Below, piece after piece: positions 1 to 64,000 of a stretch of DNA of 64,000 nucleotides. The DNA comes from Monosporascus cannonballus. Lineage: Eukaryota; Ascomycota; Sordariomycetes; Xylariales. Each line of letters begins with the position of its first letter. The first letter of the stretch is position 1. The stretch is taken from contig QJNS01000143.1 in NCBI GenBank assembly GCA_004154925.1, positions 140,235 to 204,234 of the forward strand, in the 5' to 3' direction. A program made the position numbers and the translations under genes. The notes below the pieces were generated by a model. The model was not told where the DNA came from. It was given only the letters and a program-made list of their open reading frames with translations, and did not search any database.

Positions 1-1794
1 TATTAATAATTAAGCAAATTAGTAATATCATAATTAAATTATAACGAGATAAATCAAGGTTAAAAATATATTTATTATATTATATAATAATAATAAAATA
101 TATAATAACATTAATAATAAAATATCCGAAATATTTTATTATAACGATAAAGGCGTTAATAATATTCTTTTTTAATTTATTTTTAGTTACTTAAATAATT
201 GGATAGTTTAATTATCGAAAAATCTTATTATATTTTAGGTTATAAAGGTTCGTATAACGATCGGAGAAATAAAGTTTTACTTTAATAATTTTTTGATTAT
301 TTTATTAATATTTTTAACGCTTAATACCAACTTAAGATGGAAATATTTTACCAAATTTTCGTTCAAAAATAATAACAAATTTCCATATATGCGTTACGTT
401 AAAATTGCCGAATTTATTATTAATAGAATTACAAATTTCGTAATAAAACTTCGTTATATCTTTTGACTATTTTTAATAAATAACGCCCATATAAATTAAA
501 ACGATTTTAATATTAATATTAAACTTAAAAATGTTAAGAAAATTCCTTTTATATATTATTTCGTAAATTCCAATTATTTCTTAATTATTTAATTTTTTTA
601 AGTTTTTTTTAATATAATTTTAAGTTATTTTACGTTTAACGTTTCAGATAATATAATATCGTAAAAGATTTGAACTTTAAGTTATATTAATATAAAAATA
701 ACCTTTAAACGTTTTTAGAAATTATAGATTCTTATTTGTAAAAATATTTCGGCTTTAGATATAATTTTCGACAGTTCCTTAAAATACTTTTTATTTACGA
801 AAAAGGGCTTTTGCTATATTACTTGGCCCGTTATAAATTTTACGATATTTTATTTAAAAAAAGTATTTTCGTTTAATATTATAAAAAAAATATGGACTTT
901 ATAAAAAGTTATTATGGTTTTTAACTTAAACAAATTCGAAATTAAGGAAAAACTTTACCCGTTTAATTATATTGAAGCCTAACGTTATAAATAAAGATAT
1001 TAAATACTTATTTTTAAATTATTTTAAAATAATATAATTATATTTTAAAATATATATAAGCGGATATTCTGTTTATTTAAGATTATCCGGTACTTTATTA
1101 TTAAAGGTTACCGGCTTTATAACCTGGCGTAAGAAGGTTAAAGAAAATTATTTTATATGTTATTTTAATACGAAATTCGGTCGCCTTATATTTAAATTTC
1201 GCCTTTAATATTCGACCTTTTTTTATTATAAATATATTATGAGAAATTATAGGATAAAGTTTTAATTATATTAAGAAATTTAAGCAAAAATGGTTTGAAA
1301 TATATAAAAATAATGAAAATTAATTAGATTTCGAAATTAATATATTAATTAAAAATATGAAAAACGTTTTAAAAAACTTATTAAATAAAACCTTTAAAAA
1401 GGGTTTAATATTATTAATTACGTTTATGTCAAAACTTTTTCTACTATATTTAATAATACGAATTTTAAGTTTTATATAAGTCAAAAGTTTTGTAAAAGAA
1501 ATTAAAAATAATTTAAATTCAGGGCGGTTATAGTATTAATTTATTGGCCGTAACGTAAATTATTTTCTTTTTTTCCCTGTTAAGTTTGGTTTATAAAAGT
1601 AATTAGTTATAATGAACTTAATTTATTATATAAAATAATTACTTTAGATTTTTCAAGTTACTTTTTTTAAAAAAAAATTATATTTAGGGTATTATTTTTT
1701 TATCTAAAAATAATATATCTTATTTTTATAATATAATAATTAATTTAAATTATTTTCTTACCTTTTTTAATAAGTTTGAAATTTACGTATTTTG
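1..1794. other. RIP-altered AT-rich DNA, no gene
   Basis: Extremely AT-rich sequence in which the surviving cytosines sit mainly in CpG. Short stretches look like former coding DNA: about 330-470 on the plus strand reads for some 45 codons without a stop, and 1110-1260 has another coding-like patch. No family could be recognised. It is best described as a transposon relic erased by RIP. Confidence 0.6.
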
Positions 1795-1843
1795 CTAATA
1801 GATAATCGTAAATACCTAATAAGTTTTTGGCATTATCTATTAG
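1795..1843. repeat. 12-bp perfect inverted repeat
   Basis: CTAATAGATAAT at 1795-1806 is matched by its exact reverse complement at 1832-1843. The second arm overlaps the first base of the GC-rich palindrome that follows, so the two may be parts of one transposon end. No partner end was found. Confidence 0.6.
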
Positions 1844-1919
1844 GTACCCGCGGGTAATTCTGACTTGCGCCAAGGACCCATGGGTCACCCATGGGCCCTT
1901 GACATTACCCGCGGGTACC
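1843..1919. repeat. Nested GC-rich palindrome (cruciform-like)
   Basis: The outer arms GGTACCCGCGGGTAAT (1843-1858) and ATTACCCGCGGGTACC (1904-1919) are perfect inverted copies. Inside them CAAGG plus CCCATGGG (1871-1884) faces CCCATGGG plus CCTTG (1888-1901). The structure stands at the sharp border between AT-rich DNA and a GC-balanced patch. Further GTGGGTA-type words follow to about 1945. It resembles the terminal structure of a DNA transposon or MITE, but no matching second terminus was identified. Confidence 0.7.
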
Positions 1920-2410
1920 CGTGGGCCGTGGGTAATTTTCGGTGGGTGGTTTCTCCCTCACCCTAGATCTGGGTAGGCAGGCGGATGCTGTTCCCGATGT
2001 GACTCCACGGATTGTTGTGAGTGATAAATCGGTTGATGGGCGAAGCGAGAGCGCGGGTAACGGTAAACGACTCCCGCCCCGGCAACATCACGCCCAGGAC
2101 CATCACCCCCGGGACATCTTCGCCGGGAAGTTTATCCGGGGCCCCATGGCCCCACTCTGACCCCCCGCCGGTTACGAGCACCGTAATAAAGGCCTTTGAC
2201 CGCGGGGTTAAACGAAATAACAGGGCCGTTCAAGCCTTGCTGGAGATGTTGAAGTAGACGCAGTTTATAAGTGTTATTGCATAGATTAATTAATGTGTGT
2301 TGTCACCTGACGCGTTGGAATGCACCTTGCTGGTTGGTTTATATAACGGTTACTGGAAGGCGGCTGCAGTGGACCCGTGCGCCCTACCAATTTAACTAGC
2401 TTTCTATAGG
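1920..2410. other. GC-balanced patch with an open frame, uncertain
   Basis: This patch has normal base composition and no sign of RIP. The longest frame that starts with ATG is 2021-2257 on the plus strand, 78 residues, with a basic, Pro/Ser/Thr-rich first half and a C-terminal stretch rich in Arg, Asn and Leu. I do not recognise it. Frames on both strands overlap here, as expected by chance in GC-rich DNA, so no gene is called. It may be the inside of a short non-autonomous transposon that begins at the palindrome upstream. Confidence 0.3.
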
Positions 2411-2789
2411 ATCAGTTAGATATATTCTAACATAATCTAGTAACATATATATTAATAAATTAATTTACAATTAGTAAAGTTCTATTAATTTTAATATTGC
2501 AATTTGTTTTTACTTTTTCTAAAAAAAATCGCAATTTTTATATTATTATGTTTTATAAATATTATGAAGTTACATAAACGGTTTAAAAGTTCTAACAATA
2601 AATAAAACCGATTGTATTTAATTAAATATATTAAGAATAAAACTATAGCATAATATATAATAGTTACTCGATTTTATAATTACTTAAAAAGATTATTTTT
2701 GTATTAAAAGTTTTTATTAAAAATTATATTAAAAAATAAAAGATGTTAAATATAAAACATTAATAAAATAAATTTAAATATATTTATAT
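2411..2789. other. AT-rich spacer
   Basis: AT-rich sequence with no feature that can be supported. It separates the GC-balanced patch from the first LTR-like repeat. Confidence 0.5.
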
Positions 2790-3147
2790 TATAACCCAAC
2801 GTCCTTGGCACAACCGGAAACAGTCAAAATAAGTGGAGCACCAGGAAAAGGATCACGTGACGAGAGTCAGAATTATTGGGATCTTGCGAGATCATAATGA
2901 TTTAGCGATAACTGGTAACTAGAATCAAGTATAATACGCTCATTACTTCCATAGTCTAGATAGCACCAGCCTGCAACACTCATCAATACTAATCGTTTGC
3001 AATAACAATTCGTTACCCAAGGCACCCTTGGTATTACAAGACGTAACACGATTACTGTATTTATTGCTCAATTTCCTACGATACTCCTGCCAACATAAAC
3101 TCGTACGACTAAGGTTTAATAGTTGGTTAAACCGCCTAGCCGTCATA
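2790..3147 (-). repeat. LTR-like repeat family R, copy A (lightly mutated)
   Basis: Read on the reverse strand, it starts near 3147 with TATGACGGCTAGG (family form TGTAACGGCTAAG) and runs to a GTTATA end near 2790 (family form GTTACA). It therefore has the TG...CA ends and short TGTAAC/GTTACA inverted termini of a fungal LTR. Shared internal words include GTACGAGTTTATGTTGGCAG, TATCGTAGG, GCAATAAATA and TAATACCAAGG. Five more copies lie in the window (B to F). This one has kept many non-CpG cytosines. A 67-residue open frame inside it is not conserved among the copies. No clear target duplication is visible. It is probably a solo LTR. Confidence 0.65.
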
Positions 3148-3438
3148 TTAATAAAAAATATTAAGCGGTATTAAATATTATTAAAATTTTTTATAAAATG
3201 ATTTTATTTTAAAATGTTAATTAAGCCGAAATATAAATTATTTTAATTTTTTTAAAAAAAATATAATTATAATAACAAATAAAAGCGGGAATAATATTCC
3301 GCATAACGGTATTGTATCATAACGGTATATTACGAACATAATTTTAAATATTAAAGTTATTGTATTAAAATACGATATTATCCTATTATACTTAATTATT
3401 ATATCACGTTCTGATAAGGTACGGCCTCTAGAAACGGT

Positions 3439-3718
3439 TGTAACAGAAACAGCCAAGAAGACCAAGTGGGTCAGATCACGTAACGGATCACTAACTTACT
3501 AGTGGTAAGCCAGTGCACCGGATAAAAATATATACGTTCGTTATTTTCATAGCTTAAATAATATTAGCTTGCAAAACAACTTCGTTACCTAAAATACGCT
3601 TGGTATTACGAGATATAACCCGTTACTATATTTATTGCTTAGAATTCTACGATACTTTTGCCAATATAAATTCGTACAACTTAAGTTTAATTATTAATTA
3701 AACCGCTTAGCTGTTGAA
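3439..3718 (-). repeat. LTR-like repeat family R, copy B
   Basis: Same family and orientation as copy A, which lies about 290 bp away. It runs on the reverse strand from about 3718 to a TGTTACA end at 3439. It carries the GCGGTTTAA, GTACGAATTTATATTGGCA, TATCGTAG and TAATACCAAGCG words. Its second half (3439-3530) still has ordinary base composition, while the first half is more AT-rich. The AT-rich gap between A and B is not recognisable as an internal region, so tandem solo LTRs are more likely than one element. Confidence 0.6.
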
Positions 3719-4755
3719 TATAAAATATAACTTATTTGAATTAAAATTATATCATTATAAAAAATTAATCCTATTATTTTAATATTTCTATTGACTGAAT
3801 TATAGTTTTATTTATTATATAATAATTTTCATAAATGCTTAACACTTTAAATATATCGATATTATTCAATCATAAACTCGAAAATAATAAAACTTTATTT
3901 AGTAAATAAGAAAAGTAGTTACGGTTAATTTTTAAAATTATTTTAATTAAAAAAATTGAAATTATGAAAAATATATATATATATATAACTATTCGGATTG
4001 TTATTGTTACGAACTTATTTCATTTTCTTTCTCGTATTATATAATTATTATTTTTAAATGTATAATTATTGGTTTTAAAATTTAAAATTAATTAAAAATA
4101 ACGGTTTTTACAAAACATTAAGTTTCGTTTAAAATAGTATAAATTATTTCAATGTCGAATAATAATCTTTCTAGCAAACAGGAGAATTTTCTTTTATAAA
4201 AATTGTAAGTTTTTCGTTTAATATATTATAATATTTACATATAACGAGGTTTTAACTAATCGGAATTAAAAACTCTTATTAACCCTTGTATATTAATAAA
4301 TTTTACATATTTACTTTTTTAGAAAATGTTAATTAACCCATTAATTTGAATAATTAAATACTTTAATTAGTTATTATTTTCGTAAAAAAATATATTTATA
4401 AATACAGTTTTAAATATTGCATTAAATCTTTTATGTTAATAATAAAAATTTAATATATGCGTAAGTATATTTTGATTTAAAGATACAACGTAAACAAATT
4501 ATAACTTAAATTTGTTATATTTTAAAAAATAATAACATACTAAATTTAAGCTATATTTAATATATAATTTAAAATTTAAAAACAATAAACGAATTTTAAT
4601 TAAAATTAAAATAATATTAATAATAAACTATAATTGAAATAATCGTATTAATATATATATATAGTTATAAAAATATTTTGATATTAAGTTATTATAAGTT
4701 TTTGTTTTTTTTTAAAAAAAAAATAACAGCACTAAACGAAAACGTTTTTGTGCAA
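3719..4755. other. AT-rich desert
   Basis: No gene or repeat was recognised. There is a short TA dinucleotide run near 3974-3988. The composition changes abruptly at about 4760, where the island begins. Confidence 0.5.
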
Positions 4756-4761
4756 TTATAA

Positions 4762-4879
4762 CTCAGGCTTCACTGGCTCGTTACGGGGATTTGGGATTTG
4801 ATTGGTTAATATTTAGCGTTATAGAGCGATACTTGAGTGACTTTGAAGAAATTGGGAAAACGAGCCAGGGAGGCCTGAG
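4762..4879. repeat. Inverted repeat at the island's left edge
   Basis: CTCAGGCTTCACTGGCTCGTT at 4762-4782 is matched in inverse orientation by 4859-4879, with a mismatched block of about four bases in the middle of each arm. The loop is about 76 bp. This is the size and form of a small MITE or a transposon terminal structure. It marks the point where AT-rich DNA gives way to ordinary composition. Confidence 0.55.
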
Positions 4880-5501
4880 GTAACTTGTGCACGCCCTGGA
4901 TGGAGGGGCACAGCGCACATGTGGACCCACATTTCCAAGAACCAGTTCTCGTCCCCCTCCATCAGAAGCACGAGCTCTGACATCTTCCGTTTTCCATCTT
5001 CCTGCTTCGCGTTTCCTGTTATCCACAATGTGCTCATCCAGCGTCCAGAAATGGCCGTTGGGGGTTAAATTCGTCGGAATGGCCTCCACCCTTAAATGGC
5101 GGGAAGTGCCTCTATGCCTGTACGTTCCGCTCGCTCGCTTTTCTTCCTGTCTCTCGACAGATTCATCCTCACATTCTCGTTTCGCTGGGAAAAGTCATGT
5201 ATTTCAATTATCGTGGTTTTTAAACGTTTCGCGGTGTCAAATACTCTGGCTGGACAATGTCCCACGTAATCGCCCCTTTACGCACCCGACCAGCAACCGC
5301 AAGTCTCATCCAGGAAAGCTATGCCGCCTTCCTTTAACACTTTGTAACACGAAAGGCAAAAAATCGAACTACTAAATAAAAGCCGACATTCTCGGTTAAG
5401 AAATATGCCGCTCACCAAACACAGTTAAGCAACGTCCGCTTTATCAAACCAAAATATTCCCACGAAAAGGAAATTAATGTTAGCGGGATATTTAAAAAGT
5501 G
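4880..5501. other. Ordinary-composition DNA without a convincing gene
   Basis: GC content is ordinary and there are no RIP marks. Open frames exist on both strands over the same bases (4887-5375 plus, 4781-5089 and 4819-5037 minus). None shows a recognisable domain and none clearly beats its antisense competitor. It could be a fragment of a gene with introns or the remains of a mobile element. Confidence 0.4.
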
Positions 5502-5689
5502 TGTCGTGGAATAGGGTCATCTGTGTTAGTCATCAAGCTCTACAGCACCCCGGAAAAACCTTATTCCGGCGCGCTCACAGTATATAGAGAGCTTCCTAGC
5601 TACAGCTCCCTAGAGCTTAATTCTAGTCAGACAATTATCACTTCCCACATTCTATGCAACCTTTTCCCGCGATCAGCCTAACTGTGACA
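5502..5689. repeat. Solo LTR, unmutated copy
   Basis: A 188-bp unit begins TGTCGTGG and ends CTGTGACA, so it has TG...CA ends with TGTC/GACA inverted termini. It is bordered by AAGTG on the left (5497-5501) and AAATG on the right (5690-5694), a 5-bp target duplication with a single G-to-A difference. No internal retroelement sequence lies on either side, so it is a solo LTR. A heavily RIPed relative of almost the same length is at 57625-57811. A 60-residue frame crossing it is a by-product and not a gene. Confidence 0.75.
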
Positions 5690-5827
5690 AAATGGAAAAG
5701 GTAAATACAGTTGTCATAAAGTAAATACAAAATATCTTGGAATTTTCGTGAAATGCGATTACTAATCTTTTATGGCAACTCGGCAGATTTTACGAAAACC
5801 TAAAGGTTAGCGACTGGGAGGTAACCA
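5690..5827. other. Spacer between solo LTR and recombinase remnant
   Basis: Ordinary-composition spacer with no recognisable feature. It does not match the DNA that follows the RIPed LTR partner at 57812 onward, so only the LTR is shared between the two places. Confidence 0.4.
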
Positions 5828-6357
5828 TCGAAATCTAAAGCGCGAAACGACACAGAAGTTCTTCCTCTACTTTTGCGAGAATTTGAAAATTACATCATGG
5901 GTACCGGCGAAAAGTATATTCGTCAATTCCAGCAACTATATACGACCGTAACTGGGCAGTATATGGATCGAAATGATACTAAAAAAGCATGCAAGGTGCA
6001 TAAATGCTTCGGATTCTGCATACGGCCGGCAGGGTTTATAACATACAAATGGTTAATGTCAAATAGTATTACCGATATATTCTGATTCCTCGCTTTGGTC
6101 ATCGCCCCCCAAACCTCGAGGGCAAGCCGGTGCTAAACGTGGATAACTTGCTTGTTATCTTAACCTTCAACATCCCATACGATGTCAGCATCTTTCCCGG
6201 CGAACGACACCGCATACAGTTCACCTGCTGCTATCAACTTCTCTGCTATACTGGAGCACGACCAGCTGAGCTGGTAGATGGCGAACGGAAGAAACCGAAA
6301 GACGCATCGGCCGAGCAGCATTTTGGTGAAGGAGTATCTAAAATCAGCGAATATTAA
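5828..6357 (+). pseudogene. DUF3435-type tyrosine recombinase remnant
   Basis: The reading frame through 5828-6083 contains an internal ATG at 5897 and the words RQFQQLYTTVTG and MDRNDTK. After an apparent 2-base insertion near 6081 it continues in another frame from 6085 to 6357 with PPNLEGKPVLNVDNLL, YTGARPAELVDGERKKPKD and a stop. These are characteristic of the N-terminal part of DUF3435 proteins, the tyrosine-recombinase-like family that includes the captains of Starship giant mobile elements. The catalytic C-terminal half is absent: just after KKPKD the sequence passes into a different gene. There is no C-to-T decay here, so the damage is by indel and truncation. The family call rests on remembered motif similarity. 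I cannot tell a captain from other DUF3435 members. Confidence 0.7.
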
Positions 6358-7244
6358 GCCCAGCTTTTGTGACGATTTACAAGAGCAAAGGGCGGAACAA
6401 ACCTTCGCAAAGGTCTGTGTGACCTGCCTGCTCCGGATTAAAGAGAACAGCATGGCTGAGCTTATCCGACATCAATTTCCCTTTGCGCAGTACTGTTCAG
6501 AGAACTGGTATATCTACAGTGCCATGCCAAGAACGGAGCCTAATAGACTTCATACTAGAATAATGGAGCTGCTGAGCTGGAACGAAGTTTCTGTTGCTAA
6601 CTCTATCTGTCTTTACCCAATGGATCGGCGCGGGCGACTCAAAGGCGCAAGCCATGGCCTTGCACCTCCGCTATATTATGCCTCGTTTTCAGGCCTGTCC
6701 ATTGAGGTAGGGGCACTCCTTGACCAGGGCGCAAATGTCAACGCGGAAGGGGGGAGAGTACGGCAATGCTCTACAAGCTGCTTCTTTTAAAGGGCACAAT
6801 GAGATCGTGGAGATGTCCTAGCTAGTGGCGCAATTTTTGAGGAGCAGAGAGGACATTACGGCAATGCTCTACAGACTGCGTCTTTTAAATGACATGATGG
6901 AATTGTGGAGATGCTCCTGGCCAATGGCGCAAATGTCAACGCGCAGAGCGGATTTTGCGGCACTGCTTTACAGGCTGTTTCTTCTAAAGAGTACGATACG
7001 ATTGTGGAGATGCTCCCAGCCTATGGCGCAACTGTTAAGGCGCCGAGCAGATGCTATAGACCCGATGGTGATGCTCTGCAGGCTTCTTCAGGAGGGGCAC
7101 GATAAGATTGTCGAGATGCTCCTAGCTAAGGGCGCAAATGCTAACGCGCGGAGCAGACGCTATGGCACTGCTCCACAGGCTGCTTCTTCAGGAGGGCACG
7201 ACAAGATTGTCGAGATGTTTCGAGAGGGCCACGCACGGTCGTAG
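6358..7244 (+). pseudogene. Broken NACHT-ankyrin (NLR-like) gene, C-terminal part
   Basis: The first frame contains EQRAEQTFAKVCVTCLLRIK, FAQYCSENW and PPLYYASFSGL. This is the linker between the NACHT domain and the ankyrin repeats of fungal NLR-like proteins. About five ankyrin units follow, recognisable by GNALQAASFKGH, IVEMLLA and GANVNA. The frame changes near 6752, a base is missing near 6817, a TGA stop interrupts a repeat near 6890 and an extra base near 7098 shifts it again. The final unit ends early at 7244. The NACHT domain itself is missing and the 5' side abuts the DUF3435 remnant. Intact relatives act in self/non-self recognition and programmed cell death. This one is dead. Its lesions are indels and a transversion, not RIP. 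Confidence 0.75.
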
Positions 7245-7520
7245 GCTAGGTGACTATAGCAACCTTTTCACGGTCAGAACATCTGCATGACACGTCTGCC
7301 TATTCTGCGCAACTGCGAAGGTTCGATATTCCTCCCTGGGAATCTTGCAGCCATGTTAGTGCAGCCCGTTTCTCTCGCGCTATAACGTAGAGAGATTCGA
7401 GTGTCCGTTCTGGTCTCGTGTAGATCTGGTAGCAAGACAATGTCTTTTCGAATCTCATTAGATGCTCCGAATACAGCATAGTATATCCGTAATGCGTGTG
7501 TGCAGATTCCCAGTCAGGGC
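7245..7520. other. Spacer downstream of the ubiquitin hydrolase gene
   Basis: Ordinary-composition DNA between the convergent ends of the ankyrin pseudogene and the reverse-strand hydrolase gene. It probably includes the 3' untranslated region and polyadenylation region of the hydrolase. No specific signal can be claimed. Confidence 0.4.
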
Positions 7521-8305
7521 CTAAGGCCTGCGAGCCAAAGCAATGCAGCTAAAACGAAGGTTCTCTCCTCCTTCATCCGTGTTCAATTTCATGATCCTCT
7601 TGATGCCCATGTCAAGCGCTCGCGGACTGAGAACGTCCTCGTCGTCAGCAAGACTTCCTCTCTCCAGAGGACCCTTCCTCGACCCTTCAAGCTCCCAGAG
7701 CTTCCCACCGCTCTTGACAAAACTCACAAAATGCCCACCATCACGCTCATCCGTCGGATCCGCATAGCTGTCGCCGGCCTGCTCGACCGACTTGTGAGCA
7801 AGTTCGAATGGCTCGCTGTTGTACAGCATTTCGGCGCGTTTGGTCATATCTAGCGGTATGGCGAGGCTTCGTATCGCCGCGAGATCGGAATCACGCTTGA
7901 TAAAGTCGACGGCCGGACCGTTGATCAAGCTATGGAGCAGACCGATCGAGCCGCAGGCGTGGCCGATGGTCTGCTTGAACCAGATAACCGGCTCGTCAGG
8001 GCCGAAGCCAGTGTAGGGTTCTTTGTTAGCGTCTTCGGCCTTGCGACTTCGATCCCAAGCTGGTGTGAGTGGAATGATGACCAGCAGAGCCAGGGCAGGT
8101 CGAGGGATATGTGAGAGTAGTTCGGGTTCATCCAGGGAATAGACGTCATAGAATTGGAGCTCGGACGATAGACCCAACTTCGTTGCCAATTGGTTCATTA
8201 CATCGGGGTTGTTCTCTGCCATTTGCGATGAGTTTCTACTCAAAGACAAGTGATCCATGAGGGCTTAGGTCCCTTACCAAGCATTACCCATGTCTTCTTT
8301 TCCAT
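7521..8305 (-). CDS. Ubiquitin C-terminal hydrolase (UCH, peptidase C12), two exons
   Basis: Exon 1 is 8305-8278 and exon 2 is 8215-7521, on the reverse strand. The 62-bp intron (8277-8216) has GTAAGG and CAG borders. Splicing gives 240 residues beginning MEKKTWVMLENNPDVMNQL, the usual UCH start. The unspliced frame from an ATG at 8258 lacks this motif and is the less likely model. UCH enzymes are cysteine proteases that free ubiquitin from small C-terminal adducts and precursors, in cytosol and nucleus. Visible are the oxyanion Gln91 and nucleophile Cys97 (KQTIGHACGSIG), His171 (GGHFVSFV) and WELEGSRKGP, where Glu186 stands at the place of the usual catalytic Asp. Length and domain are complete, with no stops and no RIP marks. 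It is the only intact gene in the window, isolated among transposon debris. Yeast YUH1 belongs to the same family; orthology is not proven. Confidence 0.88.
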
Positions 8306-8540
8306 TTTGGGGAATCAATAGATGGAGGATGTCGAAAATTCAGGAATGTTGGGGGAAGGAGATGGTGTAGAGATTGCAGGATCTGATTCTTAGAGCTATC
8401 ACAAAACAGGGCGCCCGACAGTAGCTGTGAGATGATCAAAGACTACCATTGCGGGAAGCTGGATGTCGTGATACAAGTGGAGAGTCGTACTCTGCTCGCG
8501 GGGCGATATTTATCCGCGCCGGTCTCCGCCTCGATTTTGT
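8306..8540 (-). promoter_or_regulatory. Upstream region of the ubiquitin hydrolase gene
   Basis: On the reverse strand the stretch just upstream of the ATG is pyrimidine-rich (around 8340-8375, with CTCCTTCCCCC). Such tracts are common near transcription starts of filamentous fungi. No defined factor site or TATA box can be claimed. The region ends at the Tc1-like fragment, so the available promoter is short, a few hundred bases at most. Confidence 0.35.
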
Positions 8541-8543
8541 AAA

Positions 8544-8804
8544 ATAAACAACACCATTCTTAGGTACCTGATTGGTCTAGGCAATGAACTAACACCCATT
8601 CAAAGGGCAAGTATCATCGGTGCCCATCAGAATAGAGTTCCACTAACGGAGATCTCAAAAAGCACAGGAATTCCGCTCGGTACAGTCAAATATATGTGGA
8701 AACAGCGGAATCGCCGTGCAGAGCATCGGCAAAGGTCTATTCCGCGTAACCACCCTCGAAAAACGACTTCAGCCCAAGATGATATAGAACCTATAGACAC
8801 CTAA
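8544..8804 (+). pseudogene. Tc1/mariner-type transposase stump (HTH domain)
   Basis: An open frame, without a clear ATG, contains LTPIQRASIIGAH, LTEISKSTGIPLGTVKY and a basic tail with HPRKTTSAQDD. This is the N-terminal helix-turn-helix DNA-binding region of Tc1-like transposases. The frame stops at 8802-8804 just after that region and the DDE catalytic domain is absent. The transposon ends were not found. The fragment has ordinary composition, so it escaped RIP, probably because it is short. Its 5' end lies close to the presumed promoter of the reverse-strand hydrolase gene. Confidence 0.7.
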
Positions 8805-8848
8805 GAATCCGGCCATTTACGACATCCTAGGGTTTGCACTACCTACCC

Positions 8849-8929
8849 ACCCACGCTAGAATTTCCACCCACGAGTACCTACGCACCCCTGCCACCCACC
8901 CGTGAGTAGGTAACAGGGATGCGTAGGTA
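8849..8929. repeat. GGGTAGGTA-rich inverted repeats, hAT-like ends
   Basis: TACCTACGCACCCCTG at 8876-8891 and CAGGGATGCGTAGGTA at 8914-8929 are 16-bp inverted partners with one mismatch, separated by 22 bp. More CCTACCCACCCACG-type words lie at 8850-8875. Ends starting CAGGG would fit hAT transposon termini. The arrangement looks like the right end of one element facing the left end of another. It lies exactly at the island's right border, after which the DNA is AT-rich. Confidence 0.5.
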
Positions 8930-11900
8930 AAACGAAACTATTTACGAAGTAATTGCCTATAAGTAATAAAAAAGCTAAATAGTTAACCACTTATAAGTAC
9001 TTGTTTATAATATTAATATTGATTATATAAAAATAAATGATTTAAAATTTGAAAAAATTTAAATAATATTAAATTACAATGAAATAAAAAGCTTTTAATA
9101 TTAATATTAAAAATAAACATATTTAATTATTATATATAATTTTATTAACTAGTTTGATAAGTATAATTGTATATTCATTTTGGTATTACTTAAATTGTTT
9201 ATAATTTTCGTATATAAAATTAATTTAATTTAAATATGAATTAAATTAATCACAAAACCTTTATTTAAAATTCTATTAAATTATATATATATTTTTAAAT
9301 ATTACTTCTTGATTTAATTTTAAATTATAAAAATATTTTAAAATATCTTATTTTTACAGCATATTTTTATTTTATTTTACAATTTTTAATATTAATTAAC
9401 GTATTAATACTAAACTTTACACACTAAGTAAAATAGAATTTATTTTATTATTTTTGGAATTTTTTAAGTCTTGTCAATATACGTCGTTTTGCGATTTTAT
9501 TGCTTAATATTTCGAATGTAATAGATGTTTTCAGAAATTCTGTAAATAATTTAGCCGATAATACCGGATTACGATAAATTATTTAAATTTATAAACGTTG
9601 TATATCCAGTATATAAAAAATTAATGATATATATTTAGGTATTAATGTAAATATATTAATGAAATGGCAATAAAAATAATTCGGTTTTTTTCAAAAACTT
9701 CTATAAATACTTAATCTAATTGTAAAGTTATGGCGTTAAATAAATATTGAATATTTTTATATATAAAGTATTAAAAAAGCCTTAAGTATTACAACAGTAT
9801 GATATTTTTTTAATACTGAGTTTTCGAAATAAATTAATTTAAATTAAAAATATTAAAATGAATAAAAAAATAACAAATAAAACTTAAGTAAATACATATT
9901 CTTTTCTAAATAAAGCTTAAAATATTTATTATATGGTTTTTACCGTATAAGTTTTTTGATTTTACCGACTATTTATATCAGTATTCTTTTACTTTTAGTT
10001 TTAATGTTGTTTATATTTTTAATAAAGTTATATTCTAAAGAAAATATTTACTTTTAACGTATTAAGTATCCAAAGATAATGCAATTTTAAATTATGTTTA
10101 ATGTAATATTTTATTGTTAAAATATTATATAAATTTATGAAAGCATTTACTAACGAATTATTATGTATATTACATGTAAACATCATCGATTATTTTTAAA
10201 AATTAATAACAAAATTGAAGTTAATAACAAAATCAACATTAATTTATTAAAATTGATATTAAGATATATTTCCATATAATTTGGAAAATAATTTTTGCAA
10301 TAGATAAGGCGAAATAAAATTCTTCCGATAAGATAAATAATTTGATTTTCAATTTATTTCTTTTTAAAAAACATTATAAATACATATTTTATTTTAATAG
10401 ATAATAAATATTTAACTATAAAGTGTTATTGCTTTTTTAATGTTTTATTTATGTTTAACACTTAAATCAGTTGGTAGTCATAATAAATTAAATTTTGATT
10501 ATATACTAATTTTTCTCTACGTCTTTTTTTAAAATGAAATTAATTATATTTATATTTATTTTAGTACTTATTTGAAATATAATAATTTGAGCAGCAGCTT
10601 AAACATTCCTAAGGTTGCCGATAATGAAAATGATGTTCAAACTTTATTTTTCTGTCCATTTATTATTAACGTTTCGTAATTTAGATAAATTTCTCATTTC
10701 AGAGTAGTGGTATTGAATATCAAATTATTATATTTTTTAATTTATGTAGAAAAGAAAAGAAAAAAAGCGTATATTCACAATAAAATATAAATGTATTAAG
10801 GTAATGCAAAGTTTTATTTATTTTATTAATATGATAATAATCTCAATATAGAAATAATTACATATTAATACGACGAATTTAAAAAAAATAATTTTACATT
10901 AGATAAATATATAAAAATAGTGTATATTAAAAATACCGTGATGTATTAAATAATATAATAATTTTTATATTCACAATGTGAATAATCTGTCTTTTTTTAA
11001 ATTATAATTACCTGTTTACTTTCAATCTTAATTAATATTAAGAATTTATAAAATCGAAACATTATATTATTAATCATAATTTTCGAGAAACGTTGATAAA
11101 TAAGTTAATTATAAAATAATTTGGTAACCTTTATTCTATTTATAATAAGATGAATAAATTATTTAACAAGTAAATTATTTTAAAATTAAAAAAATAGTTA
11201 TAAATAATTAAGTTAAAAGTGTTTTTTATTTATAAAAATATAATATCGTTTTCGAATCGGATAGAAAATATACAAACGTTACAAAAATAAAATAAAATTT
11301 GATATTTTCGAAATCTTTAACTTTATAATGTTAATAGAATTGAAAATGATTTTAATCAATTAAAAATCATATTTCTTAAAAATTAAATAATAATATATTA
11401 ATACATATTTTATTTTATTTATATATTTCATATCTGTAAAAATACGATTTGATAACTTTATTGTTTTAAAAATATATAATTATAAGTTCTTTCTCTAAAT
11501 GTTATAGGTATTATTAATAAAGATTTTTAAGATAAAATAATTAAATTATTTACAATATGTTTAAAAACTTTCGTAATTTCGAGAGTAGCACTTTTTATAA
11601 TATACATAATTTTAAATTATAAATTCTATTTCATAAATTCGAATAAATATATATATTACAAAACTTGAACAGGCTTATGTGTTTTCACTAATGTATGGCA
11701 ACGTTTAAAGTTTTAACATGCTTTTTCTTTAAATAAACGATATATATATGTCTTTAAATTAATATTATATACGAGGATTACAATTAGAATATATTAAGAA
11801 TAATTTAAATTAAATTAAACAAAAAACTAAATCGAAATTTAATATATTTTTATTAATTAAGATATAGAATTAGAGGTATTTTGTTGGAATATAATTAATA

Positions 11901-12828
11901 ACATAGAACCTAATTCGTTGAGGTTTAATAATTTCTTCTGATCTTTTTATTTTTTAAATCTTTTGCTTTAAATCTTTTAGATTTCTTTTATTCTCAAGCT
12001 CGCCTGATATTTCTTTACATTATATAAGCTATTTAATTTTTAAAATATTATTCAAAACTATATTGTATCGAAATTCGTTCTGTTATTATTTATAATATTT
12101 TAAATATCTCTTTACACAATATCTATTTATTTTAATATTTCGTATAATAATTAAATATTTATCGTTTGATATTCGTATAATTACATAGCAATTAAAACAT
12201 GTTTATCTAAGATGTATTTATTTTTAGGCTATATTTTCCAGCCTAAGTAAAAAATATAGAAATTTATTATATTAAAATTTATTTATATATTTAATTGTTA
12301 GTAATAAAATAAATGTATATATTTATAAAAAGCTTATATTAAACTAGGAAAAATGTAAACGGCAATAGTTATCGAAACGTAAAATTGAGCAACTATATTT
12401 TTCAGGTTTATTTATTTAATATTTTGTCTATATCTTTTCGCATATATATTTAAATATTCGAATTTTTAAACACTTTTAAACACAGTTAGTTTATCCAACA
12501 AATTTACTAAAATATAAATATTTCAAATAATGAAAAACTAAATAGAAATTAGCTTATATTTAGAGAACGATAATTGGCGAATATATTTCTATTAACGTAA
12601 ATTAAATCTTCTTAAATAATAATTAATATTACAATACCCATATATTAAAAAGTATAAGTTATAATCATGCTGATAAGAGTATAATATTTATTTTCTATCA
12701 AAGTTATCTGTAAAATATTTTACATTTGTAATATTTAAGAAAATAGTAATATAAATTTATTTATTTCAATTTAAAAAGTTTTAAAGAAGCGAAAAGCATT
12801 AGTTATTTCGGTACATAATTCAAAAAAC
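8930..12828. other. AT-rich desert
   Basis: Nearly 4 kb with no supported gene, RNA gene or recognisable transposon. Unlike the RIPed elements, surviving cytosines here occur in CpT and CpA contexts as well as CpG. This desert may therefore be AT-rich for reasons beyond recent RIP, or may be older. Confidence 0.5.
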
Positions 12829-12903
12829 TAACAATTTCAATACTAAGTACATTAAAAGTTTATATAAGAACTTAACTAAAAAACGCCTCGAAGCTTATTT
12901 CTT
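12829..12903 (+). repeat. Direct repeat, left copy
   Basis: About 75 bp with the common core TTAAAAGT followed by CTTAA(C/A)TAAAAAACGC. A diverged direct copy lies 562 bp downstream at 13391-13465. By eye roughly two thirds or more of positions agree. The DNA between them (especially 13020-13160) is less AT-rich than its surroundings. This could be a small LTR-like or non-autonomous element. Confidence 0.45.
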
Positions 12904-13390
12904 TATATTATTTTCATTTTTTTAAAAAAAATGTTCCTATTTTTTATTAAAAAGTAATACAAATTTTATCCGTTATCCGTTAATTTATTAACTGTTTTTA
13001 CTTAATAAATCTTTTGACAATATGCGCAGCAAATGTATTAGCTCAAGTACGTTAAATCTTTAAAGGACAAAATACGTACTAAGTTATTGTGGTATCGATT
13101 TATCGTCGACGTATTACCGACTTTCTGGCGGTTGTTATTAATAGGAATAAACCTTATTACTTTAAGTAATTAACGTTTTAACAGGTTGACGGTAACTATT
13201 TGCTTATTAAGCTTAGTGTATATAGATAAATTACTTTGGTTTATATAAACGTGAAAAAAGCTACGTTTTAATAATTTATAAAAAATGCTTAACATTTATT
13301 AGTTTTTATATCGAATACGATCTTTGACTTGTAATCGTAATTAATAAACCAGTATATCTTAATACTATTACAATAATATAAAGCAATAAA

Positions 13391-13465
13391 AAATTAGTAA
13401 TTTTAACGTTAAATACTTTAAAAGTCTTTATTTACACTTAAATAAAAAACGCTTTAAGGCTAATT
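13391..13465 (+). repeat. Direct repeat, right copy
   Basis: Partner of 12829-12903 in the same orientation. The shared words are AATTTTAAC, TTAAAAGTC, CTTAAATAAAAAACGC and AAGGCTAATTT. No target duplication could be seen on the outer flanks. Confidence 0.45.
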
Positions 13466-14502
13466 TTTATACAAATATTCAAATTTAATAACTAAATTCA
13501 CTAATTAATATTAATTAATTTATTTTACAAATCAAATTATGGAATTATTATTAATATTATTACAATTTTAAAAAAATTCTTTTGAAATACAATATTAAAG
13601 TTGTATTATTTCTGTAAATAATTGTTTTAACTTGAAGATTATAAGAGTTATAAAGCTTATATTTTTTTTCATATTTCGATAGTACTTGTTTTATAAATAT
13701 AATTTATTAACACGTTAAATTATAAATCTAAGTCGAATATATTTATACGTTATTAGCAATCGTAATATAAATATTAATATAAATTCATAATTTAAATTTT
13801 AACGTATCTATTAATTAATTTGCAGTTATCCAATTTTTAAAGACTTTTTCGTTTTTATTATAAAATTGGCTTTTAATTTTTGGTTAATTCTTTGTAATTT
13901 ATTTTATTAAATATGTAATTCGTTTTATATTCGGTTTGATTTTCGACATAACATAAGTATATAAATTTAAGTTCGCCTTTTGTTTCGTTTTTACTTTTAC
14001 GTTTGTTATATAAAGTATTGTTTAATTTTAGTGATTAACATTTTATTTTAATATTTAGTTTACTAAATCTCTCTAATTTTTATTAGTTATAATCTAATTA
14101 ACGAAATATACAAAAAAAATAATATATAAATTACTAAATTATTCCGAATAATGTTATAAATATCTTAGAATTAATGTTATTAAATATAATTATATGCAAT
14201 TGAAAGTATAAAAATAAAACCTTAATATGTTGTTAATATAATTAAAATGAAATATATACTTTAATTATTACACAGACATTATTTATTATTCGAGTTATTT
14301 ATGTAATAGTTTTCTAACTTCGAATATTTTATATAAACTTTCCAAATATATTATTATTATTTCCTTAGTTTTTTTACTTATATCTAACCGTAATATATCT
14401 ATTTATTAAGTTATATTTTTATTATAATCAGTGTCAAAAAATAATAAACGAAATTATAAAAGAATTATAAAAATATACAATCTAATTATTTTCTAACGCT
14501 TT

Positions 14503-14570
14503 TATTAGTATTATTATTATTATTATTATAATTATTAGTATTATTATTATAATTATTATTATTATAATTA
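14503..14570. repeat. ATT/TTA microsatellite interrupted by a transposon, left part
   Basis: Imperfect runs of TTA/ATT units lead up to the TA target of the Fot1-like copy 1. The same kind of repeat resumes at 16445 on the other side. The element therefore jumped into a pre-existing trinucleotide microsatellite. Confidence 0.7.
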
Positions 14571-16444
14571 ACATATTAAATAAGTTCGCAGAACAAATAA
14601 GCTCGCGGGATAATTTTTGGCACCTTATAACAACAAATTCAAATTAATCAACTACAACGCAATAAATCAATTGAAACTAATCGGATTCCTTATCGCTAAA
14701 CATATTTATAGTTTTTTCATAAATACGCGTCTTATATCCGAGCTTGTTGCAAACGCCACATTTTCTTTTTTTCGTTTCAACCCTTTTACGACGACTACTT
14801 TCAGCTGCTATTCGCTGTATTTTTTCACTACCTTTTTCTTTTTAGGCCAGAAGAACTTATCCCTTTTATATAGTAAGTGTTTCTCTTTTTTGAAAACGTT
14901 TATTTTTGGTTTTTCGACGTTTAGTTAAGATATAATTCGTTTAGCGCAATTAGGCCGTTTTTTCTAAAACAAAGCAATTTCGTATAAAAGTAACAAATTA
15001 CTTTTCGTTAAAAGATTAACTGATTCCACTATTTTTGTTAACTAATTACCCTAATGATTTTTTTTTATTTTTTTTTTTGCAAATAACATCCTTGTTTCGT
15101 TATTTTATAGATATTGGTAGGGATTGTCGCAGATAGGGAAATAAAATTGGCGGAAATAAAGGGCAAGACCGTCAGTATAGATATAATCGGAAAAACGTCC
15201 AATTCGGAAAAAACTTTATTAGGATCGAATAAAACAAATCCAGCTTTTGCAAATCCGGATTTAATATTATCGAACGTTATAGCAGTTTTAAACGCGTCGT
15301 AAAAACCGACAAGGAAATCTTTTTTCGCGATATAGGTATAGTAACGTTGTATTAAATTTTCGATATAAAACAAATAAGCGCGTTTTAAGACGGAAAAGCA
15401 GGATATATCAAAAGGTTAAAGTCGATAAGAAAAATACGCAGGCATACAAAAAGTAATAATGTCGTTATTCGCGTAATATTTTTCGTATTCGATCGAATAA
15501 TAGCTTTCGTGGCCGTTAAGGATAAAATAAACGTTTTGATCTTTTCGTACGCGTCCGTATATATTTGTAAAAATGCTAAATTTATTTTAAATTTTATTTG
15601 TTTGTTATTTAAGTATTAGGACTAATATTAACCTTTTAATCGGTTAGTAATAAGTTATCGCGATACTAGAAATTAAAATAAAATTTCTTCGCCAATATAA
15701 TAAATGGCAGCAAAGCTTAATTTTATCAATTAATAACTTATAAAATTATAACCTATTTCCGATTACTTTAATACGTTTATCTAGATTTTTTACGTTTTTT
15801 AGCGCTTATAATTATTATGCCCGATGCTATAAAAGTTCTATTAAAAAGCCCGTTTTATCGAAATTATAAATATCCTTTTTTGCGATACCGTATTTTGCGA
15901 TTATAACTCGAACAAATTTAAACTATTTGCGAAATGTTTCTGGATTTTCGCATAGGACCCGTTCATAATCGATTTTTCGATTTAAACGTGTCTAAAGCTT
16001 TTTTTGCCGTCGTACAAAATTCGACGCCTATTTAACCTCGACGTATATCGTAACGCGTTGGGCAAGCAGTAAATTTGCCATATTTTTAACGTATTAAAGT
16101 CGGACAAGAAACGTTCGCGCATCTAAGTCAAAGATCTTTTCGATAATGGATTTTTTTTCAGTCGGCGTTAATTTTCGCAAATGGAGGATAATATCGACTC
16201 GGGCGTATCTGGCGTTAAATCGCGTTTTTATCATAAAATGTAGGACGTTATAAATAAAACTAAATTTTTTATAACTAAGTTTCGGGTTATTCTTTTTAGC
16301 TTAAACGGCTCGGTTTATTTTAAATACTTTCGTAAATCGTTCCATATTGTAATTGTTAAAAAATAAATGATTAAAGTTAGATAGTTAGAATATTAGAAAA
16401 AGTGTCTCGCAAGCTTATCTGTCCCGCCAGCTTATCTAGTACGT
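14571..16444 (-). mobile_element. Fot1/pogo-like DNA transposon, copy 1
   Basis: 1874 bp between TA target duplications (14569-14570 and 16445-16446). The terminal inverted repeats are about 50 bp long. Each carries two copies of the word ATAAGC, 17 nt apart, read inward (for example ATAAGCTGGCGGGACAG then ATAAGCTTGCGAGACA from the right end), and then a T-run. The body is the same family as copies 2 and 3 (20977 and 52865). The outermost repeat sequence differs clearly from theirs. The element is complete in outline but its transposase is destroyed. Confidence 0.85.
14677..16345 (-). pseudogene. Fot1/pogo-like transposase, RIP-degraded (copy 1)
   Basis: The start is an ATG at 16345 with MERFTK, at the same place as in the two other copies. 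The conserved order on the reverse strand is an N-terminal DNA-binding region, the catalytic DDE domain and a C-terminal CCHC zinc knuckle. Best preserved is 15373-15065, which reads open and includes FYDAFKTAITFDNIKSGFAK and AGFVLFDP, typical of the end of pogo-class DDE domains. The knuckle near 14758 keeps both first cysteines, while the His and last Cys codons have become Tyr. The final TCCGATTAG stop is at 14677. The expected product was about 550 residues. Stops scattered through it are mostly TAA from Gln codons. The function was cut-and-paste transposition at TA sites. Confidence 0.75.
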
Positions 16445-16468
16445 TATTATTATTATTATAATTATTAA
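16445..16468. repeat. ATT/TTA microsatellite, right part
   Basis: Continuation of the trinucleotide run that is split by copy 1 of the Fot1-like transposon. Its first two bases are the TA target duplication. Confidence 0.65.
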
Positions 16469-17071
16469 GAATTCAATCTTTATGTCGAATATTCGAACAA
16501 TAAAAACGATTAAATTATTTCTATAATAACCGTCGATTGCCTTTATTAAACATGAAAAAAGTTCAGAATAAAATATTTATTACCGCTATAAATTAAAATA
16601 TACGTAAATACAAATGTATTATTATTATTTTGAACTTAAATATAAACTATATATTATCTAATTATAATATTGTATAAATTAAACAGTTTGAAAATTTGTA
16701 TATCTTATTAATTTTATAATATTATTCTAAGTTTATAATATCAGAAATTTTGTATTATATATTATCGAAAAAGATATTTGAAAATAAACAATGTATAAAA
16801 GAAATATAATAAAAATTGAGAATATTCAATTAATTTCGTTATTTATTAATAACAATTCGTATATAATTTATAATAAAAAGGTGTTATTTACTTTACAAGT
16901 TCTGTTTTATTAACTATATCTATATATAAATAAATACTAAGTTGTTTAAAATAAACAATTTATTTAAATTCTAAATAGAATTTTTTATATACATTAATTA
17001 AAAATATGAATTAAATATTTTAATTTATTTACCAAATATTAAGTTTTTATTTTGTTATAAATGTATTACAT
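16469..17071. other. AT-rich spacer
   Basis: No gene or repeat is supported between the first Fot1-like copy and LTR-like repeat copy F. Confidence 0.45.
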
Positions 17072-17270
17072 TATAACCGCTAAAAGGTTTACCTAATTTT
17101 TAACTTTGAGTTGTATAGGTGTATATTAACAAAAATATAAATAGATTTTAATTAATAAAATAATTTAATTACGTTTCGTCACACCAAAATATATTAAATC
17201 ACGAGTAATTATTAAAAATCAATTTTATTTGACCTATAGAAATAAATATATTTATATATTCTTTATCTGT
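17072..17270 (+). repeat. LTR-like repeat family R, copy F (degenerate)
   Basis: Starts TATAACCGCTAAAAGGTTTA, which matches the TGTAACGGCTAAGCGGTTTA start of the family. It continues with TTGTATAGGTGTATATTAAC, then ATTACGTTTCGTCACACCAA. The orientation is opposite to copies A to D. The right end cannot be placed exactly. Mutation is far advanced. Confidence 0.55.
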
Positions 17271-17339
17271 TAATTGAATGTTAATTGAATTATAAAGTTT
17301 TATAAATTTAATTCTTTTAATTGGTAGTATTTCTTTAAC

Positions 17340-18100
17340 AATATATTTAGATTTTAACGTTAAAAGAAATCTAAATTATATACCCCGTTTGGATAGGTTT
17401 TACCATTTTTTACAACCGGTTTCGATTAGGTCGTTATACAATTTCTCTTTTTTATGATTTTTATTTTTACACAGCGTTCTTTTAATAAGTTCCAACTTTA
17501 TTAAAGCACATCGTATTATTAATTGCACATCTTATAATAGATTTAATTAAAGAAAAATCTTAAGATCTTTAGTTGTTTATTATATTTGATTTTGAAATAG
17601 TACCGTATACGCCGTATTTTATAAATAATATAAAATATTAAAAAATCGAAAATGTTCGTCGTTATAACGAATAAATGAACAGTTATTATTGCTGTAATAG
17701 GTTCAATATTCGAATCGATTGTTTGCGCCGTATTAAGAAAGAGAAATCGTTTAAATCGTAAAAAACCGTTATTAAAAATCTTTTATTACGGTTTTAATAA
17801 GAAATAAAAGAATTTGTCGCATAAGTAACGTTATATTAATAAAACTATTGGCAATTCTTTTACGGTACTAAATGAAATTCTTGTACGAAGAAGAAATTAA
17901 AATTATTAACCATAAGCTTTAAGTCATAAACAAGTTAGACGAATAAAAATATACGGAAGCCGAAAATATTATAACCATATTATTTATTAATATTTTTCGT
18001 TAATTCGTCCTTAAGAACCTCGATAAAGAAATTACCATGAGTATTTTGGATATTATTAATAAAAGCTTTTAAGAAACGATATATATTTATAAGATTTCTA
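17340..18100 (+). pseudogene. RIP-degraded reading frame of unknown family
   Basis: From about 17820 to 18095 one plus-strand frame stays coding-like if TAA is read as a mutated Gln codon. It includes KFLYEEEIKIINHKL from the ATG at 17872, then KYTEAENIITILF and ITMSILDIINKSF. The predicted segment is mainly helical and acidic/basic. The preceding 17340-17800 also has raised GC and scattered coding-like frames. I do not recognise the family. It could be a transposon protein or a duplicated host gene silenced by RIP. Confidence 0.35.
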
Positions 18101-20976
18101 ACAAAATTTAGATATTTTCAGAATTTCGATATTGTTTTTATTTAATTAAGTACTAAGTAATTTTATTTTATATCTAATTTCGTTTTTCATTTTTATACTT
18201 TTTGATGTCGTATGAACTTTAATAATATTTATTATTAATTGTATTAACATATAAAAATCTAAATTTAATTTAATTTCTAATGCAAAATTTAATTATTATT
18301 ATTGCTCAAAATTGTTAGAGCATTTCTATATAAATTATTATATTTTTTATTTCGTTTTTATTAAACCTTTTTAGGTATATATTTGTAGAACGAAATAACC
18401 TTTTTTTACTTTTCGAAAAACAAATATTTTAACTTGTTATAATTATAATATTTATTTATTTATTAACGTGTAAACATTTATTTTAAAGTTAACTTTTACT
18501 ATGTTTACTTTTATTATTTTAACGTTAATAAATGGGTGATGGATAATTTTTTACATAATAAAATTAAGATTAGTTTTAAAATATATTAAAATGAATTTAA
18601 CAAATTTATATATATTTATATTATAGAGGTATTTCATAATAAGTGTCTTTATACTATAATTATATTATTTATAATTGCTGTAATAATAGAAACTCTTTTA
18701 AGATTTATCTTTATGGTTACTTCGTTTCCTATTTAAATACATTAAATGATATCAAATTTAAATTAACATATATTATAAAGTCTTTTTATAGGAAATAAAT
18801 TGTGTATAAAAATATGTAAATATTGAAAATAGCTTTTATAACAAATAATCATATACTTTATATTCGTATTTTTGAATATAAAAAGAAAATTTAACAAGTC
18901 TTTTAAAACTAATAATAGGTATAATTTTATATTAGTTTTATATTAGTAACAACATTTGTTTTTAAATATTTATTTGGATTTTAAACATGAGGTTAAAGCT
19001 TTTAAGATTTGTTTAAAATTATCAATTTATTTTATATTTTCTATTTAGCACTAAATTATTATTATATTCTTTACTATATATGTTTTAATAATTTATATAT
19101 TATTCTATTTTATTATAAATAAAAATATCTTTATAAATAGTATAAAACGTTATATAAAGGACTTTAGTTATAATCTTTAAAACCGTTTAATATTGATTTG
19201 AAATATAGGTTATATTACTTATTAAATATTATTTAATATATAATAACCAACTTCAGGTTTATTTTATATTTGATATATTTTACTTGTATATTGTATAAAT
19301 TCTTTCATCGTAATAAAATTAATACATTCTTAAAAATTTCTATACATTTTAATTTAATAAAAACCTGTTTTAAAAATAGTTACATTTGCTTTTTAAATTT
19401 ATATAATAAATTTTATTGCGCTAAAACCTATCTTATTTATGGTATTATTAAAACATTATATATAATACGTCATTGAATATATTGATTTTTAATGAAAGAA
19501 AACATATTAAATGATATATAATTAATATTTAATTATTAATAATTATATTCTTAAAATTTTAGAGTGTTTTTGCTATTTAAATTATTATTTATATTTTTTC
19601 AAATAATTATTTTCAACAGGATCCAAATCAAGGCTTTAAAAAAATTAATAAATTTAAAAAGTATTTATATTTTGTTGTTTTTATTAATCTTATATTATTT
19701 AATTGAAATAAAACTTTTATTAAATTTTACGTATTATATATAAGTATCATAATAGATTATCAAAATCCTTAATTTTTAAATTGAAAATTTATTTTATATA
19801 TAATTTTAATATTATAAATATTTTTATTTTCTTTACGATATTATCGAATTGGTTTATTTTTTAAAGCTTTTACTTTTTTAGTACTACGATTAGCGGTTCC
19901 GTAGAAAGATTTCATTTCTTATTTTGATAAAGAAATTATTTTTATAAATTGTGTTAAAACTATTTGCACAAACATTATTATTTGTTATAAAACGATTAAA
20001 AATTGGCTAACAATTTTTAACATAGAAAATTCAAAATCAATAGACGCTATTACATAGAAATTAAAATATTCGGTGAAATAACGATAATATATTATATTAT
20101 ATTAAGTGTTTTAATTAGTTGCTGAAATATAATATTAAGGTATACGATATAACAAAAAGGTTTTAGTTTAAAAATAATATTATAAAAAACAATATATATA
20201 ATAAGACGTTATTAATAGATAATTGTCTTATTAGTTCAAAACACCTATAAATAAGTTATTTATAAATGCTAAACCTCTATTTATAACGTTTTATAATATT
20301 ATTATAACCTTAATTAAATGTTCAATCTTTAATAAAGTCGAAATAACTATATATCACTTAATTCCAGTTTGATTGTTTCAATCAAAAGCAATGAAAATAT
20401 AAATTTATTTCGTGGAACAATTTAACATTCAATTTTATGTTAATAATTCCACGTAATTAAACATCGGAAATATTTATACGTTGCAAAAGTTGAACCTGAA
20501 TTAAATATAATAAATATAATTTTCACGCCTTATTAATATAAAAGAGATTTAATTCGAACGTTATATCGATATAATAATATTACGCATTAATAAATTAAAA
20601 CCTATCTTAGATATACTAGAGAAATATCGATTAATTGATTTATATCATAACTCTTTATCTTAACGGTTTTAACAAAATATAATATTATCGCAAACGAAGT
20701 AAGTATTAAAATAATTATCGAAATCGCAAAAAATAATTTTATATTTCTTAAAAAAAGCTTTATTAAATTTCAAAAAATACAAACACATAATATATACATA
20801 TAACTTATTTGCGAATTCAAGAAGGCGGTTTCAGTTAACTTGATTATAATTACTTAATATTTATTTTAAATTCGAAATTATTAAACAAAGGTTAAATATA
20901 ATATAATATTCGAAGATATTTAAAATAAAATAATTATATAAAAAAGTTGTATTTATAATTTATATTAAAATATATA
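18101..20976. other. AT-rich desert
   Basis: No gene is supported. A 68-codon frame at 19270-19476 has the Phe/Ile/Lys/Asn/Tyr composition of translated AT-rich noise and is not called. Confidence 0.5.
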
Positions 20977-22845
20977 ACGTCGCATACAAGTAAGCGCCAT
21001 ACATAAGTAAGCGCAACACTTTTTTAACATATTTCAATTATTTATCTTCAATTATCCATTTTTTAATATTAACATTATGGAACGTCTTACAAAAAAACAA
21101 AAATAAATTTAGCTATTTAGGCTAAAAAACGAAACCCGAAATTTAATTACAAAAAGCTTAATTCTATTTATAAAGTCTTATTTTTTACCTTAGCATACCG
21201 TTTTAAAGATAAATGCGCCCGAACCGATATTATCCCTTCCTTCCAGAAATTAACGGCGACCGAAAAAAAATCGATTATCAACCAAATCCTTAACCTAAAT
21301 ACGCGAACGTTTTTTATCCGGCTTTAATACGTTAAAAATATAATTAATATACTGCTTGCCTAACGTATCGCGGAACGTATCGGAATTAACTGGGCGTCGA
21401 ACTTTGTTAAACGGCAAAAAAAATTTTAAATACGTTTAAATCGGAAAATCGATTATTAATAGATCTTATACGAAAATCTAAAAACATTTCGTAAATAATT
21501 TAAACTTATTCGGGCTATAATTACAAAATACGGTATCGCAAAAAAGGATATTTATAATTTCGACAAAACTGGATTTTTGATAAAATTTTTATAATAACGG
21601 GTATAATAATTATTAATACCGAAAAACATAAAAAACTTAAATAAATATAATAAAGGAATAAAAAATAAATTATAATTATTTAAGTTATTAATTCCTAAAG
21701 TTAAGTTATATCGCCATTTATTATTATAACAGGGAAAAATTATTTTAAATTTTAATACCGCAATAATTTATTATCAGCCGATTAAAAAATTATATTAAAT
21801 AATAATAACTGGAAAACAAATAAATTAAATTTAAAATAAATTTAATATTTTAACAAATATATTCGGATACGTACGAAAAATTTGAAACGTTTTTTTATTT
21901 TTAACGGCCACGAAAATTATTATTCGATAAAATTCGAAAAATACTACGCTAATTACGATATTATTACGTTTTACATACCTGCGTATTTTTCGTATCGGTT
22001 TTAACCTTTTAACATATTTTGTTTTTTTGTTTTAAAACGTATTTATTTGCGGTATATCGAAAACCTAATACGATATTATTATATCCATATTACTAAAGAA
22101 AATTTTCTTACCGGCTTTTATAACGCGTTTTAAATTGTTATAATATCCGAAAATATTAAATCTTGATTTACAAAAACTAATTTTATTTTATTCGATCTTA
22201 ATAATATTTTTTCCGAATTGGACGTTCCTTTAATTATACCTATACCGACGGTCTTACCCCTTACTTTTGCCGATTTTATTTCCTTATTTGCGAAAACCCT
22301 TAGAAATATCCAAGAAATAACAAAATAAGGACGTTATTTATAAAAAAAATTTAAAAATTATTAAAGTAACTCGCCAATAAGAATAATAAAATCGGTTAAT
22401 CTTTTAATAAAAAGTAACTTATTACTTTTGCACAAAATTACTTTTCTTCGAGAAAAAACCGTCCAATTACGCGAAACGAACCATATTTTAAGTAAACGTC
22501 GGAAAACCAAAAATAAATGTTTTCAAAAAGGAAGAATATTTATTATACAAAAGGGATAAGCTTTTCTAGTTCAAAAAAAAGGGGGTGGTAAAAAAATATA
22601 GCCAATAGCAGCTGGAGGGGGTTATTGCAAAAGGGTTAAAACTAAAAAACGGAAATATAGCGTTTGTAATAAGCCCGGGCATAATACGTATACTTATAAA
22701 AAAGTTATAAATACGTCTAGCGAAGAAAAATCCGATTAATTTTAACTAATGCGATATATTGTTATTAAGTTACTTGCATTTATTATTACGAAGTGCCAAA
22801 AAGTGTTGCGCTTATTCATGTGTGGCGCTTATTTGTATGAGATAT
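20977..22845 (+). mobile_element. Fot1/pogo-like DNA transposon, copy 2
   Basis: 1869 bp between TA target duplications (20975-20976 and 22846-22847). The inverted repeats are about 48 bp, starting ACGTCGCATACAA, with two inward GTAAGCGC words 17 nt apart, then AACACTTTTT. The right end is its inverted partner with a few C-to-T and G-to-A changes. The internal gene is on the plus strand. Copy 3 has the same inverted-repeat type. Copy 1 shares the body but not the outer repeat. Confidence 0.88.
21077..22739 (+). pseudogene. Fot1/pogo-like transposase, RIP-degraded (copy 2)
   Basis: The ATG at 21077 begins MERLTKKQK. The DDE core is recognisable. ITKYGIAKKDIYNFDKTGF covers the first catalytic Asp near 21562. 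FNGHENYYS near 21900 is where the family's second Asp would be, here Asn after a GAC-to-AAC change. DIITFYIPAYFSY follows. The segments lie in different frames, so a few indels were added to the point mutations. At 22656-22694 is a Cx2Cx4Hx4C zinc knuckle with core SVCNKPGHNT, in which the first and last Cys have become Tyr. The last codon block TCCGAT-TAA ends at 22739. Such a knuckle at the C-terminus of a Fot-like transposase is a useful subfamily marker. Confidence 0.78.
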
Positions 22846-22847
22846 TA

Positions 22848-25800
22848 CAAAATTTGATTAATTAATTTAAAAACACATAATAAAACTATAAAAGTTAAAA
22901 TCAATTACTAATTAAGAAAGCTTAAGTATAATATTTCTTAAGATTTTATTCCTTTTCAGATTCCGGATATATTATATGTTATAATAATTCTAAAATCTAA
23001 TTAACTAGAATTTACACTTAATTCAAATTTAATTATAAGATTAGATATATTTTGTTTTATTGCCAAGAATAATATAATATTTTTATAAGAAAAGTAATTT
23101 GATCTAATTAATTTGAAGCCAGTTTTCTAAAAACAAATATAAAAAATATCTTAAAGAAGTCTAGGAATTAACGGTAAACATAAATAATTAATTACTTATA
23201 TTTATAATATAATATTAATTAAATAACTTGCTAAAACAAAAATATAACAACTAGTGTGTAAGCATTAAACCAATTTAATGTTATTAAATTAATTGAAAAT
23301 AAACATTTCCTTATAAATGCTGAAGTTAAATTATAAGCCTGTAAAAATTTGATTTACTATAAATTATTTGATAAATAACTAATATCATATTAAAAACTTT
23401 ATATATATATATAACAGAACATTTTAATCAAAATTAATTAAACTTTATAATTAGAAACGAAATAGAAATATTAAACTATAAAAATTAAACAAATAATTAT
23501 AATAACCGTAACAAAAATCTGAATAATTGTATTTCTTAAACCGTAAAAAGTCTTTTAATTTTTATTTTTAGATATTACTTATAAAGGTCAAAATAAATAT
23601 CAATCAATATTTTATCTCTACAATTTCATTTTAGTTAAATATGGCATTTCGTTATTAAAATATAGTATTTAAACTTATTATAGTAAAACTATTATTTTAT
23701 AATATTATATAAACCGACCTCGAATTTTATGTTATAAATTTATCGTATATTAAAGATATAGCTGAATAACACAATAAACGCGGATTGTCTTTAAATAATA
23801 TATCTTTACAAATATATTAAATTTGAACAAATATTGCAGGTTTAATTTAATTCATTAATTATATATTATATTACTTTTCATGATTAAAGATAATTACTGA
23901 ATAAAAATTTTAATATTAAGGTTTAATTTTATAACGATATTGAAGATAATAGTAAATTTGCGTTGAAAAATTAAAATAAAAATTGTAAATTTGGATTCGA
24001 TAAAACTATAATTTCTATAACATTAATAAAGTGAATTATCTGCAACATTTATCTAGATATTTAACTTTAAAAAAGTATAACCGACAGATATATAGATTAT
24101 TTTTATGAATGTAATTAAGTTTGAGAAAGAAAAAGTAAATAAGATCGTTATGAACCTTTATATATTTTCAATTAAAGAAATATCATTTTATTATGTTTAT
24201 AGAATTATTAAAATATTTTTCAAATCAGTTACAATTTGGAAATAAAATACTTAAATAATTTAAAAATAAAGAGTTAATATATATTTTATAAAAGATTTTA
24301 TTAAAAGATAGATTTCATAATATTTCAAAAAAATGTTAAATCAATATTTATTGTAATAATAAAGATTTTTAAAAATAGTTTTTGTTAATAATATTTTATT
24401 CGAGTTATCGATATTACTTGAAAACATACATTGAAAAATAAATATATTTAAAAATATTATATTAATACTTAAAAGCAAAGAAGTATTTTAAATAATCTTA
24501 ATATATAAAATAATAGTTTAATCATCTGCATGTAATTTAATATTTCTATATTTATCAGTAACGGAAAAAGATATTCCAGATTTATTTATTTAAACTAAAT
24601 GTAAATTTATTTATATATAACAGCCTCTTTAAGAAAACGTTTATTTGAAAAAGAAATTGTATTAATATGGAATGTATTAAAATATAATCGCATTAAAAAC
24701 AGTATCGTATTTCTATAAAGTATCATAAATTAAAACCATTATATTACCAATTAATATAAAACGTAAATTAATTGCTATATTAAAAACACCCAAAAGAAAA
24801 AGGCTTTTGAAACAATTATAAACTGTATAATAAAATATTTGATGTTTTATAAAAACTTAATTGTTCATAATTAAAAGATTGAAGTACGAACCTTAACGCG
24901 ATTATTTTATATGCTATATTTATATTAAATGCGTCTAACTGTTGGCTTTTTTTATTTTATATATTTAATACTTTAAATATATTTTAATATATATTTAAAT
25001 TACTTTACATGTATTAGTAAAAATATAATAATATTCGTAATACTTGTAAAGATATTCTAATATATTATGATATATAAAAAATTTATTATTTTTATGATAT
25101 ATTTACGAAGTGAAATATAAAATATTGTTATATTTTCTTTATTCAAAATAAGGGAGTTTTTTATAAATATTGTTAATTTTAAAAGTTTAACATTTTAATA
25201 CGACAATATTACGATTTCTTGCAAAGCTTAACAGTTCGTTTTCGAATATATCGCGAATATAAACAAAACGTTTTTTATTTATAAATTTTGTAGAATTTTA
25301 ATTAATATTTAAATATTTTCATTATATTTTAAATTACAATTACAATAAGATCTTTTTAAGTTATAAAGATTAAAAGTTTAATATGATTAAAATTATAAAA
25401 ACTTTAAAATTTCTGTTTTAAAGATATATCGAAAATTCAAGTTTTTAAAAGTTTCTTATATATTACGTCGCTAAAGTAAAACCTTTTAATTACTTCTTGT
25501 TTAAATATAATTATTTAAATTAAAATTTAATTAAATATATTTATAATAGTTCCGATCTTGATTATAATTAATTATAATTCTTTATTAAAAATATATTATA
25601 AAGACGGACTTATACAACCGAGATTTTCAAAATACGTTAAGTTAAATTATTACGAATATAAAATAAACATCGCGGTATAAATATAAAATGTTGAAGGATT
25701 GAAATGAATTATATTATAATTAAATTAAAATGTTAAATTCTTTTCAAAACTTTAAGACGATTTCGGACATGTAATAATTAAATTTGGTTTGGGTGAAAAA

Positions 25801-28800
25801 TAAATGTTAAAATATTAGGTATATATTAATAGGCTTTTTAATCTTTTACTCTATATTTTATTAATTTGATATATTACGTATATCACGTTGATTAGTATTA
25901 AAAGAAGATATATTTTAAATAAAATAAAATGCCCTTATTAATATATAATTAAAGATACTAAGTTAATTATTTAAGAAATAAATAATAAAGTAAAACAATG
26001 CGATGATTCACATATTATTTAATTAAATATTATACAGTTCAATATTACAGTCGAAATACTTAAAAAATAATTTATTTAAAGTCTACTTTAAATAATTATA
26101 GCAATACATCAATTCTGTGAATTGTTAAGATTATTTTATACAATTAACGAATATAATGATCAATAAATAAATATTTATAAATTCCGAAAATACTAAATAT
26201 TATATTTATAATAGTATTTTCTACTATAAATCATAAATATAATATAATAATGAGATATATTAAGATAAAATAAAGAGATTCAATTTTAATAAAACAATTT
26301 TATAAACTAAACGATTGTAAATAAAATGTACATTTTATTAATATAGAATATATAAATATATACGGAAAATTATTTTAGTTTATATTTTATATTACAATGT
26401 TATAAATCGACGTGCTTGAGGAACTGCAGTTTATAAGTTTTTGAGTAATTCAAAGTGCTTGGAATATTAACGATTGATTTCTGTTATATGGCGGCGGATA
26501 TAAAGTTATTATCTAATCCTGATATAAATTATCCAAATATTTCGATATATAAACTTTATATATATTTATATTGATAATAATTAAAAAGCATTGATTAATA
26601 AATGTTTTAAAAACAAAAACTAAATTATTAAACTTTGTATAATAGTAAAAATTAAACGAAATATTTAAATTGCAAACCTTCATTAATAACAGAAACTAAG
26701 TAAGAAGATGTATATTATCATCGTTATAAAATTAACAAAAGCAACGAAAAATATATTTAAAAAATGACTTAAATTTTTATTTAAAATAAGATTTATAACA
26801 CGTAGTAATGTTAAAAATTAATAAAGATATTTAACTATTTCAATATAAAACCTGTTTTGTGTTAATTTAATTAAAGTAATTATTACGCAATGACTTAAAA
26901 TTGTGTATTTTATTACTGTAAAAAATAAAGTTAAAGTGAAAAGACAAATATTAAATATTAATTACTTAATATTATTATAAAATGCATAATAGTATGTTAC
27001 TATATCTAAAAGAAACTAAAATAACAATAAGTAAAACAGTTTTTCGTTAATGATTTCGTTAATTCAAATACTTTTATGCAATAGAAAATTAAAAGAAATT
27101 TCTACGAAATATAATATCTAAAAGTAAATCATATTAATGTACTAAAAATAGAAAAAGATATTAAAAATCAATAAACTTATAGACATTAACAATTAAAAAT
27201 ATTATTAACAAGATTAATTAATTATATTTTGTTTTAGAAAAGTGGCAAAGGAAATAAGGGTTAAAATTTAAATATTAAAATGTAATTAGAAATATATATA
27301 ATAATAGATAATAATAATATATACGAAATCCTTCAACAGCATCAGTGAAAATAATAATCTATAAAATAAAATAACTTAATTTACGTTTTAATATAATTTT
27401 AAAATTTTCAAAATATTAAGACAATAATTGGCTGAAATTCTTTAACAGATTACGAATTTTAATTTTATCATAAAAATCAATAATCCTTTTTAATTCACGC
27501 TAATATTTTTATACCTTTTATTTAAAGTGAGTTTAATGAATTATTATTATATGATATAATTATATATATGTATCGATTTAAAAAAAGATTCTATTCGTAT
27601 TTTATACAGAATTAAAAATATTGCGTAGCCTTTAAGTAAATTAGTAACGTAAAGATACGCGTTATAAAATATATAAAATATCAAATTAAATATGCTAAAT
27701 ATTGAAGTAAAAAATTGATTAACATATTAAAATATGTTAATAAAATATATTATTAATTCATTAAAAAAGTCGATTTCCATAATTTTCATGTGTACGGTAT
27801 ATATTTTAAATTGGCTTTTCGAAGATAATACCTTTTCAATCCCTAGTCAAGTGTTAATTATTTCTTTAAAAGTTAATATCGGCCATTTGGGACTTTAAGA
27901 ACGCATTTAAAGCGAAACTGAAAATAAACGAAGTAAATACTATATAAAATAGTGATTATTAATAAATAAATAAAGATTACAACCAAACTGTAGTTTTATT
28001 ACAAAATATAAGATATTATATAAATAATAAATAGAATATTATTGCCAATATATGACTTATATTCTAAATTATAGAAAACCGTTAACGGAAATTGCTTTGA
28101 AAAGTTTTAATAGTGAAAAAAGAGATTAGCAAATACATTATAAAAGGCGAAAAATAAATACTATTAAAAATAGAAAACCTTTTCTACTATTAATATTAAA
28201 TATTATCGTTATAAATCGGTAATTTTAAGGCTTTCTTTTACTGTATTTAAAATTAAGGACATTATTCAATTATTTAAACATAACCTTCGAGAAGAGTTCT
28301 ACTTCTTACGATTAATAATATTACGGAATTAATATTTTAAAAAATATACAATTTAAGTGTAAAATTATAACAGTATATACAATGTTAACCTTTACAAATA
28401 TCGAATAAATTGATTAAAAACTTATGTAATTTATAAATACAAAGTTTAATAAATATTAAATATATCTGAAATTTCGAATGCGAGATATTAATATGTGGAA
28501 AGTTATTAAAGTTTTAAAATCGTTAGTTATATATAATTTATTTGGTTTTACTAATATCGAAAATATAATTTTTAATTAATAAATTTCTCATTTATATAAT
28601 TAAGTCTTTTAAGTTATTAAGAAGACCTTAATATTTAAATATTGCAAACGATTTTAAAATATTTAAAATAAATTAATTATACATATTAAATTAATGAAAT
28701 AATGAAACGATATTAAGGTATAATATTTTTAATACTATTAAATAAATATTTCTGAAATATTTTAACTTCAAAGACTGTTTCAAAAAATAAACAAAAATAC

Positions 28801-29303
28801 AAAGTAGATTATTAATTATTAATTATTAAGATATTTTATTATCGTAATCAAAGACACTTATAGTTTATTATAATTTTTAATATTTTAACTACGCTAAAGT
28901 TCAAAAGAATATTAAAAAGGTATATCGCGGTATTTTATCTTACATTTTTTATATTTCTTCATAGTCAAAATATTAACCTTAATTACTTAAGATTTATTAA
29001 TACATATGATTAAAGGAAGAATTATTTTTGAAAATAATCCAAATTTATAATATTACATCATAATTATATTGTTTTTTAGAAAATTAGTATGCTTTTTACT
29101 GGCGAAAAATATTTTAAATTAAAATAGGTTATTATATCGATATAAAATATATTTAGGTTAAATTTACATTTTTTTAAGTTAGGCAAATATGTAGAAAATT
29201 ATTATACTATATAATTTATACTATTAAAACTATATCTAATACTTTTGAATACGATAATTAATTTATGGTTGTTATAGTTACGAAATATTGTACCTTAATC
29301 CTG
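22848..29303. other. AT-rich desert
   Basis: About 6.5 kb with no supported gene. The base pattern is like that at 8930-12828, with cytosines in all contexts. Slightly more GC-rich words occur near 26400-26510 and 27830-27930 but match no known feature. Confidence 0.5.
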
Positions 29304-29418
29304 TAAAGCCTTATTTTAAAGCCGACCTTTGCCGATAAGGTTCGATTATAATAAACTATATACCAGAAAACCGATTCGGCAGGGTCGAAAGGCTAAGCTT
29401 TAAGCGGAAAGCCTTAAA
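29304..29418. repeat. Imperfect inverted repeat (MITE-like)
   Basis: GCCGACCTTTGCCGATAAGG (29321-29340) pairs with the reverse complement of 29371-29392 (CCTTTCGACCCTGCCGAATCGG), and the similarity extends outward on both sides through TAAAGC-type words to about 29304 and 29418. The loop is about 28 bp. Composition is clearly higher in GC than the surroundings. It could be a small non-autonomous DNA transposon with its centre lost. Confidence 0.5.
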
Positions 29419-30699
29419 GATAAACTTTGTTATTATATTAATATGCATATATTTGCGCGAACTTATAAAAAGTTTGTATTTGGACATATTGCCGAAATCA
29501 TTTTTGTATTTCCTAAACGTTTTATAGATTATTAAAAAAATAGAAAATATTAGATGTATTTTATATTTTATTTAGGTTTAAATAATAATGTACTACATTT
29601 CTGATATTAATGAAATTACGATATATAAGTGTTAATGTAATCTTTTGCATATTTAAATAAACACAATTTTTACAACATTATACAATATTTTTTAAATAAT
29701 TAAATTTAAATAAAATTACGACTTTTGTAAAAATAATTTAAATAGTTTAATTGTAATAACCTAATTATTTATATTATTACAATTGAAATGTTTTTACAAC
29801 CTCTTTCACTTAATATGCAATATTAAAATAATTAATGCACGTTATTATTTGGGACAAAATTTAATTTTAAATCAGAAAAGTAATCAATCGAAAAATATTA
29901 AGAGATATGAAAAGAAATTTAAAAATATATAATTACAATTAAAATGAAAAAGGATTTAAAATGATTTAATTTTATAAATGTTTATCACTTATTTTTAAAA
30001 ACATTTCATATTTGTTCTATTTTAAAATATATATATATATATATATTTGATTTTTAAATAGTGTTAAATTAAAAGAGAAATTACATTATAAAATAAAACA
30101 AATATATATTTTCTTTTTTAATTAATGATTAACATATTTAAGTTACGGTAATAAATATACATACAACCTTATATTAAGAAATTTAAAATATATATTAATT
30201 TATTCAGATGTAGTAAAACCATAAAGTTTTAAAAACTATTTATCGCTTTAAAAGAAATATAAAATGCTAATTAAAAATTATAAACTAAAAACTAAGGTGT
30301 AAAAAAGACGGGAACAAGTTTATAATATTCAGTTATTAATTAAAAACGAAACTAAGATTCCAAATAAAATTTATTAAAAGATATATTATATTAAAAAGTA
30401 AAACTTTAATTAATATATATATATAAATATGTTATTTTTCTTATAAGGTTACATCATCATTATTTCTTTACTACAAAACAGAATCATTTTTTATAATAAA
30501 AATATTTAAAATAAAATAAGATATTACATTTTTAATTAATTTCAATGAATTAAAAAACTCGAATTTCACTTATATATTAAGAAAACTTTTAATTTATAAT
30601 CTTACGACCTTGGTTTCCAAAAGGGCTTTGTGCAATTATAAGTATTATAATAATTTCTTCTCCTAATAATGTAATAGTATTATGTAGTTATAATATTAT

Positions 30700-30799
30700 C
30701 ATTGCAAAACGATAAATAACATTACCAGTATTACGTTCGATCCCTGGATTAGCTGTTATTTATGAGGTTTTTCTTCGAAACGCATTTGGGCAGTGCGAG
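30700..30799. other. Transition from AT desert to GC patch
   Basis: The composition rises from about 30715. No gene was identified. The preceding 29419-30699 is AT-rich desert. Confidence 0.4.
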
Positions 30800-30976
30800 G
30801 TAGGGCCTTGAGGTTGAGCAGCTGTGGCCTCGCCGAGAGGGGTTGTCTGGTAGGCCCTATCGTCAAGTTATCTCATCTTGATCAGGACCCCATTTTGGAG
30901 GTTGTGGCTGCGCCTGCGGCGCAGCAGCCGTAGCCACAGCTATAGCTTTTGATCAAGAAATATCTGTTAGGGGTCC
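30800..30976. repeat. GC-rich patch of stacked inverted repeats
   Basis: An unmutated island contains several inverted repeats. GCTGCGCC (30907-30914) and GGCGCAGC (30918-30925) form a perfect hairpin with a 3-nt loop. TGTGGCT (30903-30909) pairs with AGCCACA (30932-30938). CTTGATCA (30877-30884) pairs with TGATCAAG (30950-30957), and GGACCCC (30885-30891) with GGGGTCC (30970-30976). The last two pairs cross rather than nest. A mutated relative of the hairpin is at 44975-45025. It is probably part of a mobile element or a structured untranslated segment. No protein frame is supported. Confidence 0.6.
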
Positions 30977-30989
30977 AATATATCAGCTA

Positions 30990-33900
30990 AATTCCATTAA
31001 AAATAATACCTACAAAAATAATAAAACCTCTAAAATAAGGCCTAATAACAAGTTATGATTTTTTTATTCCGTTTAATACATTTTTATATAAATTAGTAAA
31101 AATTGTTAATATTAATTTTAACAATATATATTAATTACGAAATTTCTAGTATTTTAACGTATATAATTTAACGTAAAATTAAAATAATTATTTTTAATAT
31201 AATAATAATTTTAATTAATATAAAATAAAAAATTTTGTTATAGAAGAGTAACCCGAAATTATAATTAATACATATTATAACCCTTTAATAATTTTAAATT
31301 TTTACGATTATAATATAACTTTATAAATTAAAATAAAGTTATATAAAATTTAAGATTATTTATAATAAATTTCGAAATATATTTTTCTTTAAAATATCTA
31401 AATATAAATAATATATTTAAATATTTAACTTTTAAAACGAAATATTTATTTTTATTTAATATTTTTACCGGTTTTTTGCCGATATAAACGTAATTAATTT
31501 ATATATTAATATTATATGTACGTTTAATAACTTTATAAAAATTATAAGACGTTAATTTATTTATCTTATATTAAATGTTATATTAAATAAATGAAACTTT
31601 ATTTTATAAAAAAACTAAATTAATAAAATATATAGTTTAATTTTAAAAAAACTTAATATTTTTTTCGTTATTAAAATAAACTTTAAAAATCCTTAATTAT
31701 TTAAATTATATTATTAATAAAATTGACCAAGAAATAACGAATTTTTATATTAATAATTTTGTATTTTATTTTTGTTTTAATATTTACAAAAGTAAAAACC
31801 TTAATTTAAAAATATTCGATTATATAATTATCGAAAAATATAATTTTAATATTTTTAATTTTAAATAAATATTAAACGATAAAATGTATATTATTATATT
31901 AAATTTTATTTTTCAATAACGATATAAATTAATTATTATTAACAAAATATGTTTATTATTAAAATAAAAAATATATTCGGCTTCAATATATTAATATTTA
32001 TAATTTATGTTTTTTTTTCTGCTTATATATATTAATTTATATATATAATAATTATTAATAATATTATAAAAAGTAAATTACGAAATATGGCAGTTTTCGT
32101 TAAATCGATAACTTAATTAAATATAAATATAAGGTAAAAGTCCGGCATTTTAAATTTAATCGTCTCGAAATCGATATTATTATTTTCTTTATATTTATAA
32201 ATTAACGTTCGAATTAAGGGTATTTAAATTTCTTAATAATTAATATATTTAAATTATTAAATAATTTATTTTCAATTTAATTTATTAATTTACATTAATA
32301 ATTAGGCGAAATTAATAAATATTTGTAATTATTTAATTTAAATTAAAAGAAATTAAAGGTATTTATTAAAAATTATAAAGAAAATTATTAGGTTTTATAA
32401 TTTTAAAATACTTTACGGAAATTAAAGTTGCATATATTATAATTTAAAATAATTAAATAATTTTATTTATATTATTGTATTTATTATTATATTTAAATTA
32501 AATATAAATATTTTAAATATTAATCCAATTATATAATAAAATATAACTTAAATTTTTTCGATTAAAGATTTATAATAATAATTTAATTAAACGATTCGTA
32601 ATTATAAACGATTAAATATAATTAATTAAAAATAAGTTATATTATTTGCATTTTATTAAATATTTAAAAAATATCAAATAATAAACACAATTTAAGCTCG
32701 GTAAACCAAAAACCGTATTACTTATAAAAATATAAAGGTCGTAATAAAAAACGATATAATAAATTTAAATAATAAAAAAGATGATACGTAATTTATTACG
32801 AATAATTTCGATTAAAATAAAATAATTATTAAATTTTAAGTTTAACTTTTGGCCGGTTAAAATATTAGCCGTAAATGTCCAAAATAAAATAAATTTAATT
32901 TATAACACCTGGTAAAAATAAGGTTTTAATAATACGTATTATTTAACGGTAAATATATACGTAAAATAATTTTAATAAATTAAAAAGTTATTATGCTAAA
33001 AACAACGTAATAACTTAATTTTGGTTAAGTTTTATTATAATATATATATGTTTAATTTTTTTTATACCCGAATTTTTAAATTCGAAAATATTTACGTAAA
33101 AATAATTAAAAGCTGGTTCGATAAAACCGGTTATTTGCACAATAATAAAATCTTAATATAAATAACGGATAAATAAATTACTTTTTATATAATTATTTTT
33201 ATTAAATTTGAACGGTTTTTGTTTAACAAACTTTTTAATAAATTAAACGAAATTAAAGGTTTGTATTTAATTTAAAATATAATTAAATAAATTAAGATAA
33301 TTTCCGGTTTTGATAAATCGCAATATTAAGATATTTTAAAATATTGCTTATTTTTACGTAATATATAATATATAAAAAATTATATTTTCGATTTTATAAA
33401 AAATATAAGTAATTCTTTATAAATGGCGGAATTCGCTTAATCGGAAATAACGGCATTATATCCTTATGCTATAAACAGATATATATAGATTACGGATTAT
33501 TATTATGTTATAAATTTAATAAATATCTGAAAAAATTATAAGGCCATTTTAAATTACGTTTTTTTTAATTGAAATATATCGTATATAATTATGCGGTTTA
33601 AATTAATAACTAATAATTTAACGGTAATCCTAATAATTTACCTATTAAATCAGCATATAGTTTATATATTTTTATATTTTCAACTCGTAATTTTGATTAT
33701 AATAATACTTATATTTATACGTATAATTCGTAACGCATTAATTTCAATTAAAAACTTATTTTGGTCCTTTTATTTATAATGTCGGCGTAGAATTTATTAT
33801 TTTTAAATATTTTTATTTTTTTAGCTTTATTTTCTTTGCCGTACTTATATTTCCGTAATTCGTTTATTTTTTTATCCTTACCGAAATTGCCAATATTATT

Positions 33901-34827
33901 AAAATATAATAATCCGTAACTTAATATTATAAATAATATATCGAAAAAGAATTAAAATAATAATTTTTATTAAAATTAAAAAATCGCATATTAAAAATAA
34001 ACGGTATTTATCAGATAATAATATTAATAGTAAATTAAAAAAATAATTACGATATTAAGTTAAAAAACAAAAAACGAAATTTTATAGGCTTTAATTAAGG
34101 CCAATAACAAAAAATGCATTCCGTTTCGATATAACGTTATGGTTGTAAAACGCAATAATTATAAAAACTTATATAATATTAATTAAAATTATTAATATAT
34201 TATATATTTAATAAATTTGTTATTTATAATAATTTTTAATTGATTAAGTTTTATACAAAATATTAATTTCTTTTAATTCAAACTAATTATATGCCGTAAT
34301 AAATATATAATAAATCTTTTCAATTAAATAATTAACAAAACTTTATATTACACGCTTTAAATTATAATTTATTACAGTTAATAACAAATTATTTTTTTAA
34401 TTTATGGCCTTTAATTTATGACGTTGAACTAAAATTTCTAAATCTTATTTTCCGGTCCTTTTTTTCGAATTCGTTATATTAATCTTAAAATGTTCTTATT
34501 TTTTAAAATTTTTAAAGTATTTTAGTTCGAATTAAAAAATTAAGGTAAAAAATCGATTAAACGGATAAATAAATAATATAAATAATTTTCCGCCAATATT
34601 AAATAGGCCATTTTTTTATTATTAATATAGTTATTCTGGCATCCGCTTTTTTTAAATACTAATTCGAAATATTCAAAATCTCGGATTTGTAATAAATCCT
34701 TATTAATTATGCTTTATAACTTTGTCCTTTTATAATTAAGATTAATATTTGTCGGCATACGATTTTAATTAATAATTTTCGAAACCGCCTATATATTTTA
34801 TTATTATTTTATTGGAAATTTTCATAA
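30990..34827. other. RIP-altered AT-rich DNA with coding-like patches
   Basis: Cytosines survive mainly in CpG, which indicates former transposon sequence. Coding-like plus-strand patches lie around 33100-33580, with a cysteine-codon-rich stretch near 33465-33550, but no family could be identified. A 62-codon frame at 33591-33779 is hydrophobic AT-rich noise. The missing left end of the copia-type element that follows may be here, but I could not find a copy of its right LTR. Confidence 0.45.
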
Positions 34828-34956
34828 TTATTTTTTCGAATTAGGGCTCTTTGGCTCCTTTAATAAAGATTGACGACCGGATTTAGCTTTTTTCCCCTTA
34901 CCACGTTTTCCCTTTGTTAACGTAATTAGGTCCCCGGCTGGTTTTAAGAATTCCAT
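34828..34956 (-). other. Basic 42-codon open frame in a GC-richer patch
   Basis: On the reverse strand an ATG at 34956 opens MEFLKPAGDLITLTKGKRGK followed by a Lys/Arg-rich stretch. The frame stays open upstream of the ATG to about 35050. It lies antisense to the upstream part of the copia-type polyprotein frame, which is also open here, so it may be a shadow. Unrecognised. Confidence 0.25.
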
Positions 34957-34999
34957 TATATTAAAACCTTATATAAATATAATAACAGTCGGATATTCC

Positions 35000-37900
35000 G
35001 GGTAACCGCCGAAATCCTTAATATTAGTACCAAATATGCCGTAATACTTAAAAATCTAATTTTTATATAAGGTTATTTATTCGGTAGCTAATTACGTTTA
35101 ATTACGCATTTCTTTTGCTTAATATTATGAAAATAACGTCCATATAATATATACCATAAGATATATTACAGTTTTATATTTTTCTAAATTGAGATTCAAA
35201 GACTATCATGTTTTTAATATTATTCATATTATATAAATCGTTATGGATCATAAATTTTCGAAAACGATTAACGGTTCGAATTATACGATTTTCTAAAGAA
35301 ATACGCCGGTTAAATATATAATATAGAAAACGGTTATTTTGCGGTTTTAAAAACCCATTATTTAATAATTCGTATTATTTACATCGATAGTTTTTTATTA
35401 TATTTTAGTATAAAAAAACGAATAATATTGTATATTATTTAGTAACTGTTCCGGAATTTAATAAAAACGAAATTTAAAAGTTAATAAAATATATAAATAC
35501 ATTTTTATTAAGTTTTTATAAGTTATATACATAATCGAAATCGAGGAATATTTATTTAAATGTTATTGCGAAATTATCGTAAGTAAAATATGCATTTATA
35601 TATATATAATAGTAAATAACTTATATTTTTTAATATATAATAATAAAATACATTTTATAAAAACCTTATCATATTAACGTTTTGGGGAATAATTGTTTAG
35701 CTTAAGAAAAACTTACTTCATGGGCTAAGATAAATTTTGAAGAAACGGTATATATAGTAAAAAATAAGATACGGAAAATAACGCCGTAATTAATATAATT
35801 CGTATCGAAAACCAACTTAACGCCGTTACGAGCTTTATATACGTTTTAATTTTTTGTTATAACATTATATATTTTCTAAATATAATTGCCGTATTTTTCT
35901 TTATTAAACGGCAATAATACTATTATAATAACTGTATAATAATAAGTATATATAAATAAGTAATTATAATTATTAATAATAATTTCCCTTTCGATTTAAA
36001 ATCGGAAATAATAAAAATAACTATATATATCGTTAATCGCATACTTATTTATGCCTTAAATTAAAAAACTCTTATCCAGGTTTTTAACAAATAATTAGCT
36101 AAAAAAATAAAATACCTATTTCCGAAAAGGAATTTAAATGTAAACGAAATAAATATCGTACTTTTCGGATTAAAAATTTATGCGTTTACGAAAATTATTC
36201 ATCGGGATGCAAAACGCCTGAAAAAGATAAATCCCAAAACATATAACGGTTATTTCGCAAAATACGTAATTAACAATATATATCGGGTATGGATTCCTTT
36301 ATAATAACGCATTATCACTATTAAAAACGTTATTTTCGATGAAACGAAAAAATATTAAAGCAAATAAAAGAGATTTTCGTTCGAAATCGCGGAATTAAAC
36401 CATTAAATCAATAATATCCTTATTTTACCTATAGCAATAACCTTTTTAAAAACGTTTAAAGTTATTTTTAATAATAATCCTTTAAAAATAAATATTATTA
36501 AAAGGGTAAATAATTTAATAAAACAAAACGAACCTAAAAAAATTATTTTAAATAAAAATTCCTTTAATTCGGCAATTAATAATAATTCCGAAAAAAATGC
36601 TTTAAATATTACTAATAAAACGGACGATTTTAAGCGTAAAGCAATACAACTTTATCTGCCTATATTAGAAACTATTTTAATCCTCGAAAATTTTTTTTAA
36701 TAATATTATACACTATTATCGGATAAAGCTTAAAATGTATTACCAGGTCTTTCCTAATTACAGTAACGCCGTACGGAATTAAATTTCTTAGATTAAATAA
36801 CTATTATCGATTTTGGAATACAAAACGGAAAAAAAATTACTTTCGGGCAATATTAATTATAAGCTAAAATTCGAAAAACATAATACATATTTAACCGTTT
36901 TTAACGTTATCTTTTCGACCGTAATTAAGCATAATTGCTTATATCGTATTAACCTTTCCGTTACCTCCAAAAATTAGCAGGAAATTATGTAATATAAATA
37001 TATTAAAAATTAAAAAACGGCTATATAAAAAAATAAGATTAAATATATCGGGTAAAACGATTAAATACTGTTATCTTATTACAAAAAGCGATTTAAAACG
37101 TAAATCCTAACGGTATTCTTTTATTAATATAAATATTTATATATAAATTTAACAAATATGGGGTATTTTAAAAATTCAAAATTAAAATAATTATCCGTAA
37201 TAACTTTTAGCTTTATAAAAATTTTAACGCTTACGTATTTACGTTAATAAAAAAATCCTTTTATATATTTATAATTATTATAACATAATTTAACTTTAAA
37301 TTTCGTTAACTTAACGCCGTTAACGCATTTTTATATAGCGATTTCGATAAATTAATATAGGTACGTTTTTTATAAAGATTCGTACGCCCGGGTTTTTATT
37401 TAAAGTTTCAAAAAACCGTATACGGCTTAAGGCGATTATTATTTTTATAATAACGAAATCTAACGGCAAAATTAAAGGAATTAAAATTAAAATCGGTTCC
37501 GAATAACCTGTATATTATAATGAATAATTAAATAACGTTAATTTTTTACGTTAAAAATATAAATATAATATATAAAACTTGCAATATAATATACGTTAAA
37601 AAAATTCTTACGAAATTAATATAATACTTTTTCATTAACGATTTAAAAAACTTATAATAATTTCTTAAAATACGTATATTGGAAAATTACGTAATTAAAA
37701 AATTATAATTATTATAAAATATTTATTAAGAAAAACTATATATATGTTTTAAATTATTTAAGTTTTAAAAACGTTATTTCAAGGTCTTTAAATAAAAGAT
37801 TTTTAAAAAATATTAAAGCGAAACGTTAATAATATTTATAAAGTTATATTTCGAAAAAGTCGAAAACTTATTATACGAAATTATTAATATTTATTCGGAT

Positions 37901-38512
37901 TTTTTGAAAATTATTTCTTATTTATTTCGTTATTATAAAAGTCTAAGCCTTACATATTTTAACATTATTAATAAGGTTATTTTTTATACTTATTCTATAT
38001 ATACCTTAACCTTAAAATTCGAAAATAACGAAAGTCATATCGTATAATTATTTTTATACGCAAATAACGCGTTTTTCGCGGATAGCTCTAACCGGAAAAG
38101 CTTTTAAAGATTTATATTATCACTTTTCGGTAACTTTATCGTATAAAAAATTAATAAATAAAATATAATTATTATTTCGAATATAAAATTTAAATTATTA
38201 ATTTTATTGCAAACCGTAAAAAAAACCTTTTTTATGCTAAGGTTATTTAAAGCTATTAACCTAAAATTAAAAAAATTAATTATTTAGGTGGATAATAAAT
38301 AAACGATACGGTTAATTATAAAAAAAACTATATACCTAATTACGAAATTAAAGTACGTAAATATTTATAATTATTAATTTTGCGAAATTTACGTAATAAA
38401 AAAAATAAAAATCGAATAAACACCTATTAACGCTATAATAATAAATAAGTTAATTAAGCCCTTAAAATTTCAACAATATCAAATTTTATTAAATTATTAA
38501 ATTTTCGGAATA
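35000..38512 (+). pseudogene. Copia-type gag-pol polyprotein, RIP-degraded (element 2)
   Basis: One plus-strand frame runs through without a frameshift. Order: a weak protease-like stretch near 35430; an integrase tail at about 36050-36360 with YAFTKIIHRDAKR, NNIYRVWIP and NVIFDETKKY; reverse transcriptase with LNAVNAFLYSDFDK (37309-37350) and KTVYGLRR (37412-37435), the copia KALYGL motif; and the end of RNase H with KLTKPLKFQQ near 38450. Integrase before reverse transcriptase is the copia (Ty1) order. Stops are TAA or TAG from Gln or Trp. The 5' boundary, gag and left LTR could not be placed. A polypurine tract lies downstream near 38900. It is a dead copy with no remaining function. Confidence 0.72.
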
Positions 38513-38683
38513 TTACTTTAAGGTTAAAAAAAACCTAAAAAATATTAATTTATTTTAAATATTGTTTAATAACGGAAAATTATTATTTCCGTTTTCTTTT
38601 TATCGTTTTGTCCCTTACCGTTTTTATATTTTTATCCCTAAACGATTTTAAAAATAAAGTTAATAAGGAAAGTTTTTAATAAA

Positions 38684-38754
38684 GTTTTTGTAATTTAGCG
38701 GTATAATATCAAATCCTAATACCTAAAGGCATAAATTCGAATCCTATTAAAAGT
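38684..38754 (+). tRNA. Degraded tRNA-like sequence (relic tRNA or SINE head)
   Basis: 71 nt fit a cloverleaf in every length: acceptor 38684-38690 with 38748-38754, D-arm 38693-38707 around TTTAGCGGTATAAT, a 17-nt anticodon arm 38709-38725, a 5-nt variable loop and T-arm 38731-38747 with the loop TTCGAAT. The acceptor pairs entirely if G.T pairs are allowed, and three of those become G-C if RIP changes are undone. The same holds for two pairs of the T-stem. The anticodon stem has two unexplained mismatches, and position 33 is C instead of T, so a functional tRNA is unlikely. It lies between the copia-type frame and its polypurine tract. A tRNA-derived SINE inserted there is the main alternative. 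Confidence 0.45.
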
Positions 38755-38895
38755 TTCGGAAATACGGCGTAAAAAATACTTTATAACGTATTTTCCCGAC
38801 CTTTTATTTTCCTTATTTTTATCCTAAATATTACGGTATTTCCTTTTTAAACACTTATTTAATATCGTAAAAGTTTTAACTATTAGTTCCTAACA

Positions 38896-39496
38896 GCTAG
38901 GGGGGTATATTAAACCTAATTAAAGTCGATCAAATAACTAAATTTTGGTTTAATTTAATTACCGACTAAAATAAGGTTACTTTATATACCCTCAATATCT
39001 TTTCCTTTTAGCTATAATTATATTTACAAATATAAAAGGAAGGTTCATTACTTTTACCTTCTAGCTAAAACCTTTTAATAATTATGCAACCTTTAATATA
39101 CCTTTTTTTCAGTTATATACTTCTATATATAATGCAAAATCTCATAATAATTCCGTCGTATATTTCGTAATCATTTTTCTATTATATCTTTAACTACCGT
39201 TATAATTCTCGGACGAATTCCTGACCTTATACCTTTTATAAATACTTTAATATTAATCCGCCGAATTATCCGCCGACTTAAAATTCTGCACCATCATTTT
39301 TACTAGCCGTAATCATATGGGCTATCCCGCGTAACGGAGCAAAACCTGCATGCTATGATAAGGGGTTAAAAAGGGTAAGGATGCTACCTAACCCATTTGC
39401 CACTTTAAGGTACGGAATTCCGGGAACCTATATAAAATAATAATAAGCTATATAATATTAATTAGATTAACCTTATTTCTGTACTAATTATTGGCG
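38896..39496 (+). repeat. Polypurine tract and presumed right LTR of element 2
   Basis: AGCTAGGGGGGT at about 38895-38906 is a polypurine tract of the type that primes plus-strand synthesis. The following TATATTAAACC would be a TG-starting LTR end changed by RIP. A TATA-like stretch lies at 39430-39440. The right end is not defined, since another copia-type element starts at 39502. No left partner was found. Confidence 0.4.
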
Positions 39497-39501
39497 GGTT
39501 T
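39497..39501. repeat. Target duplication GGTTT, left
   Basis: GGTTT directly precedes the left LTR and recurs at 44946-44950 directly after the right LTR. It is a perfect 5-bp target duplication. Confidence 0.8.
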
Positions 39502-39664
39502 TGTCAATTAGCCAAAGTATGTTATAATACATTAAATACAAAAAAGTTATTTTTTAAACGGAATATATATATTTTGTTCTTAGGTTATATTAAAGTTATA
39601 CGCGTTACGAAAATATACGCCATTAGCTAAATATAATAATAACTAATATTTCTTATATTTAAAA
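39502..39664 (+). repeat. Left LTR of copia-type element 1
   Basis: 163 bp starting TGTCAATTAGCC. It aligns over its full length with 44783-44945. Most differences are C/T or G/A, as RIP would leave between two initially identical LTRs. The right border is inferred from the alignment and the target duplication. Confidence 0.85.
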
Positions 39665-39773
39665 ATTAAAAATCTTATTTATTTAATTTGCATATATATT
39701 TATTAATTAATTATTATTCAGATGATATAAGTTATATATTAATAATAATAATTACTACATTTTAATATTAATA

Positions 39774-42700
39774 ATGGCGACCGTATCGTTAACGCCCTTA
39801 ATTATTTACAAAGGACCTAAGGATTAAAATTACTTTAAAGGCAAATTCCAATTTAAAACGTACGTATTTAATATTTAGGACCTTATCGATTTTAATTAAT
39901 TATTTCCGTAACCTAATAAACCAATAAAATCCGATATAACTTTTTATTCTAAAAAACGAATTCGTTATACGGTACGATTTAACATTTTATTATCGTTCTT
40001 ATCGTTTAGAAAAATTATCGAAAAAAATAATTTTACGGAATACCTAATAAATACCTTTAAAATAACAACCGAAAATAAATAAACATATAATTAAAACTTT
40101 ACAGCATATATTTTTAAAAATCGAAAATACAATATTTCCCGCAAAAATATTATCGACTTTACAAAATAAATTTTAAAATTAATATTTTCAGCAATTAAAA
40201 AAACGAATTTTCTCCTTTAAAAAACGTATGGAAATAATACGCCAAACTGGCCGAATTAAGCAAAATATATAATAATAAGCTTTTAATTAATACCTAACGA
40301 AAATATCGGGAAACGTTAAAATAAATATCGAAATTTGGCAAAAGATTAAATAAATAAATCATAAAATAACAAAATATTATGGCCTTGAGATAACGATATA
40401 ATATTTTAAAAACGAAAACGACCATTATATAAGTTAATAATTTATATATAATATTAACCCTTATAATTAAAATATAAGTCATTATTTTCCAGATAATAAA
40501 AAAAGCTGATATTAATAATAATATAATTATTTTCCAAAAAATAATAATTAACTTTTTAAACTATTAAGTTATAATTTATTTTTCGTTAATATCGCGAAAT
40601 ATTAAGGTAACGTTTTTAACTTTTTATAAAATTTTGATAAATTTATTTATTTAAAATTATTTTAATTAAAAAAACCAAATTTATTAATTTTTAATTACGA
40701 AAATAAATTCTGGTACGAAAACAAAAACGAAATAGTTATGAAAATTTTTATTCGAACCGTAACGTTAATTAAAAAAAATATAACGAATTAAATACTTACG
40801 ATACCCGTTATAAAGCATATTTAAATTCTTATTATATATTACTTTAATATTTTTATACATTTTTAATAAGGTCTTAATGCGTTTTCGTTTAAATAACAAA
40901 ATAATAGTTAATTTATTAATACCTTATTTTTAATTAATTTTTAAAGGGAAAAATCGAACAATTATAAAAATATATAAAAAGATTAACTACTTAAAAAACG
41001 GAATGAATTTTAAAAAAATAAAACAATTGTTAACGTCTTTTTTAATTAATTACGTACGTATTATAATAAACGTTTCGTTTTACCGTTTAAAAAACTTTTT
41101 ATTTTAAATTTAAAATTAACAAGTTTTTTAATTATAAATTTATTATATAAAATAACGGAATATACGTAAATAATAATTTTATTTTAATTAATAATTACGG
41201 AAATATAAATATATTATTTTAAAAGTTTAACGGTATAAAAACATAACGTTTATATAATATAACTTATGTTAAGCACTTTACGTATAACTTGATATTATTT
41301 TAATAATTTTAAAACAAATACTGATAAAATAATAAAAAAATTAATAATTATATTCGAAATAAATATAATTAAATTATTATTAAATTAATCAAAAAATCTA
41401 ATTAATTTATTTTGATAATTTTTAACATAATAACTTTTAACGTAACATGTACAATTTATAAACGAAACGTTAATTTAAGCACTATAAAACCACTACGTAT
41501 TAACGATAAGACTATATAATATTTACGCCTAAATTATCCAAATTTTAAAATAATTACTTAATTTCCGTTCTATATAAAAAAAAGTATAACTAAAAGGTTT
41601 TACAACGGTCGAATACCAAGCTTACGGCAAAATAAAAGCTAAAAAAACAAATACGTTATATTCCAAAAAAAGGGCTTTTTAATTTGGCCAAAAAATAATT
41701 ATCAACTTTATGGATTTCCAAAAAATTCCGAAAAAAATATAAATACGTAATATTCGTTAATAATAAATACTTAAATTACATCTAAAATATTTACTTTAAA
41801 AATTAAAAACAAAATACTTTAATTAATATATTCCGATACTTTTTAAACACTTTTAAAAATTAGGACAAAATTTTTTTACAAATAATTAAATATGATGACG
41901 AAATTTTAAAAAATTATTTATTTCAAAATACGTTATAATTACTTTTTTTTAATATTAAATTAAACCTTTTAACAACTTATACCCAAGTTTAAAACGGGAA
42001 TATAAAATACTTAAAAAATATAATTAAAAAAAGTAATCGTAATACGAAATAATACTAAATTATTTTTAATCTTAATCGTATATATTTTTAAAACAATAAT
42101 ATAGGTATATATTTATATCTTTAAATACGGATTTTTTTAGCAAAGCTTATACGAAATTTATTACATTTACCTAACGTACAATAATAATATTACGGTATTT
42201 AATTATAAATTATAACAAACCTATTTACGAACTTATAACTATATAATATATATTATAACGAAAACCGTTATAAAAAAATAAAGATTTTGAAAATTAAACC
42301 TAAAAACTTAAATCGGTTATTTCGTTAATTACCGATTAACGAATATTTACGAAATTTGGAACCTTTTAACAAATAAGGTTATTATTATTCGAAATATATA
42401 ATTTAACGAAAAAGTTATTTTTTCCGGAAATATTAAGGATTTTAAGAACAACCGTTTCTATATTAGCGAAAACGAATTATAACGTATTTTTCAATAAATA
42501 TTTATACTTAATTAAGCTATATATTACTTAAATATCCTTATATAAAAAAATAAAAACGTAAATAAAATACCATAATTATCGCTTAAACCAAAAACTTTAA
42601 AATAAAATAATATTAACATAAAAATATATATAAAATAAACAAAAATAAACATATTTACAAAAAATTAATTATTTTTATATAACCGTTATATTTAAATTAT

Positions 42701-44750
42701 CTTTTATTTCTTAAACCATTTTTGAACGTTTACTTTAATAATTATTATAATTATTACGCCGATAAAAAAATAACGTTAAATTTTTATTATATTATTTAAC
42801 GTAAAATAATAATAAAAAATACAAATACCTTACAGGTTTTAAACGTAAACTTTTTATATGTTCTATATCAGAATAATATTATATAAAATGATTACAAAAT
42901 ATAAGAAACCGCATTTAACGTAAAATAATTAACTTATTTTATAAGAACTTTTAATAATTAACTGATAAGTTACGGAAATTTAAAAAAATTAATTACTCCA
43001 AATATACGCCGCTTTAATTAAAAAGTTTTAATTTATTAACATATAAAAAAATACCCAAATTGCAAAACCGGCTATATAAACATAACCTATTTTTATTATT
43101 ATGAAATTATAAAGAATTAAATATATACCCGTTAAAATAAAGGTTTTTAAAAACCGAAAAAGCTTATTTACAAAATTATAAAAATATATAATCTTAAAAC
43201 ATTATGAATTAATTTTTGCTAAAAAACAAATCCTAATATATATATAAATATATGTTTATAAATTCGATAACACTAATTAATTATAAAAATATAAAATATA
43301 ATTTATAATACGTAATAATTTATAAATAAAAAATACGTATAATAATATACATACGTTTACGTTTACCGAAAGAATTTTTAAAACGTTAATCGTTATCATA
43401 ACCTAATTTAATTTGAAACTTAAGTAATATAACATTATTAACGTTTTCGTTTACACAAATCTCTCTTACAACGTATATATAAAAACATCTCCAAAATATT
43501 TATATCATAACAAAATTCTACGGATTAAAAAAGCCTTATATAACTTAAAAAAATTGCTATTATTATAACAAAACGATTTTACTAATATATTAAAAAATTT
43601 GGGATTTAATTCCGTTTTTTATAAACCTTATTACTTTTTTTATTAAACGGTATTTTTTTACGTTAATAATATTATTATTACGTATTATAAAAAAACAAAT
43701 AATGAATTAATTAAATAATTTAATAAATTAAAAAAATATGTCCTTTTATAAAATAAGAATTGTTAATAATTTTTCGGTATCGAAATAATTAAAAATAAAT
43801 TTAACCGGAAAATCTACTTCTTTTAATTTAGTTTTATAAATAAACTAATTAATTTTATATTTAAAAAACACTTAAATAATATTTTAAATACGCCGATAAT
43901 TACCGTTAAATTATTACTTAATTTTTATTTAATCTGTTTAAATTTAATAAATAAATATTAAAAAAATAAATTCGATTTTGTACGTAACAATTAATATCCG
44001 ACTATATATATTTTTTTACTATATTTTAATTAACCCAATTTAATTTAAACCGTCATACCACATATTGTAAAATAGCTAATCGAATTATATTATATTTAAT
44101 TAAAATTAAAATAAGGGTTTTGTAATTTGGGACCAAAATTTCGATAAATATATAAAATAATATTTTTTTTACAAATAATATTATTAATTAAAAAAATCCC
44201 AAATATATATTATAAAGTTAATTTTAAAAAAATCGGATAAAAAACAAATAAATAAAATATAATAATTATTTTTATAACCAAAATAAAATTATTATTTTTT
44301 ACGCAAATTACCAAAATAATATTTTTTAATTTATAATTAATTATTAAATTAAATTTTATTTAGAAACGGAATTATTAATATATAATACATTAATATATAA
44401 GTTATACGGTTCGTTAACGTAAATATCGTTTTCCTAATAACGAAATTACGATATATTAATATATATATTTATTAATTACGAAAAATTAATAAAAAAAACT
44501 TAATTAAAATAAATTATATATTAACGAGTAATATGTTAGCAAATAGATTAATAAAAACCTTATGAAAAAAAATTTCTAAATACGTTAAAAAATAATTAAA
44601 ATTGATATATATTACGAAAACCCTTAAATAAGGTAAAAATATTTTACGGATAATTTTAAAAACGGAATTAACCAATTAAAAAAATTTAATAGCTAAAAAA
44701 AATAAAAAAAATAACTATAACTTTAAAAAGTAATAAAAAATAATAATTAA
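39774..44750 (+). pseudogene. Copia-type gag-pol polyprotein, RIP-degraded (element 1)
   Basis: The ATG at 39774 starts MATVSLTPLIIYKGPKD. The integrase C-terminal motif RNI-FNEKVIFSGNIKDFK (42390-42450), the KALYNLK motif of reverse transcriptase (43530-43550; family KALYGL), the catalytic box FYVNN (43656-43670; family FYVDD, both Asp codons GAT changed to AAT) and FFGIEI (43770) are all in the frame of that ATG. The element was therefore a single continuous gag-pol frame of roughly 1650 codons with no frameshift that I can see. Loss of the two catalytic Asp and many Gln-to-stop changes make it dead. The exact stop is uncertain. Confidence 0.82.
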
Positions 44751-44782
44751 CGCCCTAAACATTTTAAGGCGTTAAGGGAATA

Positions 44783-44945
44783 TATCAGCTAGCCAAAATA
44801 TGCTATAAGATACCAAATACGGAAAAGTTACCTTTTAAACAGAATATATATACGCCGTTCCTAAGCTATATTAAAATTGTACGCATTACGAAAACGTACG
44901 CAATTAACTAAATATAATAATAACTAATATCCTTTATATTTAATA
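44783..44945 (+). repeat. Right LTR of copia-type element 1
   Basis: 163 bp starting TATCAGCTAGCC and ending TTTAATA, colinear with the left LTR. Both LTR ends that should read TG and CA have become TA here, a RIP effect. Confidence 0.85.
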
Positions 44946-44950
44946 GGTTT
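44946..44950. repeat. Target duplication GGTTT, right
   Basis: A perfect copy of 39497-39501. Confidence 0.8.
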
Positions 44951-44974
44951 ACCTTATCAAAATCAGGCTTTACG

Positions 44975-45025
44975 TTTATGGTTATGGCTGCGCCTACAAC
45001 GTAATTATAGCTAGAACTTTTTAAA
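44975..45025 (+). repeat. RIPed relative of the GC-rich hairpin at 30900
   Basis: GGTTATGGCTGCGCCTACAA, then ATTATAGCTAGAACTTTT, resembles GGTTGTGGCTGCGCCTGCGG ... GCTATAGCTTTTGAT of the unmutated patch at 30900-30950. The differences are mainly G-to-A and a deletion of about 13 bp around the hairpin loop. The hairpin sequence is therefore a dispersed repeat. Confidence 0.5.
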
Positions 45026-46639
45026 AACCTATATATTTACGTACCGACCTATAAATAATCTATAAAAATCCTATTAAAAATTTAAAATAAAGTTTAATAC
45101 GAAAATTCCAATTTTTTTATTTATTTTAATTTTTCCTATATTTATTATATATCTAACGTTTATACAATTTATATTAAATTTATATTTAATTTATATATTT
45201 AACTTTATTTTAAATAACATTATATAATTATTTTAAAATTTTCTTTAAAAATTAAAAAATAAAATAAACATAATAATTTTATATTAAAATCTTAAACATA
45301 ATACTTTACATGACTTTAAATTATTTTAAAATTATATATAAAATTAATTAATTAAATTAATATATTTAAATATTAAAAATAAATTAAATATATTACTAAA
45401 ATATATTTATAATTATAATTACGTAATTATTAAAGATATGATTTCGCTTTAAATTATATAAAATAATATAATATTAAACTCGTCTAATTATATTTTATTA
45501 ATATAAATAAGTTTTTTTAAAAAAAACGTAATCGTATAAATAAAATTAAATAAAATAATAAATTAATATTATAATATCTAAACTTTATCAAACTGGTTAC
45601 TTTTTAAATTACTTTATCCCATTCTTATTTACGTTAATTTTTATAATTTGAAAAAATATTATAAAAAGAATCAAAATTAATAAAAACTTACAAATTCTTT
45701 TATACGCATTTAAGATTTACTTTTATAATTTACTTTCAAAGCTTATTTTTAAAATTCAGTTTTAAGATTTACTATATAAAGTATAATATATTAATCCTAT
45801 CAAATTAATTTACGCAAATTAAATTTAGTAAAATCAAAATTTATAAATAATTTCTTATTAATTAATTATAATATAGTATTATACGAATTATATATATAAC
45901 TTATATTAATTATAATTATATATTAATTTATTATAATATTTATGCTATATAATATATCGAATAATAAATTCGTATTTTTTTAATTAAGTTCAAAATATAA
46001 CTTAAAACGTATATATATTTTTTATTAATATTTATTAATAATATTATATTATAAATTTAAAAATCTTATAAATAATATCAATTTTACCCGTTTTATTATT
46101 ATAAAATATTAAATACTAATAATTTATAAATTTAAACAAAGAATTAAACGAATTTATATTATAGAAAATATATTAAAAAATGCCGATATACTGTAATACG
46201 ACTAGTACTTATATTATGGGAATTATAAAAATATTACAATTAATTATTTCTTAAATATAAAACTATTTACATTAAATTGTAATATTTATTCGAAAAGATT
46301 TAATAATTTTTATATATATATTAAATTATTATTTTCAACGTTTACTTTTAAAACTTATCCTGATAATTTATCGCGCAAAATTTAACGTTTCGATTTTGTT
46401 AAACTAATTAACAAATATAAGATTTATTATAAATAAGAAATATTAATAATTATTCGTCTTTAAAGAAAAACCTTAAAATATTAAAGTAAAATTTATTTTA
46501 AATGTAAAATTCATAAATTCGTAATCGTATTCGAAAATATTTAATATATTATTTATTTTACAAATTATATCGTATAATAACTTTTTATATATTTAACTTA
46601 AACTTAAAAATATAAGTTAATTATAAATATATTATATAT
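45026..46639. other. AT-rich desert
   Basis: No gene or repeat is supported. CpG is scarce here compared with the RIPed elements to the left. Confidence 0.5.
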
Positions 46640-46955
46640 TATCATAACCCAATAAACCACGGTTTCCAAAAATAATCTGCCACAACCTAACTATATATAC
46701 GCGGTAAAGCAGATTACGTTATAGATTACCAACTTATTGGTAATAAGCCAATAAGCCAAATCATTATATATATGTTTATTATTTTCATAATTTAAATAAT
46801 TTCAACTTACAATATAACATTATTACCTAAAGCATTTTTAATATTACGAAACGTAATACGTTATTATATTTATTGCTTAGATTCCTACGATATTTTTATT
46901 AATATAAACCCGTACAATTAAATTTTAATAATTAATTAAACCTTTAATTATTATA
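46640..46955 (-). repeat. LTR-like repeat family R, copy C
   Basis: On the reverse strand it runs from about 46955 (TATAATAATTAAAGGTTTAA) through TTGTACGGGTTTATATTAAT, TATCGTAGG, GCAATAAATATAATAACG and TTACGTTTCGTAATA to TTGGGTTATGATAA near 46640. The 3' part shares TTGGGTTAT with copy A. Heavily mutated at its 5' side, less so near 46660-46740. Confidence 0.6.
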
Positions 46956-49589
46956 TATATTTTATAAAATATATTAATATAAGTTTTATAATTTATTACG
47001 ATACAGATAATAAATATTAATTAAAAATCAAAATATTTTTGTATTTTTTTAAAAAAAATTTTTTAATTATTTTAAGAAATTTATTAATTATTTTTTAAAA
47101 ATATATTTTGCATTTAATTAAATTATTAAATGTTTTTAATATAATTAAATATATAAATATACATAAATATTATAAATAACAAATATAATTCCTAAAAATA
47201 TTTAATTACTAATAAAATAATATTAATTATAAATAATTTAATAACGTTTTTAAAATAAAAATATAATATTTAAAATTTTACGATAAGTTTATTAATTAAA
47301 TAATATAATATGTAAAAAAATTTATATTTATTTTATTTATTTATATAAATTCAAAACTTTAATTACATTATTTTAAATAAAACATTGATAATTATTATTT
47401 TAATTTTATAAAAATCTAAATATTTTAATAAAACTTTATTTAAATTATAATTTAAATAAATTATTAAACTTTTACCTATTTTATTGTAATTAAAATATTT
47501 ACAACTTAATAATTACAATACTGAAAATAAGCTTTAATGATAATTTTATTTATATAAAATTGAAAAAATAATATAATTTATAATTTTAAGAAATAAAATA
47601 TTTTTTAAAAATTTAATTAAAATTTATTACCTAATATTTTTTATTATTTGGGTATTATACTTATATTTACTTAAAAAATATAATTAAATAATTTAAATTA
47701 TAAAATATATTTAACTAAAACTTGAATCATATATTAAATTATAAATAATAAAACAAATTAAAAAAAACTAAATATATATTATACATAAATACGAATTATA
47801 TAAAAGTTTAAATATTTATCAAATTATAAAATAATTATAGTATATTTATTATTTTTTTATATTTATTTTTATTTTTAAAACATATAACCATAATATAATT
47901 TTTAAATTAAATGAAAATTATTCTAAAAGTTTTATAAAAATTATTAATTAAAAGGTTACGTAATAAAAACTTATTACCATAATATTTTCCCAATAATTAA
48001 CAGTTTTTTAAAATTCTTTTATTTTTATCTTATTAAAAATATAAGTACTAAAAAAATAAAATAATTTCAAAATAATTTTAAAATATATAAAATATTTCAT
48101 AATATCGATTTTAAAACATATTTATACTTATATTAAAATGTTAAAAAAGCCTTATATTTTAAAAAGATATAAATTATATAATTAAATAATTTTAAGTTAG
48201 AAATAAATAATTAGATTAAAAATTTAATATAAATATTTAAATATTTAAATATAATATTATTTAATTAATAAATAAAATTATTAAATTAATTAATATTATA
48301 TAACGTAACTAATATATAATAGTAATTATTACGAAAACGTTAAAAAAAATTTTAACGGACATAAATTCCAATTTTCTATTAAATATATATTAATATTTAT
48401 CGTATAAATTAAATAATATAATAATTATTAATGTATTTAATTTAATATTAAAAATATAGCTTAAATTTAAAATTATTTTATTTTTATATTTACAAACAAT
48501 ATAATTAATATATTAATATTAAGATAATTTTACATCAAAATAATTTAAATAATTATAATGAAAAACAAGAATAAATTTTACGTTTATATATAATTAAATA
48601 CGATAATATTATAATTAAAAATAATTATAATATATATTTAGGAAAAAACCTTATTATAAAATATATATAAATAAAAAAATTAAATAAAAATTTAAATTCA
48701 AATATATTAAACCGTGTAAAATCGATAAAAATTTTTTAAAAACATAAGTATTTATTATTGCTTTTATTATAAATTAAATTTTATTTAATTTCTTAAAAAC
48801 TTTTATTAAAATTAATAATTAATATTATTATATTTATTTTAAATAAAATTATATAAAAAAAGGCGAAATTATAAATAAAATAAGAATTATGATATTAAAA
48901 ATTAATTTTATTTAATATTTAACTAAATAAATAAATATTCGAATTTTAGTAATATATAAAGTTTTTATAAAAATTATTAATATTTAACGTTTATTTAAAG
49001 GTTTGTATAAATAATGTTAAAATATTTTATTACGAAATTAAATTATAAAATTAATTAATTAATAACTTTAATACAGAATTAGTTATTCGGTTATATGATT
49101 TACGTTAACTTAATTATTATAATATTTAATAATTTTATGTTTTCGTTTTAAGTTAATATTTACTTTTTAAATTTATTAATTAATTTAAAAATACAATTAA
49201 TTATTTTAATATCTTTAATTAATAAAACCGTATATTATTAATTATATCTTTAAAAACCAAATATAATTTATTTATATTTTTATTATAATTATAAAAAGTT
49301 TAATTTTATAAATATTTTTTATACTTTAAACGTTTTTAAAAATATTTTAAAAAAATTAGTAAAAATCTTAAATTTATCGTAATTTTTATTTTTATTATTA
49401 TAAGTTACAAGAATGTTTATTTATTAAAGAAAATTTAATTAATAATTTAATTTTTAAAAATAAAAATTTTAAAAAGAAAATCAAATAATAATTTAATAAT
49501 TAAAACTTAAAAAACGGTTAAAATAAAATTTTAAACATTTTGGATTTTATTTAAGAATACCTAATATAAATCTAAATAAATATTCGAAT
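46956..49589. other. AT-rich desert between repeat copies C and D
   Basis: No gene is supported. The two flanking repeats C and D have the same orientation, so a 3.2-kb LTR element without recognisable coding capacity is possible, but nothing inside supports it. Confidence 0.4.
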
Positions 49590-49861
49590 CTAAAAACATC
49601 TAGGACAAAATCGGCTTATGTTTTCGAATTTTAAAAAAATATAATAAAAAATTTCGAAAACTTTTTTAATTATAAATATCTGTATTTATTATTTCGTAAT
49701 TTAAATATTATTAGCATTTAATAGTAATTCGTTACGTAAATTACCTTTTTTTGTTATGGAAATTAATTAATTATTTTATTATTTGAAATTTTACGATAAT
49801 TCTTTTAATATAAATTCGTACAAATAAAATTTAATACTTAGTTTATTTTTTAACCGTTATA
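49590..49861 (-). repeat. LTR-like repeat family R, copy D
   Basis: On the reverse strand it starts TATAACGGTTAAAAAATAAA at 49861 and continues with TTGTACGAATTTATATTAAA and TTATCGTAAAATTTC, through GTAACGAATTACTATTAAA. The inner end near 49590 is poorly defined. Strongly RIPed. Confidence 0.55.
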
Positions 49862-50411
49862 TATAATTAAAATAAATTATACCTTAATTTTTAATAACAA
49901 CTAATATTTAAAGTTAAAATTAATAATTAAGTTTTCTTATTTTTATTTTTATATTTCTTTTATTTATATAAAATTAAAATACGTGAAAATAAATAAAGTA
50001 ATTAATATTTTTAATAACAATTATAATAAAAACGTTTAAAAACATAAAAAGTATTTATATTTGTTATTTTAATTTTTAATTTATAAATTGTTAATTATAA
50101 ATACGCAAATATTTAATAGCTTTTTATAAAAAAATAAACAAATACGAAAAATATGGTTAAATATCGGCAATTAATCGCCGACTTATTTATTTAAAATAAT
50201 TACAAAATTTTATATATAGGCAAATATTTTAATAATTTAAATACAAATTTATTAATATCTATATTTTTAACATAACTTTTAATTATTTAATTATTATTTA
50301 ATTTATATATTTATTTTTTATATTTTTAAGGAAATATTTTATTTAAATATTATATAAATAAATAATATGTATAAATAAATTATATATATTTAATAATATT
50401 TTTATTATTTA

Positions 50412-50700
50412 TATAACGGTTAAAAAGTTAAACCAATAATTAAACCTTAGTTGTACGGGTTTATGTTAACAGAAATATTATAAGAAATTAAATAATAAAT
50501 ATATTAATGTATTACGTTTCGTAATACCAAGGATATCTTAGATAATAAATTATTATTATAAACTAAAGTTATTTAAATTATGGAAATAATAAACGTATAT
50601 ATTTTTTTAGCTTAATTACTTTTAATTACGTAATTAGTAATAATTATAAACTTTTAAAATTACCTTTAATTATTGATAATCACTGGTTTAATATTAATTA
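50412..50700 (+). repeat. LTR-like repeat family R, copy E
   Basis: Starts TATAACGGTTAAAAAGTTAA. It continues with TTGTACGGGTTTATGTTAAC, ATTACGTTTCGTAATACCAA and a TTATGGAAATAATAAACG block. The opposite orientation to nearby copy D makes the pair an inverted arrangement about 550 bp apart. The right end is approximate. Confidence 0.6.
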
Positions 50701-52862
50701 CCGTTACGTAACCCGAAAGGTAATTCGTATAATCTTTATTTAATCGTTTCTTAAGGCCAGAACTTATTAAATTATAATTATTTAATTTTATTTTTTATTA
50801 TTTAATATTAATATTAATAATTATTTTATTAAACAAAAGTAAAAAAGTTTACCGTTTAAAATAAAAAACATAAATTACAATTTCGTTATAAAATTTTTAA
50901 AAATATAAATTTTATTATCAATATTATTTTACAAATTTAAAATCGCGATAATTTTTCTTAAACCGATATTATTTTTAATTTATTAAACCTAATGTTCATT
51001 AAAAAATAATTAATTTTAAAAAAAATCACAACTTTAATAAGTTAATTTTTTTTCTAGCTTTAAATTATTACATTATAACAAATTTATTATTTATATAATG
51101 TATCGCGTTATATATCTAAATTAATAAAGTATTTAATTTTATTTAACGCTTAAAATTTTAAATTTTTTTAAATCAAATATCAAATTATAAAAATATTTTA
51201 TATAAATTTAATTTAAACCTATATTTAATTTAATTTTAATTAAGGTATAATTATTAAATGCGATATTTTAAAAAACGATATTTATAATTTCGAAAACCTA
51301 AAACTTTTTACAATATTATATTTAATTATTAAAAGTATTAATTTTTTTTAAATATTAAATTAAATTTAAAAAATTCTAAATTTTTTTTAAATAATATATA
51401 TGATTAATCTTTATCAATAAACGTTATATTTCTTTTTAAAACAAACGACTTTTTATTAATTTATTAATAATTTATATTTATTTAAATAATACTAAAATAT
51501 AAATTAAAACCATTTCAAGACAAATATATTAAAAATAAAATTAATAATATTTCGATTAATATATAAAAAAATATATTAAATATTTCTAAAAAACTTTTAA
51601 TTATTATAAAACTTTTATTATATTTAATTTATATAATATTATAACTTTAATAATAATATTATTATTATTTATATATTTATATATTTTCTTATTATTAATT
51701 TTTATTTATTTTAATTAGATATACTTTTTATATTATATTTTATATTATATTTTGTTTTAAAATAATAAATAATCGAAATAATAAAGTTTTAATAATAAAT
51801 AATAAATTTATGTAAAAAATATATCTTATTAACGTAAATTATCATTAAATAATAAAAGATTTTCAAATAAGTTTTTAATATTTTTAAATTTATACGATAA
51901 TATAATTATATTTTAATTATTTTATAAAAATATATAAATATATTTATATAATATTATTAATAAAACCGAATAAAATATTAAAATTTAAAATATTTTATAA
52001 TAAATACTTTTAATTATTATTTTAATTAAATTAAATATATTTGTAAAATATTATATAAAACGTTTTATATAATTCTTAATAAAATAATATAATAATTAAC
52101 AGATTTAATAAATTATTAAATTTTAATTATACGAATTTAAATTAGTTAAATACCGTAAAAATTGAAATAAAAAATATTTTAATTATATTTCGTAATAATA
52201 ATAATATTTAAAATTTTGAAAATATATTATAAATTAAGATTTTTTAAATAATAAATAAAATAAATATATATATTTAATTAAATTTATTAACTTATTACCA
52301 ATAAATTAATAATTTATTACGTAATTTAACCCACTTAATTATTTAGCAATTTTTAATTCTATTAAGTCGTATTTCGAAACGTTATTTCGATAAAATAAAA
52401 TAACATTATATTTTAATTAATGTAATTAAAGTAAAAAAATTAAAAATTATCTTATAATTTTATTATTTTTACAAAATCTTTTTAATTAAATAATAAAAAG
52501 AAATTCCGCATTTTGAAAAATATATACGTTATAATTTATTATATAATAAAATAAACGTTTTTATTTTTATAATTAATTATTATATTCTAAAAATTTATTA
52601 TGTAAAACAAAAAAATTAATTATTAAAAATATTTTATTTTATTTTTTTGATCGATTATTTTATATATTTTGTTAACGGCGGTAATATTAAATATAAAATA
52701 TTAAATTTATTAATTTCGTTTTTTAATTTTCAACGAACTTAATAACTTTAAATATTATAAAACAAAAACGGTATGTTATAATGCCAAATAGCACCTTATA
52801 AATATATCAAGTAGAATAAGGCGGTCAAAGCTTAACTTAATAACGTTCCACTTTTAATAATA
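50701..52862. other. AT-rich desert
   Basis: No gene is supported. It is one of the most AT-rich stretches of the window, with very few CpG. Confidence 0.5.
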
Positions 52863-52864
52863 TA

Positions 52865-54728
52865 ATGTCCCACACAAGTAAGCGCCATACACAAACAAGC
52901 GTAACACTTTTTGGCACCTCACAATAATAAATGCAAATAATTTAATAACATATCGTATTAATTAAAATTAATTGCATTTTTTTTCGCTAAACGTATTTAT
53001 AACTTTTTTATAAATATGCGTATTATGCCCGGGCTTATTACAAATGCCATATTTCCGTTTCTTAGTTTTAACCCTTTTGCGATAACCCCCTCCAATTATT
53101 ATTGGCTGCATTTTTTCACCACCTTTTTTTTAAGCCAAAAAAGCTTATCCCTTTTATATAATAAGTATTTTTCCTTTTTAAAAACGTTTATTTTTAATCC
53201 TTCGACGTTTATTTAAAATATAATTCGTTTCGTATAATTCGGCGGTTTTTTCCCGAAAAAAAATAATTTCGTACAAAAGTAATAAGTTATTTTTCGTTAA
53301 AAAATTAGCCCATTCCATTATTTTTGTTGGTAAGCTACTTTAATAATTTCTAATCCTTTTTTATAAATAACGTCTTTATTTTATTATTTTTTGAATATTT
53401 TTAGGGGTTTTTGCGGGCGGGGAAACAGAATCGGCGGAGGTAAATGGCAAAACCGTTAATATAGGTATAATTAAAGGAATATCTAATTTGGAAAGGACGT
53501 TATTAATATTAAATAAAATAAAATTAATTTTTGTAAATCCGGATTTAATATTATTAAACGTTATGGCAGCTTAGAATATATTATAAAAGCCGGCGAGAAA
53601 ATTTTCTTTAATAATATGGGTATAATAATATTATATTAAGTTTTTGATATACCGTAAATAAGTACGTTTTAAAACAAAAAAATAAGATATATTAAAAGGT
53701 TAAAACCGATACGAAAAATATACAGATATATAAAGCGTAATAATATTATGATTAATGCAATATTTTTAGAATTTTATCGAATAATAATTTTCGTAACCGT
53801 CGAAAATAAGGAAATATTTTTAACTTTTCGTACGCGTCTGAATATATTTATCAAAATATTAAATCTATTTTAAACCTAATTTATTTATTATTTAGTTATT
53901 ATTATTTAATGCAATTTTTTAATCGGTTGGTAATAAATTATTATAATACTAAAACCCAAAATAATTTTTCCCCGCCATAATAATAAATAGCAATATAACT
54001 TAACTTTAAGAATTAACAGTTTAAATAATTATAACCTATTTTTTATTCCTTTATTACGCTTATTTAGGTTTTTTACGTTTTTCGGTATTAGTAATTATTA
54101 TGCCCGTTATTATAAAAAGCTTTATTAAAAATTTAATTTCGTCGAAATTATAAATATCTTTTTTGCGATACCGTATTTTGTAATTATAGCCCAAATAAAT
54201 TCGAATTATTTATAAAATATTTCTGGATTTTTGCATAAAATCCTTTAATAATTAATTTTCCGATTTAAACGTATTTGGAATTTTGTTTGCTATTTAACAA
54301 AATTTAACGCCCAGTTAATTCCGATATATTCCGTAACGTATTAAATAAGTAATATATTAGCCATATTTTTAACGTACTAAAGCCGGATAAGAAACGTTTA
54401 CGTATTTAAGTTAAGGATTTGGTTAATAATCGATTTTTCTTCGGTCGCCGTCAATTTCTGCAAAAAAGGAATAATATCGGTTTGGGCGCATTTACCTTTA
54501 GAACGGTATGCTAAAGTAAAAAATAAAACTTCATAAATAGAATTAAGCTTTTTGTAATTAAGTTTTGGGTTTCGTTTTTTAGCTTAAATAACTAAGTTTA
54601 TTTTCGCTTTTTTTATAAGACGTTCCATAATGTTAATATTAAGAAATAGATAATTAAAGATAAATAATTGAAATATGTTAAAAAAGTGTTGCGCTTACTT
54701 ATGTATGGTGCTCATTTGTGTGGGACGT
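52865..54728 (-). mobile_element. Fot1/pogo-like DNA transposon, copy 3
   Basis: 1864 bp between TA target duplications (52863-52864 and 54729-54730). The inverted repeats begin ATGTCCCACACAAGTAAGCG on the left and, inverted, ACGTCCCACACAAATGAGCA on the right, again with two GTAAGCGC-type words 17 nt apart before AACACTTTTT. The orientation is opposite to copy 2. The body aligns with copies 1 and 2. Confidence 0.88.
52968..54628 (-). pseudogene. Fot1/pogo-like transposase, RIP-degraded (copy 3)
   Basis: The ATG is at 54628, at the same place as in the other copies, and the stop-equivalent is at 52968. On the reverse strand the segment around 54150-54210 matches the ITKYGI and IYNF-ET-F region of the DDE domain of copy 2. 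Near 53010-53050 the CCHC knuckle core CNKPGHNT is kept. There are many TAA stops. The 66-codon plus-strand frame inside it is only an antisense shadow. Confidence 0.75.
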
Positions 54729-54730
54729 TA

Positions 54731-56540
54731 ATAGCTAAACTTTTATTTTTCTATGCCGTAATACGGTAATATAAATTCAGATATTTGAAAATATAAACAT
54801 TATTAATTAAAATTATATTAATTTGTAAATACCGTCTTTACAAAACGTTAATTAAAATGTAATTTTTAATTTCATTTTTTTAATTGAAAGTCTTTAATAA
54901 ACGATAAGTATTTATAAGATTTAGAGTAAATTTTTAAATATTTTGAAAATTTAAATCATTTTTTTATTTAATTAGATTTTAAGTAATGTCTTTTAATATA
55001 TCGAAGTTTTTTTATTATATATATAATTTTATTTTTTACTTTTATATTATTTTATTTTAAACAAATTTTAATAATACTTTTTATTAAATTTAACAAAAAT
55101 TATATATAACTTAATAAATTTAGTTTTTTATAAAATCTTTAATTAAATATTGTTGTTTAAAAATATTCTCAAGTATGTTATATTAATTAATATATTTAAA
55201 ATCAAATTTATTATTAGGTTTTTAAATTGAATAATTTATAACGAAAAAAATTATTTCGATTTTCTTTTAAAAAATAATTATGTTTTATTTTTAAATTATA
55301 ATAATTTTGTATTTAAATATATATAAATTTTAATATTTCATATTTTATTTCCTTTTAAATATAAATATTACTTTAATATTAATATATTAATGATATATTT
55401 TTAATATATATTAAATATAAAATCAAAATTAATAAAATATCGATTTAATTATAATTCTTTTTCGAAAAAGGTTTTATATAATAATTTGGAAATATTAATA
55501 ATATATATAAAATATTTATGTTATTTCTTTTATACTTATATATTATTATTAATATAATAAATAAATAAAATTTTTAAATTTAATAGTAATATTAAAAATA
55601 TTATTAAAAATTATATTTCTTATGAGATTTTTAAATAATATAAACTTAAGAATATAACCTTTAATAATTACGTTTTATATTTTTTTAAAAAAATAATAAT
55701 AATTACAAAATTTTATTATATTTACGGTATTTTATTTTACATTTATAATAAACGTTATATTCTTATTATATGTTTTAAATTAATAATTTTATTTTAAAAA
55801 ATTAAAAAATATATTAAAGTTAATATAAAAGTTTTTTTAGATAATAAATAATTATAAATTAAAATAAGGTAAATTTTAACTAGTTATAAATCAAATTCCA
55901 AAAAATAAATATATTAAATTATGTCCATTTAATATTTTCTATTAATTATTAAATAATGGATTTATATTAATAAACAAATCGGAAAATAATAGGTAGCTAA
56001 ACAATTATTAACCTTATTTTAATAAGGGTTATATTTTCATAATTTTATAAATTTGTATATATTTGTATAATTAATATTTATATTTATATTACATTACATA
56101 TATTCGAAATTATTTAAAATCTTATAATCTATTTAATATTTTTTATGTTAATAAAATATAATAATATATTAATTATGTTAATATGCGTTATATATTATAA
56201 TTTACAATATTATAATTTATTACGAATATAAATATTATTTTATTATAACAAATCTATTTTATATTTATATAAAAATATAAATAATATTTAAAAACCATTT
56301 TTTTTACAGATAACAATAAAACGAAAAATAAATTTATATTTTATTTATTAAAACTATTTAAAAAATCTTTCTTGAAATATAAAATAATATAATTATTTAT
56401 TAATTAAAAATTAAATTAATAATTAAAAAACGAAAAACTATATGAATACTATTTAAATAAAAAACCGATTTATTATATATTTTAATTTCTTAAAATAAAT
56501 ATATTTTCGATTTATATAATTTATATAATTTAAGTAAATT
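54731..56540. other. AT-rich desert
   Basis: No feature is supported after the third Fot1-like copy. Confidence 0.5.
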
Positions 56541-57624
56541 ACTTAAATTATTTAAATCATTTTAAAAAGTTAAATTTCCCTATTCGGAATTTAACCGTAA
56601 TAAATTTACGTTAATCTTTAATAATTGGTTTTTTCGAAATAATAACTTCTATTTTTATAATATTATTTTTTTTAAAATTTTCATCCCAAAAATAAATACG
56701 GTAAATAGCTATTTTATTTATTTAAAAAAAATTTCGTAAACATTTAATTAATTTTATTATAATTAACCGCATTTAAAAAAACCTTTATTAAATTAACGCG
56801 AATTCTGTAATAATCGCGCAGATTTATTAAAACGTTTAATTCCAAAGTTATTTTTTATTTAAATAATATTCGTTTTAAAAAACCCGATTACTTTTATTTA
56901 ATTAACATTTTAAGCTATAATTATTATACCGGTTATTAACGCTTAACTTATAACGTATTAAATATAAATTCGTTAATTAAAATCGGAAAAAAACGAATAC
57001 GTTTGCAAAAAAAATATCGCGAAATAAAAAATACTTTAATAATATACTAAAAGATTGCAAAAAAAAAAACGAGAAAACTTATTAGCCAGTTTAAACGTGT
57101 TCGGTTTTAATAAGATTTTTTCGAAAAAAAAACTATTGCAATCTTAAAGGAAAAATATAAACTGGATTAATTAAAAAAATAAGAAATATTAAAAAAAACT
57201 ATCGTGACGTAAAAACAAAATAAATATAATTAATTTCAGAAATAATCGTTATAACGGAAACTTTTTTTCGATTAAAACCTTGCAAATTTAGATTTAAATA
57301 TGGAATTATTATTACCTGCGATCTTAGCCGTATTAAAAATGATCGATTAAGATTTTAACGATAAAATATCTTAATTAAGTCTATCGTATTCGTTAAATAA
57401 TTAAGCAGTTCTCAAATATTATTTTAATATAATTATTTTTTTTTACTTTATTAAGTATTAAACTTTGTGTTTAACCATTTTAAAATCTAATATTTATTCG
57501 ACTTTATATTTATTAAAAGTTTTTTAAGTTTTAAAATTATTTCTAACGAGGTATTTTTAAGTATTAGTTCTAGTAAAAAAACATAAAAAACGAAATATAT
57601 CTTTATATTTTTAAGTAATAATAA
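56541..57624 (+). pseudogene. RIP-degraded coding-like region, coiled-coil rich
   Basis: CpG-retaining RIPed DNA. Around 56990-57230 the plus strand reads, with TAA taken as Gln, as a long Lys/Glu/Gln-rich helix with RLQKKYREIKNTLI and KEKYKLD. The pattern recalls the charged C-terminal part of some DUF3435 proteins, but the match is weak and I do not assign it. The DUF3435 remnant at 5828-6357 covers a different part of that family, so the two cannot be compared directly. Confidence 0.3.
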
Positions 57625-57811
57625 TGTTATAGAATTAAGGTATTTATATTAGTTATCAAACTTTTAATATCTCGGAAAAACTTTATTTCGGCGTATTTAT
57701 AATATATAAAAAGCCTTTTAATTATTATTCGTTAAAACTTAATTCTAATTAAATAATTATTATTTCCCATATTTTATATTATTTTATTCTTTAATTAACT
57801 TAATTATTATA
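57625..57811 (+). repeat. RIPed copy of the solo LTR at 5502-5689
   Basis: 187 bp starting TGTTATAG and ending TTATTATA, aligned end to end with the 188-bp unmutated copy. For example GCTTAATTCTAGTCAGACAA there is ACTTAATTCTAATTAAATAA here. Almost every difference is C-to-T or G-to-A, and the CGG of TTCCGGCG is kept. The flanking 5-mers do not match, so the original duplication has been lost or this is one LTR of a larger relic. Confidence 0.75.
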
Positions 57812-59999
57812 ATTATATACCCGGTATTTTAATTATATAAGATAATTACGATTAAATTAATTACAATTTATTTTATATTAATTTATAACCTTATTTTTAT
57901 TAATATGTTAAATAATTCTATATTTAAAAATAAAATTTTTAAAAATTATTTTAATTATATTATATAATAATTTGCTTTATATTATAATATTTTTTTGCGC
58001 GGCATTTAATACCTTATTAAATTAAATACTTTTAACGTTAATTTTTTTAAAAATATCCGGACGATCTTAATATTCGAATAATATATTGCCGATATTAACA
58101 TCTGAACCAAAGTCAAATATTAGACAAATCTTACTAAATAAGAAATTTTCAAATAAGGTAATATTATTTTATAAGCTTTTAAAAATCGAAAAATAAATAA
58201 TGTCAAAAACAATTACGAAATAAATTTTAAACGTTTTATTATAAATTATTAAAAATAGGCCTAGTAAATTTTTAAAATTAAAATAAAATATGTTAATATG
58301 TAAGTTTAAATTAACGTAATAATAAAAAATTAAAATTTTTATAACCGCCCCAATTATTTTAATAATTTAAGAAATAATTATAATTTAAAATTTGTTCAAA
58401 AAATTAAGGAATTAGTTTATATTTTTAAACTTAAATATTATTATTATAATATACGAAAAATATCGCAAAATTTTACGTTTTATTAAAATCGGCCGTATAA
58501 AACTTAATTAATAATATCAGATTTGGTTTTCCGTTTATAATTAAGCTAAAACGTTTAACCTTTAAAAAATTAATAAAATATTTGTTATAAAGGATTTTTT
58601 AAATATTTTAATAAAATATTTAATTTTCAGTTAAATATAACGCAAATTTATCGAATTAGTTAGAAAATTATTTTTTAAAAAAACTTATTAAAATTATTTA
58701 AAAATTTTATAATTAGTTTTCGGCCTTATAATATAAAAATAAATTAAGGGCTAAAATTAAAATCTTTAAAATATTTATAACCTTAAGTACTAAATTATTT
58801 TTTAAAATAAACATAATATTATTACTTCATTTCGTTTTTTTTCTATTTAAGGTATTAAATAAAAACATTAATAATATCTATATCTTTTTATATTAAATAA
58901 TAGATATTTGTAAAAGCTCGGCGAATGCGTTACACTTTATTACGCAATTTCGGGGGTAAATATTTTCAAAATCTGTTAAATTAATTTTATAAAATAGAAA
59001 AAAAATCCAGGTTAAATTTTTAAATTAAATTAATAAAAAGATTTCCGTTTTAAATTTTTTAAATTTATTAAATAAAAAAAGCTTAAAAAATTAAAAAATT
59101 ATCATCTAATAATAATATTTAATTCGGCAATATTATTATAAGGTTATTCGATTTCCAAATCTTTATTATTTTTAATTTTAAATTAATAAGGATTTATATT
59201 ATTATTTATTTCCGCAAATATTTTTTAATATTATTTATCTTAATTAATAATTATAAAATAAGGTATTTAATGAAAAAATCAAAATTTATTTATTTTTTGC
59301 ATTTTCGTACTTAATTTTATAAGATAAATAATAAAGGCGGAAATTTTATTATTCTCGATTAACGGTATTAAGTAATAAATAATTACAAAATCGTTATTCG
59401 AAATTAATAAAAAGTTAAAATATAATTTTATTTTTAAAAATATAATAATAATAAAAGGTTTTTAAGTTAATATTATTTCGAAAACTTTATTATATAAAGT
59501 TAAAATTTGGTATTACGAAATAACTTATTTTCTTAAAAGAAATAAAATTAATAATAATATTATTTATATAAAATGTATTGGTATTTATAATTTAATTTTT
59601 TTAAAAATAAATTATGATTTTATTATATAAATAACTTACCTATAATTTCGTAAAGCCCGGCAAATAGTTTAATATTTTTAATAATTAATAAAAAAAAAAC
59701 ATCAAAATATAAAAATAATCCCGGAATAATTTATGCCCTTATATAAGAACAAAAAATTTTGAGTAGCTTAAATTTAGGTATTTAAAATTTATAATATTAA
59801 GATTATTCGTTAAAAAAATTAAAAAAATTATCATTAATAACATTTTACGCCTAAAATATAAAATTTATATTCGTACGTACATTCTTTAAGTAATTTCGAA
59901 CCCTAAATTACAAAGTTAAATTTTTAAATTATTTTATAATTAATTATAACTTTGAATAACTTTTATTAATTAAAAGTAAATATAATAAGAACTTTTTTA
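57812..59999 (+). other. RIPed coding-like DNA, family unknown
   Basis: CpG-retaining AT-rich sequence. Stretches such as 58080-58330 and 58430-58510 read as helical, basic protein if TAA is taken as Gln. No motif that names a family was found. Confidence 0.3.
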
Positions 60000-60990
60000 T
60001 TTATTTTATAATCGACAGTTTCTTAAAAAAGCGTTCCGAATTATTAAAAATTTCGAACATTAAGGACGTAAATATTATAAGCTTTTTATTTATAAAATTA
60101 AGTAAAATAATAATATTAAAATAATTTTAATAAACGGATTTACGGAATATCAAAAGTGGTATACCGGAAAAGATATTAAACTGGAAATATTTTTGTTTGC
60201 ATATTAAAAGATTTATAGGAAAAAATAAATAAAAAAGCAAAAAATTAATTTATAAAATTCTTAAAATAATATTAAAAATATTTTTTTGAAAACCTTTAAT
60301 ATAAATTAATAAATGTACTAACGTAATTATATAATATAAACTTAAATTACGTATATAATTTATTAATTCCGAATAAAATATTTATTTATTGTTTAAAATA
60401 ATATTTTTATTAATATAATCCCGTTATTATTAATACGATTACTATAAATCTTAGACCAAATTGGTCTGGGATTTATGTATATGGCGTACGCATATATCCG
60501 TTAAAAAAACGTAAAATAAAAAAAATTTTAAAATATAATTAAAAATTTATATTAGTTATTAAGTAAAATATCGAATTTTAATATTTACCGTATATAAATA
60601 TAGGAATTCCGAAAAATTATTATTACGTATAATATTATATTTAATAAAGAAAATTCTTATTAACCAGGTAAAAAAAAGAAATATTTGTTTCAATTATAAA
60701 TAAAGACATTATAAATAAGTTATATATCCTTAAGCATTTAATTTAAAAAAAATACAATTTTCAAAATATTTAATACGTAAAATAACTTATAAAACAATTA
60801 TAACGTTTTAAAAACTATAAATAATCTCAATCTCGAATATAAAAATTTAATAAATAATTAATTAAAAAATCAAAATTTAAGGGTAAAAGAACTTATAGGC
60901 AAAATTGGATTTATTTGTAAATTTCTAACCATTAAAAATATTTCAGATTTAAAAAGTAAATTTTAAAAAAACGTTTAAAAAATATACATT
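60000..60990 (+). pseudogene. RIP-degraded frame with a CCHC zinc knuckle
   Basis: In one plus-strand frame from about 60440, ISVKKTQNKKNFKI and ILIFTVYKYRNSEKLLLRII lead into a knuckle at 60686-60727. This is Cx2Cx4Hx4C if Tyr (TAT) codons are read as mutated Cys (TGT) or His (CAT); the first Cys is still TGT. It is followed by a basic region. A knuckle of this type occurs in gag proteins of retroelements, LINE first-frame proteins and the C-terminus of some transposases, so the class is open. It is not the Fot1-like family: the surrounding sequence differs. Confidence 0.45.
60446..60474. repeat. 29-nt near-perfect palindrome
   Basis: AAATCTTAGACCAA (60446-60459) and TTGGTCTGGGATTT (60461-60474) are inverted partners around a single A. 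The two mismatches are T opposite G, exactly what RIP leaves in a perfect palindrome. It lies inside the coding-like region and could be the mark of a small insertion. Confidence 0.6.
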
Positions 60991-62950
60991 AGTAATTAAT
61001 TAAAAAAAGTAATTTATCGAAATCTCTATAAGTTAATCATAACGAAATAAAAAATATTAATAAAGTTTTTCGAAAAATATATTTAATAAAACATATAAAT
61101 AATTCGGATAATTTGTTAATATTTAAAGTTAAATTCGAGATTTTTATAAATATAAAATTATTTGGTCATTGGCAGGAATTTACGTATCGAATTTTCAAAA
61201 TAAAAAAAATAAAATAAAAAAAAACCGTAACTATTTATTTGCAAAAATAAAAAATTACGAAAACGAGAAAATCCTAATAATTCCAAAAATGGTAACGTTT
61301 ATACCTTAAACGTTACCGTAATTTATAAAAATAACGTGATATATTTAGCTTTAAATCGAAATTAAGAAAAAATTATTTATATATTTTCGTTATTATAATA
61401 TATAATAAAATAAAAATATAAAAAATTATATATTTTTTATATAATAATTATAACAGTAATATTGTAAAAAAACGCGAAAGGCCTTAACGCTGTATTAAGC
61501 AAACTTAAGATCTATAGGGATTAGCTAAATGCTAAACCATTCAAATTTTGGAAAAATCTCGATAAATACCTTTTAAAGAATTTTTTTAAAAACGACGTTA
61601 AAAAAGATTAAAGTATTTAAAAAATATAAAATATGGAAAGAAATTCCGATTACGTAAGCCGAATTTAAATTAATGTTTATAAAATAAATATATATATATA
61701 AATTCGATAAAAATTAATAATTAAAATATTATAAGTTATATATTTACGTACGCGATAATCTTTAAAAAGTTAATTCGATTATTAATATATACGTTATTGT
61801 ATTTATAATTATATTTTTTCGAACCGTTATAATTACAATAATCGAATTTAACCTTAAAGTTCGTTAATTCGACATAATATAGGCTTTTTTTAAACGCTTT
61901 ATTCGTAAAACAGGTTTTGGTAATCTATATTTTCTTAAATAATTTTAAAAAAAACGAAATATATATAAAGTTCGCATAAGTTTTATATTATTTTTAAAAA
62001 AGTTATATTTGTTTTATTATTAATAACGTCTGTTTATTTTCATTTTTTTTGTAAATAATTTATTATTTTTTAATACAGAAATTATTAAAATAAAATTAAT
62101 AAAAGTATTTTGAAATTAAAATAATTTTACGAACTTAAGGATTAAAAAATAAATTAATTTTTAAGTATTTAAATAATCCGGAATAAATTAAAAAAGAAAA
62201 TTATTTTAGCGTATAATTTATATATCGAAAAAATTATTATTTATTTTAAATTAACGAATAACGTTTTTATTTTTTTAATAACCTTAAAAATAACAAAACT
62301 TATTTTTAATACCGTAATAACTTTTAAAAAGTAAATAAAAAATTATTAAAAACGAATTAAGTTTATTTTATATATAATAATAATAGTCCGCTTAAATATA
62401 ATTTTCGACATATTTTTATTATTACAACTTTTAATTAAGCCGTTAATTAAATATATTATAATAATTAATAAGGTAATCCGATATTTCTATTATATATATT
62501 TTTTAAGAATTATATTTAAAAATATAAATAAAAAAACCTAAATTTTTATAATTATTAAAAACGTATTATTCGTTAATAATTCTAAAATACGGCAATTTTC
62601 TTAAAATTATATTATAATGTTTTTTAAGGGGCCGGTTATGTAAAAAGTTATTTATTAAATACTAATAATAATTTTTACGATTAAATAAAATTATTTAAAT
62701 TAAAATATATAATTAAAAAAGTTATTATTTGTAAATATTTATTTCGGAATTTTACGTTAAAATTAAACAAAATTTAAAATATGTTTTATAATAATTAATA
62801 AATAATTAAATTAATAATTAAAAAAAACGAAAAAATTATTATTAAATTATATTACCTTAATATATAAAATAAATAAATATATTAAAAATAAAAAAGATTA
62901 TTTTATATAATTTATTATTATTAATTTAATAATAGGTTTACGATTTCCTT
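60991..62950. other. RIP-altered AT-rich DNA
   Basis: Coding-like fragments continue to about 61900, for instance 61490-61640, without a recognisable family. Beyond that nothing is supported. Confidence 0.4.
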
Positions 62951-63723
62951 AATTAAAATAAATATATACGTACGTACGGCAACCGCGTCCGTAAACGTAA
63001 GTACGACCAAAAATACGGTAAATATCAATACCGGTTATTTCCTTTTTTTTCTTATTTTTATTATTACTTTTGCTTTTTTTCGAAAAAGGTATATACGGTA
63101 ATACGTAAACGGCAGATCTCCTGTAATATAATTAATAGTTTTTTTTAAAATATATAAATAAAATAAAGCAAATAAGAAAAAACTTATAATAAAATTAATA
63201 TTAATTACGAAATCATTACCGCGCGTACGGTAAGCGGTTAAACGAAAATAAAATTAATTAATAATTAATAAAAAAAATCCGGAAGTTAAAAAAGTACGTT
63301 TACCGGAATATAAGTATACCCCAAGATATAACGTTAATAACGATTTTTTACGGTAACGTCGAAATATTCGTTAATATTTTTGCCCGTAAATACGGAACGC
63401 AAGTATCCCAAATAATGCTTAGCATAATACGCGTTACGTGCCGGATATATACGTTAACGGTTGTCCGCCGGTATGGCAAATACGGGCGAAATAGGCGGCG
63501 TAAGGGGAATAAACGCGGCAGAAACGGGTACGGGCGAAACAGGTATAAGCGTAGGCGCGGGAATAAATACGAACGCGTTTACGGCGGCGTCGGTATTAGC
63601 TACTATAATAACGGTATTAATACCCGTATAATGCGTTTTACAAAAACGGGCGGTAATTTCAAATTATATAGCGAAAACGAAACAAAATATTTTATTATAA
63701 TTATTATTAATAAATTTACGTAA
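62951..63723. other. CpG-rich mutated segment, possible former Pro-rich gene on the reverse strand
   Basis: This is the GC-richest part of the right half, and nearly all its cytosines are in CpG. On the reverse strand 63600-63450 reads as a Pro/Ala/Val/Ile-rich sequence with APTLIPVSPVPVS and PPISPVFAIPA. Upstream-looking frames follow towards 63200, including AYYA-HYLGYLRSVFTGKNI. The plus-strand 102-codon frame at 63415-63723 is Arg/Gly/Tyr/Asn-rich and looks like its antisense. TACGGGCGAAATAGG and TACGGGCGAAACAGG recur about 50 bp apart, so there is some internal repetition. Unrecognised. Confidence 0.35.
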
Positions 63724-63836
63724 AATCATTTAGGAATAAAATATATTTACGATATTATTAATATAATTATTATTTTTAATAATTCTAATTAATCATTTAT
63801 AATATTTATAAAATAAACGTAAAAAATAAAGAAACC

Positions 63837-64000
<164 letters not shown>

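What the first reader, a model, noticed from the sequence alone, without database searches (positions are those of the whole stretch)
5828..7244. DUF3435 recombinase remnant joined to a broken NLR-like gene
A DUF3435-type recombinase fragment runs, without a spacer, into the C-terminal part of a NACHT-ankyrin gene. Both families are typical Starship cargo, and DUF3435 proteins include the captains of those giant elements. The join sits within tens of bases of 6340-6390. It may be a deletion junction inside a dead Starship or a recombination scar. The damage is by indels and not RIP, so it is younger than, or exempt from, the RIP that erased the surroundings.
Basis: partly seen in the sequence, partly recalled or inferred. 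Interest (0 to 1): 0.75.

Follow-up and report, generated by a model that had tools for sequence, protein, structure and literature searches.

The report
Broken recombinase joined to immune-gene relic
In a fungal genome, the front half of a dead mobile-element recombinase gene has been joined straight onto the back half of a dead immune-receptor-like gene; the scar looks real, but nothing tested here ties it to a giant Starship transposon.

Summary
The front part of a DUF3435 gene meets the back part of a fungal NLR-ankyrin gene at window 6326 +/-2, with no spacer. DUF3435: 6067-6357 gives no Pfam hit alone, but matches 12 other contigs of the genome at 44-74%. The best, C281, runs on into a PF11917 match. 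The gene starts further left than reported (flank from 4880, coding from about 5302) and is split by a 188-bp LTR-like insertion, 5502-5689. NLR: relatives P0002, P0004 and P0006 continue upstream of 6326 with NLR-like sequence and no DUF3435. Homology runs to 7287 and weakly to 7430. The join changes frame; both halves are pseudogenes. A dead Starship is not excluded but gains no support: DUF3435 and NPHP3_N loci lie no closer than chance (2 observed, 1.66 expected within 50 kb), no element ends were found, and DUF3435 genes are reported to be more usually 'solo' (passage). Best reading: an ordinary illegitimate-recombination scar. The odder neighbour is an intact UCH peptidase gene (7521-8264) whose tree partly crosses fungal classes.

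The parts
4740..4885 (.). terminal stretch of a many-copy repeat, ending in an inverted repeat (CTCAGGC..CTGGCTCG / CGAGCCAG..GCCTGAG); left border of the GC-rich island
   Evidence: 38 of 40 listed matches cover about query 1-146 at 91-94% identity (40 of 432 candidates scored); the inverted repeat was read by eye
4880..5301 (+). 5' flank of the DUF3435 gene, shared with the C333 copy
   Evidence: C333:153183-153793 71% identical to 4880-5498; no flank similarity seen in the fetched C281 and C8 loci
5302..5501 (+). first coding piece of the DUF3435 gene, with two in-frame stops that are CAA-to-TAA changes relative to C281
   Evidence: aligned to C281:23625-23821; frames and codon-position spectrum 18/5/35 over 60 codons
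5502..5689 (.). 188-bp LTR-like insertion (TG...CA ends) inside the DUF3435 gene, flanked by AAGTG / AAATG
   Evidence: 43 further rows (only 40 of 960 candidates scored); 18 of 20 full copies checked have perfect 5-bp duplications; window copy differs from the consensus at 8 of 188 sites
5690..5802 (+). probable DUF3435 remainder, too eroded to align well
   Evidence: weak, gapped stretch in the third alignment
5803..6327 (+). main DUF3435 piece, two 1-bp deletions and an eroded intron-like region relative to C281; ends shortly after the GARPAE motif
   Evidence: about 70% DNA identity to C281:23910-24453; protein 6067-6357 74% to C281
6324..6328 (.). join between the two genes; frame changes; bases GGT/GTG would fit both sides
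   Evidence: DUF3435 DNA alignment ends at 6327; NLR protein alignment starts at 6326
6326..7290 (+). back part of an NLR-like gene: hinge region plus about six degenerate ankyrin repeats (counted by eye), broken by frameshifts
   Evidence: P0001 94%, P0004 87% over 53 aa from 6326, P0003 100% at 7231-7287; Pfam ankyrin
7291..7430 (+). weaker continuing similarity to NLR relative P0007
   Evidence: one alignment, 44% over 107 columns at 7110-7430
7521..8264 (-). intact UCH (peptidase C12) gene, convergent neighbour; not shown to belong to the join
   Evidence: PF01088 E 2.2e-50 covering 5-210 of 211

Best explanation
This is a double pseudogene made by illegitimate recombination. A DUF3435 tyrosine-recombinase-type gene lost its back half and an NLR-ankyrin gene lost its front half when a deletion or translocation joined the two at 6326 with at most a few bases of shared sequence. 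Shown: two unrelated gene families, a sharp join, a frame change, and the LTR-like insertion. Inferred: that the join arose by end joining, that it was a deletion or rearrangement rather than a transposition, and that neither half has a function now. The DUF3435 part was under protein-level selection for much of its history since it split from C281, and died late (inferred from the codon-position spectrum).
For: DUF3435 alignment ends at 6327 and NLR alignment begins at 6326. In 8 of 9 other own-genome contigs compared, DUF3435 runs on past the point of the join (C256, C28, C7, C250, C113, C48, C333, C8; C322 stops before it; C168 and C578 were not given). The 3 of 7 NLR relatives that reach upstream of 6326 continue as NLR-like sequence, without a DUF3435 match. 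DUF3435 and NLR frames differ. Differences from C281 by codon position are 14/9/44 over 87 codons. Both families are dispersed in this genome: 17 PF11917 rows and 90 NPHP3_N rows. Their proximity is at chance level: 0, 2, 2, 3 observed within 10, 30, 50, 100 kb against 0.34, 1.01, 1.66, 3.18 expected under uniform placement.
Against: The missing halves were not traced: the best other place for the NLR front half is 34% identical, and no DUF3435 back half is in the window. DNA of the NLR relatives was not available, so shared sequence at the join is not measured. The protein searches take only candidates of 0.55-1.75 times the query's length, so a long protein spanning both parts could not have appeared. 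An intact UCH gene with a partly class-crossing tree lies next to it, which would fit mobile cargo.
Confidence: 0.72

Rival explanations
1. Deletion junction inside a dead Starship: the DUF3435 gene was the captain, the NLR (and perhaps the UCH gene) was cargo, and a deletion removed the DNA between them.
For: Fitting orientation (DUF3435 gene in front, NLR on the same strand behind it). No close second copy of this NLR found in the assembly. C281 and C152 each have an NPHP3_N locus about 26-27 kb from their DUF3435 match. The adjacent UCH gene has a tree that partly mixes fungal classes. PMC12134995 reports one putative NLR on a Gaeumannomyces Starship (passage).
Against: No element ends, direct repeats or empty site found. 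Left border is the end of a many-copy repeat. DUF3435-NPHP3_N proximity over the genome is at chance. DUF3435 genes are more usually solo (passage). No DUF3435 locus of the 20 counted has an NPHP3_N locus within 10 kb.
Confidence: 0.15
2. The DUF3435 fragment (with its 5' flank) was inserted as a captured or filler piece into the 5' end of an older NLR locus, perhaps carried by the repeat whose end lies at 4740-4885.
For: The NLR 3' side resembles that of relatives (P0003 to 7287, P0007 weakly to 7430), so the right side may be the resident locus; a repeat end abuts the left side.
Against: No copy of the repeat carrying DUF3435 DNA was seen; the search with 4887-5500 found only C333 besides itself (it also missed the coding similarity to C281 and C8 that a local search shows), and the DNA left of the C333 match does not look like that repeat (by eye). 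None of the 120 UCH relatives listed of 1317 has the same longest-contig length as an NLR relative.
Confidence: 0.08
3. Assembly chimera: the join does not exist in the living genome.
For: No other sequence with the join was found; the outside DUF3435 proteins are at most 83% identical.
Against: Few or no close copies of either half were found in the assembly, the join lies outside the two repeats mapped here, and it is inside a 204-kb contig.
Confidence: 0.05

Closest known systems
Solo DUF3435 (PF11917) tyrosine recombinase genes of Pezizomycotina, including degenerate ones
   Same: Sequence family; dispersed copies, several with stop codons inside
   Different: Only the front half is left; joined to another gene; no C-terminal half in the window
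Starship captains and derelict Starships
   Same: DUF3435 family; AT-rich surroundings; an NLR fragment on the same strand behind it
   Different: No element ends, direct repeats, empty site or cargo block shown
Fungal NLRs with NACHT/NPHP3_N, winged helix and ankyrin repeats
   Same: Ankyrin repeats; relative P0004 aligns over 202 aa (31%) with own-genome locus L064, about 330 bases downstream of its NPHP3_N match
   Different: Nucleotide-binding and N-terminal domains absent; frames broken
Solo LTRs or small non-autonomous LTR elements
   Same: 188 bp, TG...CA ends, perfect 5-bp target duplication in 18 of 20 copies
   Different: No internal region or coding partner was looked for

Membership tests
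DUF3435 (PF11917) | Pfam profile match of the window fragment itself | tested here: not met
   0 families at E<=10 for 5825-6085 and 6067-6357
DUF3435 (PF11917) | close homology to genes that carry PF11917 in continuity with the matched part | tested here: met
   C281 74% and PF11917 98.8 / 97.7 bits in the same gene; 15 of 31 outside hits carry PF11917
DUF3435 (PF11917) | full tyrosine recombinase catalytic set | tested here: not met
   the C281 C-terminal frame has no match at E<=0.01 in the 64-kb window
Starship element | DUF3435 captain as first gene at the 5' end | tested here: inconclusive
   gene orientation fits; 5' side ends at a many-copy repeat
Starship element | flanking direct repeats / TIRs and an empty site | not testable with these tools
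   no related genome held for this fungus (note); right-hand end unknown
Starship element | candidate cargo (NLR) linked to DUF3435 genes more than by chance in this genome | tested here: not met
   2 of 20 DUF3435 loci have an NPHP3_N locus within 50 kb, 1.66 expected; NPHP3_N only, uniform model
Fungal NLR | NACHT or related nucleotide-binding domain | tested here: not met
   no such match in the window frames, nor in P0002/P0004 by Pfam at E<=1
Fungal NLR | C-terminal ankyrin repeats behind a winged-helix/hinge region | tested here: inconclusive
   ankyrin repeats met; the hinge matches P0004, whose upstream part resembles NLR locus L064, but Pfam names no winged helix there
LTR retroelement (solo LTR) | TG...CA termini and short fixed-length target duplication | tested here: met

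The most novel reading that the evidence does not exclude
The 4-kb GC-rich island is what remains of a DUF3435-driven mobile element that carried an NLR and a class-crossing UCH peptidase gene (with a conserved Asp-to-Glu change in the motif aligned with ELDG of UCH-L3). The UCH gene alone stayed intact after the captain and NLR collapsed into each other.
Probability: 0.12. Interest if true: 0.6.

Novelty: new member of a known kind. Interest (0 to 1): 0.27.

Why it matters
Joins of this sort show how recombinase genes and immune-type genes decay in a genome with much RIP-like DNA, and they warn against calling Starships from a DUF3435 gene next to an NLR. If the neighbouring UCH gene proves to be cargo of a mobile element, it would be a deubiquitinase moving between fungal classes, worth testing in its own right.

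Tried and rejected
One ordinary gene covering both segments: rejected, because own-genome DUF3435 copies run on as DUF3435 and NLR relatives run upstream as NLR; the outside protein searches could not have shown a much longer spanning protein (length limits). A fusion protein in use: rejected, since the frames differ and both halves carry frameshifts and stops. The missing NLR front half elsewhere in the genome: best 34%. Missing DUF3435 back half in the window: not found. A relative of the NLR linker among 12 own-genome NPHP3_N loci: tblastn gave ankyrin matches and chance-level ones only, and a recalled residue pattern gave none. A solved structure for the DUF3435 C-terminal frame: one weak match, E 0.11. 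Rfam on the window at gathering thresholds: none. Papers holding DUF3435, zinc finger, RIP and pseudogene together: none. UCH as Starship cargo: the UCH term had 0 occurrences in all 15 papers listed of 18; a further search on UCH and horizontal transfer listed 4 papers, none opened.

Full report
The window is the last 64 kb of contig C62 (204,234 bases) of an unnamed fungal assembly of 88.8 Mb in 618 contigs. That it is a fungus is inferred from its genes. The finding lies in a GC-rich island (about 4740-8880, GC 0.38-0.54 per kb) between AT-rich DNA (mostly GC 0.08-0.30). The composite RIP index is +0.46 to the left and +0.31 and +0.59 to the right; in the island it is negative except at 5300-5500 (+0.12) and in the repeat (+0.15).

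DUF3435 part. Homology settles it. The 96-aa frame 6067-6357 matches C281 at 74% and eleven other contigs at 44-69% with E 5.7e-15 or better (16 rows including itself and three weak ones). At C281 this part overlaps a PF11917 match in the same frame. Outside the genome it finds 31 proteins, 15 with PF11917; the best is 80% identical (P0008, Bionectria ochroleuca) and the highest identity is 83% (P0024, over 63% of the query), so none is another strain's copy of this locus. DNA alignment to C281 covers 5302-5501 and 5803-6327 at about 70%. The 5' flank from 4880 is shared with C333 (71%). The search with 4887-5500 found only C333, though it also missed the coding similarity to C281 and C8 that a local search shows. 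Differences from C281 pile up in third codon positions (14/9/44 over 87 codons; 18/5/35 over 60), so I infer that the copies diverged mostly as working genes and that the window copy died late. It now has two stops in the 5' piece (CAA to TAA relative to C281), two 1-bp deletions and a shortened intron-like region. That GARPAE holds a catalytic Arg is recalled.

Insertion in the DUF3435 gene. 5502-5689 is a 188-bp repeat with TG...CA ends. One search lists 43 further rows (only 40 of 960 candidates were scored). Twenty full copies from the 19 loci fetched for it were examined: 18 have perfect 5-bp flanking duplications, one has 3 of 5 and one 1 of 5. The window copy has AAGTG/AAATG, 4 of 5, and differs from the consensus at 8 of 188 sites. 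The other copies differ at 2 to 22; these figures rest on 19 of the 20, since the two L023 copies shared a name and one was overwritten in the script. It behaves as a solo LTR or small LTR element; no internal region was sought.

NLR part. 6822-7244 and 6893-7105 exceed Pfam ankyrin cut-offs. 6278-6790 finds 7 outside proteins. P0004 aligns from exactly 6326 at 87% over 53 aa; P0001 (94%) covers the start of the ankyrin part; P0003 matches 7231-7287 at 100%; P0007 gives weaker similarity to 7430. P0002, P0004 and P0006 extend upstream of 6326 and show no DUF3435 match. P0004 aligns over 202 aa (31%, E 8e-18 in a 12-locus set) with own-genome locus L064, about 330 bases downstream of its NPHP3_N match; in the whole genome its best other place is the same contig stretch at 34% (C256:416136). 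The winged-helix name for this region is recalled; Pfam at E<=1 names no such domain in P0002, P0004 or P0006. P0004, P0005 and P0006 are themselves frame-shifted relative to the window, so this NLR lineage decays elsewhere too.

The join. The DUF3435 alignment stops at 6327 and the NLR alignment starts at 6326; the bases GGT/GTG would fit both, but the DNA of the NLR relatives was not available. The DUF3435 frame ends at a stop at 6357, and the NLR frame is a different one, so there is no in-frame fusion. In 8 of 9 other own-genome contigs compared, DUF3435 continues past this point; C322 stops before it; C168 and C578, also found, were not given to that call.

Is it a Starship? What could be tested is neutral or against. 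DUF3435 loci (20, gathered, the two C333 hits counted once, the finding itself included) and NPHP3_N loci (77, collapsed by hand from the 90 rows) lie within 10, 30, 50 and 100 kb of each other in 0, 2, 2 and 3 cases, against 0.34, 1.01, 1.66 and 3.18 expected under uniform placement. The two cases within 30 kb are C281, the closest relative by protein, and C152; this is a weak point in favour of the Starship reading. Element ends, direct repeats and an empty site could not be tested, since no related genome is held. Passages of PMC12134995 state that DUF3435 genes are more usually solo and that captains are scattered among them, and report one putative NLR on a Starship. PMC11905480 (passages) reports no consistent clustering of captains against other recombinases. 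PMC11620798 (passages) describes a captain at the 5' end of an element with flanking duplications. Passages of PMC12258605 discuss NLR clusters and unequal crossing over as a route of NLR turnover; 'Starship' has 0 occurrences in its main text. PMC12153272 (passages) has 0 occurrences of NLR, ubiquitin and DUF3435.

RIP. In the 5' piece the polarised changes are few: C>T 4, all before A (9 of 20 C sites are before A); G>A 4, three after C and one after A. In the second piece there are 4 G>A (two after G, two after C) and 6 A>G; in the third 4 C>T, three before C and one before G. Nothing here is decisive. Several paralogues (C8, C48, C256, C113, C28) are visibly AT-shifted with TAA stops.

Neighbour. 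7521-8264 (-) is an intact UCH peptidase gene. It is 93% identical to a Phaeosphaeriaceae protein, 89% to one named for A. fumigatus and 91% to one named for Verticillium albo-atrum, but only 62% (broken copy, C598), 53%/43% (C168) and 29% (C81) to other places in its own genome. A tree of 49 rows (window, 39 named and 9 unnamed of the 120 listed of 1317 hits; classes assigned by me from genus names) mixes four classes. Two starred clades cross classes, and holding the 13 Aspergillus rows together is rejected at p-AU 0.018, a test chosen after a first tree was seen. Against this, labels are more clustered than by chance (all groups 19 changes against 29.7 shuffled, as low in 0 of 200; Eurotiomycetes 6 against 12.3), only 5 of 46 branches are starred, and the bootstrap had not settled. 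All 49 have Glu where C168, C81 and UCH-L3 (1uch) have Asp in the ELDG motif, with Q, C and H kept; that this Asp is catalytic is recalled. This could be horizontal movement or hidden paralogy. Nothing but position ties it to the join.

Verdict.

Noticed in passing
window 7521-8264 (-): Intact UCH (peptidase C12) gene whose protein tree partly mixes Eurotio-, Dothideo-, Sordario- and Lecanoromycetes, and which is far from the other UCH copies of its own genome.
   Followed up: partly
window 7521-8264 (-): All 49 members compared (chosen from the top 120 hits) carry Glu instead of Asp in the ELDG motif, with Q, C and H kept.
   Followed up: partly
window 5502-5689: 188-bp LTR-like repeat with 5-bp duplications, 43 further rows, few differences from its consensus in a genome with much RIP-like DNA.
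   Followed up: yes
window 4740-4885: End of a many-copy repeat with an inverted repeat of about 19 bp.
   Followed up: partly
window 8472-8804 and about 8822-9000: Helix-turn-helix frame like a transposase N-terminus (Pfam matches below cut-off) next to a many-copy repeat.
   Followed up: no
L079 / L031 / L006 (C333:151-171 kb): The C333 copy appears split: 5' piece at 153.2-153.8 kb, middle at 161.2-161.6 kb, C-terminal DUF3435 match at about 169-170 kb.
   Followed up: partly
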